The notes under the pieces: generated by a model | The model's database searches: none | The model's input: the letters and a program-made list of their open reading frames with translations, nothing else | Told to the model about the DNA's origin: nothing | Source of the DNA: a virus | Reading direction: 5' to 3' (one strand) | Length of the DNA: 38,981 nt | Virus record (IMG/VR): IMGVR_UViG_3300032163_000048 | Location: 1 to 38,981 of that record | Translations under genes and position numbers: made by a program | Shown here: piece by piece, positions 1 to 38,981 of the stretch | Numbering within the stretch: the first letter of the stretch is position 1 | Layout of the letters: every line of letters begins with the position of its first letter

Positions 1-2
1 AG

Positions 3-65
3 GTGACGGGTCCAGCAGGTGTTGAAAGTACTCCATCAACCCTAACGACAAAATTGGGTGAATAG
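3..65 (+). CDS. C-terminal end of an upstream gene (partial)
   Basis: This frame is open from the window edge to a TAG at 63-65 and gives about 20 residues ending in TTKLGE. The other two forward frames stop within 25 bases, so this is the only candidate for an incoming gene. The portal gene starts immediately after its stop. In this phage type the terminase large subunit usually precedes the portal, but the fragment is too short to identify. Confidence 0.45.
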   Translation: MTGPAGVESTPSTLTTKLGE

Positions 66-1796
66 GTGGCTGACACAAGATCAGAAGAAGAGCGAGCGAA
101 GGATTGCGAGAAGGCTCTGAATAACCTCATCTCTGTGAGGCAGCCTTACGAACCTCTGATCGAGGATGTGTTGAAGTTTGTCAATCATTCTCGAAGAGGA
201 CTCAGGGATACCGACGCCAATAGAGGAAAGAGGACAGGGACTGATGTCTATGACGGGACGGCAATATCAGCGGCAAATTTAGAAAGAGATGGTATTTGCG
301 GTTATTCCGTTTCTCAGAACTTTCACTGGTTCGATTACATCATGCCGAACACTTTGAATTTCCCAAGGGCATCCGGCATGAGGGCGTGGTCAGGAAAGAG
401 GACGGATGAATATCCAGAAGTAAAGCAATGGCTTGATGATTGCGAAGAGGTTGTCTATTCGGCATATCTCAGGGGAAATTTTTACGATGTCATTCCAGAA
501 ATCGTCCATGAAGCCTTAACGATAGGTACCGTGACAGTCTTTACCGAAGAAGACATTCCGAAGGGAAGGACTATTTACACATCACCGCATTTTCGTGAGT
601 GTTATATCGCCGAGAATAAGTATGGAATGGTCGATACAGTTTATAGAGTTTACAAAATATCCCTGAGAAATCTTGCCTCGAAGTTTGGAATCGACAGAAT
701 GAAAAAAGTCGATCCCGCATTTGAGACGAATCATAAAAATAATCCTTACCAAGAGAAAGAAGTTATCCACGCCATCTACCCCCGAAGTGATTACGATCCG
801 AATCTCCTTAACGGACTCAATAAGCCCTGGGCCTCCATGTGGATGTTAAGAAGTCCGCAGAAGGTTTTGTTTCTTGGAGAAGGCGGCTATGACGATATGC
901 CCACTATGACTTGGAGGTGGAGGAAGAACAGTGATGAGATTTACGGGAGATCTCCAGCTTGCGATGCAATGGTTGATATTATGAAGGGCAATCAGCAGGG
1001 GAGGACGAATCTTGTGGCTGGTCAGAAGATGGCAGAACCTCCGATGATGGGACCGCAAGATTTGAGAGGAATGATAAACAGTGGGCCTGGGGGATGGACA
1101 TGGTTGCTCAATACCGAAAAGAACTTCCCGAAGCCTATGGTGACAGGGATACAACTTCCCTTTGCAATCGAACAGCAGGAGAGAACCGATAAGGCTATTC
1201 GAGAATTTTTCAGTGTTGACTTCTTTCTTCTTCTTTCTCAGGCAGCTTTCAATAAAGTTGAACTCACGGCAACTCAGGTCATTGAAATGAGTGGTGAGAA
1301 GGCAGCGGTACTTGGGACTCGCATAGGGAGAATGCAAAGTGAATTTCTAAATCCTACTCACGATAGGCAGTTCAATATTGAGAGAAGGGCAGGGAGAATA
1401 CCCGATCCCCCTCAGATCATCATGGACTTAGGTGGCAATATTGAGGTTGATTACCTTGGCCCCTTAGCCCAGGCACAGAAGAAGATGTTCAGGTCTCAGA
1501 CGATCAGAGCTGGTGTCCAGTCGGTCAGAGAGGGTGCGGAAATATGGCCTCAAGTTGCTTTCGTGATAGACCCCGTTAAGACCTACAAAGACCTCCTCGA
1601 AACTCAGGGATTCCCCATAAAAGACTTCCGTTCCGATGATGAGATTGCAGCCATCATGCAGCAGATGAAAGAGAGATCGGAAGCAGAGAAGATGATCGAG
1701 GCCATTCCAAATGTGTCGAAGGGGATTAAGGCAATATCAGGTGAAGTGAAACCGTCAAGTCCTCTTGCAGCAATGTCAGGAGAGGGTAATGGATGA
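66..1796 (+). CDS. Portal (head-to-tail connecting) protein
   Basis: This 576-residue protein is of the T7 gp8 / BPP-1 type that forms the dodecameric ring at the capsid vertex through which DNA enters and leaves. The N-terminus has the long helical stretch and the early PLIEDVLKFVNHSRRG segment typical of this family, and the centre has the conserved RSPACDAMVDIMKGNQ-like helix. The length fits the family (about 500-580). The start is a GTG at 66, directly after the TAG of the upstream gene. The next gene overlaps its 3' end. Assignment rests on sequence character and on the capsid genes downstream. Confidence 0.88.
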   Translation: MADTRSEEERAKDCEKALNNLISVRQPYEPLIEDVLKFVNHSRRGLRDTDANRGKRTGTDVYDGTAISAANLERDGICGYSVSQNFHWFDYIMPNTLNFPRASGMRAWSGKRTDEYPEVKQWLDDCEEVVYSAYLRGNFYDVIPEIVHEALTIGTVTVFTEEDIPKGRTIYTSPHFRECYIAENKYGMVDTVYRVYKISLRNLASKFGIDRMKKVDPAFETNHKNNPYQEKEVIHAIYPRSDYDPNLLNGLNKPWASMWMLRSPQKVLFLGEGGYDDMPTMTWRWRKNSDEIYGRSPACDAMVDIMKGNQQGRTNLVAGQKMAEPPMMGPQDLRGMINSGPGGWTWLLNTEKNFPKPMVTGIQLPFAIEQQERTDKAIREFFSVDFFLLLSQAAFNKVELTATQVIEMSGEKAAVLGTRIGRMQSEFLNPTHDRQFNIERRAGRIPDPPQIIMDLGGNIEVDYLGPLAQAQKKMFRSQTIRAGVQSVREGAEIWPQVAFVIDPVKTYKDLLETQGFPIKDFRSDDEIAAIMQQMKERSEAEKMIEAIPNVSKGIKAISGEVKPSSPLAAMSGEGNG

Positions 1797-2055
1797 AGAG
1801 AGAAAGCAGATTATCAACAAGTATCGGAAAGTTTTTCTCTCCCCCCTGGGGCGTGAAGTCCTTACTGACATACTTACGATGTGTCATTTCGGTAAAACAC
1901 TTGACTCGGCAAACCTCCACCAGGTCGCCGAATATAACGTGGGTGTTGCTATACTTGCAAAGATGGGGATATTCGCAGAAGGGACGATGATGAATTTGTT
2001 AAACGCAATGGCGACCGTGATACCTAACTTCAAGGAGAAAGAGAGAGAAGAATGA
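1789..2055 (+). CDS. Bbp19-like small structural protein
   Basis: This 88-residue protein has the pattern YRKVFLSPLGREVLTDIL followed by a conserved NVGVAILAKMGI segment. That resembles the Bbp19 family, which follows the portal gene in Bordetella phage BPP-1 and relatives. The exact role is unknown, but the position points to virion assembly. The ATG at 1789 is chosen over one at 1765 because AGGAGAGG at 1778-1785 is well spaced from it. It overlaps the portal stop by eight bases, which suggests translational coupling. Confidence 0.7.
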   Translation: MDEERKQIINKYRKVFLSPLGREVLTDILTMCHFGKTLDSANLHQVAEYNVGVAILAKMGIFAEGTMMNLLNAMATVIPNFKEKEREE

Positions 2056-2291
2056 TCGAGAAAGTCAGCCCAGGAATTATCATCCCGAATGACCCTGACC
2101 TCGTGGGGATAATCGAGATCCGCTATTGGAAAGATGGATTGATAAAGGTATCGAGACCGAAAGAAAAGGAATTGGCATTGAAGATGATCGATGATGCGAG
2201 AAAAATAATCATGAACAAGATTCATTCAGAAGGTGGCATGAAGTTGAGTCTCATGCCTGATCTACAGGAGGCAATAAAGAAACATGGGTAA
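2052..2291 (+). CDS. Small hypothetical phage protein
   Basis: This 79-residue protein starts at an ATG overlapping the preceding TGA (ATGA). It is short, charged and mixed alpha/beta, with no signal peptide and no recognised motif. It overlaps the next gene by eight bases, so it belongs to the same tightly packed operon. Function is not recognised. Confidence 0.65.
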   Translation: MIEKVSPGIIIPNDPDLVGIIEIRYWKDGLIKVSRPKEKELALKMIDDARKIIMNKIHSEGGMKLSLMPDLQEAIKKHG

Positions 2292-2484
2292 GATGTCGGG
2301 AAGTCTACTTGAATGGCGAAAAAAACAACGGCGTGGGGCCATAATGAAACCCTCCACGTTTGAGAAGATAAAGGAAAAGGCGGCGTCCGAAGGGGCTACT
2401 AATCCGGCGGCGGTCGCAGGGAAAGCATACTGGGCAACGGCCAAAGAGAAATACAAAAAGTCAAAAGGAGGAAAAGGAAAATGA
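2284..2484 (+). CDS. Small basic conserved phage protein
   Basis: This 66-residue, lysine-rich protein has a central segment KPSTFEKIKEKAASEG followed by AVAGKAYWATAKEKYKK. I associate this pattern with small uncharacterised proteins in phage structural operons. The AGGAGG at 2266-2271 lies about 12 bases before the ATG at 2284, and an internal ATG at 2344 is an alternative start. The basic tail suggests nucleic acid contact, but that is only inference. Confidence 0.6.
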   Translation: MGKMSGSLLEWRKKQRRGAIMKPSTFEKIKEKAASEGATNPAAVAGKAYWATAKEKYKKSKGGKGK

Positions 2485-3014
2485 AAAGATGGAAGATTTG
2501 GGCAATCAGTGGGATCGTTTTATTTGCTTTTGTGGGGACACTCTTCGCAACGAGTGCAGTGTGGAAGTTAAACGTCAAACCTGGCCTGACTGTGGGGGAT
2601 ATCGTCTATGCCGACCGCAAGGATAGACTTACCAACCTCAATGCAGGATCAAGTGGAGAAGTCCTTCAGGCTGCTGGGGCTTCTACCGCACCCTCTTATG
2701 TCGCAAAAAACACATACAGACAGGCGACCATTCATAATTTTGCAACTACCGTTGGCTCTTGGCAGGTATCGGCTGATGAATTACTTTGCTTAATGCTTGC
2801 CTCGACAAATGCAACGGGGGTGAATACAGTTCAGGTGACAGCAACCACCGGTAAGATCCTGGTATACAGAAATGGTTCAGGCTATGCCAGCACGGTTCAT
2901 TCTTCCAGTGGTACGGGAATATCCGTTGCTACAGGTACAGCCGTAATGCTTATCTATGACGGAATACTTGGAGATTGGATCAAGCTCGCAACAATGGTGA
3001 CACCAGGCGGATAA
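2481..3014 (+). CDS. Exported or membrane-anchored beta-rich protein
   Basis: This 177-residue protein begins MKRWK followed by a hydrophobic stretch at about residues 7-27, giving a signal peptide or single anchor. The remainder is rich in T, S, V and G with alternating hydrophobics, as in beta-sandwich virion or surface proteins. AGGAGG and AAGG lie just upstream of the ATG. A secretion signal is unusual for a protein encoded among virion genes. Two similarly signalled genes occur near 22.8-25.1 kb. Family not recognised. Confidence 0.65.
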   Translation: MKRWKIWAISGIVLFAFVGTLFATSAVWKLNVKPGLTVGDIVYADRKDRLTNLNAGSSGEVLQAAGASTAPSYVAKNTYRQATIHNFATTVGSWQVSADELLCLMLASTNATGVNTVQVTATTGKILVYRNGSGYASTVHSSSGTGISVATGTAVMLIYDGILGDWIKLATMVTPGG

Positions 3015-3018
3015 TGCC

Positions 3019-3360
3019 ATGACTAAAAATTTGATTTACATAGTTGTCTTTTCCATCATCATTGGTGTGTTGGCTGTATGGACACTTCAACGCAACACCG
3101 TCTACCAGTCCGCCATCAGTTTATGGGAGGATGGATTCAGGAAGAGTCCAAATAAGACTCGTGTTCTTTTGAATCTCGCCACCGCCTATAAGAATAATGG
3201 AAAGACTGATCTTGGAATGGCAGCGGTTTCGAGGGCTTTAGAACTTGATCCTGATTTAATTACATATTTCAAATTTCTCGATTATGCTCGGAAAGAAGGT
3301 GCAACATTCGTCACCGAAAAAGATATGTGGGGACCGAGGAGAGAAAGAGGAATCAGATAA
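3019..3360 (+). CDS. Membrane-anchored TPR-like protein
   Basis: This 113-residue protein has an N-terminal membrane helix at about residues 5-23, followed by two helices matching a tetratricopeptide repeat (NLATAYKNNGKTDLGMAAVSRALELDPD). TPRs mediate protein-protein contact, and the topology would place the repeat on the far side of the inner membrane. Anchored TPR proteins are common in bacteria but uncommon in phage structural operons, so host origin is possible. It starts four bases after the preceding stop. Confidence 0.65.
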   Translation: MTKNLIYIVVFSIIIGVLAVWTLQRNTVYQSAISLWEDGFRKSPNKTRVLLNLATAYKNNGKTDLGMAAVSRALELDPDLITYFKFLDYARKEGATFVTEKDMWGPRRERGIR

Positions 3361-3361
3361 A

Positions 3362-3508
3362 GTGAGAAAGTCGAAAGTGATGAGAGAAGTTTTAAGAAAG
3401 GTTTCTCCGATCTCGGAGGAAATTGCCTTATTGAAAGATGATATCGTAAAGGTGAAGGAAGAGTCGAAGGAGATCAAAGCAAAATTGAAAGCATTAGAGG
3501 AGAAGTAA
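3362..3508 (+). CDS. Short coiled-coil protein
   Basis: A 48-residue highly charged helix ends in the motif SKEIKAKLKALEEK. I place the start at the GTG at 3362, directly after the preceding TAA. A longer reading from 3284 would overlap the TPR gene by 77 bases, and an ATG at 3380 is also possible. The 3' end shares 14 identical bases with the end of the gene at 3729-3890. Function unknown. Confidence 0.5.
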   Translation: MRKSKVMREVLRKVSPISEEIALLKDDIVKVKEESKEIKAKLKALEEK

Positions 3509-3509
3509 G

Positions 3510-3716
3510 ATGGCAGAAGAAATAGAACAGGTGGAAGATGATGCCAAGACCGTCCAACGGATGAGTGAGATCATGGGAGACCCAAAGCGTCATGTAAGAG
3601 CACAGAAAAAAGTAAACGAGATGATTTCGAATATGGAGAATTCAAAAAAGTTCATGGGTGCCATGAAGAATGCCAAAATGGACTATTCGAAATCGAAAAT
3701 GCCGGAGAAAAAGTAA
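3510..3716 (+). CDS. Small hypothetical charged protein
   Basis: This 68-residue protein starts one base after the previous stop. It is helical and rich in Met, Lys and Glu, with a basic C-terminus. No domain, signal or membrane segment is visible. The position in an unbroken gene string supports it as a real gene. Confidence 0.55.
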   Translation: MAEEIEQVEDDAKTVQRMSEIMGDPKRHVRAQKKVNEMISNMENSKKFMGAMKNAKMDYSKSKMPEKK

Positions 3717-3728
3717 AGTGGATTCGAG

Positions 3729-3890
3729 ATGGATCTCAAAGAGGCATTGAAAATTATCGAGGAAGTATTGAGCCACTATAAAACTTTTAAGAATTTGAAG
3801 GACACCATCGAGGCAGAGAATGTTGGTTTTGTGGAGAGGGAAAGACCGAAGGAGATCAAAACGAAATTAAGGGTAGAGGATGGAGGTTGA
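3729..3890 (+). CDS. Short mosaic coiled-coil protein
   Basis: This 53-residue ORF starts at the ATG at 3729 and ends in TGA at 3888-3890. Its N-terminus (LKEALKIIEEVLSHYKTFKNL) parallels the N-terminus of the next gene (ISEALSIAKQMLNHYRAFEKL). Its C-terminus (PKEIKTKLRVE) parallels that of the gene ending at 3508. It therefore looks like a recombinant of its two neighbours, or a source for both. The stop overlaps the alternative TTG start of the next gene. Confidence 0.55.
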   Translation: MDLKEALKIIEEVLSHYKTFKNLKDTIEAENVGFVERERPKEIKTKLRVEDGG

Positions 3891-3892
3891 AA

Positions 3893-4372
3893 ATGGCAGA
3901 AAAAATTAATATAAGCGAAGCCCTGAGTATTGCGAAACAGATGTTGAATCATTACCGAGCCTTCGAGAAGCTGAAGGAAGTTATCGAAGTTGTTCTCCAG
4001 TCGGAACAGACCATCTCCGAAAATATCGTGAAGAGGGATGCCATTCTGAAAGAAATTTCAGAATTGAACCTCCAAAAACAGGCCATCGTTTCCGAGATAG
4101 ATAAACTTGAATCGAAGGAATTGAAAATAGGAAACGATATCCTTGCACTTTCAAAATCAGGTGATGATGAAAAAAGAAAGATTCTCTCCGATATCGAATC
4201 TTTAAAAGGCACTTTGGCTAAACTGGAAAAGCAGAACGTTCAGAAAATTTCTGATTTGAAAAGGGAGCATGACAAGGTGCTGATAGGGTTTGCTGAAGAG
4301 GAAGCACAGGCAAGGGAAAGACTCAAAGCGGTGAAGAATGAAACCAAGAGCCTGTTAGAGAAATTCCAATGA
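3893..4372 (+). CDS. Coiled-coil protein
   Basis: This 159-residue protein is almost entirely predicted coiled coil, with heptad-like leucine and isoleucine spacing from about residue 35 to the end. No enzymatic motif is visible. The ATG at 3893 is preferred because GGAGG at 3882-3886 is six bases upstream. An in-frame TTG at 3887 adds two residues. It shares its N-terminal helix with the small gene before it. A scaffold, fibre or chaperone role is possible but unproven. Confidence 0.6.
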   Translation: MAEKINISEALSIAKQMLNHYRAFEKLKEVIEVVLQSEQTISENIVKRDAILKEISELNLQKQAIVSEIDKLESKELKIGNDILALSKSGDDEKRKILSDIESLKGTLAKLEKQNVQKISDLKREHDKVLIGFAEEEAQARERLKAVKNETKSLLEKFQ

Positions 4373-4382
4373 GGAGATGTCT

Positions 4383-4628
4383 ATGTCCGATGAAGCCTAT
4401 ACTCAGGTAGCCCCTGATTCAACCGGGGATAGAATAAGAACCAACGAGATCGAACTTCTTCAAGAAGATGGATCGAGAGTAACCGTTTCAATACAGGTAA
4501 TCAGCATATCGGATGCGGAGGGAAACATCATTGGAGTTCCTTCTGCACCGCTTGAGGTAAGTTCCAAGAAGATCTGTAGTCTATTGGAAGAGTTATTGGA
4601 AGAAATCAGACAATTAAGAATAAAATAA
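4383..4628 (+). CDS. Small hypothetical protein
   Basis: This 81-residue protein has a beta-rich centre (SRVTVSIQVISISDAEGNI) and a charged C-terminal helix. The start at 4383 is well spaced from GAGGAG at 4371-4376; the ATG at 4377 touches the SD and is less likely. It directly precedes the triplicated gene family and could be a partner of it. Function is not recognised. Confidence 0.55.
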   Translation: MSDEAYTQVAPDSTGDRIRTNEIELLQEDGSRVTVSIQVISISDAEGNIIGVPSAPLEVSSKKICSLLEELLEEIRQLRIK

Positions 4629-4640
4629 AAGGAGGATAAT

Positions 4641-5342
4641 ATGTCGCTTGAAACTAAGGTACTTGGGAAAATTAGAGGGATTTTTTTAGATTTATTGCCA
4701 TCAGCAAGAGAGGATGAACAACTCCAACTTTCAGGTCAGGCAGAGCAACTTATTGCATTTGGGGCTGCTCCCTATCAGGAAATCGTGAGGCAAGGTAGGG
4801 CGTTTGTGGCGAATACCGCTACGGCAGTAGCTACCGTTGTGGCAATTCCGGCTACTGCCGTCTATGGGTTTATTATTTACAATAACGAAAGCGATGGCGG
4901 GCGTTCCTATATTCTGGATCGGGTGAGTGCACTTTATACCGTGAATAGTGGTGCTGCCCTTGCTCATGTCGGTATTATAGGATGTCTTGGCCTTGTTCGT
5001 GAGGCCGTCCCTACTGCGGCTGCGATAATTCCCAAACAGATGAATGGCATGGGTAATTCCGACACAAAGGCAAGGTTTGTTCTTACTGGTGATAATGCCT
5101 GGGGTTTGGGTGCTACCCTTGCTCCCCCAACGTCAGTTTTTACCTCGGCTTGGTTTCCGATTGGAAACTCAATCAATAGTGCGGTAAATGCCCTTCCTGG
5201 ATTTCAGACCGATGTTAATATTGATGGAAGGATTATCATACCGCCTGGCAGACTTTTTGCCGTTCACACCCTTGGTTCAGTCGTGACATCATCGGCACAG
5301 TTTTATATCTATTGGCACGAAAAAGTTATCCTTAATGGATAG
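4641..5342 (+). CDS. Tandem paralogue 1 of 3, putative virion surface protein
   Basis: This 233-residue protein has the shared motifs GKIRG near the start, GQAEQ, RQGRAF, YNNESDGGRSY, a short REAVP segment, WFPIG, and DGR with PPGRLF near the end. The composition (A, V, T, G, few charges) suggests an all-beta structural protein. It has no signal peptide, and AAGGAGG lies eight to nine bases before the ATG. The next two genes are clear paralogues. A capsid decoration or tail appendage role is inferred from context only. Confidence 0.72.
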   Translation: MSLETKVLGKIRGIFLDLLPSAREDEQLQLSGQAEQLIAFGAAPYQEIVRQGRAFVANTATAVATVVAIPATAVYGFIIYNNESDGGRSYILDRVSALYTVNSGAALAHVGIIGCLGLVREAVPTAAAIIPKQMNGMGNSDTKARFVLTGDNAWGLGATLAPPTSVFTSAWFPIGNSINSAVNALPGFQTDVNIDGRIIIPPGRLFAVHTLGSVVTSSAQFYIYWHEKVILNG

Positions 5343-5351
5343 GAGGTTGGC

Positions 5352-6035
5352 ATGGACACTGATGTAAAACTATTCGGCAAGATTCGGGGGCTGAATACGG
5401 ATGTACTTTATGGTGCAGGGAATGAAGAGACCGAGATAGAACTTACAGGACAGGCAGAACAGATTGTTGCTTCAGCATCCCCTTTCTATTCTGAGATTTC
5501 CAGACAAGGGAGATCCTTCTATATTAATACGGCTGCTGAAATTACCTCAGTCATAACAATGCCGACAACGGCTGTTGGATTCGCTATGTATAATAACGAA
5601 CCCGATGGGGGAAGATCCTATCTCATCGATCAGGTGTGGGCAATATTCACGGCCAATGCTTCTATATTACCCCAGGCGTGCCTTGTCGGTTGCCTTGGGT
5701 CTGTCAGGGAAGCTATCCCAACGGATGCCAAATCCACCACCGTTGTAATGAAAACTTACAATGGTAGTCCCAAGTTTGATTCCCGTTCAAGAGTCATCTT
5801 GACCGCTACAACCATTCCTGCCACGACTGGTTTTGCTGGTAACTGGTTTCCGATTACGGATATGTCCAATGCGGGCGTATCGGCTCTCCCAGGATTTCAA
5901 AGAGTTTATAATCTCGATGGAAGATACATCGTCCCACCTGGGAGATATTTCGGAATTCATTGTGTCAGTGCCAAAACAGATGTCCATTGTCAAATTGGGA
6001 TCGCATGGACAGAGAAATACTTAATTCTTGGATAG
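5352..6035 (+). CDS. Tandem paralogue 2 of 3, putative virion surface protein
   Basis: This 227-residue protein is the second copy of the family, with GKIRG, GQAEQ, RQGRSF, YNNEPDGGRSY, REAIP, WFPI, LPGFQ and DGRYIVPPGRYF all in the same order. It starts with its own SD (AGGAGG at 5341-5346) nine bases after the previous stop. The copies have diverged strongly between the motifs, so the duplication is old. A heteromeric assembly of the three is plausible. Confidence 0.72.
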   Translation: MDTDVKLFGKIRGLNTDVLYGAGNEETEIELTGQAEQIVASASPFYSEISRQGRSFYINTAAEITSVITMPTTAVGFAMYNNEPDGGRSYLIDQVWAIFTANASILPQACLVGCLGSVREAIPTDAKSTTVVMKTYNGSPKFDSRSRVILTATTIPATTGFAGNWFPITDMSNAGVSALPGFQRVYNLDGRYIVPPGRYFGIHCVSAKTDVHCQIGIAWTEKYLILG

Positions 6036-6044
6036 GAGGATTCA

Positions 6045-6719
6045 ATGAGTGAAATCGCTGTACTCGGAAAAGTAAGGGGAATAAATACAGACCAAGCCGA
6101 AGAGCCTGGGAGTGAATTTCTTCAATTTGCATTAAACGGTCAAGCAGAACAATTACAGGCTTGGGCTGCGACACAATATCAAGAAAATGTAAGACAAGGA
6201 AGAGCATTCTGGGTTGCTAACGCTATCGGTACTCCGGTTGCAGCCGTCACTGCGATACCCACCACGGCTGCTGCTATTTCCATTTATAACAATGAGCCAG
6301 ACGGGGGACGTTCTTATGTGATTGACTATGTGTGGGCTTTCAATGTGGCTGTAACTGCTGTCACAATTTTCCATGCGGGGATGATTGGAGTTTTGGGACA
6401 GGTCAGGGAAGCAATCCCCGCAGCCGGTGCACCAGTAATCAAATGTGCAAATGGATCAGGGAAAATTGATACCCGATGCAGACCCGTAATCGCTGCATTG
6501 CCGGCAGGAACAGGTCTGGCTGCAAATTGGTTCCCCATTGGGAATACATGGATTAACTCTGTCATTACCCTTCCCGGACATTCACAGATTGTCAATGTTG
6601 ATGGTCGCATTATTTGTCCTCCTGGAAGGTATTTTGGTGTCAATGTGATTTCATCGGTTACGACCAATACCTATATTTGTGGGATAGGATGGACTGAGAA
6701 ATGTTTAGTTTTAGGATAA
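6045..6719 (+). CDS. Tandem paralogue 3 of 3, putative virion surface protein
   Basis: This 224-residue third copy carries GKVRG, GQAEQ, RQGRAF, YNNEPDGGRSY, REAIP, WFPIG, LPGH and DGRIICPPGRYF. It is separated from copy 2 by nine bases with an AGGAGG SD, the same junction as between copies 1 and 2. This suggests duplication of a unit including its SD. Copies 2 and 3 share the ending TEKxLxLG, while copy 1 has HEKVILNG. The fold is unknown. Confidence 0.72.
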   Translation: MSEIAVLGKVRGINTDQAEEPGSEFLQFALNGQAEQLQAWAATQYQENVRQGRAFWVANAIGTPVAAVTAIPTTAAAISIYNNEPDGGRSYVIDYVWAFNVAVTAVTIFHAGMIGVLGQVREAIPAAGAPVIKCANGSGKIDTRCRPVIAALPAGTGLAANWFPIGNTWINSVITLPGHSQIVNVDGRIICPPGRYFGVNVISSVTTNTYICGIGWTEKCLVLG

Positions 6720-6722
6720 GAA

Positions 6723-6818
6723 ATGCTTCTTGCACTTAGATCACTTTGGGAGCCTACAGCAGGGAACATTTGGAGGCCACTTTTTAGGCCGAGAAGAAGA
6801 ATGAAAAGGAGAAAATAG
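6723..6818 (+). CDS. Very small basic protein
   Basis: A 31-residue ORF starts at the ATG at 6723 and ends in TAG at 6816-6818, abutting the next ATG. The N-terminus (MLLALRSLWEPT) is hydrophobic and the C-terminus is arginine/lysine rich. Exact abutment with the next gene supports translation, but no strong SD is present. Function unknown. Confidence 0.35.
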   Translation: MLLALRSLWEPTAGNIWRPLFRPRRRMKRRK

Positions 6819-7169
6819 ATGGGAACAATCAATTATGAGTTAGTTGCAAACGGAGATGGATTCAAGGTCATCAAGTGGGCAGGTCTGAATAATACAGATC
6901 AGGATGGTCAAGCCTTCGAGGTATCGAAATTCGTCGATATCTCATTTCATGTGAAAGGGACATTCAATGGGGCAACCATCACCGTTCAGGGGGACAATGA
7001 TCCAACGGGAGTCCCTACATGGGCGATCCTGCATGATCCACAGGGAAACGATTTGACTTTCGTTCTTGAGAAAATCGAGCAACTTCTCGAAAGCGTCCAC
7101 AAGATAAGACCGCTTCTTTCTGGAGGGGGAGTGTCAGGCATTGACGTCTACATGAGGGTGAAGGGATGA
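6819..7169 (+). CDS. Putative beta-rich virion protein
   Basis: This 116-residue protein has an N-terminal beta-sandwich-like region (FVDISFHVKGTFNGATITVQ) followed by GDNDPTGVPTWAILHDPQGN. That resembles phage decoration or minor tail proteins with a VQGSND-type loop. A helical segment follows (about residues 82-98). AAGGAG lies eight bases before the ATG. It overlaps the next gene (ATGA). The specific role is not recognised. Confidence 0.55.
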   Translation: MGTINYELVANGDGFKVIKWAGLNNTDQDGQAFEVSKFVDISFHVKGTFNGATITVQGDNDPTGVPTWAILHDPQGNDLTFVLEKIEQLLESVHKIRPLLSGGGVSGIDVYMRVKG

Positions 7170-7303
7170 TAAAGCCTGTTGGTGGGGGAAAGTATAAGGT
7201 ATTCTCAGAGAGTGGGAAACCCTTGAGCAAAGCGGTTTCCAAGGGTGCTGCGAAAAAAAGATTGGCTCAAGTAGAATTTTTCAAACATAAAGGCGGGAAA
7301 TGA
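7166..7303 (+). CDS. Small conserved phage protein (KRLAQVEFFK type)
   Basis: This 45-residue ORF runs from the ATG at 7166, overlapping the previous stop, to TGA at 7301-7303. It contains SESGKPLSKAVSKGAAKKRLAQVEFFK. I associate the layout SE-GK-L, Ala-rich helix, KRLxQVExFK with small uncharacterised phage proteins. The stop overlaps the ATG of the next gene. Confidence 0.55.
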   Translation: MIKPVGGGKYKVFSESGKPLSKAVSKGAAKKRLAQVEFFKHKGGK

Positions 7304-7473
7304 TTGCAAAAATTGAAGCCATGTGGATTTGTTTTAAATGCGGGAAGAGGAAGGTCATAAAGTATAAGACCCAAAACATCATTGAAAATATTCTCATCCC
7401 AAGACCGGAGGGATGGGCGATTGGACTGAGCGAATGCTATTGCAAAGATTGTTACACGAAGGCAACGCAATAA
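7300..7473 (+). CDS. Small zinc-ribbon protein
   Basis: This 57-residue ORF has two metal-binding knuckles, CFKC at residues 11-14 and CKDC at 48-51, with an additional Cys at 46. The arrangement is that of a zinc ribbon. It starts at an ATG overlapping the preceding stop. A regulatory or protein-contact role is likely, but no partner is evident. Confidence 0.55.
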   Translation: MIAKIEAMWICFKCGKRKVIKYKTQNIIENILIPRPEGWAIGLSECYCKDCYTKATQ

Positions 7474-7703
7474 GGCTATTTCTGATTTTTAATTTTTATG
7501 GGAGTTATGCAAGAGAAAAGAACAGGGATAGAAGGGGAAAGTGTAAGATGTGCGGTAAATGCTGTGGTAATTGTCATCTTTTAAACGGGAAAAAGTGTTC
7601 TGTGTATGACCGGAGACCCAAATGGTGCCACAGGGATTTTCCGATAGACAAGATTGATTTGTGGGTGAGCGGGATTAAGGGTTGTGGTTATGTGTTTGAT
7701 TGA
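7413..7703 (+). CDS. YkgJ-type Cys-cluster (zinc/iron-chelating) protein
   Basis: This protein has up to 96 residues and the cysteine cluster CKMCGKCCGNC (residues 44-54), then C62, Y65, RRP, C72 and DFP. That is the pattern of the CxxCxxCC (YkgJ) metal-chelating family. The biochemical role of the family is poorly defined. The start is uncertain: the ATG at 7413 overlaps the previous gene by 61 bases, 7434 is possible, and a later non-ATG start would leave the Cys domain intact. Confidence 0.6.
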   Translation: MGDWTERMLLQRLLHEGNAIRLFLIFNFYGSYAREKNRDRRGKCKMCGKCCGNCHLLNGKKCSVYDRRPKWCHRDFPIDKIDLWVSGIKGCGYVFD

Positions 7704-8085
7704 AAGTGATAACATAAAAGTAGCGGAAGAAAATTTGAGGGTTTTCAAGATTTTCGCCTCAGAACCGATTGGGGTGTTTCCAGAGGCAGAGGGTGTGGAT
7801 AAATTAAAAACCCTTTGGAGAATTCCCCCCTTTAAAAGACGGCTTTATATTGAAGAAATTCTTTCAAATCATGCGGTTGGTTTTGATAATGGGTTTGGAT
7901 ACAGTTGTTTTCGAGATAAACGACAGGCTCAATTATATGAAGAAGCACTTCCAGCTTATGTAGTGGTCAAAGAATTACGGATCCCAAAAGGAAGCCGATA
8001 TAGAATTGGGAAAATTGTGCAGGGAGAGTTGGGTACTGGTTTAACCATGTGTCAGGCCGAGCGATTAATGGGGGTTGGTGGCTGA
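7690..8085 (+). CDS. Conserved hypothetical phage protein
   Basis: This 131-residue protein has a C-terminal half with FGYSCFRDKRQA, then AYVVVKELRIPKGSRYRIG, a pattern I associate with uncharacterised phage proteins. The ATG at 7690 is preferred over a GTG at 7684 because AAGGG at 7677-7681 is well spaced. The last 14 bases form the 5' acceptor strand and the start of the D-arm of the tRNA that follows. Confidence 0.5.
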   Translation: MCLIESDNIKVAEENLRVFKIFASEPIGVFPEAEGVDKLKTLWRIPPFKRRLYIEEILSNHAVGFDNGFGYSCFRDKRQAQLYEEALPAYVVVKELRIPKGSRYRIGKIVQGELGTGLTMCQAERLMGVGG

Positions 8086-8154
8086 ATGGGAAGGCACTGT
8101 CTGAAAGGACAGGTCACGAAAGGTGTGTGGGTTCGAATCCTGCCCGATCCACCA
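8072..8154 (+). tRNA. tRNA with long variable arm and abnormal anticodon loop
   Basis: The acceptor strands GGGTTGG (8072-8078) and CCGATCC (8144-8150) pair with two wobbles, followed by A73 and an encoded CCA (8152-8154). A three-pair D-stem GCT/GGC, an anticodon stem CTGTC/GACAG (8097-8101/8108-8112), a 14-base variable arm and a T-arm with loop TTCGAAT are all present. The anticodon loop is TGAAAG, only six bases, or CTGAAAGG (eight) if the closing C-G pair opens. The likely anticodon is GAA. The long variable arm and A73 suggest Leu type, which conflicts with GAA. It overlaps the end of the preceding gene. Confidence 0.6.
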
Positions 8155-8172
8155 CAATAATGGGAGGCTGAT

Positions 8173-8382
8173 ATGCCACTTCTAAAAATATTTAAAAATA
8201 TGGTTAAGAAAGATGAGAAGGGCCCACTCGTTAACGAGAAATTCATTCAGGAATTAAAAGGACTTTCTGAAGACGATCTTAACATCATTGCTGATTCCGC
8301 CCCAGGCATGAGCAATGTTTATATTCAGGCTGAGAAGAAGAGAAGGGAAGATGAGAAGAAAAAAACTCAGGGGAATCAATGA
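8173..8382 (+). CDS. Small charged hypothetical protein
   Basis: This 69-residue helical protein has the segment GLSEDDLNIIADSAPG and a Lys/Glu-rich C-terminus. GGGAGG at 8162-8167 lies upstream of the ATG at 8173. The stop overlaps the start of the radical SAM gene (ATGA), so the two are probably co-translated and may work together. Confidence 0.55.
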   Translation: MPLLKIFKNMVKKDEKGPLVNEKFIQELKGLSEDDLNIIADSAPGMSNVYIQAEKKRREDEKKKTQGNQ

Positions 8383-9386
8383 CAGAAATTAGAAAGACAT
8401 TCTCCATCTGCAATGAATGTTATAAAAAGATTCCGGCGACTATCGTTTTGACGGATACGGTCGTTGAATTGCACAAAGAATGCTGTGGTCTTCTCCAAAA
8501 AGAAGTGATTGAGAAAAACAAAGAGTTTTACAATGCAATGGTTAATGCCCCTTACAATAACATCCTTGGGAACCTGTGTAATATAGCCATCACTGACGAC
8601 TGCAATAGTACCTGTAAGGCTTGCTATTGCAAGATCGAGAAGAAAGAGAAGAGTTTGGATGAGATCATGGGGATGTCATTTATCCTCCCCACATGGATAG
8701 ACAAGATCATGCTAACTGGCGGTGAACCCACCATCCATTCTCAATTTTTTGATATCGTAAGCAATCTCAACTGTGGCGTCATCACCAATGGAATAAAATT
8801 CGCTGACCTGAACTTTTTAAAAGAGTTTGCCCAGTTCAATGTCTATATGGCTGGTACGAACAATGAGATAGCAACGATGTTCTCATTGAATACGGAAGAT
8901 TCTCCTGATTATGGGGAGAAAATGTTAGCCATAGAAAACTTCAAGAGGATGGGGCTGAAATTAGCGATGGTATCCTCTACGATTACAGATCTCGATGAGA
9001 TACCAGGGGTTCTTTCTGAATTTAGAAAGATAAAGGATGTGGTCAGCACCTTCAAGATCAGGTCTGCTTTTAACATTGGGGAGAGTCAAGGATTCAAGCA
9101 CATCTATATCTCTGAGTTAATAAAAAAGGTGAAAGAGAATTGTGGGATTCTTAGATTCGTTCAGGGGATGCACACCAATACCTATCTCGTCAATATGAGA
9201 TGTGACGACATCCACCTGATGCTTGTCAAATGCCCTGATAAGACGATCATTGATCTATGCGATATCGGGCCAACAGGTCCCTATCAGCTCACCCATCTAA
9301 ATACTTTTGAAGATGTGGTGGTGGCCTTGATAGTCAATGAAGGGATAGAGAAGGGTTGGTTTAATGGAAGGAAAATAAATGACTGA
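8379..9386 (+). CDS. Radical SAM enzyme with N-terminal Cys knuckle
   Basis: This 335-residue protein has the [4Fe-4S]-binding motif C75-x3-C79-x2-C82 (CNSTCKACYC), a GGEP SAM-contact motif at residues 114-117 and a following ITNG strand. Together these are diagnostic of radical SAM enzymes. The N-terminus has an extra metal-binding pair, C11/C14 and C35/C36, as in radical SAM proteins that carry a small N-terminal ribbon. The C-terminus lacks a recognisable auxiliary cluster domain. The substrate is unknown. It is coupled to the genes before and after it. Confidence 0.8.
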   Translation: MTEIRKTFSICNECYKKIPATIVLTDTVVELHKECCGLLQKEVIEKNKEFYNAMVNAPYNNILGNLCNIAITDDCNSTCKACYCKIEKKEKSLDEIMGMSFILPTWIDKIMLTGGEPTIHSQFFDIVSNLNCGVITNGIKFADLNFLKEFAQFNVYMAGTNNEIATMFSLNTEDSPDYGEKMLAIENFKRMGLKLAMVSSTITDLDEIPGVLSEFRKIKDVVSTFKIRSAFNIGESQGFKHIYISELIKKVKENCGILRFVQGMHTNTYLVNMRCDDIHLMLVKCPDKTIIDLCDIGPTGPYQLTHLNTFEDVVVALIVNEGIEKGWFNGRKIND

Positions 9387-9576
9387 AATCCGATGCGTGA
9401 AATGTAATCGACTTTTATTTTTCGCTAACTTTAATGAAAAAATTGAAATTGAAATTAAATGTTCAAAGTGTCATTTCATAAATAAATTTAGGTTATTAAC
9501 AAAACAAGAAAAAATAAAAGAACAAATTGAAGAATTCAAGATATTTAGAGAAATGGTTGCAAAGGAATTATTTTAA
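9379..9576 (+). CDS. Mu Com-like zinc-finger regulator
   Basis: This 65-residue protein has the Mu Com signature: IRCVKCNRLLFFANF, then IEIKCSKCHFINKF, with C6, C9, C28 and C31 as zinc ligands. In phage Mu, Com binds mom mRNA and activates its translation; Mom modifies adenines. No mom gene is recognised here. It overlaps the end of the radical SAM gene by eight bases, so that gene or one nearby may be its target. A helical tail (residues 42-65) follows the finger. A strong terminator comes after. Confidence 0.72.
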   Translation: MTEIRCVKCNRLLFFANFNEKIEIEIKCSKCHFINKFRLLTKQEKIKEQIEEFKIFREMVAKELF

Positions 9577-9582
9577 ATAAGA

Positions 9583-9595
9583 GCCGTTCGACGGC
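9583..9595 (+). other. Small perfect hairpin before the terminator
   Basis: GCCGT/ACGGC arms enclose the three-base loop TCG. It lies between the Com-like gene and the main terminator, with no T-run of its own. It may pause polymerase, protect the transcript end or be a processing site. Confidence 0.4.
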
Positions 9596-9617
9596 CTAAT
9601 TTAAAGAGAGGTCTACG

Positions 9618-9659
9618 AGGCCCGTTTCAGGGATTAAAAACCCTGGCGGGCCTTTTTTT
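9618..9659 (+). terminator. Rho-independent terminator
   Basis: The outer stem AGGCCCG (9618-9624) pairs with CGGGCCT (9647-9653). An inner stem CAGGG/CCCTG (9628-9632/9641-9645) stacks within it, and a run of seven T follows (9653-9659). It closes the accessory block and separates it from the scaffold/capsid genes. Confidence 0.88.
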
Positions 9660-9688
9660 ATTTCAAATCAACGAAGGGAGGATTTTTT

Positions 9689-10426
9689 ATGGCAGGAGAA
9701 ATTTTGTCACAGTTACCCGAAGACCTGAGAGCGAATGAGGCTTTTACCGGAATGAATACGGCTGGGGACATGGCGAAAGCATACCTGGACACGAAGGGGA
9801 AGCTGACTGAGTTCGATGGGAAGGTGAAGGAGCACGAAGGGAAAATTGTTGACCTGGAGGGCAAGCTCGCCAATTCATATCCAAAACTTTCAGAGAAACC
9901 GACTGATGAGGAGAGGACGAATTTCTTCAAGGCTCTTGGCAGACCGGATACACCAGAGGGTTACGAGTTTCCAGTGATCGAGGGAATGGAGAAGGATGAC
10001 CGAATGGTGAAATGGGCATCCAACATGTTCTATGAGGAGGGCTTATCGAAAAAACAGGCTCTTAATATTGGTACCAAATGGAATCAATTCCTCTTAGGAA
10101 CTCTCGATGAGGAGGAAAAGATTGCTCAAAGGGAAGCTGCCGAAGCCGAGAAGACATTCAAGGAAGGATTCAAGACAGAGGATGAATATAAAACAGCCAA
10201 GGAGATGTCAAAACGATATTGGAAAAAATTAACTAATACTGATTTCGACCAATATCGTGATGAGGCTGGTCATGCCGATGCGATCTTTCTGAAATTCGTT
10301 TACGAAAACGCAAAAAAAACTGGGGAAGACACGATCATTCCTGGTTCCCAAGGAGGAACCGGAGAGGTAAAGCCAGGAATGGTCTACGACAAGACGAAAT
10401 TCCCCAAGCAGCAAAAATTCATTTAG
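9689..10426 (+). CDS. Capsid scaffolding protein
   Basis: This 245-residue acidic, helical protein is rich in Glu and Lys. It has the segment PTDEERTNFFKALGRPDTPEGYEF, typical of scaffold proteins upstream of phage capsid genes. It directly precedes the major capsid gene. Scaffolds nucleate capsid assembly and leave before or during DNA packaging. GGGAGG lies upstream of the ATG at 9689. No protease motif is visible in it or its neighbours. Confidence 0.8.
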   Translation: MAGEILSQLPEDLRANEAFTGMNTAGDMAKAYLDTKGKLTEFDGKVKEHEGKIVDLEGKLANSYPKLSEKPTDEERTNFFKALGRPDTPEGYEFPVIEGMEKDDRMVKWASNMFYEEGLSKKQALNIGTKWNQFLLGTLDEEEKIAQREAAEAEKTFKEGFKTEDEYKTAKEMSKRYWKKLTNTDFDQYRDEAGHADAIFLKFVYENAKKTGEDTIIPGSQGGTGEVKPGMVYDKTKFPKQQKFI

Positions 10427-10435
10427 GAGGAGATT

Positions 10436-11452
10436 ATGGCTCAGACAGAATTGGTGGGCGTCAACACCGTTATGGATATCGTGAATTCTTATACTTCCCT
10501 TGACGCACAGGCGAAGTATATTTGGGCAGCGAAAGTGCTGGCGCGAAAATGCCCGTTCTTTTTGGATATGCCCATGAAACCTTCAAACCAAATTTTCTCT
10601 CACATTGGCGTGAGACAGTCCTATCTTGCAGCTCCTGGGACAAGAAGATTCAATTCAGGGGTTGCTCCAACGAAGTCAACCGTCACTCCATACACAGAGC
10701 AGATCTGCATGGTTGAGGATTACTCCGAGGTTGACAAGGCGCTCTGTGACATTCAGCCAAATCCTGAGACCTGGAGACAGGAAAGGGATGCGATGAAGTT
10801 GGAGGCAATGACTCAGAAGGCAGAGGATGTGGTCATTTATGGGAGCATCGGGACTGATCCGGCTTCCATCAATGGTTTCGCAACAAGATTCAATTCACTC
10901 ACTTCTCGACCCAATGGCGATACTTCGTGGCCTTACAACACGAGGACCGCTGGAGGCTCTTCAAGTGTGACTTCTATCTTCGTGATTCAGTGGGGAGAAG
11001 CAAAGGTTTACGGGATTTATCCACAGAACCTTCCCGCTGGAATCAAGGTGGAAGACCTTGGGGAAGTGACGGCAGTCGCTTCGGATAGCCCTCTGACCTC
11101 ACCGGCCTACTTCCAGGCTTACCGATCCCATCTCGCAGTTTACTTCGGGATCAATGTGGAAGATGAAAGGTGCGTTCAGAGATATTGCAACATCGAGCAG
11201 ACCGGAACCAGCAATATCTTCGATCCTGAGCATCTGGTGGAAGTCATCAACAGGCTTCCCGATCCAGAAGGGGCAGTGATTTATGTTCCCCGGCTCGTCA
11301 AGACTCAGATGGATATTGCAGCCATGAACAAATCCAACGCTTTCTACTCGATTGATGCGGCAGGAGATGTTTTTGGCAGACCGCTCATCAGATTCAGAGG
11401 AGTTCCGGTGAGAATGGCTGATCGGCTAACCTCAGAAACGGCAGTATCGTAA
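10436..11452 (+). CDS. Major capsid protein
   Basis: This 338-residue protein has the size and position of epsilon15 gp7 / BPP-1 Bbp17 type HK97-fold capsid proteins. Features include an N-terminal helix (AKYIWAAKVLARKCPFF), a loop with RQSYLAAPGTRRF, and a central AEDVVIYGSIGTDPASINGFATRF segment. There is no cleavable prodomain. GGAGGAG lies just upstream of the ATG. It sits between scaffold and cement genes, and it should be the most abundant virion protein. Confidence 0.85.
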   Translation: MAQTELVGVNTVMDIVNSYTSLDAQAKYIWAAKVLARKCPFFLDMPMKPSNQIFSHIGVRQSYLAAPGTRRFNSGVAPTKSTVTPYTEQICMVEDYSEVDKALCDIQPNPETWRQERDAMKLEAMTQKAEDVVIYGSIGTDPASINGFATRFNSLTSRPNGDTSWPYNTRTAGGSSSVTSIFVIQWGEAKVYGIYPQNLPAGIKVEDLGEVTAVASDSPLTSPAYFQAYRSHLAVYFGINVEDERCVQRYCNIEQTGTSNIFDPEHLVEVINRLPDPEGAVIYVPRLVKTQMDIAAMNKSNAFYSIDAAGDVFGRPLIRFRGVPVRMADRLTSETAVS

Positions 11453-11507
11453 TTTAGGGTGGCATCAAGACGACATGGGCCACAAAAATTAAAAGGAGGT
11501 AATACAC

Positions 11508-11915
11508 ATGCCAATGTACGATTATAGTTTTCTTTTGCAGTCCGATACTGCAAACACGACTGATGCGGTAACAACTAACGAAGTGGATTTCGGTGTCACC
11601 ACTCCCGCTCCCAACATCTCCAACCAGTTCGGGATGCACGTTATCGTTACCACGACTTTCACAACGTTAACCGAGGGGGTTATCTGGTGGATTCTCCACG
11701 GTGCATCAGGGACCCTTACCACGAGTTCAACGAAGCATACAGGAATGTTTGTTGACGTAGCTGACATGGTGAAGGCTGCTCATCACTACGTTCCCTGCGG
11801 GTCTATTCCTCTTCTGAGGTATGCCTGCGGAATGTTCGATGCGGTGAGTACCGCTGCTGGTGCTGGTAAGACCACGGTATTCCTGGGGAGTTTCGACGCC
11901 TCAGTAACACTTTAA
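11508..11915 (+). CDS. Capsid cement protein (Bbp16-like)
   Basis: This 135-residue beta-rich protein follows the capsid gene at the position of Bbp16 in BPP-1 and gp10 in epsilon15, which staple neighbouring capsomers. Composition (T, V, A rich, few charges) and segments such as NQFGMHVIVTTTF and YACGMFDAVSTAAG fit a jelly-roll-like fold. AAGGAGGT lies eight bases before the start. It is followed by a terminator, so scaffold, capsid and cement form one unit. Confidence 0.68.
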   Translation: MPMYDYSFLLQSDTANTTDAVTTNEVDFGVTTPAPNISNQFGMHVIVTTTFTTLTEGVIWWILHGASGTLTTSSTKHTGMFVDVADMVKAAHHYVPCGSIPLLRYACGMFDAVSTAAGAGKTTVFLGSFDASVTL

Positions 11916-11922
11916 CCTTTGA

Positions 11923-11953
11923 GGGGAGGGGGTTTTCCTCCTCCCCATTTTTT
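11923..11953 (+). terminator. Rho-independent terminator
   Basis: A ten-pair stem, 11923-11932 with 11937-11946 (one G-T wobble), encloses a TTTT loop and is followed by a run of six T at 11948-11953. It ends the capsid unit. Confidence 0.88.
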
Positions 11954-11970
11954 AAGAAAGGAGAGTTTTT

Positions 11971-12207
11971 ATGCCTTTGGCAATCTGTAGAATGAGATGT
12001 TTCGATGGGAAATTGGGAAGGCTTTATTACATTGGGGACGTGGTGGAGGATATGCCCAAGAATCACCCGCTTGCAAGTAACTTTGAGTTCAGAAAGGTTT
12101 CAGCACCAGTGGTTGAAACTATCGAGGAACCCAAAGAAATAGAGGAAAAGCCGAATGAGGATTCAAAGGAAGAAAAACGTGGCCCTGGCCGTCCCAAGAA
12201 GGAATAG
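11971..12207 (+). CDS. Small protein with AT-hook-like tail
   Basis: This 78-residue protein has an ordered N-terminal half (ICRMRCFDGKLGRLYYIGD), then a long Glu/Lys-rich linker. The C-terminus is RGPGRPKK, resembling an AT-hook core (GRP flanked by basic residues). AAGGAG precedes the ATG. A DNA-contact role is suggested only by the tail. Confidence 0.5.
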   Translation: MPLAICRMRCFDGKLGRLYYIGDVVEDMPKNHPLASNFEFRKVSAPVVETIEEPKEIEEKPNEDSKEEKRGPGRPKKE

Positions 12208-12210
12208 AAA

Positions 12211-12321
12211 ATGAAGGGAATGAATTGTGGCTTGTGTGGGGGTAAGTTTATCTTCCACGGGAAGGACAAGACGGGGACTTACTATATCTGTAATAAGTGT
12301 GGGAGGATCACTAAGAAGTAA
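12211..12321 (+). CDS. Small zinc-ribbon protein
   Basis: This 36-residue ORF has CGLC at residues 6-9 and CNKC at 27-30, separated by a beta-hairpin-like HGKDKTGTYYI. It matches a minimal zinc ribbon. It sits three bases after the previous gene and nine before the gp11-like gene. Confidence 0.5.
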   Translation: MKGMNCGLCGGKFIFHGKDKTGTYYICNKCGRITKK

Positions 12322-12330
12322 GGAGGAGAG

Positions 12331-13317
12331 ATGCCTTACGAACAATATAAAGTTGTAAATTTGGCCTTAGCCAGAATCGGGGTAAAGAAGATAACGGAAG
12401 CGGATTGGGGAGACCCCGTTACCCAACAGGCCATTGATGCCGATGCTGTTTGGGAATTCATCAGGGATGAGGTTCTTGAAGCGAGGCAATGGGTATTTGC
12501 GAAAAAACGGGCACAGTTGATTCGCGGTCCCATTCCCCTCGTCAACTGGGACTTCGCCTATATCCTACCAGATGACTTCCTGAAGCCTTGGGTGGGTCAA
12601 GATTCTCCTCAGAAGCAGGATTTGGCCGTCTATCCTTCTGGTTATCCTTATGCCTTCGAGTCCATCGTGGCAGGTGTGGGGATTATAACTTCTAACGAGA
12701 CCATTCCTACCGACGGGGATACGGTCACGATTGGCACTAAGACTTACACTTTCAAGACCACCCTCACACCGACTGAGGGTCAGGTTCTAATCGGGGGGAG
12801 TGCAGCCAAAGCCCTCGATAATCTGAGGGATGCCATCAACCACAAGGGAAGGCCGGATACTGATTATTCCTGTGCTGCAGTTCACCCTGAAGTGGTTTCC
12901 ACGGAGAACACGGATACCACTCAGAAGATCGTTATCAACATCGAGGACACGGTTGGGGCTGACATAGCTACTTCCACTACCAGTTCAAATCTTGCATGGG
13001 GAGATACCACCCTAATCGATGAAGAGGTGAAATGCCTTCTCACCGATTACGAGGATTCTGAGGACAATGGAATTTTTCTCATCTACATTTTTAGAGAAGA
13101 CAATGTGGCGAAATGGTCTGCATCCTTTATCAGTTCCTTTGCTTTTAGACTCGCTGCGGAATTAGCGATAACGAGGACTGAATCGAGATTAAAATATGGT
13201 GATCTCATGGTGATGTACGGAAATTCCCTTATCAACGCCACTGAAATAAATCAGGGGATGGACTGGCTTGAAGGAGAGAAGGGCAATTCGGATTGGGAAA
13301 CAGCAGGGAGGGGATGA
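12331..13317 (+). CDS. Tail tubular protein A / head-tail adaptor (T7 gp11-like)
   Basis: The N-terminal region (VVNLALARIGVKKI, then DAVWEFIRDEVLEARQWVFA) is characteristic of gp11-type adaptors that ring the portal. The 328 residues exceed the T7 protein (about 196). The excess is an inserted domain at about residues 110-230, with TVTIGTKTYTFKTTL and AAKALDNLRDAIN, a module also seen in other phage tail proteins. The C-terminal helices resume at FISSFAFRLAAELA. GGAGGAG precedes the ATG. Confidence 0.75.
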   Translation: MPYEQYKVVNLALARIGVKKITEADWGDPVTQQAIDADAVWEFIRDEVLEARQWVFAKKRAQLIRGPIPLVNWDFAYILPDDFLKPWVGQDSPQKQDLAVYPSGYPYAFESIVAGVGIITSNETIPTDGDTVTIGTKTYTFKTTLTPTEGQVLIGGSAAKALDNLRDAINHKGRPDTDYSCAAVHPEVVSTENTDTTQKIVINIEDTVGADIATSTTSSNLAWGDTTLIDEEVKCLLTDYEDSEDNGIFLIYIFREDNVAKWSASFISSFAFRLAAELAITRTESRLKYGDLMVMYGNSLINATEINQGMDWLEGEKGNSDWETAGRG

Positions 13318-13318
13318 T

Positions 13319-16261
13319 TTGCCTAAAACTACACCGATAATCAATTCTCTGAACGGCGGGGAAATCGACAGGCGTATAGACGCCCGTGTTGATTTCAATA
13401 AATATTTTAAAGCCTGCCGGACTCTTCTCGGTGAAATTCCCCTTGTCGAAGGCGGGGTCATAAGGACTCCTGGGACTTACTTCGTATGGGAGACAAAGGA
13501 CTCTTCGAAGGTATCCCGTCTCATCCCCTTCCATTTTTCAACCGAGCAAGCCTACCAGATGGAGGTGGGGGACTTTTACATCCGTTTCTACAAGAATCAG
13601 GGACTCATCGCCATCGATGATTCGATGGATGATTTTAACCCTGCTGCTGCCTTCTTTGTTGGGGAATACACGAAACTTGGCTCCTACAGTGCCCTGAATG
13701 CAGGTGGAGGGACGAAATACCTGTATGTGGCTTCTCCTTACGGTCAGACGGGGGATACTGGACTTACGGTCGCCTGCGTGAGTGCGGGCGCTGATACCAT
13801 GACCGTGACGAAGGTAGGGGCAGCCATCACGATCAATCTTGCCAATGCTACACCAGCTAAGAATGCTGCCAATCTCATTCAGGTGGCATTGAGGGCACTG
13901 GGTACAGTCAACTCGATTGACGTTAGTGCATGGACTGTGACCGAGAATCCCCCTTACGCCGCAGCCCGTCCCACTGCCGGAGTGAACATTGCGGGTGCGG
14001 CCATGACAAATCTTGATAAAGCCTACCAATGCACCGCTACCTCTCCCATTCCTACATCTGCTTACAATACCAATTATTTTCCATTTGCAGAAGCCTCCTA
14101 CTGGACTGAAAGAACGGTTGGAGATCCAGTAGAAATAGTCACCGATTACGCCGAGGATGAAGTTTTTGACATCAAGGGTCCCCAAGGAGCAGACACCCTC
14201 TACCTTTACTATGAAGATAATCCACCGATGAAACTCGTTCGTCATTCCCACATCAACTGGGAATTGATCGAACAAAATTGTGTGGCATCTCCCTTCAAGT
14301 CAATCACCAACATTTCAAATACGGGTACTGCTATTGTGACGTGCGTGGATCACGGGTTACCAGCCTGGGCATATATTTATATTAAAGACGTTGAGGGAAT
14401 GATAGAGGTAAACGATTTAAGATTTCTAACGCAGCCAATAGATAGCGATACCTTCTATCTGAACGGGGTCAATTCCACCACCTATGCCTCCTATATTTCA
14501 GGGGGTAAGATATATGTTGGCATCACAGGGATTACTCAGGCCGCCACTGCCGTCGTTACAATGGCAAGGCACGGACGCTCCAATGGAGAAATGGTAAAGA
14601 TTGAGGGAGTCCTTGGGATGACGAAAGTAAATGGGAATATCTATGAAGTAGCGAATAGGACGAACACCACTTTTGAATTGAAGGATTGTAATTCTACTGC
14701 ATACGGAGCATACACGGGAGGGGGGACTGCTCTAAAGAAATTATTTACTCAGACTGGGGACTATCCTTCTTGCGGAACCTTTTTTGAACAGAGGTCCTAT
14801 AAATCAGGTTGTAAGAACCATCCTCAAACAATCTATGGAAGCTCGGTTGCGGAATATGAGAATCATGGGGAAAATCCCAGTGATGAGAGTGCTGCCATTG
14901 AGTATACCATCCCTGGGGCACAAAACAGAGTTGACCGGATACGGTGGCTATCACCAGAGGACTTCCTGATTATTGGTACTGCCGGTTCGATTCAGAAGAT
15001 GGGGGCAAGTTCCATCGCCGAACCCCTATCTGCCACGAATGTCTCTGTGAGGCAACAGGTTTGGCTTGGGGTTTCTAATGTGGATCCTCAACCTGTCACG
15101 GATTCCTTGGTTTGGCTGACAAGGGCAGGGACTTCAGTCCGAAAAGTTACATGGTCGAGCGATTCCGAAAGGTATGTTGCCCCTAACCTCACCCGAATAG
15201 CAGGGCATATAACCTATGGGGATTCTCAAGCTAATTCTGGAATTAAACAATTCGCCTTCCAGAGAGAACCTATGCCTATCCTCTGGGCTGTCAGAAATGA
15301 CGGACAGCTTCTTGGGATGACGTATGAGATAGCCGAGGAAGTCTATGCTTGGTTCAGAATTGTCACCGATGGGATATTCGAGAGCGTTTCCGTGATAAGT
15401 GCGGATGGGGAGGAAAATGAAGTCTGGGTGATAGTGAACAGAACAATCGGAGGGGTCACAAAGCGTTATGTGGAGTTCTTCAAGCCTATCAATTTCTTCT
15501 CCGAGATCAAGAATGCCTTCTTCGTCCATTCCGGCCTTACCTGGGATGGAGGGGAATTCGACATTACGGGTATTTCAAAGGCAAATCCGGCTGTAGTGAC
15601 TGCCCCTGGGCATACCTTCACTGCCGGATACAAGGTCAGGATAACGGGGGCACTGGGGATGGAAGAAGTCAACTGCGATGCAGACGACTATTATACTATA
15701 GCCAACCCTTCAGGTGACACCTTTGAACTCTCTGGAGTCAATTCCTTGAGCTACACGGCCTATTCCGGAGGAGGACTGGCAGGAAGAGTGACAAATACCC
15801 TGTCTGGACTATCCCATCTTGAGGGGAAGACCGTATCCGTCCTTGGAGATGGGGTAGATTTTGGGGATGAGGTTGTGGCTGGGGGCGCTATTACTCTTGA
15901 CCATTATGGGAACTTAATCCATGTGGGATTACCCTTCGAATCTGTCATCGAACCTATGAAGTTACATTCTGGATCGACTTTGGGCACGGCAAGAAGTAAG
16001 AAGCAGCGAATTAATAAGGTCACGGTTTGCGTCTATGAGACCTGTGGGGGGAAGATAGGGCCGGATGAAGATAATCTTCAGGACATCTCAGGGTACTTCG
16101 AGAAGACCTATGATGAAGGAGAGTTAATCACGGCAGATGCAGATGTAGAATTCGATGGAGATTGGAAGAACGAGGCCACTCTCTGTTTAAAACAGGATAG
16201 ACCGTATCCATTCGGGATACTGGCTCTGATCCCAAGAGTGAGTTTAAATGAGGAAGAATGA
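13319..16261 (+). CDS. Tail tubular protein B / nozzle (T7 gp12-like)
   Basis: The N-terminus (INSLNGGEIDRRIDARVDFNKYFKACRTL) and the early PGTYFVWETKD segment match phage nozzle proteins that extend the gp11 ring. Starting at the TTG at 13319, with SD AGGGAGGGG at 13305-13313, gives 980 residues, longer than T7 gp12 (about 794). Extra length comes from three related repeats (about residues 330-400, 400-475 and 749-825), each with a GM-x-VN...Y turn and a C-terminal Y-x-Y-GG motif. A longer reading from 13268 would overlap the gp11-like gene by 50 bases. Confidence 0.78.
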   Translation: MPKTTPIINSLNGGEIDRRIDARVDFNKYFKACRTLLGEIPLVEGGVIRTPGTYFVWETKDSSKVSRLIPFHFSTEQAYQMEVGDFYIRFYKNQGLIAIDDSMDDFNPAAAFFVGEYTKLGSYSALNAGGGTKYLYVASPYGQTGDTGLTVACVSAGADTMTVTKVGAAITINLANATPAKNAANLIQVALRALGTVNSIDVSAWTVTENPPYAAARPTAGVNIAGAAMTNLDKAYQCTATSPIPTSAYNTNYFPFAEASYWTERTVGDPVEIVTDYAEDEVFDIKGPQGADTLYLYYEDNPPMKLVRHSHINWELIEQNCVASPFKSITNISNTGTAIVTCVDHGLPAWAYIYIKDVEGMIEVNDLRFLTQPIDSDTFYLNGVNSTTYASYISGGKIYVGITGITQAATAVVTMARHGRSNGEMVKIEGVLGMTKVNGNIYEVANRTNTTFELKDCNSTAYGAYTGGGTALKKLFTQTGDYPSCGTFFEQRSYKSGCKNHPQTIYGSSVAEYENHGENPSDESAAIEYTIPGAQNRVDRIRWLSPEDFLIIGTAGSIQKMGASSIAEPLSATNVSVRQQVWLGVSNVDPQPVTDSLVWLTRAGTSVRKVTWSSDSERYVAPNLTRIAGHITYGDSQANSGIKQFAFQREPMPILWAVRNDGQLLGMTYEIAEEVYAWFRIVTDGIFESVSVISADGEENEVWVIVNRTIGGVTKRYVEFFKPINFFSEIKNAFFVHSGLTWDGGEFDITGISKANPAVVTAPGHTFTAGYKVRITGALGMEEVNCDADDYYTIANPSGDTFELSGVNSLSYTAYSGGGLAGRVTNTLSGLSHLEGKTVSVLGDGVDFGDEVVAGGAITLDHYGNLIHVGLPFESVIEPMKLHSGSTLGTARSKKQRINKVTVCVYETCGGKIGPDEDNLQDISGYFEKTYDEGELITADADVEFDGDWKNEATLCLKQDRPYPFGILALIPRVSLNEEE

Positions 16262-16710
16262 AAGTTGAAGTCGTAGATTATCAACCCTCTCATGTGGATG
16301 AGATAATGACAATGTACCCAAGAAGTAGGGAATTGAAATTTGCAAGAATGGCTGAATGGGGAGACTGGAAAGAGGTCTGGAGAGTCCATGGAGCAGCCTT
16401 TACCCTTATGATAGACGGAAAGCCCGTAGGATCCGCTGGAGTCGTCCCTCTCGGAAATGGGACGGGTGAGGCATGGGCGATACTCTCCAACGTCTTTGAT
16501 CGGTATAAGAAGCTGGTCTATCTCGCCACAAAGAAGGGACTGGAGAAAATAATCAACGACTTTGGGCTTAAAAGTGTCTACGCTCTGATCGAACCAAATT
16601 TTGATGAGGCCCAGCACTTTGCCTATCATTTGGGATTCGTAAAGAAAGAGGCAGGTACTTTCGGGCCTCATGGTGAGGCTATGTTTAAATTCTGGAGGAA
16701 ATGCCAATGA
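16258..16710 (+). CDS. GNAT-fold protein at the gp13 position
   Basis: This 150-residue protein has acetyltransferase-fold features: a first helix near residues 10-20, strands around FTLMIDGKPVGSAGVVPLG, a helix with KGLEKIINDFG, the strand KSVYALIEP and AQHFAYHLGFVKKEAG. T7-like phages carry a GNAT-related internal protein at this position. The canonical acetyl-CoA pyrophosphate loop (Q/RxxGxG/A) is not evident, so catalysis is doubtful. It overlaps both neighbours by four bases. Confidence 0.65.
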   Translation: MKVEVVDYQPSHVDEIMTMYPRSRELKFARMAEWGDWKEVWRVHGAAFTLMIDGKPVGSAGVVPLGNGTGEAWAILSNVFDRYKKLVYLATKKGLEKIINDFGLKSVYALIEPNFDEAQHFAYHLGFVKKEAGTFGPHGEAMFKFWRKCQ

Positions 16711-17219
16711 GTTCATTCGTGGGTCAGGGTTCCGGTGCGTCACAATCAATAGCTGAAGGGAAAGCCCAGAAGATGATGTATGACAGGCAGGCCGAAGCGA
16801 CTATAATCGAGGCCGGTCTTGCTCAAGAGCAAATTGGGGAAGAGAAACAGGCTTACCTCGGCCATGAACGGACACTTTACGCAAAGGCAGGTGTGGACAT
16901 CTCAGAAGGCAGTCCCCTCCTTATGATGGAGGAGACAGCGAAGAGAGGTGAACTTGCCAAAGAAAGAATAATGTGGCAGGCAAAAAATAAATACCGGCAG
17001 TTGAAATGGGCTGGAAGATTGGCGGAGAAGGGTGGGAATATGGCAGCGGTAACTGAGGCTGCTAAGACGGCGGCTACTATCGTTTCAATGGCAGTTGGTG
17101 GATTTGCGGCTGGTGGTGCGGGAGCGGCAGCAGGCAGCACAATGGCCGGTGCCGGAACAGGTAGTGGTGGAAGTGGCCTTAACTGGTCTTTTAACTCGTT
17201 TTTAAGGAATTACAAGTGA
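16707..17219 (+). CDS. Internal virion protein (gp14-like)
   Basis: This 170-residue protein has an Ala/Gln/Glu-rich helical N-terminal half, typical of gp14-like ejection proteins. A hydrophobic Ala/Gly-rich segment follows (about residues 112-140) that could insert into a membrane, and then a Gly/Ser tail. The ATG at 16707 overlaps the preceding stop and is eight bases after GGAGG. By position it would form part of the trans-envelope DNA channel. Confidence 0.65.
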   Translation: MSSFVGQGSGASQSIAEGKAQKMMYDRQAEATIIEAGLAQEQIGEEKQAYLGHERTLYAKAGVDISEGSPLLMMEETAKRGELAKERIMWQAKNKYRQLKWAGRLAEKGGNMAAVTEAAKTAATIVSMAVGGFAAGGAGAAAGSTMAGAGTGSGGSGLNWSFNSFLRNYK

Positions 17220-17222
17220 GAT

Positions 17223-19022
17223 ATGCCTAAAATTGAACCTTACAGACCCACGATTGCGACAGAGGTTCCTAAGCCCTCTATGGGGTTACTTGAGCCTGCG
17301 ATTGAAGCCACCCGTCGAGCCAGAAGTAATATTGTAGAAGCGGCCAGAACCATCGAAGGTGCAATATCGGGATTTGCCGAGAGAGAACAGAAAGCCAAGG
17401 ATAACCTTGAAGCACTTAGGCTTAGGAATGAAATTGAGAAAGGTCAGGAAGAAATAGCTGATTCCTATTCTGGTCGAACAGATTTTGAGAATTTTGATAA
17501 AGATTTAAACAAGGGGTTCTCAGGTCTCAGAGAAAGAGTAAAACCCAAATATCAAAGCAATGAGATCAATTTTGTCTATCAATCCTTGATGTCGAAAGCA
17601 GAAAGAGATTTAGGAAAAGTAGTTAAAGCCAAAAAATACAAGGTGATGGAAGAGGAAGGCAAGATTCTTTTTAACGACCACTATGAGGATGCTGCCAAAG
17701 ACTATGCGGATGCCCATTTATCAGAGGATGTTTTGTCGGGGAAGATGACCGTTCAAGAAAAGAAAGACAAAATAAGAAGTGAAGTAGAGAGTGAGGGCTT
17801 AATCCTTCAAAGGGATAATGGCATCGACCCGTTATGGATGAATTCTAAAGTAAAGGGTTTTGAGAAAGTGGCCCAAGAGGGAATCATAGTCAGGGCTAAT
17901 AATAGTGAAAATCCTAATGTGATAAGGAACACGATGTTGGCTCTTGATAAAGGTGAATTCCAAACTTTAGATCCGAAGGAAACAGAAATTTATAAGGGAC
18001 ATCTTCAAAACAGACTTGAGCAGATTGATAAAAAAGCTGAAGCTGAAGCTGATAAAATATCAATTCAAAATGGTTACAATGATCTTAAAAATAAATTTAC
18101 CGATACGAATGGCATTACTGATTATAACTCCGTTTCTAAAATGTTGAATGATACAAATTATCAGAACAAAATGGGTCTGAGGGTAGAGACAAAACATAGT
18201 CTTGAAATTGCTTTGCGGAGTGAGGAATTGGGTATTAAGGAGATAAATAAAAAACAACACGATGATGAAGAATCGAAAATTCAAACCGGTATCAGTCTCG
18301 GTGATCCCAAGTCTTTAAGTAATATTAGAGGTGCAAAATATATAACGGCAGATGAAAAACAAAAATGGGAAGATGTTTTAACAAAAAGATTAAAGAAAAG
18401 TGATGAAGATATCAATTCACGAGAAGACGTTCAAAATTATATCAGAATAAATAAAATGATAGATTTAGGAGTTGATCCAAAGGTAATAAAAGACACTATT
18501 GCAACAACAGTTGATATGAAAACTGCGACTCGATACAAATTAATTGACCGAGTTGACAATGAATTGGAGGGAGCAGTAAAGCAAGGGATGAAGGCTGGGA
18601 ATCAGTTGTTGCATAGTCAGATAGCTCCAAGTAAAGGAGCTATGATGCCGACCATCCCAGCAGAAGAGGCAGCCTCTCAAAAGGCTCAAATGGCTTTATC
18701 TGAATGGGTTAGAACTCAACAAAAATTAGTAGTAGATGGTAAAAGAAAACCACTTACCCAAAAGGAAATATATGACCAAGCGGTTGATATGGTTTCTACA
18801 GGTGGTTATCAGATTCCAACAGTAGATAAACTTGATATTATCCATGAAGAAATGAAAAAGGAATCACAAAAGAGTAAAAAAATATCACTTGAAAATAAGG
18901 TAGTTCCTACTCCTCCATCTCCGTATGTGATTGATAAAATATACCCTGATGCTTCAGGGAGAAAAGCAAAATACAAAGGGAGAAATAATAAGGGACAGGA
19001 TTTATGGCAGATTCAACCTTAA
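17223..19022 (+). CDS. Internal virion / ejection protein (gp15-like)
   Basis: This 599-residue, largely helical, charged protein has a proline-containing N-terminus, long coiled-coil stretches (about residues 40-300) and no membrane helix. It occupies the T7 gp15 position between gp14-like and gp16-like genes. Base composition becomes markedly AT-rich along the gene compared with the tail genes upstream. It overlaps the next gene by 19 bases. Confidence 0.6.
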   Translation: MPKIEPYRPTIATEVPKPSMGLLEPAIEATRRARSNIVEAARTIEGAISGFAEREQKAKDNLEALRLRNEIEKGQEEIADSYSGRTDFENFDKDLNKGFSGLRERVKPKYQSNEINFVYQSLMSKAERDLGKVVKAKKYKVMEEEGKILFNDHYEDAAKDYADAHLSEDVLSGKMTVQEKKDKIRSEVESEGLILQRDNGIDPLWMNSKVKGFEKVAQEGIIVRANNSENPNVIRNTMLALDKGEFQTLDPKETEIYKGHLQNRLEQIDKKAEAEADKISIQNGYNDLKNKFTDTNGITDYNSVSKMLNDTNYQNKMGLRVETKHSLEIALRSEELGIKEINKKQHDDEESKIQTGISLGDPKSLSNIRGAKYITADEKQKWEDVLTKRLKKSDEDINSREDVQNYIRINKMIDLGVDPKVIKDTIATTVDMKTATRYKLIDRVDNELEGAVKQGMKAGNQLLHSQIAPSKGAMMPTIPAEEAASQKAQMALSEWVRTQQKLVVDGKRKPLTQKEIYDQAVDMVSTGGYQIPTVDKLDIIHEEMKKESQKSKKISLENKVVPTPPSPYVIDKIYPDASGRKAKYKGRNNKGQDLWQIQP

Positions 19023-22000
19023 CTACTGATTTTGTTCCAGTGAAAGAACCGCCTCCGGTGACTACTGATTTTAAACCAGTAAAGGTTCCTATGAGTGTTG
19101 AACCATCCCCTTATCCTTTTGATCCTTGGATGAATGAAGTTTTAAAAGATCAATCTCCAGAGCAACAGATTGAAAAAAGAAATGGAATTACTAACACGAT
19201 TTATCAGATGGCTAAACCTTGGCTCGATGCTTCATATCTTGCGGGGTCATCAATCAATCGTACTCTTGCTCATTCTACAGATACCTTAGATGTGATGTCG
19301 AGATGGTTTGAAGCTCAGGGATTGGGGAAAAGAGAAGGATTTTTTGAACAAATGACTAAAACTTATCTACAAAATGCCGATTGGTGGAAAGCCAGGGCGG
19401 AAAAGGTTGGGATTAATTTTCTTACTGAATTAACAGGAGAAGCATTTGCACTTCCTTCAAATGCCTTGATAGGTATGACTGATTTTGTTCTCAAAGTAGC
19501 CTCTGGTTTTAGTATTCCTGCAATCGTAGGTTATCAGGAAGCCAAAGAACATGATACCGATCCTTTTATTGGTGGGTTAATAGAGGCTGCAAAAACAAAG
19601 ACACTTGATTCAATGTTTAAACTCATGGCTCCATTTAGTCGTTATATTCAGTCTCTTGTTATGGGGACTACCTTCGGAGTTCAGGCTGGTGTTGAAGCTC
19701 CAGCAGGAGAAAGAACTAAAGCATTTATTAAAGGTGGTGCAACTGGTATCGGGATGGCGATGGTTGCTCCTTCTGGGAAATGGGGCATCCGTGATTTATA
19801 TCCTGAAATCGGAAGAAGTGTTCCTGAGATAAGGAAAGATATTGAGGCATTTGAGAAGGTTCAGTTGAAAGAACCAGCACCCGTTGAAGAAGCGAAACCA
19901 ACTGAACCAGTTCTCTCCCCGACAGTTAAAGACCAATTTGCACTCCCCGGAATCAAACAAGACCTTGAAATGAAGGGAGCGAAAGAAGGAGTTACACCCA
20001 CCCTTGAAGGAACTCCCTTGGCCGAGGTTGCAAGGAAAGCGGAAGTTGCGAAAGTTCAACCCGAACTTCCTATTCAACCCAAGATGGATGAAGAGTTAAT
20101 AGGGACGATCAGAGAATTGAGAGGTTATGTAAAACAAGGAGAAGCAGGGAAAAGAATTCCCGTTGAAGATATGTTTGAAACTAATGTCTGGACCGGATGG
20201 GGCAGTTCATATCCTCCATTTATGAGAAATAAGGGATGGGGTAAAGATGAAGTTTTAAATGCTATTGACAAGGGATTATCTGGACAAAAGTTAGGTAAGA
20301 GACAGATAGAAATATTTGATGCTGCCAAAGAAGAAGCAACGGTATTGATATCAGACAGGGAAAGTTTAGGTGCTGCGGCACAAGGATTTTTATTCAAACT
20401 CCCTGACGATATATCGCAACTTAAAACAACTCTTGAAAGAGTTCCAAAATGGACTGGTTTAAAACAACGTCAGGAAATTGCCGAATCTATCTCAAAAACA
20501 TATACGGGAGTTCTGGGAAGGGCTCAAACCGGATTTGAGAAGATTAAAAGTACAGGCACAGCCCTTTGGGATTGGTACACTCGACCCCCCCAATGGACTA
20601 CTTTCGATGATATGTTGGGTCAATATTTAGGTGGTCGTCAAATATCAGGAAGTAAAACTTCAGAATTTGCAAAGCAGATTAAAGATTCAATACCGGAACT
20701 TCAACAACAAGCAATCACAAATTGGGTTCAGGCTGGGGGAGATCGGGCTATTTTAACAGAAAGAATGAATCAAACTACCGACCCTAAACTTAAACAGGGT
20801 TATGAAGAAGCCTTAAATTTAGGGAATGAGCATACAACCTTCGCTCAAAATATTCATCAATACTTTAATTCAAAACTTGACCAAGCCATTGAAGCAGGGA
20901 TTCTCGATCATGGAATTGAGAATTATGTAAATCAGATTTGGGAAAAGGACAATCTGGTAGGATTAAAATTGAAGGCTGAAATCAATGCGGGGATGCTAAG
21001 ACAAAATCCTTCCTTTGCAAAAAAGAGAATATTTGAAAGTTACTTCGATGGGGAACAGGCAGGATTTACCCCCAAGGATAAGAGGATAGGATATCTCATT
21101 TCTGCCTATGAGCAGAGTTTTAATGAGGCAATAGCGGCAAGAGGATTTATTAAAGAACTTCAAAACGGAGATGCTTCAGATGGAAGACCCTTAGTGGTAG
21201 TAAGGGGAAGTGGGAGTGCTTTACCAAAAGGTGAGACTCCTCCAGAGGCATATCTTGTTAGACCTCGATCAATTCCAGAGGAGGCATTCGATTATAAGGA
21301 AATTGCTCATCCTGCTCTCAGGAAATGGAAATGGACAACTAAAGATGAAAATGGAAATCCTATATTTGTGGAAGGTGATCTAATTGTCCATCCTGAAATT
21401 TACGACCATCTTCATAATGTTTTGTCAAGATCGGCTGTTAGAGAAAGTGCCCTTGGGAATATTGCACTTAAAGGAAATCAGGAATTAAAAAGCACACTAC
21501 TTAGTCTTTCCATGTTTCATCAGGTTCAAATAGGTGCTCATGCAGTATTTCATTGGGAGAATCCTTTTACTACACAAAAATTAGATTTTGAGCAACCCAT
21601 TCAAAGAGACTTAGTAGAACATGGATTGATGGTTTATAACAGAACTGCTCTCTCTGAATTTGCAGAAGGATTAGGTGCCCCTGGATTGATTAATAAAATT
21701 CCAGTAGTGGGTTCTTATGCTCAAAAATATACTGAATACTTATTTACAGATTTAATTCCTCGATTAAAAATGAAACTGGCAATAGATATGGTTGACCGGA
21801 ACACGAATCGTTATCCCGATCTCAGTAGGGATCAAGTTTTAAAACTTTCTTCAGATCAAGCCAATGCTGCTTTTGCGGAATTAAATTATAAACAAATGGG
21901 TAGAAGTCAAACAACTCAGGATATGTTTAGACTTGGCGCATTGGCTCCAGACTTCTTAGAAGCAAGAGCAAGATTCGTTGGGGAGGCTTTAAAACCTTAT

Positions 22001-22846
22001 GGAAGAGAACAGGCCATAGCATTAATCAGAGGAACAACCCTGATGTATCTTGCTGCCAAAGCCATCGAGGGAATCAATACATTGATTGACGACAAGGCCG
22101 AGATTCATTGGGATAGACCATTTTCAGTTACCATTGGAGATAAAGAATATACACTAAGATCAATTCCTGGAGATATTTATCATCTTGTAAGAGATCCAAG
22201 GAGTTTTATCTATCATCGTTTAAATCCAAGCATTATTAGACCACTCATTGAAGCGGTAACTGGTAGGGATTTATTCGGTAAGATGAGAGACATTGGGGAA
22301 CAAATAAAAGATTATGTGACTGGTTTTGTACCTATCCCTGGACAGGGACTTTTCACTAAACAGGATCGAACCATTTTTGATTCTATCCTTCAATCTATGG
22401 GAGTAAGTTCTTTTAAACATAGAAGTGATGCTGAACAGACAGTATTGGATATTCAAAAAGAAAAGGCCAGAACAGGTGAATTACCAACGGAAACTCAAGA
22501 CAGGATTGATTTGAGAAATAAATTGTCCAAAGATTATGAAAAAACAAAAGACTTAACTCCTATAAAAGAGGCTGTCAAAGAAGGAAATATCACCATAACT
22601 GATTTTCAGACAATTTTAGGTAAGAGTCTAAAGACACCCGTTGAATTAGGAATAACACATTTTAGTGTTCCAGAAGGAATAAGAGTATGGAATAAATCAA
22701 CAGATGAAGAGAAAACTTTAATTCAACAACCACTTGTCAAAAAATGGATGGGATGGAAAGCAACGATAGAGGAAAGAAAACCCTACCAACAAAAAATGCA
22801 AGAAATTATTGGATGGCGTAATCCAAAACAAGGAGGATCAAGATGA
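19004..22846 (+). CDS. Giant ejection protein (gp16-like position)
   Basis: At 1280 residues this is the largest gene here. Several hydrophobic or Ala/Gly-rich segments fall in the first 260 residues (ALPSNALIGMTDFVLKVASG; GGATGIGMAMVAPSG). A Pro/Glu/Lys-rich linker (about 285-365) and a long helical remainder follow. In T7 the corresponding protein forms the periplasmic DNA channel and carries a transglycosylase domain; no such motif is visible here. The C-terminal half resembles large polyvalent-type phage proteins. SD GGGACAGGA precedes the ATG. The region is AT-rich. Confidence 0.6.
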   Translation: MADSTLTTDFVPVKEPPPVTTDFKPVKVPMSVEPSPYPFDPWMNEVLKDQSPEQQIEKRNGITNTIYQMAKPWLDASYLAGSSINRTLAHSTDTLDVMSRWFEAQGLGKREGFFEQMTKTYLQNADWWKARAEKVGINFLTELTGEAFALPSNALIGMTDFVLKVASGFSIPAIVGYQEAKEHDTDPFIGGLIEAAKTKTLDSMFKLMAPFSRYIQSLVMGTTFGVQAGVEAPAGERTKAFIKGGATGIGMAMVAPSGKWGIRDLYPEIGRSVPEIRKDIEAFEKVQLKEPAPVEEAKPTEPVLSPTVKDQFALPGIKQDLEMKGAKEGVTPTLEGTPLAEVARKAEVAKVQPELPIQPKMDEELIGTIRELRGYVKQGEAGKRIPVEDMFETNVWTGWGSSYPPFMRNKGWGKDEVLNAIDKGLSGQKLGKRQIEIFDAAKEEATVLISDRESLGAAAQGFLFKLPDDISQLKTTLERVPKWTGLKQRQEIAESISKTYTGVLGRAQTGFEKIKSTGTALWDWYTRPPQWTTFDDMLGQYLGGRQISGSKTSEFAKQIKDSIPELQQQAITNWVQAGGDRAILTERMNQTTDPKLKQGYEEALNLGNEHTTFAQNIHQYFNSKLDQAIEAGILDHGIENYVNQIWEKDNLVGLKLKAEINAGMLRQNPSFAKKRIFESYFDGEQAGFTPKDKRIGYLISAYEQSFNEAIAARGFIKELQNGDASDGRPLVVVRGSGSALPKGETPPEAYLVRPRSIPEEAFDYKEIAHPALRKWKWTTKDENGNPIFVEGDLIVHPEIYDHLHNVLSRSAVRESALGNIALKGNQELKSTLLSLSMFHQVQIGAHAVFHWENPFTTQKLDFEQPIQRDLVEHGLMVYNRTALSEFAEGLGAPGLINKIPVVGSYAQKYTEYLFTDLIPRLKMKLAIDMVDRNTNRYPDLSRDQVLKLSSDQANAAFAELNYKQMGRSQTTQDMFRLGALAPDFLEARARFVGEALKPYGREQAIALIRGTTLMYLAAKAIEGINTLIDDKAEIHWDRPFSVTIGDKEYTLRSIPGDIYHLVRDPRSFIYHRLNPSIIRPLIEAVTGRDLFGKMRDIGEQIKDYVTGFVPIPGQGLFTKQDRTIFDSILQSMGVSSFKHRSDAEQTVLDIQKEKARTGELPTETQDRIDLRNKLSKDYEKTKDLTPIKEAVKEGNITITDFQTILGKSLKTPVELGITHFSVPEGIRVWNKSTDEEKTLIQQPLVKKWMGWKATIEERKPYQQKMQEIIGWRNPKQGGSR

Positions 22847-23238
22847 AAAGGATAAGAAGTTTTCTGGTAGTGTTACTTTTAATTGCGGTTCTGGTGTCCC
22901 CTGCAACAGCCTTGATGAGGACCCGTACCTACACCATTGCAGTGTTAGCAGCGGATGCGGGGCCAAATACAGTGGCAATCACCGACATTAGCAAGCCGGT
23001 CTACTTACAGGAAGTAAAGGTGACAATCCCTAATACCACAAACAATGTCACCCACACCTTCGCCATTGTGGATGAGGCATCGGCAACGAGATATTCAATA
23101 GCCGGATTGGTGGAGACCACCTCCCACATCCTATTCCCATCGAGGGTGATTGGGTACAGTTACACTTTTAGCGTAACACCATCGGCTGCTACAGGGAATA
23201 ACATTATCATCACGATAGTTGCGACCTATGATGAATAG
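22843..23238 (+). CDS. Exported beta-sandwich protein
   Basis: This 131-residue protein has a classic signal peptide: MKRIR, a hydrophobic core (FLVVLLLIAVLV) and the cleavage-like site SPATA near residue 23. The mature part is Thr/Val/Ala-rich with alternating hydrophobics, suggesting an all-beta fold of about 105 residues. It overlaps the ejection gene (ATGA) and precedes another signal-bearing gene. It could be displayed at the host surface or be part of the tail. Confidence 0.62.
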   Translation: MKRIRSFLVVLLLIAVLVSPATALMRTRTYTIAVLAADAGPNTVAITDISKPVYLQEVKVTIPNTTNNVTHTFAIVDEASATRYSIAGLVETTSHILFPSRVIGYSYTFSVTPSAATGNNIIITIVATYDE

Positions 23239-23252
23239 AGGAGAATAGATCA

Positions 23253-25139
23253 ATGTTTAAGAAACTTACCACATCATTTCTCATCCTTGCGTTTCTGTTT
23301 GTAGGAATAGCCTCTCCTGTGTTGGCCGGAGACATTTTAAGGAAAGAAAGGCATGGGTTTCATACCGATCCATCATGTGTCCTACATCTTAATTTCTACC
23401 AGCAAGGGGCTGAGGCCACCAGAATTATTGACCAGTCTGGCAACAACAACCACGGCATCGTCGTTGGCCCATTACTTCAAACAGCAGGAAGTGGAAGCAC
23501 ACAAGCAATCACAAACGGAGATTTTGAATCTTGGGCTTCTGCCACAGATGCAACGGGTTGGAATGAGAATATTTCTGGTGCATCTACAATCAATCGGGAA
23601 GCGGTAGATATGCACGGAGGTACATTTAGTTGCAGATTCGATATTGATGCGGGTGGAAATTATGTCTATTTAGATCAATCATTTACACTTATTCCCAACA
23701 AAAAATATACCCTATCAATATGGTATAAAAACAGCGCTGCTGCGAAATATTTAAAAATAAGATTTGAAAATAGTTCTTCTGATTTTGGGATGCAGCCTAA
23801 TGGCAACTGGGCAAAGGGTGCTAATTTGATTGTCTTGCCTAATAGCACTTCTTGGAAGAACATCCAAATTCCTTTTTATGCCTTACCTCAATATTCAAGT
23901 TATTTAATGTTTGTATATAGCGATTCGGCTTCTTCTTCTGTTTATATTGACGATGTTTCCGTTCTGCCAAACACCACAGGATATGATTATACTTCCAATT
24001 TGGGGGTTGTTCCTGATTTTGGTTTAAAATCCGATCCATCTCTTGGTATTAATATTCTTTCAAACGGAAATTTTGAAACCTGGACCGATGCTAACCATCC
24101 TGCGAATTGGACGCCTTATGCTGGGGGAACCTCAACAGTAAATCAAGATAGTTCGGTATGGCCTTTCCAAAGATATACCAGCGTAAATTGTTTAAGATTA
24201 GATATTGATGCTGGCAATGATCAGGCAGGAGTATATCGAGAAGCCACCCTAACTCCAGGAAAAAAATATAGACTTACGGTTTCATATAAAAATGCAGGTG
24301 GGAATGCTGCTGTCCGTTTTAGTGATAGTGGTGGGAATGTAAGTTTGGACTCTAATGGAAATTGGATAGCAGGTGCAGATTGGCTTTCAAATACTTTATC
24401 AAGTTTCGTTTCTCTTAATGCGAATGGCACGGACTGGAAAGTATTAGATATAATTTTTACAGCTCACCCATCCTATTCTAATTTTACTCTTGTTTTCTCT
24501 TCAGGGGCCAGTTCAGGTTCATCTTCCATTTATTTTGATGAAGCAGCCATCATACCTTTATCCACACCAGGAGGAGTTTGCCAAGGTTGGTATTTTAATG
24601 GTGTTGGGGATTCTTTTATTTACATTCCAGAAATAACTGCATTGAATAATTCTTCTCAAACCTTTTTGGTATGGGTTAAACCTTACGATAATCCAACATG
24701 GGTAGAACCGATTGTTTTATCTTGGTTAAATGGTCAGTATTTTTTAGAACTTTCACACGCTTTCAGCCCTCCACGTTGGAGTTTAGTAGACAATGGATTT
24801 TTAACAATAAACACAACTTGTGATTTGAACCAATGGGTTTGCCTTGGAGTTACGATTGATATTGCTACCAGTCAAATGAGTCTTTATAAAAATGGAGCAC
24901 TAATAGGAAGCGTAGGATATTCAAATCCTTTAACAGGTGCATGGATCACGCTTGGCGTCGATTGTGTTTCCTTACAACCATTTTGGGGGACGGCAGGAGA
25001 AATCCTTGGGTTTAATCGTATCTTTTCAGATCAAGAACATAGAAATTACTATGAATTGACTCGCCATCGCTATGGCATGGATGCCCGTGACATTCTAATC
25101 AAATATGCCGAGGAATTTGAATACACTATGGCAGCATAG
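23253..25139 (+). CDS. Secreted adhesin-like protein: two CBM-like repeats plus LamG
   Basis: This 628-residue protein has a signal peptide (residues 1-26, ending VLAGD). Two carbohydrate-binding-module-like repeats follow at about 86-238 and 267-437. Each opens with NGDFESW or NGNFETW, has a KKYxLxxxYKN strand and ends with a YIDD or YFDE strand. A LamG/concanavalin-like domain at about 442-593 contains MSLYKNGALIGSVGYS. By position it is the candidate tail spike or receptor-binding protein, although a signal peptide is unusual for a tail protein. Confidence 0.72.
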   Translation: MFKKLTTSFLILAFLFVGIASPVLAGDILRKERHGFHTDPSCVLHLNFYQQGAEATRIIDQSGNNNHGIVVGPLLQTAGSGSTQAITNGDFESWASATDATGWNENISGASTINREAVDMHGGTFSCRFDIDAGGNYVYLDQSFTLIPNKKYTLSIWYKNSAAAKYLKIRFENSSSDFGMQPNGNWAKGANLIVLPNSTSWKNIQIPFYALPQYSSYLMFVYSDSASSSVYIDDVSVLPNTTGYDYTSNLGVVPDFGLKSDPSLGINILSNGNFETWTDANHPANWTPYAGGTSTVNQDSSVWPFQRYTSVNCLRLDIDAGNDQAGVYREATLTPGKKYRLTVSYKNAGGNAAVRFSDSGGNVSLDSNGNWIAGADWLSNTLSSFVSLNANGTDWKVLDIIFTAHPSYSNFTLVFSSGASSGSSSIYFDEAAIIPLSTPGGVCQGWYFNGVGDSFIYIPEITALNNSSQTFLVWVKPYDNPTWVEPIVLSWLNGQYFLELSHAFSPPRWSLVDNGFLTINTTCDLNQWVCLGVTIDIATSQMSLYKNGALIGSVGYSNPLTGAWITLGVDCVSLQPFWGTAGEILGFNRIFSDQEHRNYYELTRHRYGMDARDILIKYAEEFEYTMAA

Positions 25140-25190
25140 GAGGAAATGGAGATTCTAAAAAATCAAAAGTGAGATCGGGATGGAGGAAGA

Positions 25191-25424
25191 ATGGACTTTG
25201 AATCTTTGGGAACGGGTGGCATAGGGGGAGTTATCATCGGGATTCTAACGGCATTTGGGATTAATTATAGGGTTAAGCGTATCGAAGAGAATAAACAGGA
25301 TAAGACGGTATGCAGTGCCCTTCATAAATCTTCTGATGATAAATTTGAGATACTAATTAAGGGGCAAGAAAAGATATTCAATAGACTTGATAACTTAAAT
25401 GACTATCTGAGGAATAATAAATGA
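25191..25424 (+). CDS. Small membrane protein with C-terminal coiled coil
   Basis: This 77-residue protein has one N-terminal membrane helix (about residues 8-25, GGIGGVIIGILTAFGINY), then a charged helical tail. The topology resembles small phage membrane proteins in lysis cassettes (XhlA- or holin-associated). GGAGG at 25182-25186 precedes the ATG. It opens the lysis block. Confidence 0.6.
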   Translation: MDFESLGTGGIGGVIIGILTAFGINYRVKRIEENKQDKTVCSALHKSSDDKFEILIKGQEKIFNRLDNLNDYLRNNK

Positions 25425-25585
25425 ACACCGAACAAATCATCCAAAAATGTTTTGGCATCACTCACTGGGCAGCCAAAAGAGGTAGGGCTACACTGGACAA
25501 GAACCAGAAGGAATTTGATCGCTGTGATGCCAATGTTAAAGGACTTGTAGAGAAATTAGTGAAGGTGATTAAGGATGAATCTTAG
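25421..25585 (+). CDS. Small hypothetical protein in the lysis block
   Basis: This 54-residue ORF starts at an ATG overlapping the previous TGA and stops at TAG 25583-25585, inside the start of the endolysin gene. It is basic and helical with two Cys (10 and 36). No motif is recognised. The overlaps on both sides argue for translation. Confidence 0.5.
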   Translation: MNTEQIIQKCFGITHWAAKRGRATLDKNQKEFDRCDANVKGLVEKLVKVIKDES

Positions 25586-25904
25586 AGGAGCAAGGGTTCG
25601 TTTTACAATCTTATTCGCTACTAAGTTAATCCCGAAAGCGATTGAATTGGGTTTTGAAACTGCCTTTGATGAAATCACCCAACATCAAAATGCAGGTCAC
25701 ATGGCAAATTCCCTTCACTATATGGGATGTGCGGGTGATCTGATTCTTTACAAAGATGGAATCTATAAACCCCAGACCGAGAACTATAAAGAATTAGGGG
25801 AATACTGGGAGTCTCTTGATCCTAACTGTAAATGGGGGGGTCGCTGGGGTGACGGTAATCATTTCAGTTTCAGTCCAAAAGAATTATTTGGGGATAGGGC
25901 TTAA
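25575..25904 (+). CDS. Endolysin, M15-type D,D/L,D-peptidase
   Basis: This 109-residue protein has the M15 peptidase signature SLHYMGCAGDL, with zinc ligands H48 and D55 and the C-terminal WGDGNHFSF with H97. These enzymes cleave peptide cross-links or stems of peptidoglycan at lysis. The length is short but contains all expected metal ligands. It lacks a signal peptide, so it needs a holin. It overlaps the preceding small gene by 11 bases. Confidence 0.8.
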   Translation: MNLRGARVRFTILFATKLIPKAIELGFETAFDEITQHQNAGHMANSLHYMGCAGDLILYKDGIYKPQTENYKELGEYWESLDPNCKWGGRWGDGNHFSFSPKELFGDRA

Positions 25905-25905
25905 A

Positions 25906-26028
25906 ATGTACCTTATACATACCTATCGAGACTACGGCCTATGGATCACCCGAATGACTTATGGATTCTGTGTCAAGGTGTGGTGTCCGCTAATCTACAT
26001 AAAGATTAGGTTGGGGAGAGATAGATGA
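25906..26028 (+). CDS. Small aromatic-rich protein
   Basis: A 40-residue ORF starts at the ATG at 25906, just after the endolysin stop, with GGGGATAGGG upstream. It contains many aromatic residues (Y, W, F) and a weakly hydrophobic centre. The stop overlaps the next ATG (ATGA). A longer in-frame reading from 25816 would lie inside the endolysin gene and is less likely. Function unknown. Confidence 0.45.
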   Translation: MYLIHTYRDYGLWITRMTYGFCVKVWCPLIYIKIRLGRDR

Positions 26029-26402
26029 AAGGAAAAAATAAACCTACTCCTTTGAAAGATAAACTCATCATCATTGGCTTGATACTCGGTCTGGTTGCCA
26101 CCTGCTATGGTATATTCACCTATCTGGAAAGATACGCCTTATGTGAGACTGTAGATAAAGTTACCCAGAAGTTTGATAAGGCGATGGAACAAATGGATAT
26201 AAGACAACAGAAGCAGATGGATTTAATTGATTATAAGTTGCTGGCCTTGGAATTGAAACAGGTGGAGGAACAGATTTATCAGATAGAGAAGAACTTCGGT
26301 TCAACTCCTAAAGACCCAGTTAAGAAAGCAGACCTCGAAAGACTTAAACGGAGAAGGGAAGAGATTCTAATTGAGCAGAGGACATTGAAAGAAAAGAAAT
26401 AG
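26025..26402 (+). CDS. Membrane-anchored coiled-coil protein, candidate inner spanin
   Basis: This 125-residue protein has a short positive N-terminus, a single membrane helix (about residues 13-32) and a long coiled coil (about 45-125). An inner-membrane anchor with a periplasmic coiled coil is the layout of Rz-type inner spanins. A lipoprotein of Rz1 shape follows 0.4 kb downstream. The spanin call is inference from topology and context. Confidence 0.55.
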   Translation: MKGKNKPTPLKDKLIIIGLILGLVATCYGIFTYLERYALCETVDKVTQKFDKAMEQMDIRQQKQMDLIDYKLLALELKQVEEQIYQIEKNFGSTPKDPVKKADLERLKRRREEILIEQRTLKEKK

Positions 26403-26418
26403 GAAGGAGGTGGTATAA

Positions 26419-26607
26419 ATGGGAGCAAGTTGGAAGACGACAGTATTGGGGATCTTGGCTATTCTCGGAGCAGTCATTTCCGCTGCGGTTGCACTCATCG
26501 GGGGGAAAGCCCTTGACTGGACTGCGATCATGTCTGCCATCATGGCAGGAGTAGGTCTAATCTGTGCCAAGGATAGCAACGTCACGGGAGGAACAGTAGC
26601 ACAATGA
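26419..26607 (+). CDS. Holin-like two-helix membrane protein
   Basis: This 62-residue protein has two hydrophobic segments (residues 7-26 and about 35-51) and ends in AKDSNVTGG. I associate the layout TTVLGI...AIMAGVGLICAKDxNVTGG with small membrane proteins in phage lysis regions. It would permeabilise the inner membrane to release the endolysin. AGGAGG precedes the ATG. It overlaps the next gene by four bases. Confidence 0.62.
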   Translation: MGASWKTTVLGILAILGAVISAAVALIGGKALDWTAIMSAIMAGVGLICAKDSNVTGGTVAQ

Positions 26608-26873
26608 CAGACAATATTTTAAGCCTCAAGTCGGTAGGGGAAATGGTCGGAGGATTAATCTCTGGAGGCGGGGTCAGTTCCATTGCCGGAGCAATCGACA
26701 AGGGACTGGCCCTTATTCTTCGATTAACTGAGGAGGATCCAGTTAAACGTGCCAAGGCACTTAGAGAGTATGAGATGGAGTTGATGGAACTCATAAAGGA
26801 GGCCCCCAATGCGAAGGATAAAGATCTCACTGATATTTCCTTGGCTTTTATTCGTCTGCTTGATGGCAAGTAG
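26604..26873 (+). CDS. Small lysis-block protein with Gly-rich N-terminus
   Basis: This 89-residue protein has a Gly/Ser/Ile-rich N-terminal segment (MVGGLISGGGVSSIAGAI), weakly hydrophobic, then charged amphipathic helices. It sits between the holin-like gene and the Rz1-like lipoprotein and overlaps the latter by 65 bases in another frame. It may assist lysis, but no family is recognised. Confidence 0.5.
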   Translation: MTDNILSLKSVGEMVGGLISGGGVSSIAGAIDKGLALILRLTEEDPVKRAKALREYEMELMELIKEAPNAKDKDLTDISLAFIRLLDGK

Positions 26874-27021
26874 TTGTGTTACTACTCCCAAGCCTACGAC
26901 TACTGGACTTCCTGAAGGATACTCCATGATTAAGACTTCGGTGTATCAGGAATTATTGGAAAGTTGTCTTAGATGTAAGGGAGAACTTTTGAACTGTCTG
27001 GAGAGGGAAATAAAGAAGTAA
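26809..27021 (+). CDS. Rz1-like outer-membrane lipoprotein (o-spanin candidate)
   Basis: This 70-residue protein has a hydrophobic signal (ISLIFPWLLFVCL) and the lipobox LMASSC, with lipidated Cys at residue 23. A Pro/Thr-rich stretch follows, as in Rz1 proteins. It begins inside the preceding gene in another frame, a nested arrangement like that of Rz/Rz1. AAAGGAGG lies upstream. With an inner spanin it would fuse the inner and outer membranes at the last step of lysis. Confidence 0.68.
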   Translation: MRRIKISLIFPWLLFVCLMASSCVTTPKPTTTGLPEGYSMIKTSVYQELLESCLRCKGELLNCLEREIKK

Positions 27022-27024
27022 TCT

Positions 27025-27243
27025 CTATTGCATCCTCCCTTTTCCTTCCCAACACCAAGCGGTAGGTGCTGTTCGGGGAAAGTAGCAATTCAACCCAATC
27101 TCAACTGCGGGTGCGTTCCCTCCCTGTATTACATTCCTCTGGACAGGGATTACTACGATGTCCGGCGGGTATCGATGGCAAACACCATCCGGTTGACCCT
27201 CCATCTTTTCCCAACAATCACAATCCTTACAGTATGTTTTCAT
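27025..27243 (-). CDS. Cys-rich putative metal-binding phage protein
   Basis: This 72-residue protein has MKTYCKDCDCWEKMEG and GVCHRYPP, followed by CYFPRT and WCWEGKG, giving spaced Cys pairs. I associate this type with small phage proteins of unknown function. It is the last gene of the leftward operon and ends four bases from the rightward lipoprotein gene. The two transcription units are convergent, and no hairpin terminator is visible between them. Confidence 0.6.
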   Translation of the reverse strand: MKTYCKDCDCWEKMEGQPDGVCHRYPPDIVVIPVQRNVIQGGNAPAVEIGLNCYFPRTAPTAWCWEGKGRMQ

Positions 27244-27803
27244 TTCTTCTCCACCAATTCACTAAGTCTCTCTTTAATCACCAAAGAATTAACGTATGGG
27301 GACATAATTATTTTCTCAATCCCCTCCGTTAACTGCTTCACCCTCACTCTTGCTTGTGCTAACTCTCCAATCCAAGGAATGAGGGCTTTTTGTTTCTCTA
27401 AATCCTTCACCTGTAATTCCAACTCCTTGATTTTTGCCTCCATCCAAACAACTTCTTTTCGTTCAATATCATAGCGTTCTTTCCAGTAAATTATCTTCTT
27501 CTCCAACTCCTCCTTTTGGGATTCAAGGTGTTTAACTCTCCATTCAAGTGCATTGATGTAAGCCTGTTTTGCACCTAAAGAGGATTGTTGAGATTGTTCC
27601 TTCATCCATTGAAGTTCTTGATCTTCATGTTCAGCAGTCCATTTAGAGAGTTGGGATTCAAGTTGGGCGATGTGGGAGAGGAGAGTTCTCATTTTATTAA
27701 TAGCATCTGGTGAAATGACAGAACACCACAATGGCTCATTAAGTAATGCTTCCCATGTCGCCCACACAAATCCACATTTAGGACATACCCATCCTTCAAG
27801 CAT
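27240..27803 (-). CDS. Zinc-knuckle coiled-coil protein
   Basis: This 187-residue protein begins with CPKCGFVWATWEALL (C7, C10) and continues as a long coiled coil (about residues 35-160). Only one CxxC pair is clear near the start, with C27 as a possible extra ligand. The stop overlaps the next gene's ATG. It could organise a nucleoprotein complex, but no function is known. Confidence 0.55.
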   Translation of the reverse strand: MLEGWVCPKCGFVWATWEALLNEPLWCSVISPDAINKMRTLLSHIAQLESQLSKWTAEHEDQELQWMKEQSQQSSLGAKQAYINALEWRVKHLESQKEELEKKIIYWKERYDIERKEVVWMEAKIKELELQVKDLEKQKALIPWIGELAQARVRVKQLTEGIEKIIMSPYVNSLVIKERLSELVEKK

Positions 27804-28068
27804 TTTTTCCCTCCTTCTCCCTCAGCAATCTACGGGAAGCAAGCCAACTCCATTTTGACCACAGATAAATTGAGACAACAACATCAGGTGTTTCATTCAA
27901 ATTATTCCCACCAGCCTTTTTAAATGCCTCTTCAAACTCCTGAATATCCAACTCATCCTGTTCCTGATTTATTGCCTTAACCTTAACTCCACACCAACAA
28001 GAATCACTATCCAATATTTCTTTAATGGAACATCCACATTTAGGACACCTCTTATCCATCTCTTTCAT
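27796..28068 (-). CDS. Zinc-ribbon protein with shared C-terminal tail
   Basis: This 90-residue protein has CPKCGCS (C8, C11) and a later CWCG (C24, C26). It ends in LASRRLLREKEGKNA. That ending is almost the same as that of the gene at 28165-28293 and is encoded by a 33-base perfect direct repeat. It overlaps the coiled-coil gene downstream. Confidence 0.55.
   Translation of the reverse strand: MKEMDKRCPKCGCSIKEILDSDSCWCGVKVKAINQEQDELDIQEFEEAFKKAGGNNLNETPDVVVSIYLWSKWSWLASRRLLREKEGKNA
27811..27843. repeat. 33-bp direct repeat, copy 1
   Basis: This segment is identical to 28186-28218, beginning CTCCTTCTCCCTCAGCAATC and continuing to GGGAAGCAAG on the plus strand. On the minus strand both copies encode the end of a small protein (LASRRLLREKE). 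It looks like a recombination scar or a duplicated gene end. Confidence 0.85.
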
Positions 28069-28178
28069 CTTGGCTTCCCTTTAAGAGTAACGAGTTTACA
28101 ATGGGGGCATTCATAATGTTTATACCATCTACTTTTACGTGTTAATTTCATTTTATTGTAGCATCTATAACATTTCAT
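28065..28178 (-). CDS. Tiny zinc-ribbon protein
   Basis: This 37-residue ORF has CYRC at residues 3-6 and CPHC at 24-27, with basic residues between them. AGGAGAGG lies five bases upstream of the ATG at 28178, and the stop overlaps the next gene (ATGA). It is a complete minimal zinc ribbon. Confidence 0.6.
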   Translation of the reverse strand: MKCYRCYNKMKLTRKSRWYKHYECPHCKLVTLKGKPR

Positions 28179-28293
28179 TTTTCCTCTCCTTCTCCCTCAG
28201 CAATCTACGGGAAGCAAGAAAAGTTTGTCTCATTTGCTCCTTTTCTTCACCAGAAAGCATTTCACCATACCATTCTTTTTTAGATTTTCCCAT
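28165..28293 (-). CDS. Small protein with shared C-terminal tail
   Basis: This 42-residue protein starts at the ATG at 28293, which has GGGGAG seven bases upstream. A reading from 28383 would run into the neighbouring gene and is rejected. The C-terminus, LASRRLLREKERKNEML, matches the gene at 27796-28068. It overlaps the next ORF by 14 bases. Function unknown. Confidence 0.5.
   Translation of the reverse strand: MGKSKKEWYGEMLSGEEKEQMRQTFLASRRLLREKERKNEML
28186..28218. repeat. 33-bp direct repeat, copy 2
   Basis: Perfect copy of 27811-27843 at a distance of 375 bases. It lies at the same relative place, near the 3' end of a minus-strand gene and just after a pyrimidine-rich stretch that serves as the SD of the next gene. 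Confidence 0.85.
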
Positions 28294-28294
28294 C

Positions 28295-29026
28295 TTATCT
28301 CCCCGTTGCTGCCATACTCGACATAGACACTGCTTTGACCCCAGGAATATTAAATTCCTTTTTAAGATCTCGCGCTTGATCATTAAGGGGTCCCATGTTG
28401 GCCTTAACGTAGGCCGTAGGGTATTTTCCCTCGCCTATGGCCTTGCAGAGTGCCCGGAGGTCCGTTACTTCGGCGTGCCAGTATTCTTTTACGGTGGCCC
28501 CTGTTAATATAACCTTTGGTGTAGAGGCGGGGGCGGTATAGACCTCGATAGGTTTTTCTTTATCTTCGATAGTTTCAGAGATGAGGGATTCAGCCTCTTC
28601 ATGTGCCCCGACTTCCTCAAGGGCAATAGCTTGAGAAATCCTATCCTCTTCTTCTTTCCACCGGCGATCCATCTCAATTTTGATGGCTTCCTGACGTTGG
28701 CGTTCCATTTCTTCATCTCGAATGCGATCTTGTTCTTTTTTGTAAATTACAATTTGATTGTTAATATACGTCTTTCCCTTGAGATAAGGTTCCTTCAATT
28801 CCTTGATGAGTTTCAGCCATTCCTGATAGGCTCGATATGCCAGTTCTCTTTTTGGATCTAATTTTTCGTCAACGGCTTTAATATTTGCATCAGCCTCAAG
28901 AAAAAGTTCATTAGCAAATGTCAAAGTCTTTTGATCTGATACTTTAGTAGAAAGTGCCATAGTTAAAAATTTAGATCGAGTTTCCTCAATTTCACGCACT
29001 TCTGGTAAATTCATGATAGTTTCCAT
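28295..29026 (-). CDS. Coiled-coil recombination-operon protein (DUF1351-like)
   Basis: This 243-residue protein has a helical, charged central domain (LDPKRELAYRAYQEWLKLIK, then a long Arg/Glu helix). The C-terminal module has WHAEVTDLRALCKAIGEG, PLNDQARDL and VPGVKA-type sequence. Proteins of this shape are common in phage recombination operons next to annealing proteins and exonucleases. The ATG at 29026 is used because AAGGAGA is seven bases upstream. A reading from 29176 lies inside the HNH gene. Confidence 0.6.
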   Translation of the reverse strand: METIMNLPEVREIEETRSKFLTMALSTKVSDQKTLTFANELFLEADANIKAVDEKLDPKRELAYRAYQEWLKLIKELKEPYLKGKTYINNQIVIYKKEQDRIRDEEMERQRQEAIKIEMDRRWKEEEDRISQAIALEEVGAHEEAESLISETIEDKEKPIEVYTAPASTPKVILTGATVKEYWHAEVTDLRALCKAIGEGKYPTAYVKANMGPLNDQARDLKKEFNIPGVKAVSMSSMAATGR

Positions 29027-29531
29027 TTCGTTTTCTCCTTCTTGTATCTTCCCTTTTACAAGGAATGCAATATCCGCTCTTCTTGAGATCAATCGGGTCA
29101 AATTCCAATATTGATTTGAGTTGCCTGCATTTACTACAAATTCTTTCCGTTGAAGGATTCCCGCCAGCATTGACAATTCTCATTCTTTTATGGATCAATC
29201 TATGATAGGCTGCATCTTGGCAAATTAATAAATTTGAATTATGATTATCTTTCTTATTCCCATTGATATGATGTACCATTACGCCCTTCGGAAGTTTCTT
29301 CCCTAATGCCTTCTCGGCGATCAGCACATATAGGCTGGTTCTATCTCTTTTGTGTGGTGGCTTTAATTGACGACCCTTCATAAATTGATTGTGGCAAGAG
29401 TAGGAACAAAATTTCATTTTTCCCTTAACCTGTAAAGGATGCCTTTTGAACTCAAAACCACACTGATCGCAAATGAAAGGCGTATCCTGTTTTCGCCTTA
29501 CCACTTCAACCTGATTTATTGCTTCGTTCAT
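28992..29531 (-). CDS. HNH endonuclease
   Basis: This 179-residue protein has an N-terminal zinc finger (C21, C24, C42, C46), a central HNH motif (VMVHHINGNKKDNHNSNL, then H110 and H114) and a C-terminal second zinc ribbon (C132, C135, C155, C158). Free-standing HNH nucleases of this design act as homing endonucleases in phages. Its last 35 bases overlap the start of the coiled-coil gene downstream, which suggests insertion into the operon. Confidence 0.82.
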   Translation of the reverse strand: MNEAINQVEVVRRKQDTPFICDQCGFEFKRHPLQVKGKMKFCSYSCHNQFMKGRQLKPPHKRDRTSLYVLIAEKALGKKLPKGVMVHHINGNKKDNHNSNLLICQDAAYHRLIHKRMRIVNAGGNPSTERICSKCRQLKSILEFDPIDLKKSGYCIPCKREDTRRRKRNGNYHEFTRSA

Positions 29532-29542
29532 GGGGTTTCCTT

Positions 29543-29755
29543 TTAAAATGGTATTTCATCCTTTTCAGGATATTCCCAAAGTGTATCTGCTATTCTGACT
29601 TTTCCTATAAGTTCCATTACTGAAAATTCTTGCCCACGATAAAGTCGGGCTAATCTTTCGGCTTCTTCTCTTGCCTCAGATAATGAAAAATGAGGATGTA
29701 TCGGAAAATCAATTCTTTCTTTATTACCATTCCAGACAAGCCAAAATTTCATCAT
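29543..29755 (-). CDS. Small hypothetical protein
   Basis: This 70-residue protein starts at the ATG at 29755, with GGAGG four bases upstream; a reading from 29770 would remove that SD. It has a beta-strand start (MKFWLVWNG), then LSEAREEAERLARLYRGQEFSVMEL, an alpha/beta layout. It follows the nuclease gene with a four-base overlap. Not recognised. Confidence 0.5.
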   Translation of the reverse strand: MMKFWLVWNGNKERIDFPIHPHFSLSEAREEAERLARLYRGQEFSVMELIGKVRIADTLWEYPEKDEIPF

Positions 29756-30318
29756 AATTCCTCCTTCCATTGAACTACCCTAAGTAGTCCTAAAAATATG
29801 GGTAATAAAAGTTTTGGGTTTTTTATCGGCTCCAACTTGTAAGTCCCGTCATCGTGAAGATAGAGATCGAATCCAGCCTTAACTTCAATTCCATTTGCCA
29901 AACAACCTTCGAGATAAGCTGCTCCCTGCAATTCATCAACCCTTACAGGGGCACCACTTTTTAAATCGATCATTACCGATCTATTATTTAAAAATCCGAT
30001 TCGATCTATCGTCATACCATATAAAAACTTTGGGTGATAAAGTTTATGCTCGATGTAAGTAGGTTTAAAACCAGTATCTCCTCTAAACTTCACATAGGCA
30101 TCAAAATAGGGTCTAATGTTCTCGTCAACACTTGATTCATCCAATTCGTCCCAGTCGTAATATTGGGTTGCAAGGTGAATCAATCTACCTCTCTCCAGAT
30201 ACCAGGGATCGACCTTCCATCGGTTATCGAGGATGGAAAGGGCCTGTGTGACGGAGATTAATTTCCGGTCCCCAAAGGTATAAGTATGGGTGGTCATGTC
30301 GAGGTTAAGATTGGGCAT
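29752..30318 (-). CDS. PD-(D/E)XK superfamily nuclease (RecB/Cas4-like)
   Basis: This 188-residue protein has RGRLIHLA (residues 43-50), E90, GMTIDRIG with D105, IDLKSG with D118 and K120, and Q131. These fit the order of active-site motifs of RecB-type nucleases. Phage members act as 5'-3' exonucleases that feed single strands to an annealing protein. A candidate annealing protein lies two genes upstream in the operon. CGGAG precedes the ATG. Confidence 0.75.
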   Translation of the reverse strand: MPNLNLDMTTHTYTFGDRKLISVTQALSILDNRWKVDPWYLERGRLIHLATQYYDWDELDESSVDENIRPYFDAYVKFRGDTGFKPTYIEHKLYHPKFLYGMTIDRIGFLNNRSVMIDLKSGAPVRVDELQGAAYLEGCLANGIEVKAGFDLYLHDDGTYKLEPIKNPKLLLPIFLGLLRVVQWKEEL

Positions 30319-30350
30319 TTTTACTCCGATAAGCTGCCGGCCTACTCCAT

Positions 30351-31196
30351 TTACGATTTTGCCATACTTTGATCACGACACATTCTATTTATAGAAGCTG
30401 GTCTTGCCCAAAACTTCTGAAATCTTTTCCATTCGTAATCAGTTCCTCCGTTTTTATTTCTATAAAGCATTGCCATCGGAAGAAATCCCGCCGAATATGC
30501 TTGTTTCATCCGTAGGTCTGCATCATTCAATGAATCTTTTGGATAACCCACCAAACAATAACAACGTATTTTGTGGCTTACTTCTCCTGTCTTGGTGAGG
30601 CCAATTCCAGCATCCCTCAACTTCTTACCCGCTTCAATGAGTGGTTCGAGGTCGTCCTCAGTATCATAGGCAAACCAAACCTGTTGGAGACGTATTTTCT
30701 TTAACTCGTCAATATGCCAAAATTGAAGACGCTTTGCTTCCCATCCACCAGAAAAATCTGCTGCCCTACTTTGTCGCCTAAGCATCTGGAACACTTTCTT
30801 TATATGAAAATCACTACAGGCAAGAAGATTGTCGTCAAGAATATTATAGCCTTCGTTTATTGAAAGTTCTCTAACGGTATTCCCATCTCTTTTCCATACT
30901 GAACAGAACCAACATCGATTAGGGCATCCTCTACTTGTAATCGTTGCGCCCTTTTTTACGAATCTGCCGGGAATAAAATCACCCCCAGGTATATCGAAAG
31001 CTGGCCCTCCTATCTTCACATCTCGATAGAATTTAGACCATGCTTTTAAAAGTCTTTCTCCTTCCTGAATATCCCATGTAAATAAAACCGAGATAGATAC
31101 AGAATCTTCTGGTGGCCTAAAGAGAGGAGGGTCTCCAACAAAAGCCAATTCATCATCGGGAGTCCATTTTGTTTTACGAGGAAATACTCTAATCAT
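30351..31196 (-). CDS. Radical SAM protein in the recombination operon
   Basis: This 281-residue protein has C91-x3-C95-x2-C98 within TSRGCPNRCWFCSVWKR, a radical SAM [4Fe-4S] motif of the SRGCPxxCxFC type. Later segments include IRLQQVWFAYDTEDDLEPLI and CYCLVGYPKDS, which fit barrel strands. The substrate is unknown. The Cys-motif context differs clearly from the radical SAM protein at 8.4-9.4 kb, so it is a separate acquisition. It overlaps the upstream gene (ATGA). Confidence 0.78.
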   Translation of the reverse strand: MIRVFPRKTKWTPDDELAFVGDPPLFRPPEDSVSISVLFTWDIQEGERLLKAWSKFYRDVKIGGPAFDIPGGDFIPGRFVKKGATITSRGCPNRCWFCSVWKRDGNTVRELSINEGYNILDDNLLACSDFHIKKVFQMLRRQSRAADFSGGWEAKRLQFWHIDELKKIRLQQVWFAYDTEDDLEPLIEAGKKLRDAGIGLTKTGEVSHKIRCYCLVGYPKDSLNDADLRMKQAYSAGFLPMAMLYRNKNGGTDYEWKRFQKFWARPASINRMCRDQSMAKS

Positions 31197-32113
31197 TGTG
31201 CGTTCTCGTCCTGTTTCACTACACTCAGACTTTCAATGTCATTGCCAAACTTCGAGGTTTTATATTGGATCTTGAATTGGGTGGTGAGGTCTTTCTCTCT
31301 ATCCACGACATCATAGATAGACTTTGAGAAAGTCTTGAACTCAACTTCCTTCCCGTCTGTGAGACAAACAATAGTGTAGAGTGTGTAGGGTTTTTTGTTT
31401 TTATCAAAGTCTTCCTTCACCTTGATATTGACCACTGGTGCAGTGACGGTTAGGAGACCCTCTTTTGAGGCTTCAGGGGTCTTCTTCTGGGGCTCCTGGA
31501 GGGGTGGTTTTTTCCCATCCCCCATTTCCATTCCATCGGGAAGATCCTCAATATCTTGATCGAAGATATCTGAGGCTGCAGTAATCGTCAAAGTCATATC
31601 TATGAGTGCCCTCTTTTTAGCCATCTTGAGAATCGTGTTGGCAATGTCAACTGGATTCATTCTGACTTGCTTCTGTTGATAAGGAGCCCTTTCTCCTTTC
31701 TTCCATACAGTCCGTTTCCTATCCGTTGGAGCCTCGCTGAACTCTTCTTCGCAAACTGGCTTTCTCCACTTATATTTGTCCTCACCTGAGGAACACTCTC
31801 CGATTCCAACCCCCAACATTACTCCCGTGGTTTGGGAAAATCCACGGACGGCTACCCGATAACGAATTTCATCTTCCGTGGAGAGATCCATTATATTTTC
31901 AGTGGGATCAGCTCCGATTTGAAAAGTAGAAAGAAGTTTTTCAGCTCCTGGCTTGTAAAGAGTGGGCTTTGGTGTGCCGGGGATAATGCCATAATGATGT
32001 CCTTCTTTCATAACTGCACTCATTACCTCCTGAATCAATCTTACCTGGGCGAGTACTTGGACCGCCGTTAACGGCTTTGGTTCCTTTCTGATAATCAATT
32101 CATTTTCCATCAT
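31193..32113 (-). CDS. Candidate ssDNA-annealing protein (HYGxIPGT family)
   Basis: This 306-residue protein has the segment RLIQEVMSAVMKEGHHYG, then IPGTPKPTLYKPGAEKL. This is a distinctive phage family found beside exonucleases and coiled-coil proteins like the one here. A central Pro/Lys/Glu linker (about residues 195-220) leads to a C-terminal OB-like beta domain. An annealing role is inferred from operon company. AAGGAG precedes the ATG at 32113. Confidence 0.6.
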   Translation of the reverse strand: MMENELIIRKEPKPLTAVQVLAQVRLIQEVMSAVMKEGHHYGIIPGTPKPTLYKPGAEKLLSTFQIGADPTENIMDLSTEDEIRYRVAVRGFSQTTGVMLGVGIGECSSGEDKYKWRKPVCEEEFSEAPTDRKRTVWKKGERAPYQQKQVRMNPVDIANTILKMAKKRALIDMTLTITAASDIFDQDIEDLPDGMEMGDGKKPPLQEPQKKTPEASKEGLLTVTAPVVNIKVKEDFDKNKKPYTLYTIVCLTDGKEVEFKTFSKSIYDVVDREKDLTTQFKIQYKTSKFGNDIESLSVVKQDENAQ

Positions 32114-32172
32114 TTTCTCCTTTTATTTGGGTTTAATTCAAGCAGGTCTTTAGGGGGATTCATTTGGGTTCC

Positions 32173-32391
32173 TTAAAAATCCTTCCATCTTTTGATATAA
32201 CCTGATCTTCCAGTACAGGTCCCATCATCCATCAGCCATACATGACCTATTTTTGTAAACCAATAAACATGAGCCCAATTCTTGCCGAATGGATTTTTAT
32301 GCTTAATGGTCATATATACCTCTCCAAAATCATCCTCTAACCATATGCCCTTTACTAATCCTAATTTATGTAAGATTCTGACTAAACTCAT
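32173..32391 (-). CDS. Small hypothetical protein
   Basis: This 72-residue protein is rich in Trp, Gly and Lys with alternating beta segments (GEVYMTIKHKNPFG, HVYWFTKIGHVWLMDDG). AGGAGGG lies just before the ATG. No family is recognised. It sits between the annealing-protein gene and the small membrane proteins. Confidence 0.5.
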   Translation of the reverse strand: MSLVRILHKLGLVKGIWLEDDFGEVYMTIKHKNPFGKNWAHVYWFTKIGHVWLMDDGTCTGRSGYIKRWKDF

Positions 32392-32401
32392 CTTCTCCCT
32401 C

Positions 32402-32488
32402 CTACGTGAAATATAGTAGATAAATTAGTGTCCCCAGACTGATTATTGCAGAAATTATAGCAATGACGAGGAGTTCTTTACGGGTCAT
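32402..32488 (-). CDS. Tiny single-span membrane protein A
   Basis: A 28-residue ORF starts at the ATG at 32488 with GGAAGGG upstream. It has MTRKELL, then one hydrophobic helix to residue 28. It is the third member of a run of three tiny membrane proteins on this strand. Confidence 0.5.
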   Translation of the reverse strand: MTRKELLVIAIISAIISLGTLIYLLYFT

Positions 32489-32491
32489 TTC

Positions 32492-32650
32492 TTACCCTTC
32501 CTTCCCCTTAATTGGCATCCATGTTTTTTTATAATGGTCAATCTGATATTGTAGTTCCCCAATTTTCTTTAGTTGCCCCCTTTCTCCCAAGAGATAGCAG
32601 GATACTCCAACAAAGAAGATTAGGGCGATGATGAGGATGATGAGTTTCAT
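32492..32650 (-). CDS. Small single-span membrane protein B
   Basis: This 52-residue protein begins MKLIILIIALIFFVGVSCYL, one membrane helix, with a charged cytoplasmic or periplasmic tail. AGGAGAGG lies upstream of the ATG at 32650. The ATG overlaps the stop of membrane protein C (ATGA). Confidence 0.55.
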   Translation of the reverse strand: MKLIILIIALIFFVGVSCYLLGERGQLKKIGELQYQIDHYKKTWMPIKGKEG

Positions 32651-32769
32651 TCCTCTCCTACCTTCAGAATCCAAAATAAAAACTTTAAGATTCCACCGAA
32701 GAGCAACACAATCAGCCAGAATGCACTTAAATAGGTAGACAAGATGAAAGATGATGAGGCATAGTCCAT
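32647..32769 (-). CDS. Tiny single-span membrane protein C
   Basis: This 40-residue ORF starts at the ATG at 32769, overlapping the TAA of the preceding gene (TAATG). It has one hydrophobic helix (about residues 11-34) and ends KVGEE. Both ends are coupled by overlap, which argues that it is translated. Confidence 0.5.
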   Translation of the reverse strand: MDYASSSFILSTYLSAFWLIVLLFGGILKFLFWILKVGEE

Positions 32770-32990
32770 TATTCTGTCTCCTGTCCTTTCCTTTCCTTCA
32801 TGTAGCCCTTTGCATCAGCATCGGGGAGATCTGGATTCTTGGTCTTCTTTGTTCTAACTGCCTTGGGGGTTGAGGGGAAATTTATTTCTCCGATGATGAC
32901 ACTCTTTTTTGCCAGCTCAACGGCTTTCTTGAAATGTTTCTTGGCAAGGTTAAATTCTTTGTAAACCTCTTTAACATTGATTGTAAACAT
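32769..32990 (-). CDS. Small basic hypothetical protein
   Basis: This 73-residue protein has an N-terminal amphipathic helix (EVYKEFNLAKKHFKKAVELA), then a basic Pro/Lys/Asp-rich tail. AGGAGGTGAA precedes the ATG. No motif is recognised. Upstream of it (33.00-33.10 kb) I see no gene on either strand. Confidence 0.5.
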   Translation of the reverse strand: MFTINVKEVYKEFNLAKKHFKKAVELAKKSVIIGEINFPSTPKAVRTKKTKNPDLPDADAKGYMKERKGQETE

Positions 32991-33107
32991 GAGTTCACCT
33001 CCTCTCTGGAGATTCCTCTCCTGTGTGGTTTCGGTTTCCCTTTCATCCCCTATCTGTGCTTTCGCATTTCGATAAGTTAATGTCAGGTTGCCGTGAGGCT
33101 GCGCACA

Positions 33108-33347
33108 CTATCCATGCCTGTTCGGATTAGCGGACAACTCCGAGTTCATTCCGTGGACATTCTCTGCCTCTGGCTGAGAAAGACCCTTTCGAGTGGTTTC
33201 GGGGTTTAGGAATTCGGGCGCTCCTGACAAATGATTGTGGGATTCCAATTCGCAATCTTGACAAAATAAACAATTATGAAGCTCCCTGAGACAGAGAGTT
33301 TCTTTTTCTTTCTTCAACAATTCTTTAATTTGGTTTATATGCCCCAT
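33108..33347 (-). CDS. Small Cys-containing hypothetical protein
   Basis: This 79-residue protein has CLRELHNCLFCQDC (C19, C26, C29, C32), which could bind one metal with the later His residues. The C-terminal half is low-complexity and Pro/Asn-rich. It overlaps the upstream gene by 23 bases and has a weak SD. Confidence 0.4.
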   Translation of the reverse strand: MGHINQIKELLKKEKETLCLRELHNCLFCQDCELESHNHLSGAPEFLNPETTRKGLSQPEAENVHGMNSELSANPNRHG

Positions 33348-33858
33348 TACTTACTTTGACCTCTGGATATAAAGGTTTAATTGCCTCTTTAATTTCCTCG
33401 TCCGTTAAATTTCTTAGATAAGTGGCTTTTTTTACTCGAAATTTCCCATCTGAATTATATGGTATTGCTAAAATATCAGATGGATAAAACTCAAAAACGG
33501 CATAGGTTTTTGATAAATCATTGTTGGTTTCACTAAGACACCATTCCAAGGTGGCAAGATTAATACCTTTATCGCAGGGGATTCTGGAATCTGAATTTCC
33601 ATCTCCGCAAATATAAGTTCCTCCAATTTCATAAGTGAAATTTTGATATGGAGAAATTTGTCCATTGAGATATTTAAATCCTACCAATAAATTTTTTTGC
33701 CATTTTAGAAGAGATAAATTACTTGCAAATTGAGAAGGGATATTTTCGGCTTCCCTGAGATCGGCTCCCCAGAGATCGGCTTTAAATTTTTCCGCCAATT
33801 CTTTTAAGGTAAATTCACCTTCACAAATTAAATCACTATTTTTTCTCCTGATCTGCAT
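33325..33858 (-). CDS. Pentapeptide-like hypothetical phage protein
   Basis: This 177-residue protein has the short segment LWGADLREAENI, resembling a pentapeptide-repeat turn. The C-terminal half has VFEFYPSDILAIPYNSDGKFRVKKATYL, which I associate with uncharacterised phage proteins. SD GAGGG precedes the ATG. Function is not known. Confidence 0.5.
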   Translation of the reverse strand: MQIRRKNSDLICEGEFTLKELAEKFKADLWGADLREAENIPSQFASNLSLLKWQKNLLVGFKYLNGQISPYQNFTYEIGGTYICGDGNSDSRIPCDKGINLATLEWCLSETNNDLSKTYAVFEFYPSDILAIPYNSDGKFRVKKATYLRNLTDEEIKEAIKPLYPEVKVSNGAYKPN

Positions 33859-33963
33859 CCCTCAACCTCTACTTTCGATGAGTTTTTGAGACTTGGACTT
33901 ACCAAAAATCTTTTTGAAGTCGATCATTTTCAATTAAATCAAGTTTAGTTTTTAAATGTTCTA

Positions 33964-34170
33964 TCATGTAGCAATGGAAAGCAGAAGATCTAATGTGTGA
34001 TAACCATAAGGAATTTCATAAAATCCATCATTCTTTCTTGCCTCCATATTTCTCCAAAGATGAGTATCCTTAATGGAAGCCATAAGAACTTCAACCTTTT
34101 CTGGAATGATAGGATACCTTTCAATATGCCTAAACGGATTTGGTCTCAAATCTTTAACGGCTACTTTCAT
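33964..34170 (-). CDS. Truncated ParB-like domain protein
   Basis: This 68-residue protein matches the start of ParB/sulfiredoxin-fold proteins: LRPNPFRHIERYPIIPEKVEVL, then YEIPYGYHTLDLL where GHHR would be expected. The conserved catalytic-type GHxR is altered to GYHT, and the protein stops soon after, so it is a fragment or an unusually short form. It is the first gene after the leftward early promoter, with AAAGGAAA upstream. Confidence 0.55.
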   Translation of the reverse strand: MKVAVKDLRPNPFRHIERYPIIPEKVEVLMASIKDTHLWRNMEARKNDGFYEIPYGYHTLDLLLSIAT

Positions 34171-34199
34171 TTAGTTTCCTTTCTTCTTTGTTAATTTTA

Positions 34200-34216
34200 G
34201 TTAATGTCAGCTTAAC
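34200..34216. promoter_or_regulatory. Putative operator OL
   Basis: GTTAATGTCAGCTTAAC is an inverted repeat (GTTAA-N7-TTAAC). The minus-strand reading of 34534-34550 matches it at 14 of 17 positions. It overlaps the -10 of the leftward promoter, where a repressor would block polymerase. Confidence 0.6.
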
Positions 34217-34237
34217 AAAGCACAAATTATTTGTCAA
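34209..34237 (-). promoter_or_regulatory. Putative leftward early promoter (pL-like)
   Basis: On the minus strand TTGACA (34237-34232) is followed 17 bases later by TAAGCT (34214-34209). The surrounding sequence (TGCTTGAC ... TTGTTAAGCTG) recurs in the rightward promoter at 34513-34541. It faces the 27-34 kb operon and would start about 30 bases before the ParB-like gene. Confidence 0.6.
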
Positions 34238-34283
34238 GCATTATTTTAAAATATTTTGTTATTTTATTAAGTGTAGGAAATGA

Positions 34284-34532
34284 TTAAGGATGTTTCTGTT
34301 CGTAGAGCCAATCCAAGAATTCATTTAGTGAGTATCGATAAAAATCGAGAAGGGCATCCAAAATTGGTTGTGAAATAGGGGTTTCTCCGGTTTCCCAATG
34401 TTGAATGGAAACATGGGATCATTTCAATGCTTTGGCAGTATCTCTTTCAGCTTGTTTTCTGCTTTCTCTCATTTTCCTTAAAACAATTCCCCAATCAGGA
34501 TCAAAATAGTGCTTGACTTTTTCCATTGACAT
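34284..34532 (-). pseudogene. cI-type HTH repressor with an in-frame TGA
   Basis: The frame from the ATG at 34532 to TAA at 34284 gives 82 codons. It has Xre/cI-like helices: WGIVLRKMRESRKQAERDTAKALK, then TGA at 34419-34421, then SHVSIQHWETGETPISQPIL and YRYSLNEFLDWLY. SHVSIQHWE is the recognition-helix pattern. The stop falls between helices 2 and 3, exactly where one residue is expected; CGA (Arg) to TGA would explain it. TGA is used as a normal stop elsewhere here, so recoding is unlikely. The repressor is probably dead unless read through or miscalled. Confidence 0.7.
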
Positions 34533-34541
34533 TGTTAAGCT
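34513..34541 (+). promoter_or_regulatory. Putative rightward early promoter (pR-like)
   Basis: TTGACT (34513-34518) and TAAGCT (34536-34541) are 17 bases apart, the same spacing and flanks as the pL-like promoter. The expected start point is at or next to the ATG at 34551, so the Cro-like mRNA could be leaderless. Confidence 0.55.
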
Positions 34542-34550
34542 GTCCTTACC
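34534..34550. promoter_or_regulatory. Putative operator OR
   Basis: GTTAAGCTGTCCTTACC keeps the GTTAA-N7-TTA(A/C)C layout. It lies between the divergent repressor and Cro-like start codons and over the rightward -10. Confidence 0.55.
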
Positions 34551-34739
34551 ATGACTCTAAAAAATTATTTAAGAGAACAAAATTTAAGCATCAAAAGATT
34601 TTGCGAAGCCAATAGTTTTAATTATGGGTCAATCAGGGTTTTGCTGGCGAGAGGATATAACCCTTCTCCCAAACTGGCGCTTCGCATATCTAAGGCTACA
34701 AAGGGAAAAGTTTCAATTTTAGAACTTCTTTACCCTTAA
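34551..34739 (+). CDS. Cro-like HTH regulator
   Basis: This 62-residue protein is a compact helical DNA-binding domain: LKNYLREQNLSIKRFCEANSFNYGSIRVLLARG, then SPKLALRISKATKG and SILELL. The layout matches Cro/YdaS-type regulators. It diverges from the repressor gene with only 18 bases between start codons. No SD is visible, and the promoter position suggests a leaderless mRNA. It would compete with the repressor at OL/OR. Confidence 0.65.
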   Translation: MTLKNYLREQNLSIKRFCEANSFNYGSIRVLLARGYNPSPKLALRISKATKGKVSILELLYP

Positions 34740-34750
34740 ATAGAACGAAC

Positions 34751-35011
34751 TTATTTTGTTTTCACCCAATAATAGCCTCTTGATTGGATGCACATTTTAA
34801 AATGATCGTTCACGCAAGCAGCAACAGCAATCCCTCTGAATTCTCCTCCTCCTGGTGCATTGGCATAACAGACCATCTCTGCCCTGTATCGGCATTCATA
34901 AGAATCGGTTTGCCACTTACTTACATCAAAGTCTGTTTTTGTCCAATAACCACGGGAACCACAGGAGCAAAGGATCAAACTTAACGCCATGACTAAAATT
35001 ATTGGTTTCAT
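34751..35011 (-). CDS. Lipoprotein, possible exclusion or conversion factor
   Basis: This 86-residue protein has the signal MKPIILVMALSLILCSCGS, with a lipobox ending at C15 or C17 and several later Cys that could form disulfides. AAGGAG precedes the ATG at 35011; a reading from 35050 is rejected. It lies on the strand opposite to its neighbours, next to the immunity genes, a usual place for lysogenic conversion genes such as exclusion lipoproteins. The role is inference. Confidence 0.6.
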   Translation of the reverse strand: MKPIILVMALSLILCSCGSRGYWTKTDFDVSKWQTDSYECRYRAEMVCYANAPGGGEFRGIAVAACVNDHFKMCIQSRGYYWVKTK

Positions 35012-35037
35012 ATTTTCTCCTTTCTTTAAAGTAAAAA

Positions 35038-35107
35038 GCCAGCCGGACACACTAAGGCTAGTGGGGGCATGGGCTGTCGGTCTGTGGAAGGGCTTCGGCC
35101 TATGCCC
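35038..35107. other. GC-rich structured element with nested hairpins
   Basis: A perfect hairpin CACTA-AGGC-TAGTG (35050-35063) adjoins a large stem of GGGCATGGGC (35065-35074) with GCCTATGCCC (35098-35107), nine of ten pairs. An inner GAAG-GG-CTTC lies at 35088-35097. The element is GC-rich amid AT-rich flanks and holds no ORF I accept. It lies in the probable 5' leader of the lipoprotein gene. It could be a structured leader, a small RNA or a protein/integration site. Confidence 0.5.
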
Positions 35108-35112
35108 AACAT

Positions 35113-35132
35113 TATTTTAGCATAACTTGACA
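35113..35132. promoter_or_regulatory. Possible divergent promoter elements
   Basis: On the minus strand an extended -10-like TGCTAAAAT lies at about 35115-35123, in front of the lipoprotein leader. On the plus strand TTGACA at 35127-35132 precedes the ribbon-helix-helix gene, but its -10 is weak. Both calls are tentative. Confidence 0.3.
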
Positions 35133-35172
35133 CCATTTCCACCAATTTTATTTCAATTAAGAGGAGGGCATC

Positions 35173-35379
35173 ATGGACAAAACTGGCCAGGCAATTTACG
35201 TAAGATTTCCTATTGGGTTGGAAGCCAAAATAAGAGCAAGGGCTCGAAAGGCAGGCCGAACCCTCAGCCAGCAAATTGTCTTTGATTGTTCTCTCTCTGA
35301 GCATGTTCAAGATCATGACATCGAAAAAGATACTCTAAATTTTTTTGATAGTGAAGGAAAGAATTGTCAGAAGGATTAA
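35173..35379 (+). CDS. Ribbon-helix-helix (Arc/MetJ-type) regulator
   Basis: This 68-residue protein has an N-terminal strand (QAIYVRFPIGLEAKIRARAR), then helix KAGRTLSQQIVFDC, the ribbon-helix-helix pattern in which the strand binds the major groove. A short acidic tail follows. GAGGAGGG precedes the ATG. A perfect inverted repeat 23 bases after its stop may be its operator, controlling the methyltransferase downstream. Confidence 0.65.
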   Translation: MDKTGQAIYVRFPIGLEAKIRARARKAGRTLSQQIVFDCSLSEHVQDHDIEKDTLNFFDSEGKNCQKD

Positions 35380-35401
35380 ATAGAACTCAACAAGATTTCC
35401 A

Positions 35402-35423
35402 AAACCACAACATCTTGTGGTTT
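35402..35423. repeat. Perfect 9-bp inverted repeat
   Basis: AAACCACAA (35402-35410) and TTGTGGTTT (35415-35423) flank the loop CATC. It lies between the ribbon-helix-helix gene and the methyltransferase. As DNA it could be an operator; as RNA, a stem without a T-run strong enough for clear termination. Confidence 0.6.
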
Positions 35424-35489
35424 GTGACACCAATTTACCGGAGGGGGCCGGAACCCACCTTATCCCATCCCCTTTCCAAAGTGATCCGG

Positions 35490-35505
35490 TCCTCTCCGGA
35501 GGAGG
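35490..35505 (+). promoter_or_regulatory. SD hairpin before the methyltransferase
   Basis: TCCTC (35490-35494) can pair with GAGGA (35499-35503) around the UNCG-type loop TCCG. This covers much of the SD GGAGGAGG at 35498-35505, which lies five to six bases before a TTG at 35510. It could lower or regulate translation of the methyltransferase. Confidence 0.45.
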
Positions 35506-35509
35506 TAAG

Positions 35510-36304
35510 TTGACTGAATTAGAAGATACCAGATGGGTTGATAGCTGTCGAATTTGCAAGAAAGAAGTTTGCTCGATAGTCGATCACTTCGTAAAAACAA
35601 AGCGAGCTCGATCTGTAAGAGATGCAACCAGAATGCTTTCAGAACAACTTGAGGGAGAGATACCAAGATGTACTCTTGAGAAAATATATCATAGAAATAA
35701 AGTACGGACAAATGTCTGTACTCCCAAGCCTATAAAACCATTACAAATCCCTGAAAAAAGTAAAGCCATTTGCGATTTATCTGAACTTACTAAGGCTGGT
35801 GAAAAATTTTCTACCATTTATGCAGATCCACCATGGAGTTATGAAAATCAATCAACCAGAGCCGCAGTTTCCGGCGAATATCAAACAATGTCCCTGAAAG
35901 AGATATCGAATCTTCCCGTTAAAAATCTTACTGAGGAAAATGCCCATCTTCATCTTTGGACTACAAATGGATTTTTACATGAAGCCTTACATCTAATTAC
36001 CGAGTGGGGATTTAAATATAAATCTTGTTTAGTTTGGGTGAAACCTCAAATGGGAATAGGAAATTATTGGCGAGTTTCACATGAATTTTTATTACTTGGA
36101 ATAAAGGGAAATTTAAGATTCTCAGATAAGGGATTAATGAGTTGGATTCAGGCTAAAAGGACAAGGCATAGTGCAAAACCAGAAATTGTCAGAACGATGA
36201 TCGAAAAGGCAAGCCCACCCCGTTACCTTGAATTATTTGGAAGGAAATTAACAAAAAATTGGACAGTATTCGGAAATCAAATAGAAAAGAATCTGTTTGA
36301 TTAA
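35510..36304 (+). CDS. MT-A70-family adenine-N6 methyltransferase
   Basis: This 264-residue protein has the catalytic DPPW at residues 106-109 (IYADPPWSYENQ), then LHLWTTNGFLHEAL, KSCLVWVKPQMGIGNYWR and a final YLELFGRK, all typical of MT-A70/IME4-type enzymes that methylate adenine N6. The first 95 residues include CRICKKEVC and a helix with KRARSVRDATRML, a possible DNA-binding part. The TTG at 35510 has a strong SD; a GTG at 35417 would add 31 residues. It may protect phage DNA from host restriction. Confidence 0.8.
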   Translation: MTELEDTRWVDSCRICKKEVCSIVDHFVKTKRARSVRDATRMLSEQLEGEIPRCTLEKIYHRNKVRTNVCTPKPIKPLQIPEKSKAICDLSELTKAGEKFSTIYADPPWSYENQSTRAAVSGEYQTMSLKEISNLPVKNLTEENAHLHLWTTNGFLHEALHLITEWGFKYKSCLVWVKPQMGIGNYWRVSHEFLLLGIKGNLRFSDKGLMSWIQAKRTRHSAKPEIVRTMIEKASPPRYLELFGRKLTKNWTVFGNQIEKNLFD

Positions 36305-36314
36305 TAAAAAATTT

Positions 36315-36602
36315 ATGAATTTTATTACTAAGCCTGGAAAGAAAAATAATAATCCAGAAGATAAAATACTTTTTTCAAAATGCCCTATTTGTGGACATGA
36401 GGAAGCTCTCTTATTAAGAGATTTACTTAAATGGGCGAGATTTAAGGGCATGATAGAGGATTTACATTATCCATTACCGAAATTTAGAGGTAGATATAAA
36501 ATATTAGATTTTCTTCAAGATGGATTTAAGAAAACCAATGGACATTATATTTTAAAAATTAACGAGGTTTGTAAAATTCATAAAATTCCAGAAAGAGAAT
36601 AA
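36315..36602 (+). CDS. Zinc-knuckle hypothetical protein
   Basis: This protein of about 95 residues has CPICGHEEALLL (one CxxC) and a later CKIH that may complete a metal site. The middle holds helices and KFRGRYKILDFLQDG. Start is uncertain: a TTG at 36297 overlaps the methyltransferase end, the ATG at 36315 lacks a good SD. Function unknown. Confidence 0.45.
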   Translation: MNFITKPGKKNNNPEDKILFSKCPICGHEEALLLRDLLKWARFKGMIEDLHYPLPKFRGRYKILDFLQDGFKKTNGHYILKINEVCKIHKIPERE

Positions 36603-36605
36603 ACA

Positions 36606-36941
36606 ATGAATCAACTTTCTTTTCTTGATATCCAGAAACCCAAACCCACCGGCGAACTCCTCCGAGATAGGGGAATCAAAAAGGCGCTCGATCACGCCGA
36701 GGAAATACACGATCAATGGTCTAAGACAGCGCTCGATTTTTTATATCTCTATGCAAGAAACCATCGCCGATTCTCGGGAGAGATGGTAAGACTTGGGGCC
36801 AAGGGGATTGTATCGGATCCTCCATCCCTTCGCGCCTGGGGTGCGATACTCCTCCAGGGAGCCCGCAAGGGATGGATCAAACAGATTGGATATATCCATG
36901 TTGAAAATCCGAAGGCACACAAGGCCAATGCCGCTTTCTAG
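36606..36941 (+). CDS. Conserved phage protein, winged-helix-like
   Basis: This 111-residue protein has GELLRDRGIKKALDHAEEIH, then PPSLRAWGAILLQGARKGWIKQIGYIH and a C-terminal HKANAAF. I associate this pattern with a conserved family in phage replication regions; the C-terminal half reads like a winged helix. A host-replication or regulatory contact is possible. Base composition is more GC-rich than the flanking genes. Confidence 0.55.
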   Translation: MNQLSFLDIQKPKPTGELLRDRGIKKALDHAEEIHDQWSKTALDFLYLYARNHRRFSGEMVRLGAKGIVSDPPSLRAWGAILLQGARKGWIKQIGYIHVENPKAHKANAAF

Positions 36942-36952
36942 GAGAGTTGCTT

Positions 36953-37030
36953 ATGGGAGCCCTGATCGTTTTAATTTTTATTTTATGGTGGACTTTGGAA
37001 TTTACGGTTAAAGCAAATGGAAGAAATTAA
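36953..37030 (+). CDS. Tiny membrane peptide
   Basis: A 25-residue ORF with AGGAGAG upstream has the sequence MGALIVLIFILWWTLEF followed by a short polar tail. One hydrophobic helix spans most of it. It overlaps the nucleotidyltransferase start by 14 bases. Confidence 0.4.
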   Translation: MGALIVLIFILWWTLEFTVKANGRN

Positions 37031-37817
37031 ACTTAAAGGATTGTCATACGAAGAATGTAAGAATCTATTCCCCAAGGACATTATATTGGCGGGATATGTC
37101 GGAAGCATTTCTCATGGAACTTACATTATAAATTCTTACCCAAATAGCATTGATGATAAAGATGTGATGACGGTTTTTGTGAAAGACATTGAATATTATT
37201 GCGGTTTGGGTAGAGGAAGGGATACGAGAGAACTCAAAAAGAATGAATGGGATATCGTTGGTTATGAGATAAAAAAGTATATCTCATTGCTACTCAAATC
37301 AAATCCCAACGTAATGTCTTTGCTCTGGCTTCCCGAAAGAAATTATTTATATATAGGTAAATGTGGGCAAGCATTAAGAATGGAAAGAAATATTTTCATT
37401 AGCAAAAAAGCATATCATTCTTTTACAGGTTACGCATATGGGCAACTAAAGAGAATGGAACATTATAAATTTGAGGGATACATGGGAGAGAAAAGAAAAT
37501 CTCTTGTAGATAAATTTGGATATGACACAAAAAACGCTTCCCATCTAATACGTTTGCTTCGGATGGGAATAGAGTTTTTAACAGAGGGAAAATTGTATGT
37601 TGAGAGAGAAGATGCTCCACAACTGCTTCAAATTAAGAATGGAGAATGGGAGTTGGATCGAATCAAAAATGAGGCAGATCATTTATTTAAGATGGCTCAA
37701 GATGCCTATACACGATCCACCCTGCCAGATGAACCTGATTATCAAAAAGCAGAACAATTATTGATGTCTATCATTGGATATTATCACGAAATAGATAAAC
37801 TTATAAATTGGAATTAA
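37017..37817 (+). CDS. Predicted nucleotidyltransferase (RlaP / pol-beta type)
   Basis: This 266-residue protein has the polymerase-beta-type signature GS-x-SHGT (residues 29-35), followed by IDDKDVMTVFV with D47 and D49 as probable metal ligands. The rest (KKYISLLLKSNPNVMSLLWLP, HSFTGYAYGQLKRM, ASHLIRLLRMGIEFLTEG) matches the predicted RNA-ligase-associated nucleotidyltransferase family. No RNA ligase is seen in this window. Substrate could be RNA, tRNA, nucleotide or protein. Confidence 0.68.
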   Translation: MEEIKLKGLSYEECKNLFPKDIILAGYVGSISHGTYIINSYPNSIDDKDVMTVFVKDIEYYCGLGRGRDTRELKKNEWDIVGYEIKKYISLLLKSNPNVMSLLWLPERNYLYIGKCGQALRMERNIFISKKAYHSFTGYAYGQLKRMEHYKFEGYMGEKRKSLVDKFGYDTKNASHLIRLLRMGIEFLTEGKLYVEREDAPQLLQIKNGEWELDRIKNEADHLFKMAQDAYTRSTLPDEPDYQKAEQLLMSIIGYYHEIDKLINWN

Positions 37818-37872
37818 TTAAATCAGATGATCGTTTTTCGAGATAAGAAACCGAGAAAGTATAGAATGGAAG

Positions 37873-38283
37873 ATGGTTATGTTTGAGATTGTAGTAAGGG
37901 GTGTCCCGATCGCCAAAAAGAGGCCAAGGTTCGCGAGACGGGGCAAGTTTGTTGTGACCTACAACGATCAACAGACCGAAGAGGGCCGCTTTCTCTTCGA
38001 AGTCCAGAAACAATGGTCGAGACCTCCGATTGAAGGACCCCTCAAGGTTCGATGTTCTTTCGAGATGCCAATCCCAAAGGGTACCTCAAAGAAAAAAACT
38101 CAAGGTATGCTTCGTGACGAAATCCGGCATACCAAAAAACCCGACATAGATAATTTACTAAAATTTTCTTGCGATTGTTGTAATGGAGTCATTTGGAAAG
38201 ACGACTCCCAAATAGTCTTGCTTGTAGGCCAAAAATTCTATTCTGAAATCCCTAAAACTATCATAATGATCGAGGAGGTTTGA
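37873..38283 (+). CDS. rusA: RusA-family Holliday-junction resolvase
   Basis: This 136-residue protein has GVPIAKKRPRF near the N-terminus, then HTKKPDIDNLLKF with D91 and D93, D101 followed by NGVIW, and D110/D111. These are the metal-binding acidic residues of RusA. The enzyme cleaves four-way junctions formed in phage recombination or packaging. An ATG at 37879 is an alternative start. GAGGAGG at its end serves the next gene. Confidence 0.82.
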   Translation: MVMFEIVVRGVPIAKKRPRFARRGKFVVTYNDQQTEEGRFLFEVQKQWSRPPIEGPLKVRCSFEMPIPKGTSKKKTQGMLRDEIRHTKKPDIDNLLKFSCDCCNGVIWKDDSQIVLLVGQKFYSEIPKTIIMIEEV

Positions 38284-38492
38284 TGCCCGCTATCTGCTGG
38301 CGCTGTGGAAAACCGTTAAAAATTAGCCCTTCAACGGGGACCTGCATTTATTGTTCTTATGGCCCCGACGAAAACCTTGAGAAATTGATCCGGGTAAAGA
38401 AGGCCATCCATGACCTCAAAGAATCGAACCCGCAGAGCTCGGGGAATGATCCTGATTATCGAGTAAAGAAAAGATGGTCAATGAGGGATTGA
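38283..38492 (+). CDS. Small zinc-ribbon protein
   Basis: This 69-residue protein has CWRCG (C5, C8) and CIYC, a complete zinc ribbon, then a charged helix (LEKLIRVKKAIHDL). The ATG at 38283 overlaps the RusA stop and has GAGGAGG upstream. Function not known. Confidence 0.55.
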   Translation: MPAICWRCGKPLKISPSTGTCIYCSYGPDENLEKLIRVKKAIHDLKESNPQSSGNDPDYRVKKRWSMRD

Positions 38493-38504
38493 AGAGGAGG
38501 GAAC

Positions 38505-38687
38505 ATGAATTTAAGAGAATTATTAAAGGAGATTTTCTGGGGCTTAAAAATCCATTGGAGGTTTTTAAAAATCCAAAGTAAATTTATGCTACTTCTTTAC
38601 AAAGACCAAAAGGAGGGAGGTGAGAAAGGTAGGCAAGTTAAAGCAAAAACTAAATCGAAAGGAGAAAATCATGGAACAGACATTTGA
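38505..38687 (+). CDS. Small amphipathic/basic protein
   Basis: This 60-residue protein has an N-terminal amphipathic helix (LLKEIFWGLKIHWRFLKIQ) and a lysine-rich C-terminus. GGAGGG precedes the ATG. The last 17 bases overlap the next gene. It may touch a membrane or nucleic acid, but no family is recognised. Confidence 0.45.
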   Translation: MNLRELLKEIFWGLKIHWRFLKIQSKFMLLLYKDQKEGGEKGRQVKAKTKSKGENHGTDI

Positions 38688-38961
38688 TGAAAAGATTTTA
38701 GTAGGAGCAGAAAAGAGTGTCAATAAATATTTAGCTTGGATTGATGGAGATGTTGAAGGTTCTCCAACAATCAAGGGGGCGGAGAAGATAATTTCATGGG
38801 CTATTAAGATCAGGCACATGATGCAGATCGCCAAACATACGGAACGTTCCCATGCTCTGAGATTATTGAAATTCTTACCCGATGATAAGACGAGACAAAA
38901 ATATATTCGTCTCACCAATCCTGAATTAAAGACTATCTTGATTGATAGACCCGCAAAGTAA
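38671..38961 (+). CDS. Hypothetical helical protein
   Basis: This 96-residue protein starts at the ATG at 38671 with AAAGGAG upstream; an in-frame reading from 38620 would overlap the preceding gene by 68 bases. It is helical (KGAEKIISWAIKIRHMMQIA) with a basic C-terminus. No motif is recognised. It is the last gene in the window; the final 20 bases hold nothing recognisable. Confidence 0.5.
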   Translation: MEQTFDEKILVGAEKSVNKYLAWIDGDVEGSPTIKGAEKIISWAIKIRHMMQIAKHTERSHALRLLKFLPDDKTRQKYIRLTNPELKTILIDRPAK

Positions 38962-38981
38962 ATCAAGGCAGGGCGCGGCGA

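Follow-up and report, generated by a model that had tools for sequence, protein, structure and literature searches.

The window, a single linear IMG/VR virus record (an uncultured contig) of 38,981 bases, carries a small repressor-like gene whose helix-turn-helix (HTH) domain is interrupted once by an in-frame TGA. The gene is flanked by two related promoter-like elements that both face outward, and a Cro-like gene diverges from it. We consider it probable that this phage became a clear or virulent form when its small HTH repressor, part of a lambda-like switch, recently acquired a nonsense codon. The features on which this reading draws are collected in Table 1.

Table 1. Features in and around the interrupted gene.
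Feature	Position	Strand	Remarks
Small XRE/HTH_31-type repressor-like gene, interrupted once	34284-34532	-	83 codons including its stop
In-frame TGA	34419-34421	-	Codon 38, directly 5' of the predicted recognition helix SHVSIQHWE
AAGGA, candidate ribosome-binding site of the interrupted gene	34543-34547	-	10 nt before its ATG; putative, from the sequence
PL-like element	34199-34247	-	AAAATAATGCTTGACA...TTGTTAAGCTGAC (end also TTGTTAAGCTGACATTAAC); TTGACA 34237-34232, 17-nt spacer, TAAGCT 34214-34209; putative function
PR-like element	34503-34551	+	AAAATAGTGCTTGACT...TTGTTAAGCTGTC (end also TTGTTAAGCTGTCCTTACC); TTGACT 34513-34518, 17-nt spacer, TAAGCT 34536-34541; putative function
Cro/DicC/YdaS-like small HTH gene	34551-34739	+	Faces away from the interrupted gene; PHROG_35 transcriptional repressor, E 7e-4
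Leading gene of the leftward block, next after the PL-like element	33964-34170	-	phrog_10048 protein, radical SAM, exonucleases further left

One HTH domain on both sides of a TGA

The minus-strand translation of 34532-34284 reads MSMEKVKHYFDPDWGIVLRKMRESRKQAERDTAKALK, the TGA, SHVSIQHWETGETPISQPILDALLDFYRYSLNEFLDWLYEQKHP and the terminal stop. Across its six reading frames the window contains 23 pairs of stop-separated open stretches that are at least as long; such pairs are thus common by chance, and the openness of the interrupted frame alone proves nothing. Homology is more telling. When an X was placed at the stop, the joined frame scored 32.1 bits against HTH_31 (PF13560) and 30.3 bits against HTH_3 (PF01381) over residues 15-72, above the Pfam gathering cut-offs of 27 and 23, respectively. 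The downstream half by itself scored 18.1 bits (HTH_31) and 22.7 bits (HTH_3), and the upstream half by itself had no match. This gain in score across the stop indicates that a single HTH domain, in a single frame, spans the two halves. The domain does not lie in one continuous open frame because of the TGA at codon 38. A six-frame HTH_3 search of the record, carried out through stops, returned the interrupted gene as the sole match (E 1.8e-8, with '1 TGA' inside). On either side of the TGA, codon usage points to the minus frame, by 14.5 bits upstream and by 6.8 bits downstream, the latter signal being weak because overlapping plus-strand frames score equally well. The best NCBIfam match of the gene is DicA (NF007257) at 21.7 bits, which misses the curated cut-off of 101 bits.

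The first-pass annotation had described a frame open on both sides of a single TGA, and this is confirmed: the HTH homology spans the stop, the gene has one lesion only, and its start codon and possible ribosome-binding site are intact. It had also placed the interruption just before the recognition helix; the HTH family alignment supports this, with the TGA (34421-34419) between predicted helix 2 and the recognition helix. An AlphaFold model of the read-through protein, made without an alignment, was poor (pLDDT 64.5, pTM 0.32) and was not used for helix placement. As to how the stop arose, a C-to-T change from CGA had been put forward. That is one possible origin, but several sense codons are one substitution away from TGA and nothing selects among them. 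No close intact relative was found among the searchable records of IMG/VR, GTDB genomes, phages or plasmids, from which those nearest to the window may be missing. The GTDB matches to the read-through protein were two distant actinobacterial HTH proteins only, and three IMG/VR contigs retrieved with DNA patterns in which the stop codon was left open proved unrelated.

Paired outward elements and a divergent Cro-like gene

The PL-like and PR-like elements are identical at 32 of 46 positions, a level that was equalled in one of 500 dinucleotide shuffles of the region. Both contain TTGACW-N17-TAAGCT, and the exact core TGTTAAGCTGNC occurs twice in the window, once in each element. As a -10 hexamer, TAAGCT fits the consensus poorly. 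A consensus promoter scan gave the number of sites expected by chance, with no excess, so that the promoter assignment rests on the pairwise match of the elements and not on the scan. An IMG/VR DNA search with the shared promoter element found no kin, nor were any relatives found of the nearby gene at 33325-33858.

The Cro-like gene is preceded by the PR-like element. Its product shares 38% identity with that of the L047 gene in the Cro position. The L047 gene matches phrog_35 (1.4e-12) and diverges from a repressor-like gene (phrog_12107), and the gene after it has weak CII-like matches. For the product of the window's gene itself, the family scores are weak, including 11.6 bits against YdaS_toxin with a cut-off of 30. 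The ATGs of the Cro-like gene and the interrupted gene are only 18 nt apart, so that the repressor's own promoter would have to overlap the Cro-like gene, a point against the proposed layout. At the sequence level, then, a repressor gene sits between two related outward elements with a divergent cro-like gene beside it. This supports a lambda-like plan of PL, repressor, PR and cro, in which either protein may bind the elements. The earlier suggestion that the immunity region is otherwise intact in appearance is upheld by the paired divergent promoter/operator-like elements and the divergent Cro-like gene.

If the TGA is a real base of the phage genome, as we infer, the following mechanism can be proposed. 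In an epsilon15/BPP-1-type podophage with a lambda-like switch, the intact frame would have encoded the small HTH repressor and served lysogeny by binding paired sites at both outward promoters and holding both off. The PL-like promoter would drive the leftward recombination block, and the PR-like promoter would drive the rightward block together with Cro. A nonsense change at codon 38, single and recent, would then have ended the protein after helix 2. Since such a protein ends before the recognition helix, a DNA-binding repressor would no longer be made; with Cro and the two promoters still in place, lytic development would be the only course left, making the phage a clear or virulent form.

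Affiliation of the phage and other features of the record

The phage groups with epsilon15/BPP-1-type podophages, with which it shares homologous head-tail connector and major capsid proteins; its capsid is about 30% identical to that of epsilon15. Podophages of this kind include well-known temperate members. The closest phage record is L039, with a capsid 65% identical. A large terminase was not recognised in the record, which is thus probably incomplete.

Several other features were seen in the record. A non-coding segment at 9575-9665, ahead of the gene that precedes the major capsid gene, is 89% identical to L039, compared with about 67% for the adjoining capsid DNA. Its folding is much stronger than that of shuffles (z -4.2) and gives a small hairpin, which shows two compensatory pair changes, followed by a strong terminator-like hairpin; the segment matched no Rfam family at gathering score. 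At 8072-8154 lies a tRNA gene that encodes its CCA end and has a 6-nt anticodon loop (TGAAAG) as well as a long variable arm. ARAGORN assigned it to Phe, although the short loop makes the anticodon ambiguous; the molecule resembles a tRNA-Ser minus one loop base. This tRNA gene is absent from the scanned parts of the L039 record. Three tandem paralogous genes of about 225-233 residues are located at 4641-6719, the second and third being 46-49% identical to the first; no PHROG match was obtained for the two that were searched. Two genes are radical SAM-like (8379-9386, which also has an HMPTM-type zinc ribbon, and 30351-31196). An RlaP-type RNA-repair nucleotidyltransferase (PF10127, 83 bits) is encoded at 37017-37817, between MT-A70 methyltransferase and RusA genes.

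Origin of the stop codon and its meaning

The main rival to a recent nonsense change is an artefact: the TGA would have come from faulty sequencing, amplification or assembly, or from a minority variant taken into the consensus, and the repressor of the real phage would be intact. The record is one uncultured contig, and its only other oddity, the 6-nt anticodon loop of the tRNA gene, could likewise be an error. Against this, no frameshift or nonsense lesion was found in the phage proteins (structural genes) compared with L039, which argues for good assembly, and none is evident in the other annotated genes of the record. It would also be a coincidence for an isolated erroneous substitution to hit a gene whose loss is plausibly selected. 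We regard an artefact as unlikely, while taking it seriously.

It is more doubtful that the frame is a relic or an accessory HTH gene (for example antitoxin-like) rather than the lysogeny repressor, in a phage that is already lytic or has another regulator. The short protein (82 codons, HTH only, with no C-terminal domain) and the failure to find a tyrosine or serine integrase (PF00589, PF00239) in the record or its relative are points against the repressor reading and favour this one. So do the weak similarity of the frame to MqsA-type antitoxins and other XRE regulators and the lack of a homologue in L039. But a site between matching outward promoter-like elements, beside a Cro-like gene, is the position of a lambda-type repressor, and no second HTH_3 gene was found in the record.

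The first-pass annotation had also allowed that the stop may be suppressed, and this fared poorly. Read-through at some level would yield a little full-length repressor and a tuned switch, and the frame past the stop does keep its HTH homology with no second lesion; a recent mutation accounts equally well for that intact remainder, and no relative has a conserved stop. TGA terminates 10 of the 25 tallied genes, including RusA, whose Pfam match stops two residues before its own TGA, so the code is standard; no internal TGA occurs in 8535 codons (in frames that were chosen as open). No opal-suppressor tRNA was found in the record, its sole tRNA not being one. Suppression is therefore very unlikely, and even less credence is due to a maintained, partly read-through UGA that limits the repressor dose and lets the level of host UGA read-through set lysis or lysogeny. 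An alternative code with TGA as sense (table 4 or 25) is ruled out by the TGA-terminated genes and the lack of an opal suppressor tRNA. There is no in-frame ATG, GTG or TTG early in the downstream half for re-initiation. Most likely, then, the product is only a 37-residue fragment without the recognition helix and the repressor is lost. The intact start codon, possible ribosome-binding site and remaining frame suggest that the change is recent.

The preferred reading, a recent loss of the repressor, can be compared with known systems. As in the lambda immunity region (OL/PL - cI - OR/PR - cro), a repressor gene lies between matching outward promoters with a divergent Cro-like gene; unlike in lambda, the repressor consists of an HTH alone (82 codons) and is interrupted, the two starts are 18 nt apart, and the operators are predicted from sequence alone. 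A short XRE repressor divergent from a DicC/YdaS-like protein also recalls the DicA-DicC and RacR-YdaS pairs of E. coli defective prophages, but the DicA and YdaS_toxin cut-offs are both missed here. The structural kinship with epsilon15/BPP-1-type podophages does not extend to the regulator, which has no detectable similarity to theirs, and no integrase was found in what is probably an incomplete record. Nonsense mutants of phage repressors are textbook biology. In the TP901-1 clear-plaque mutant C3, cI is cut short early by a nonsense mutation at the HTH, two residues past the recognition helix, and the phiLC3 repressor carries a stop codon (PMC4892519). Like these, the phage described here has a single premature stop in its putative repressor; unlike them, it is an uncultured contig known from its sequence and not a laboratory isolate with a known phenotype.

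No new mechanism is added by this case: both the mutation and the switch would be of ordinary kinds. Provided that the stop is real, the record would represent a natural repressor-null phage in a metagenome, caught soon after repressor loss with its operator-like elements and Cro kept. It would also serve as a warning that annotation ending at the first stop codon misses broken repressor genes, and it would illustrate how lytic variants originate from temperate lineages.
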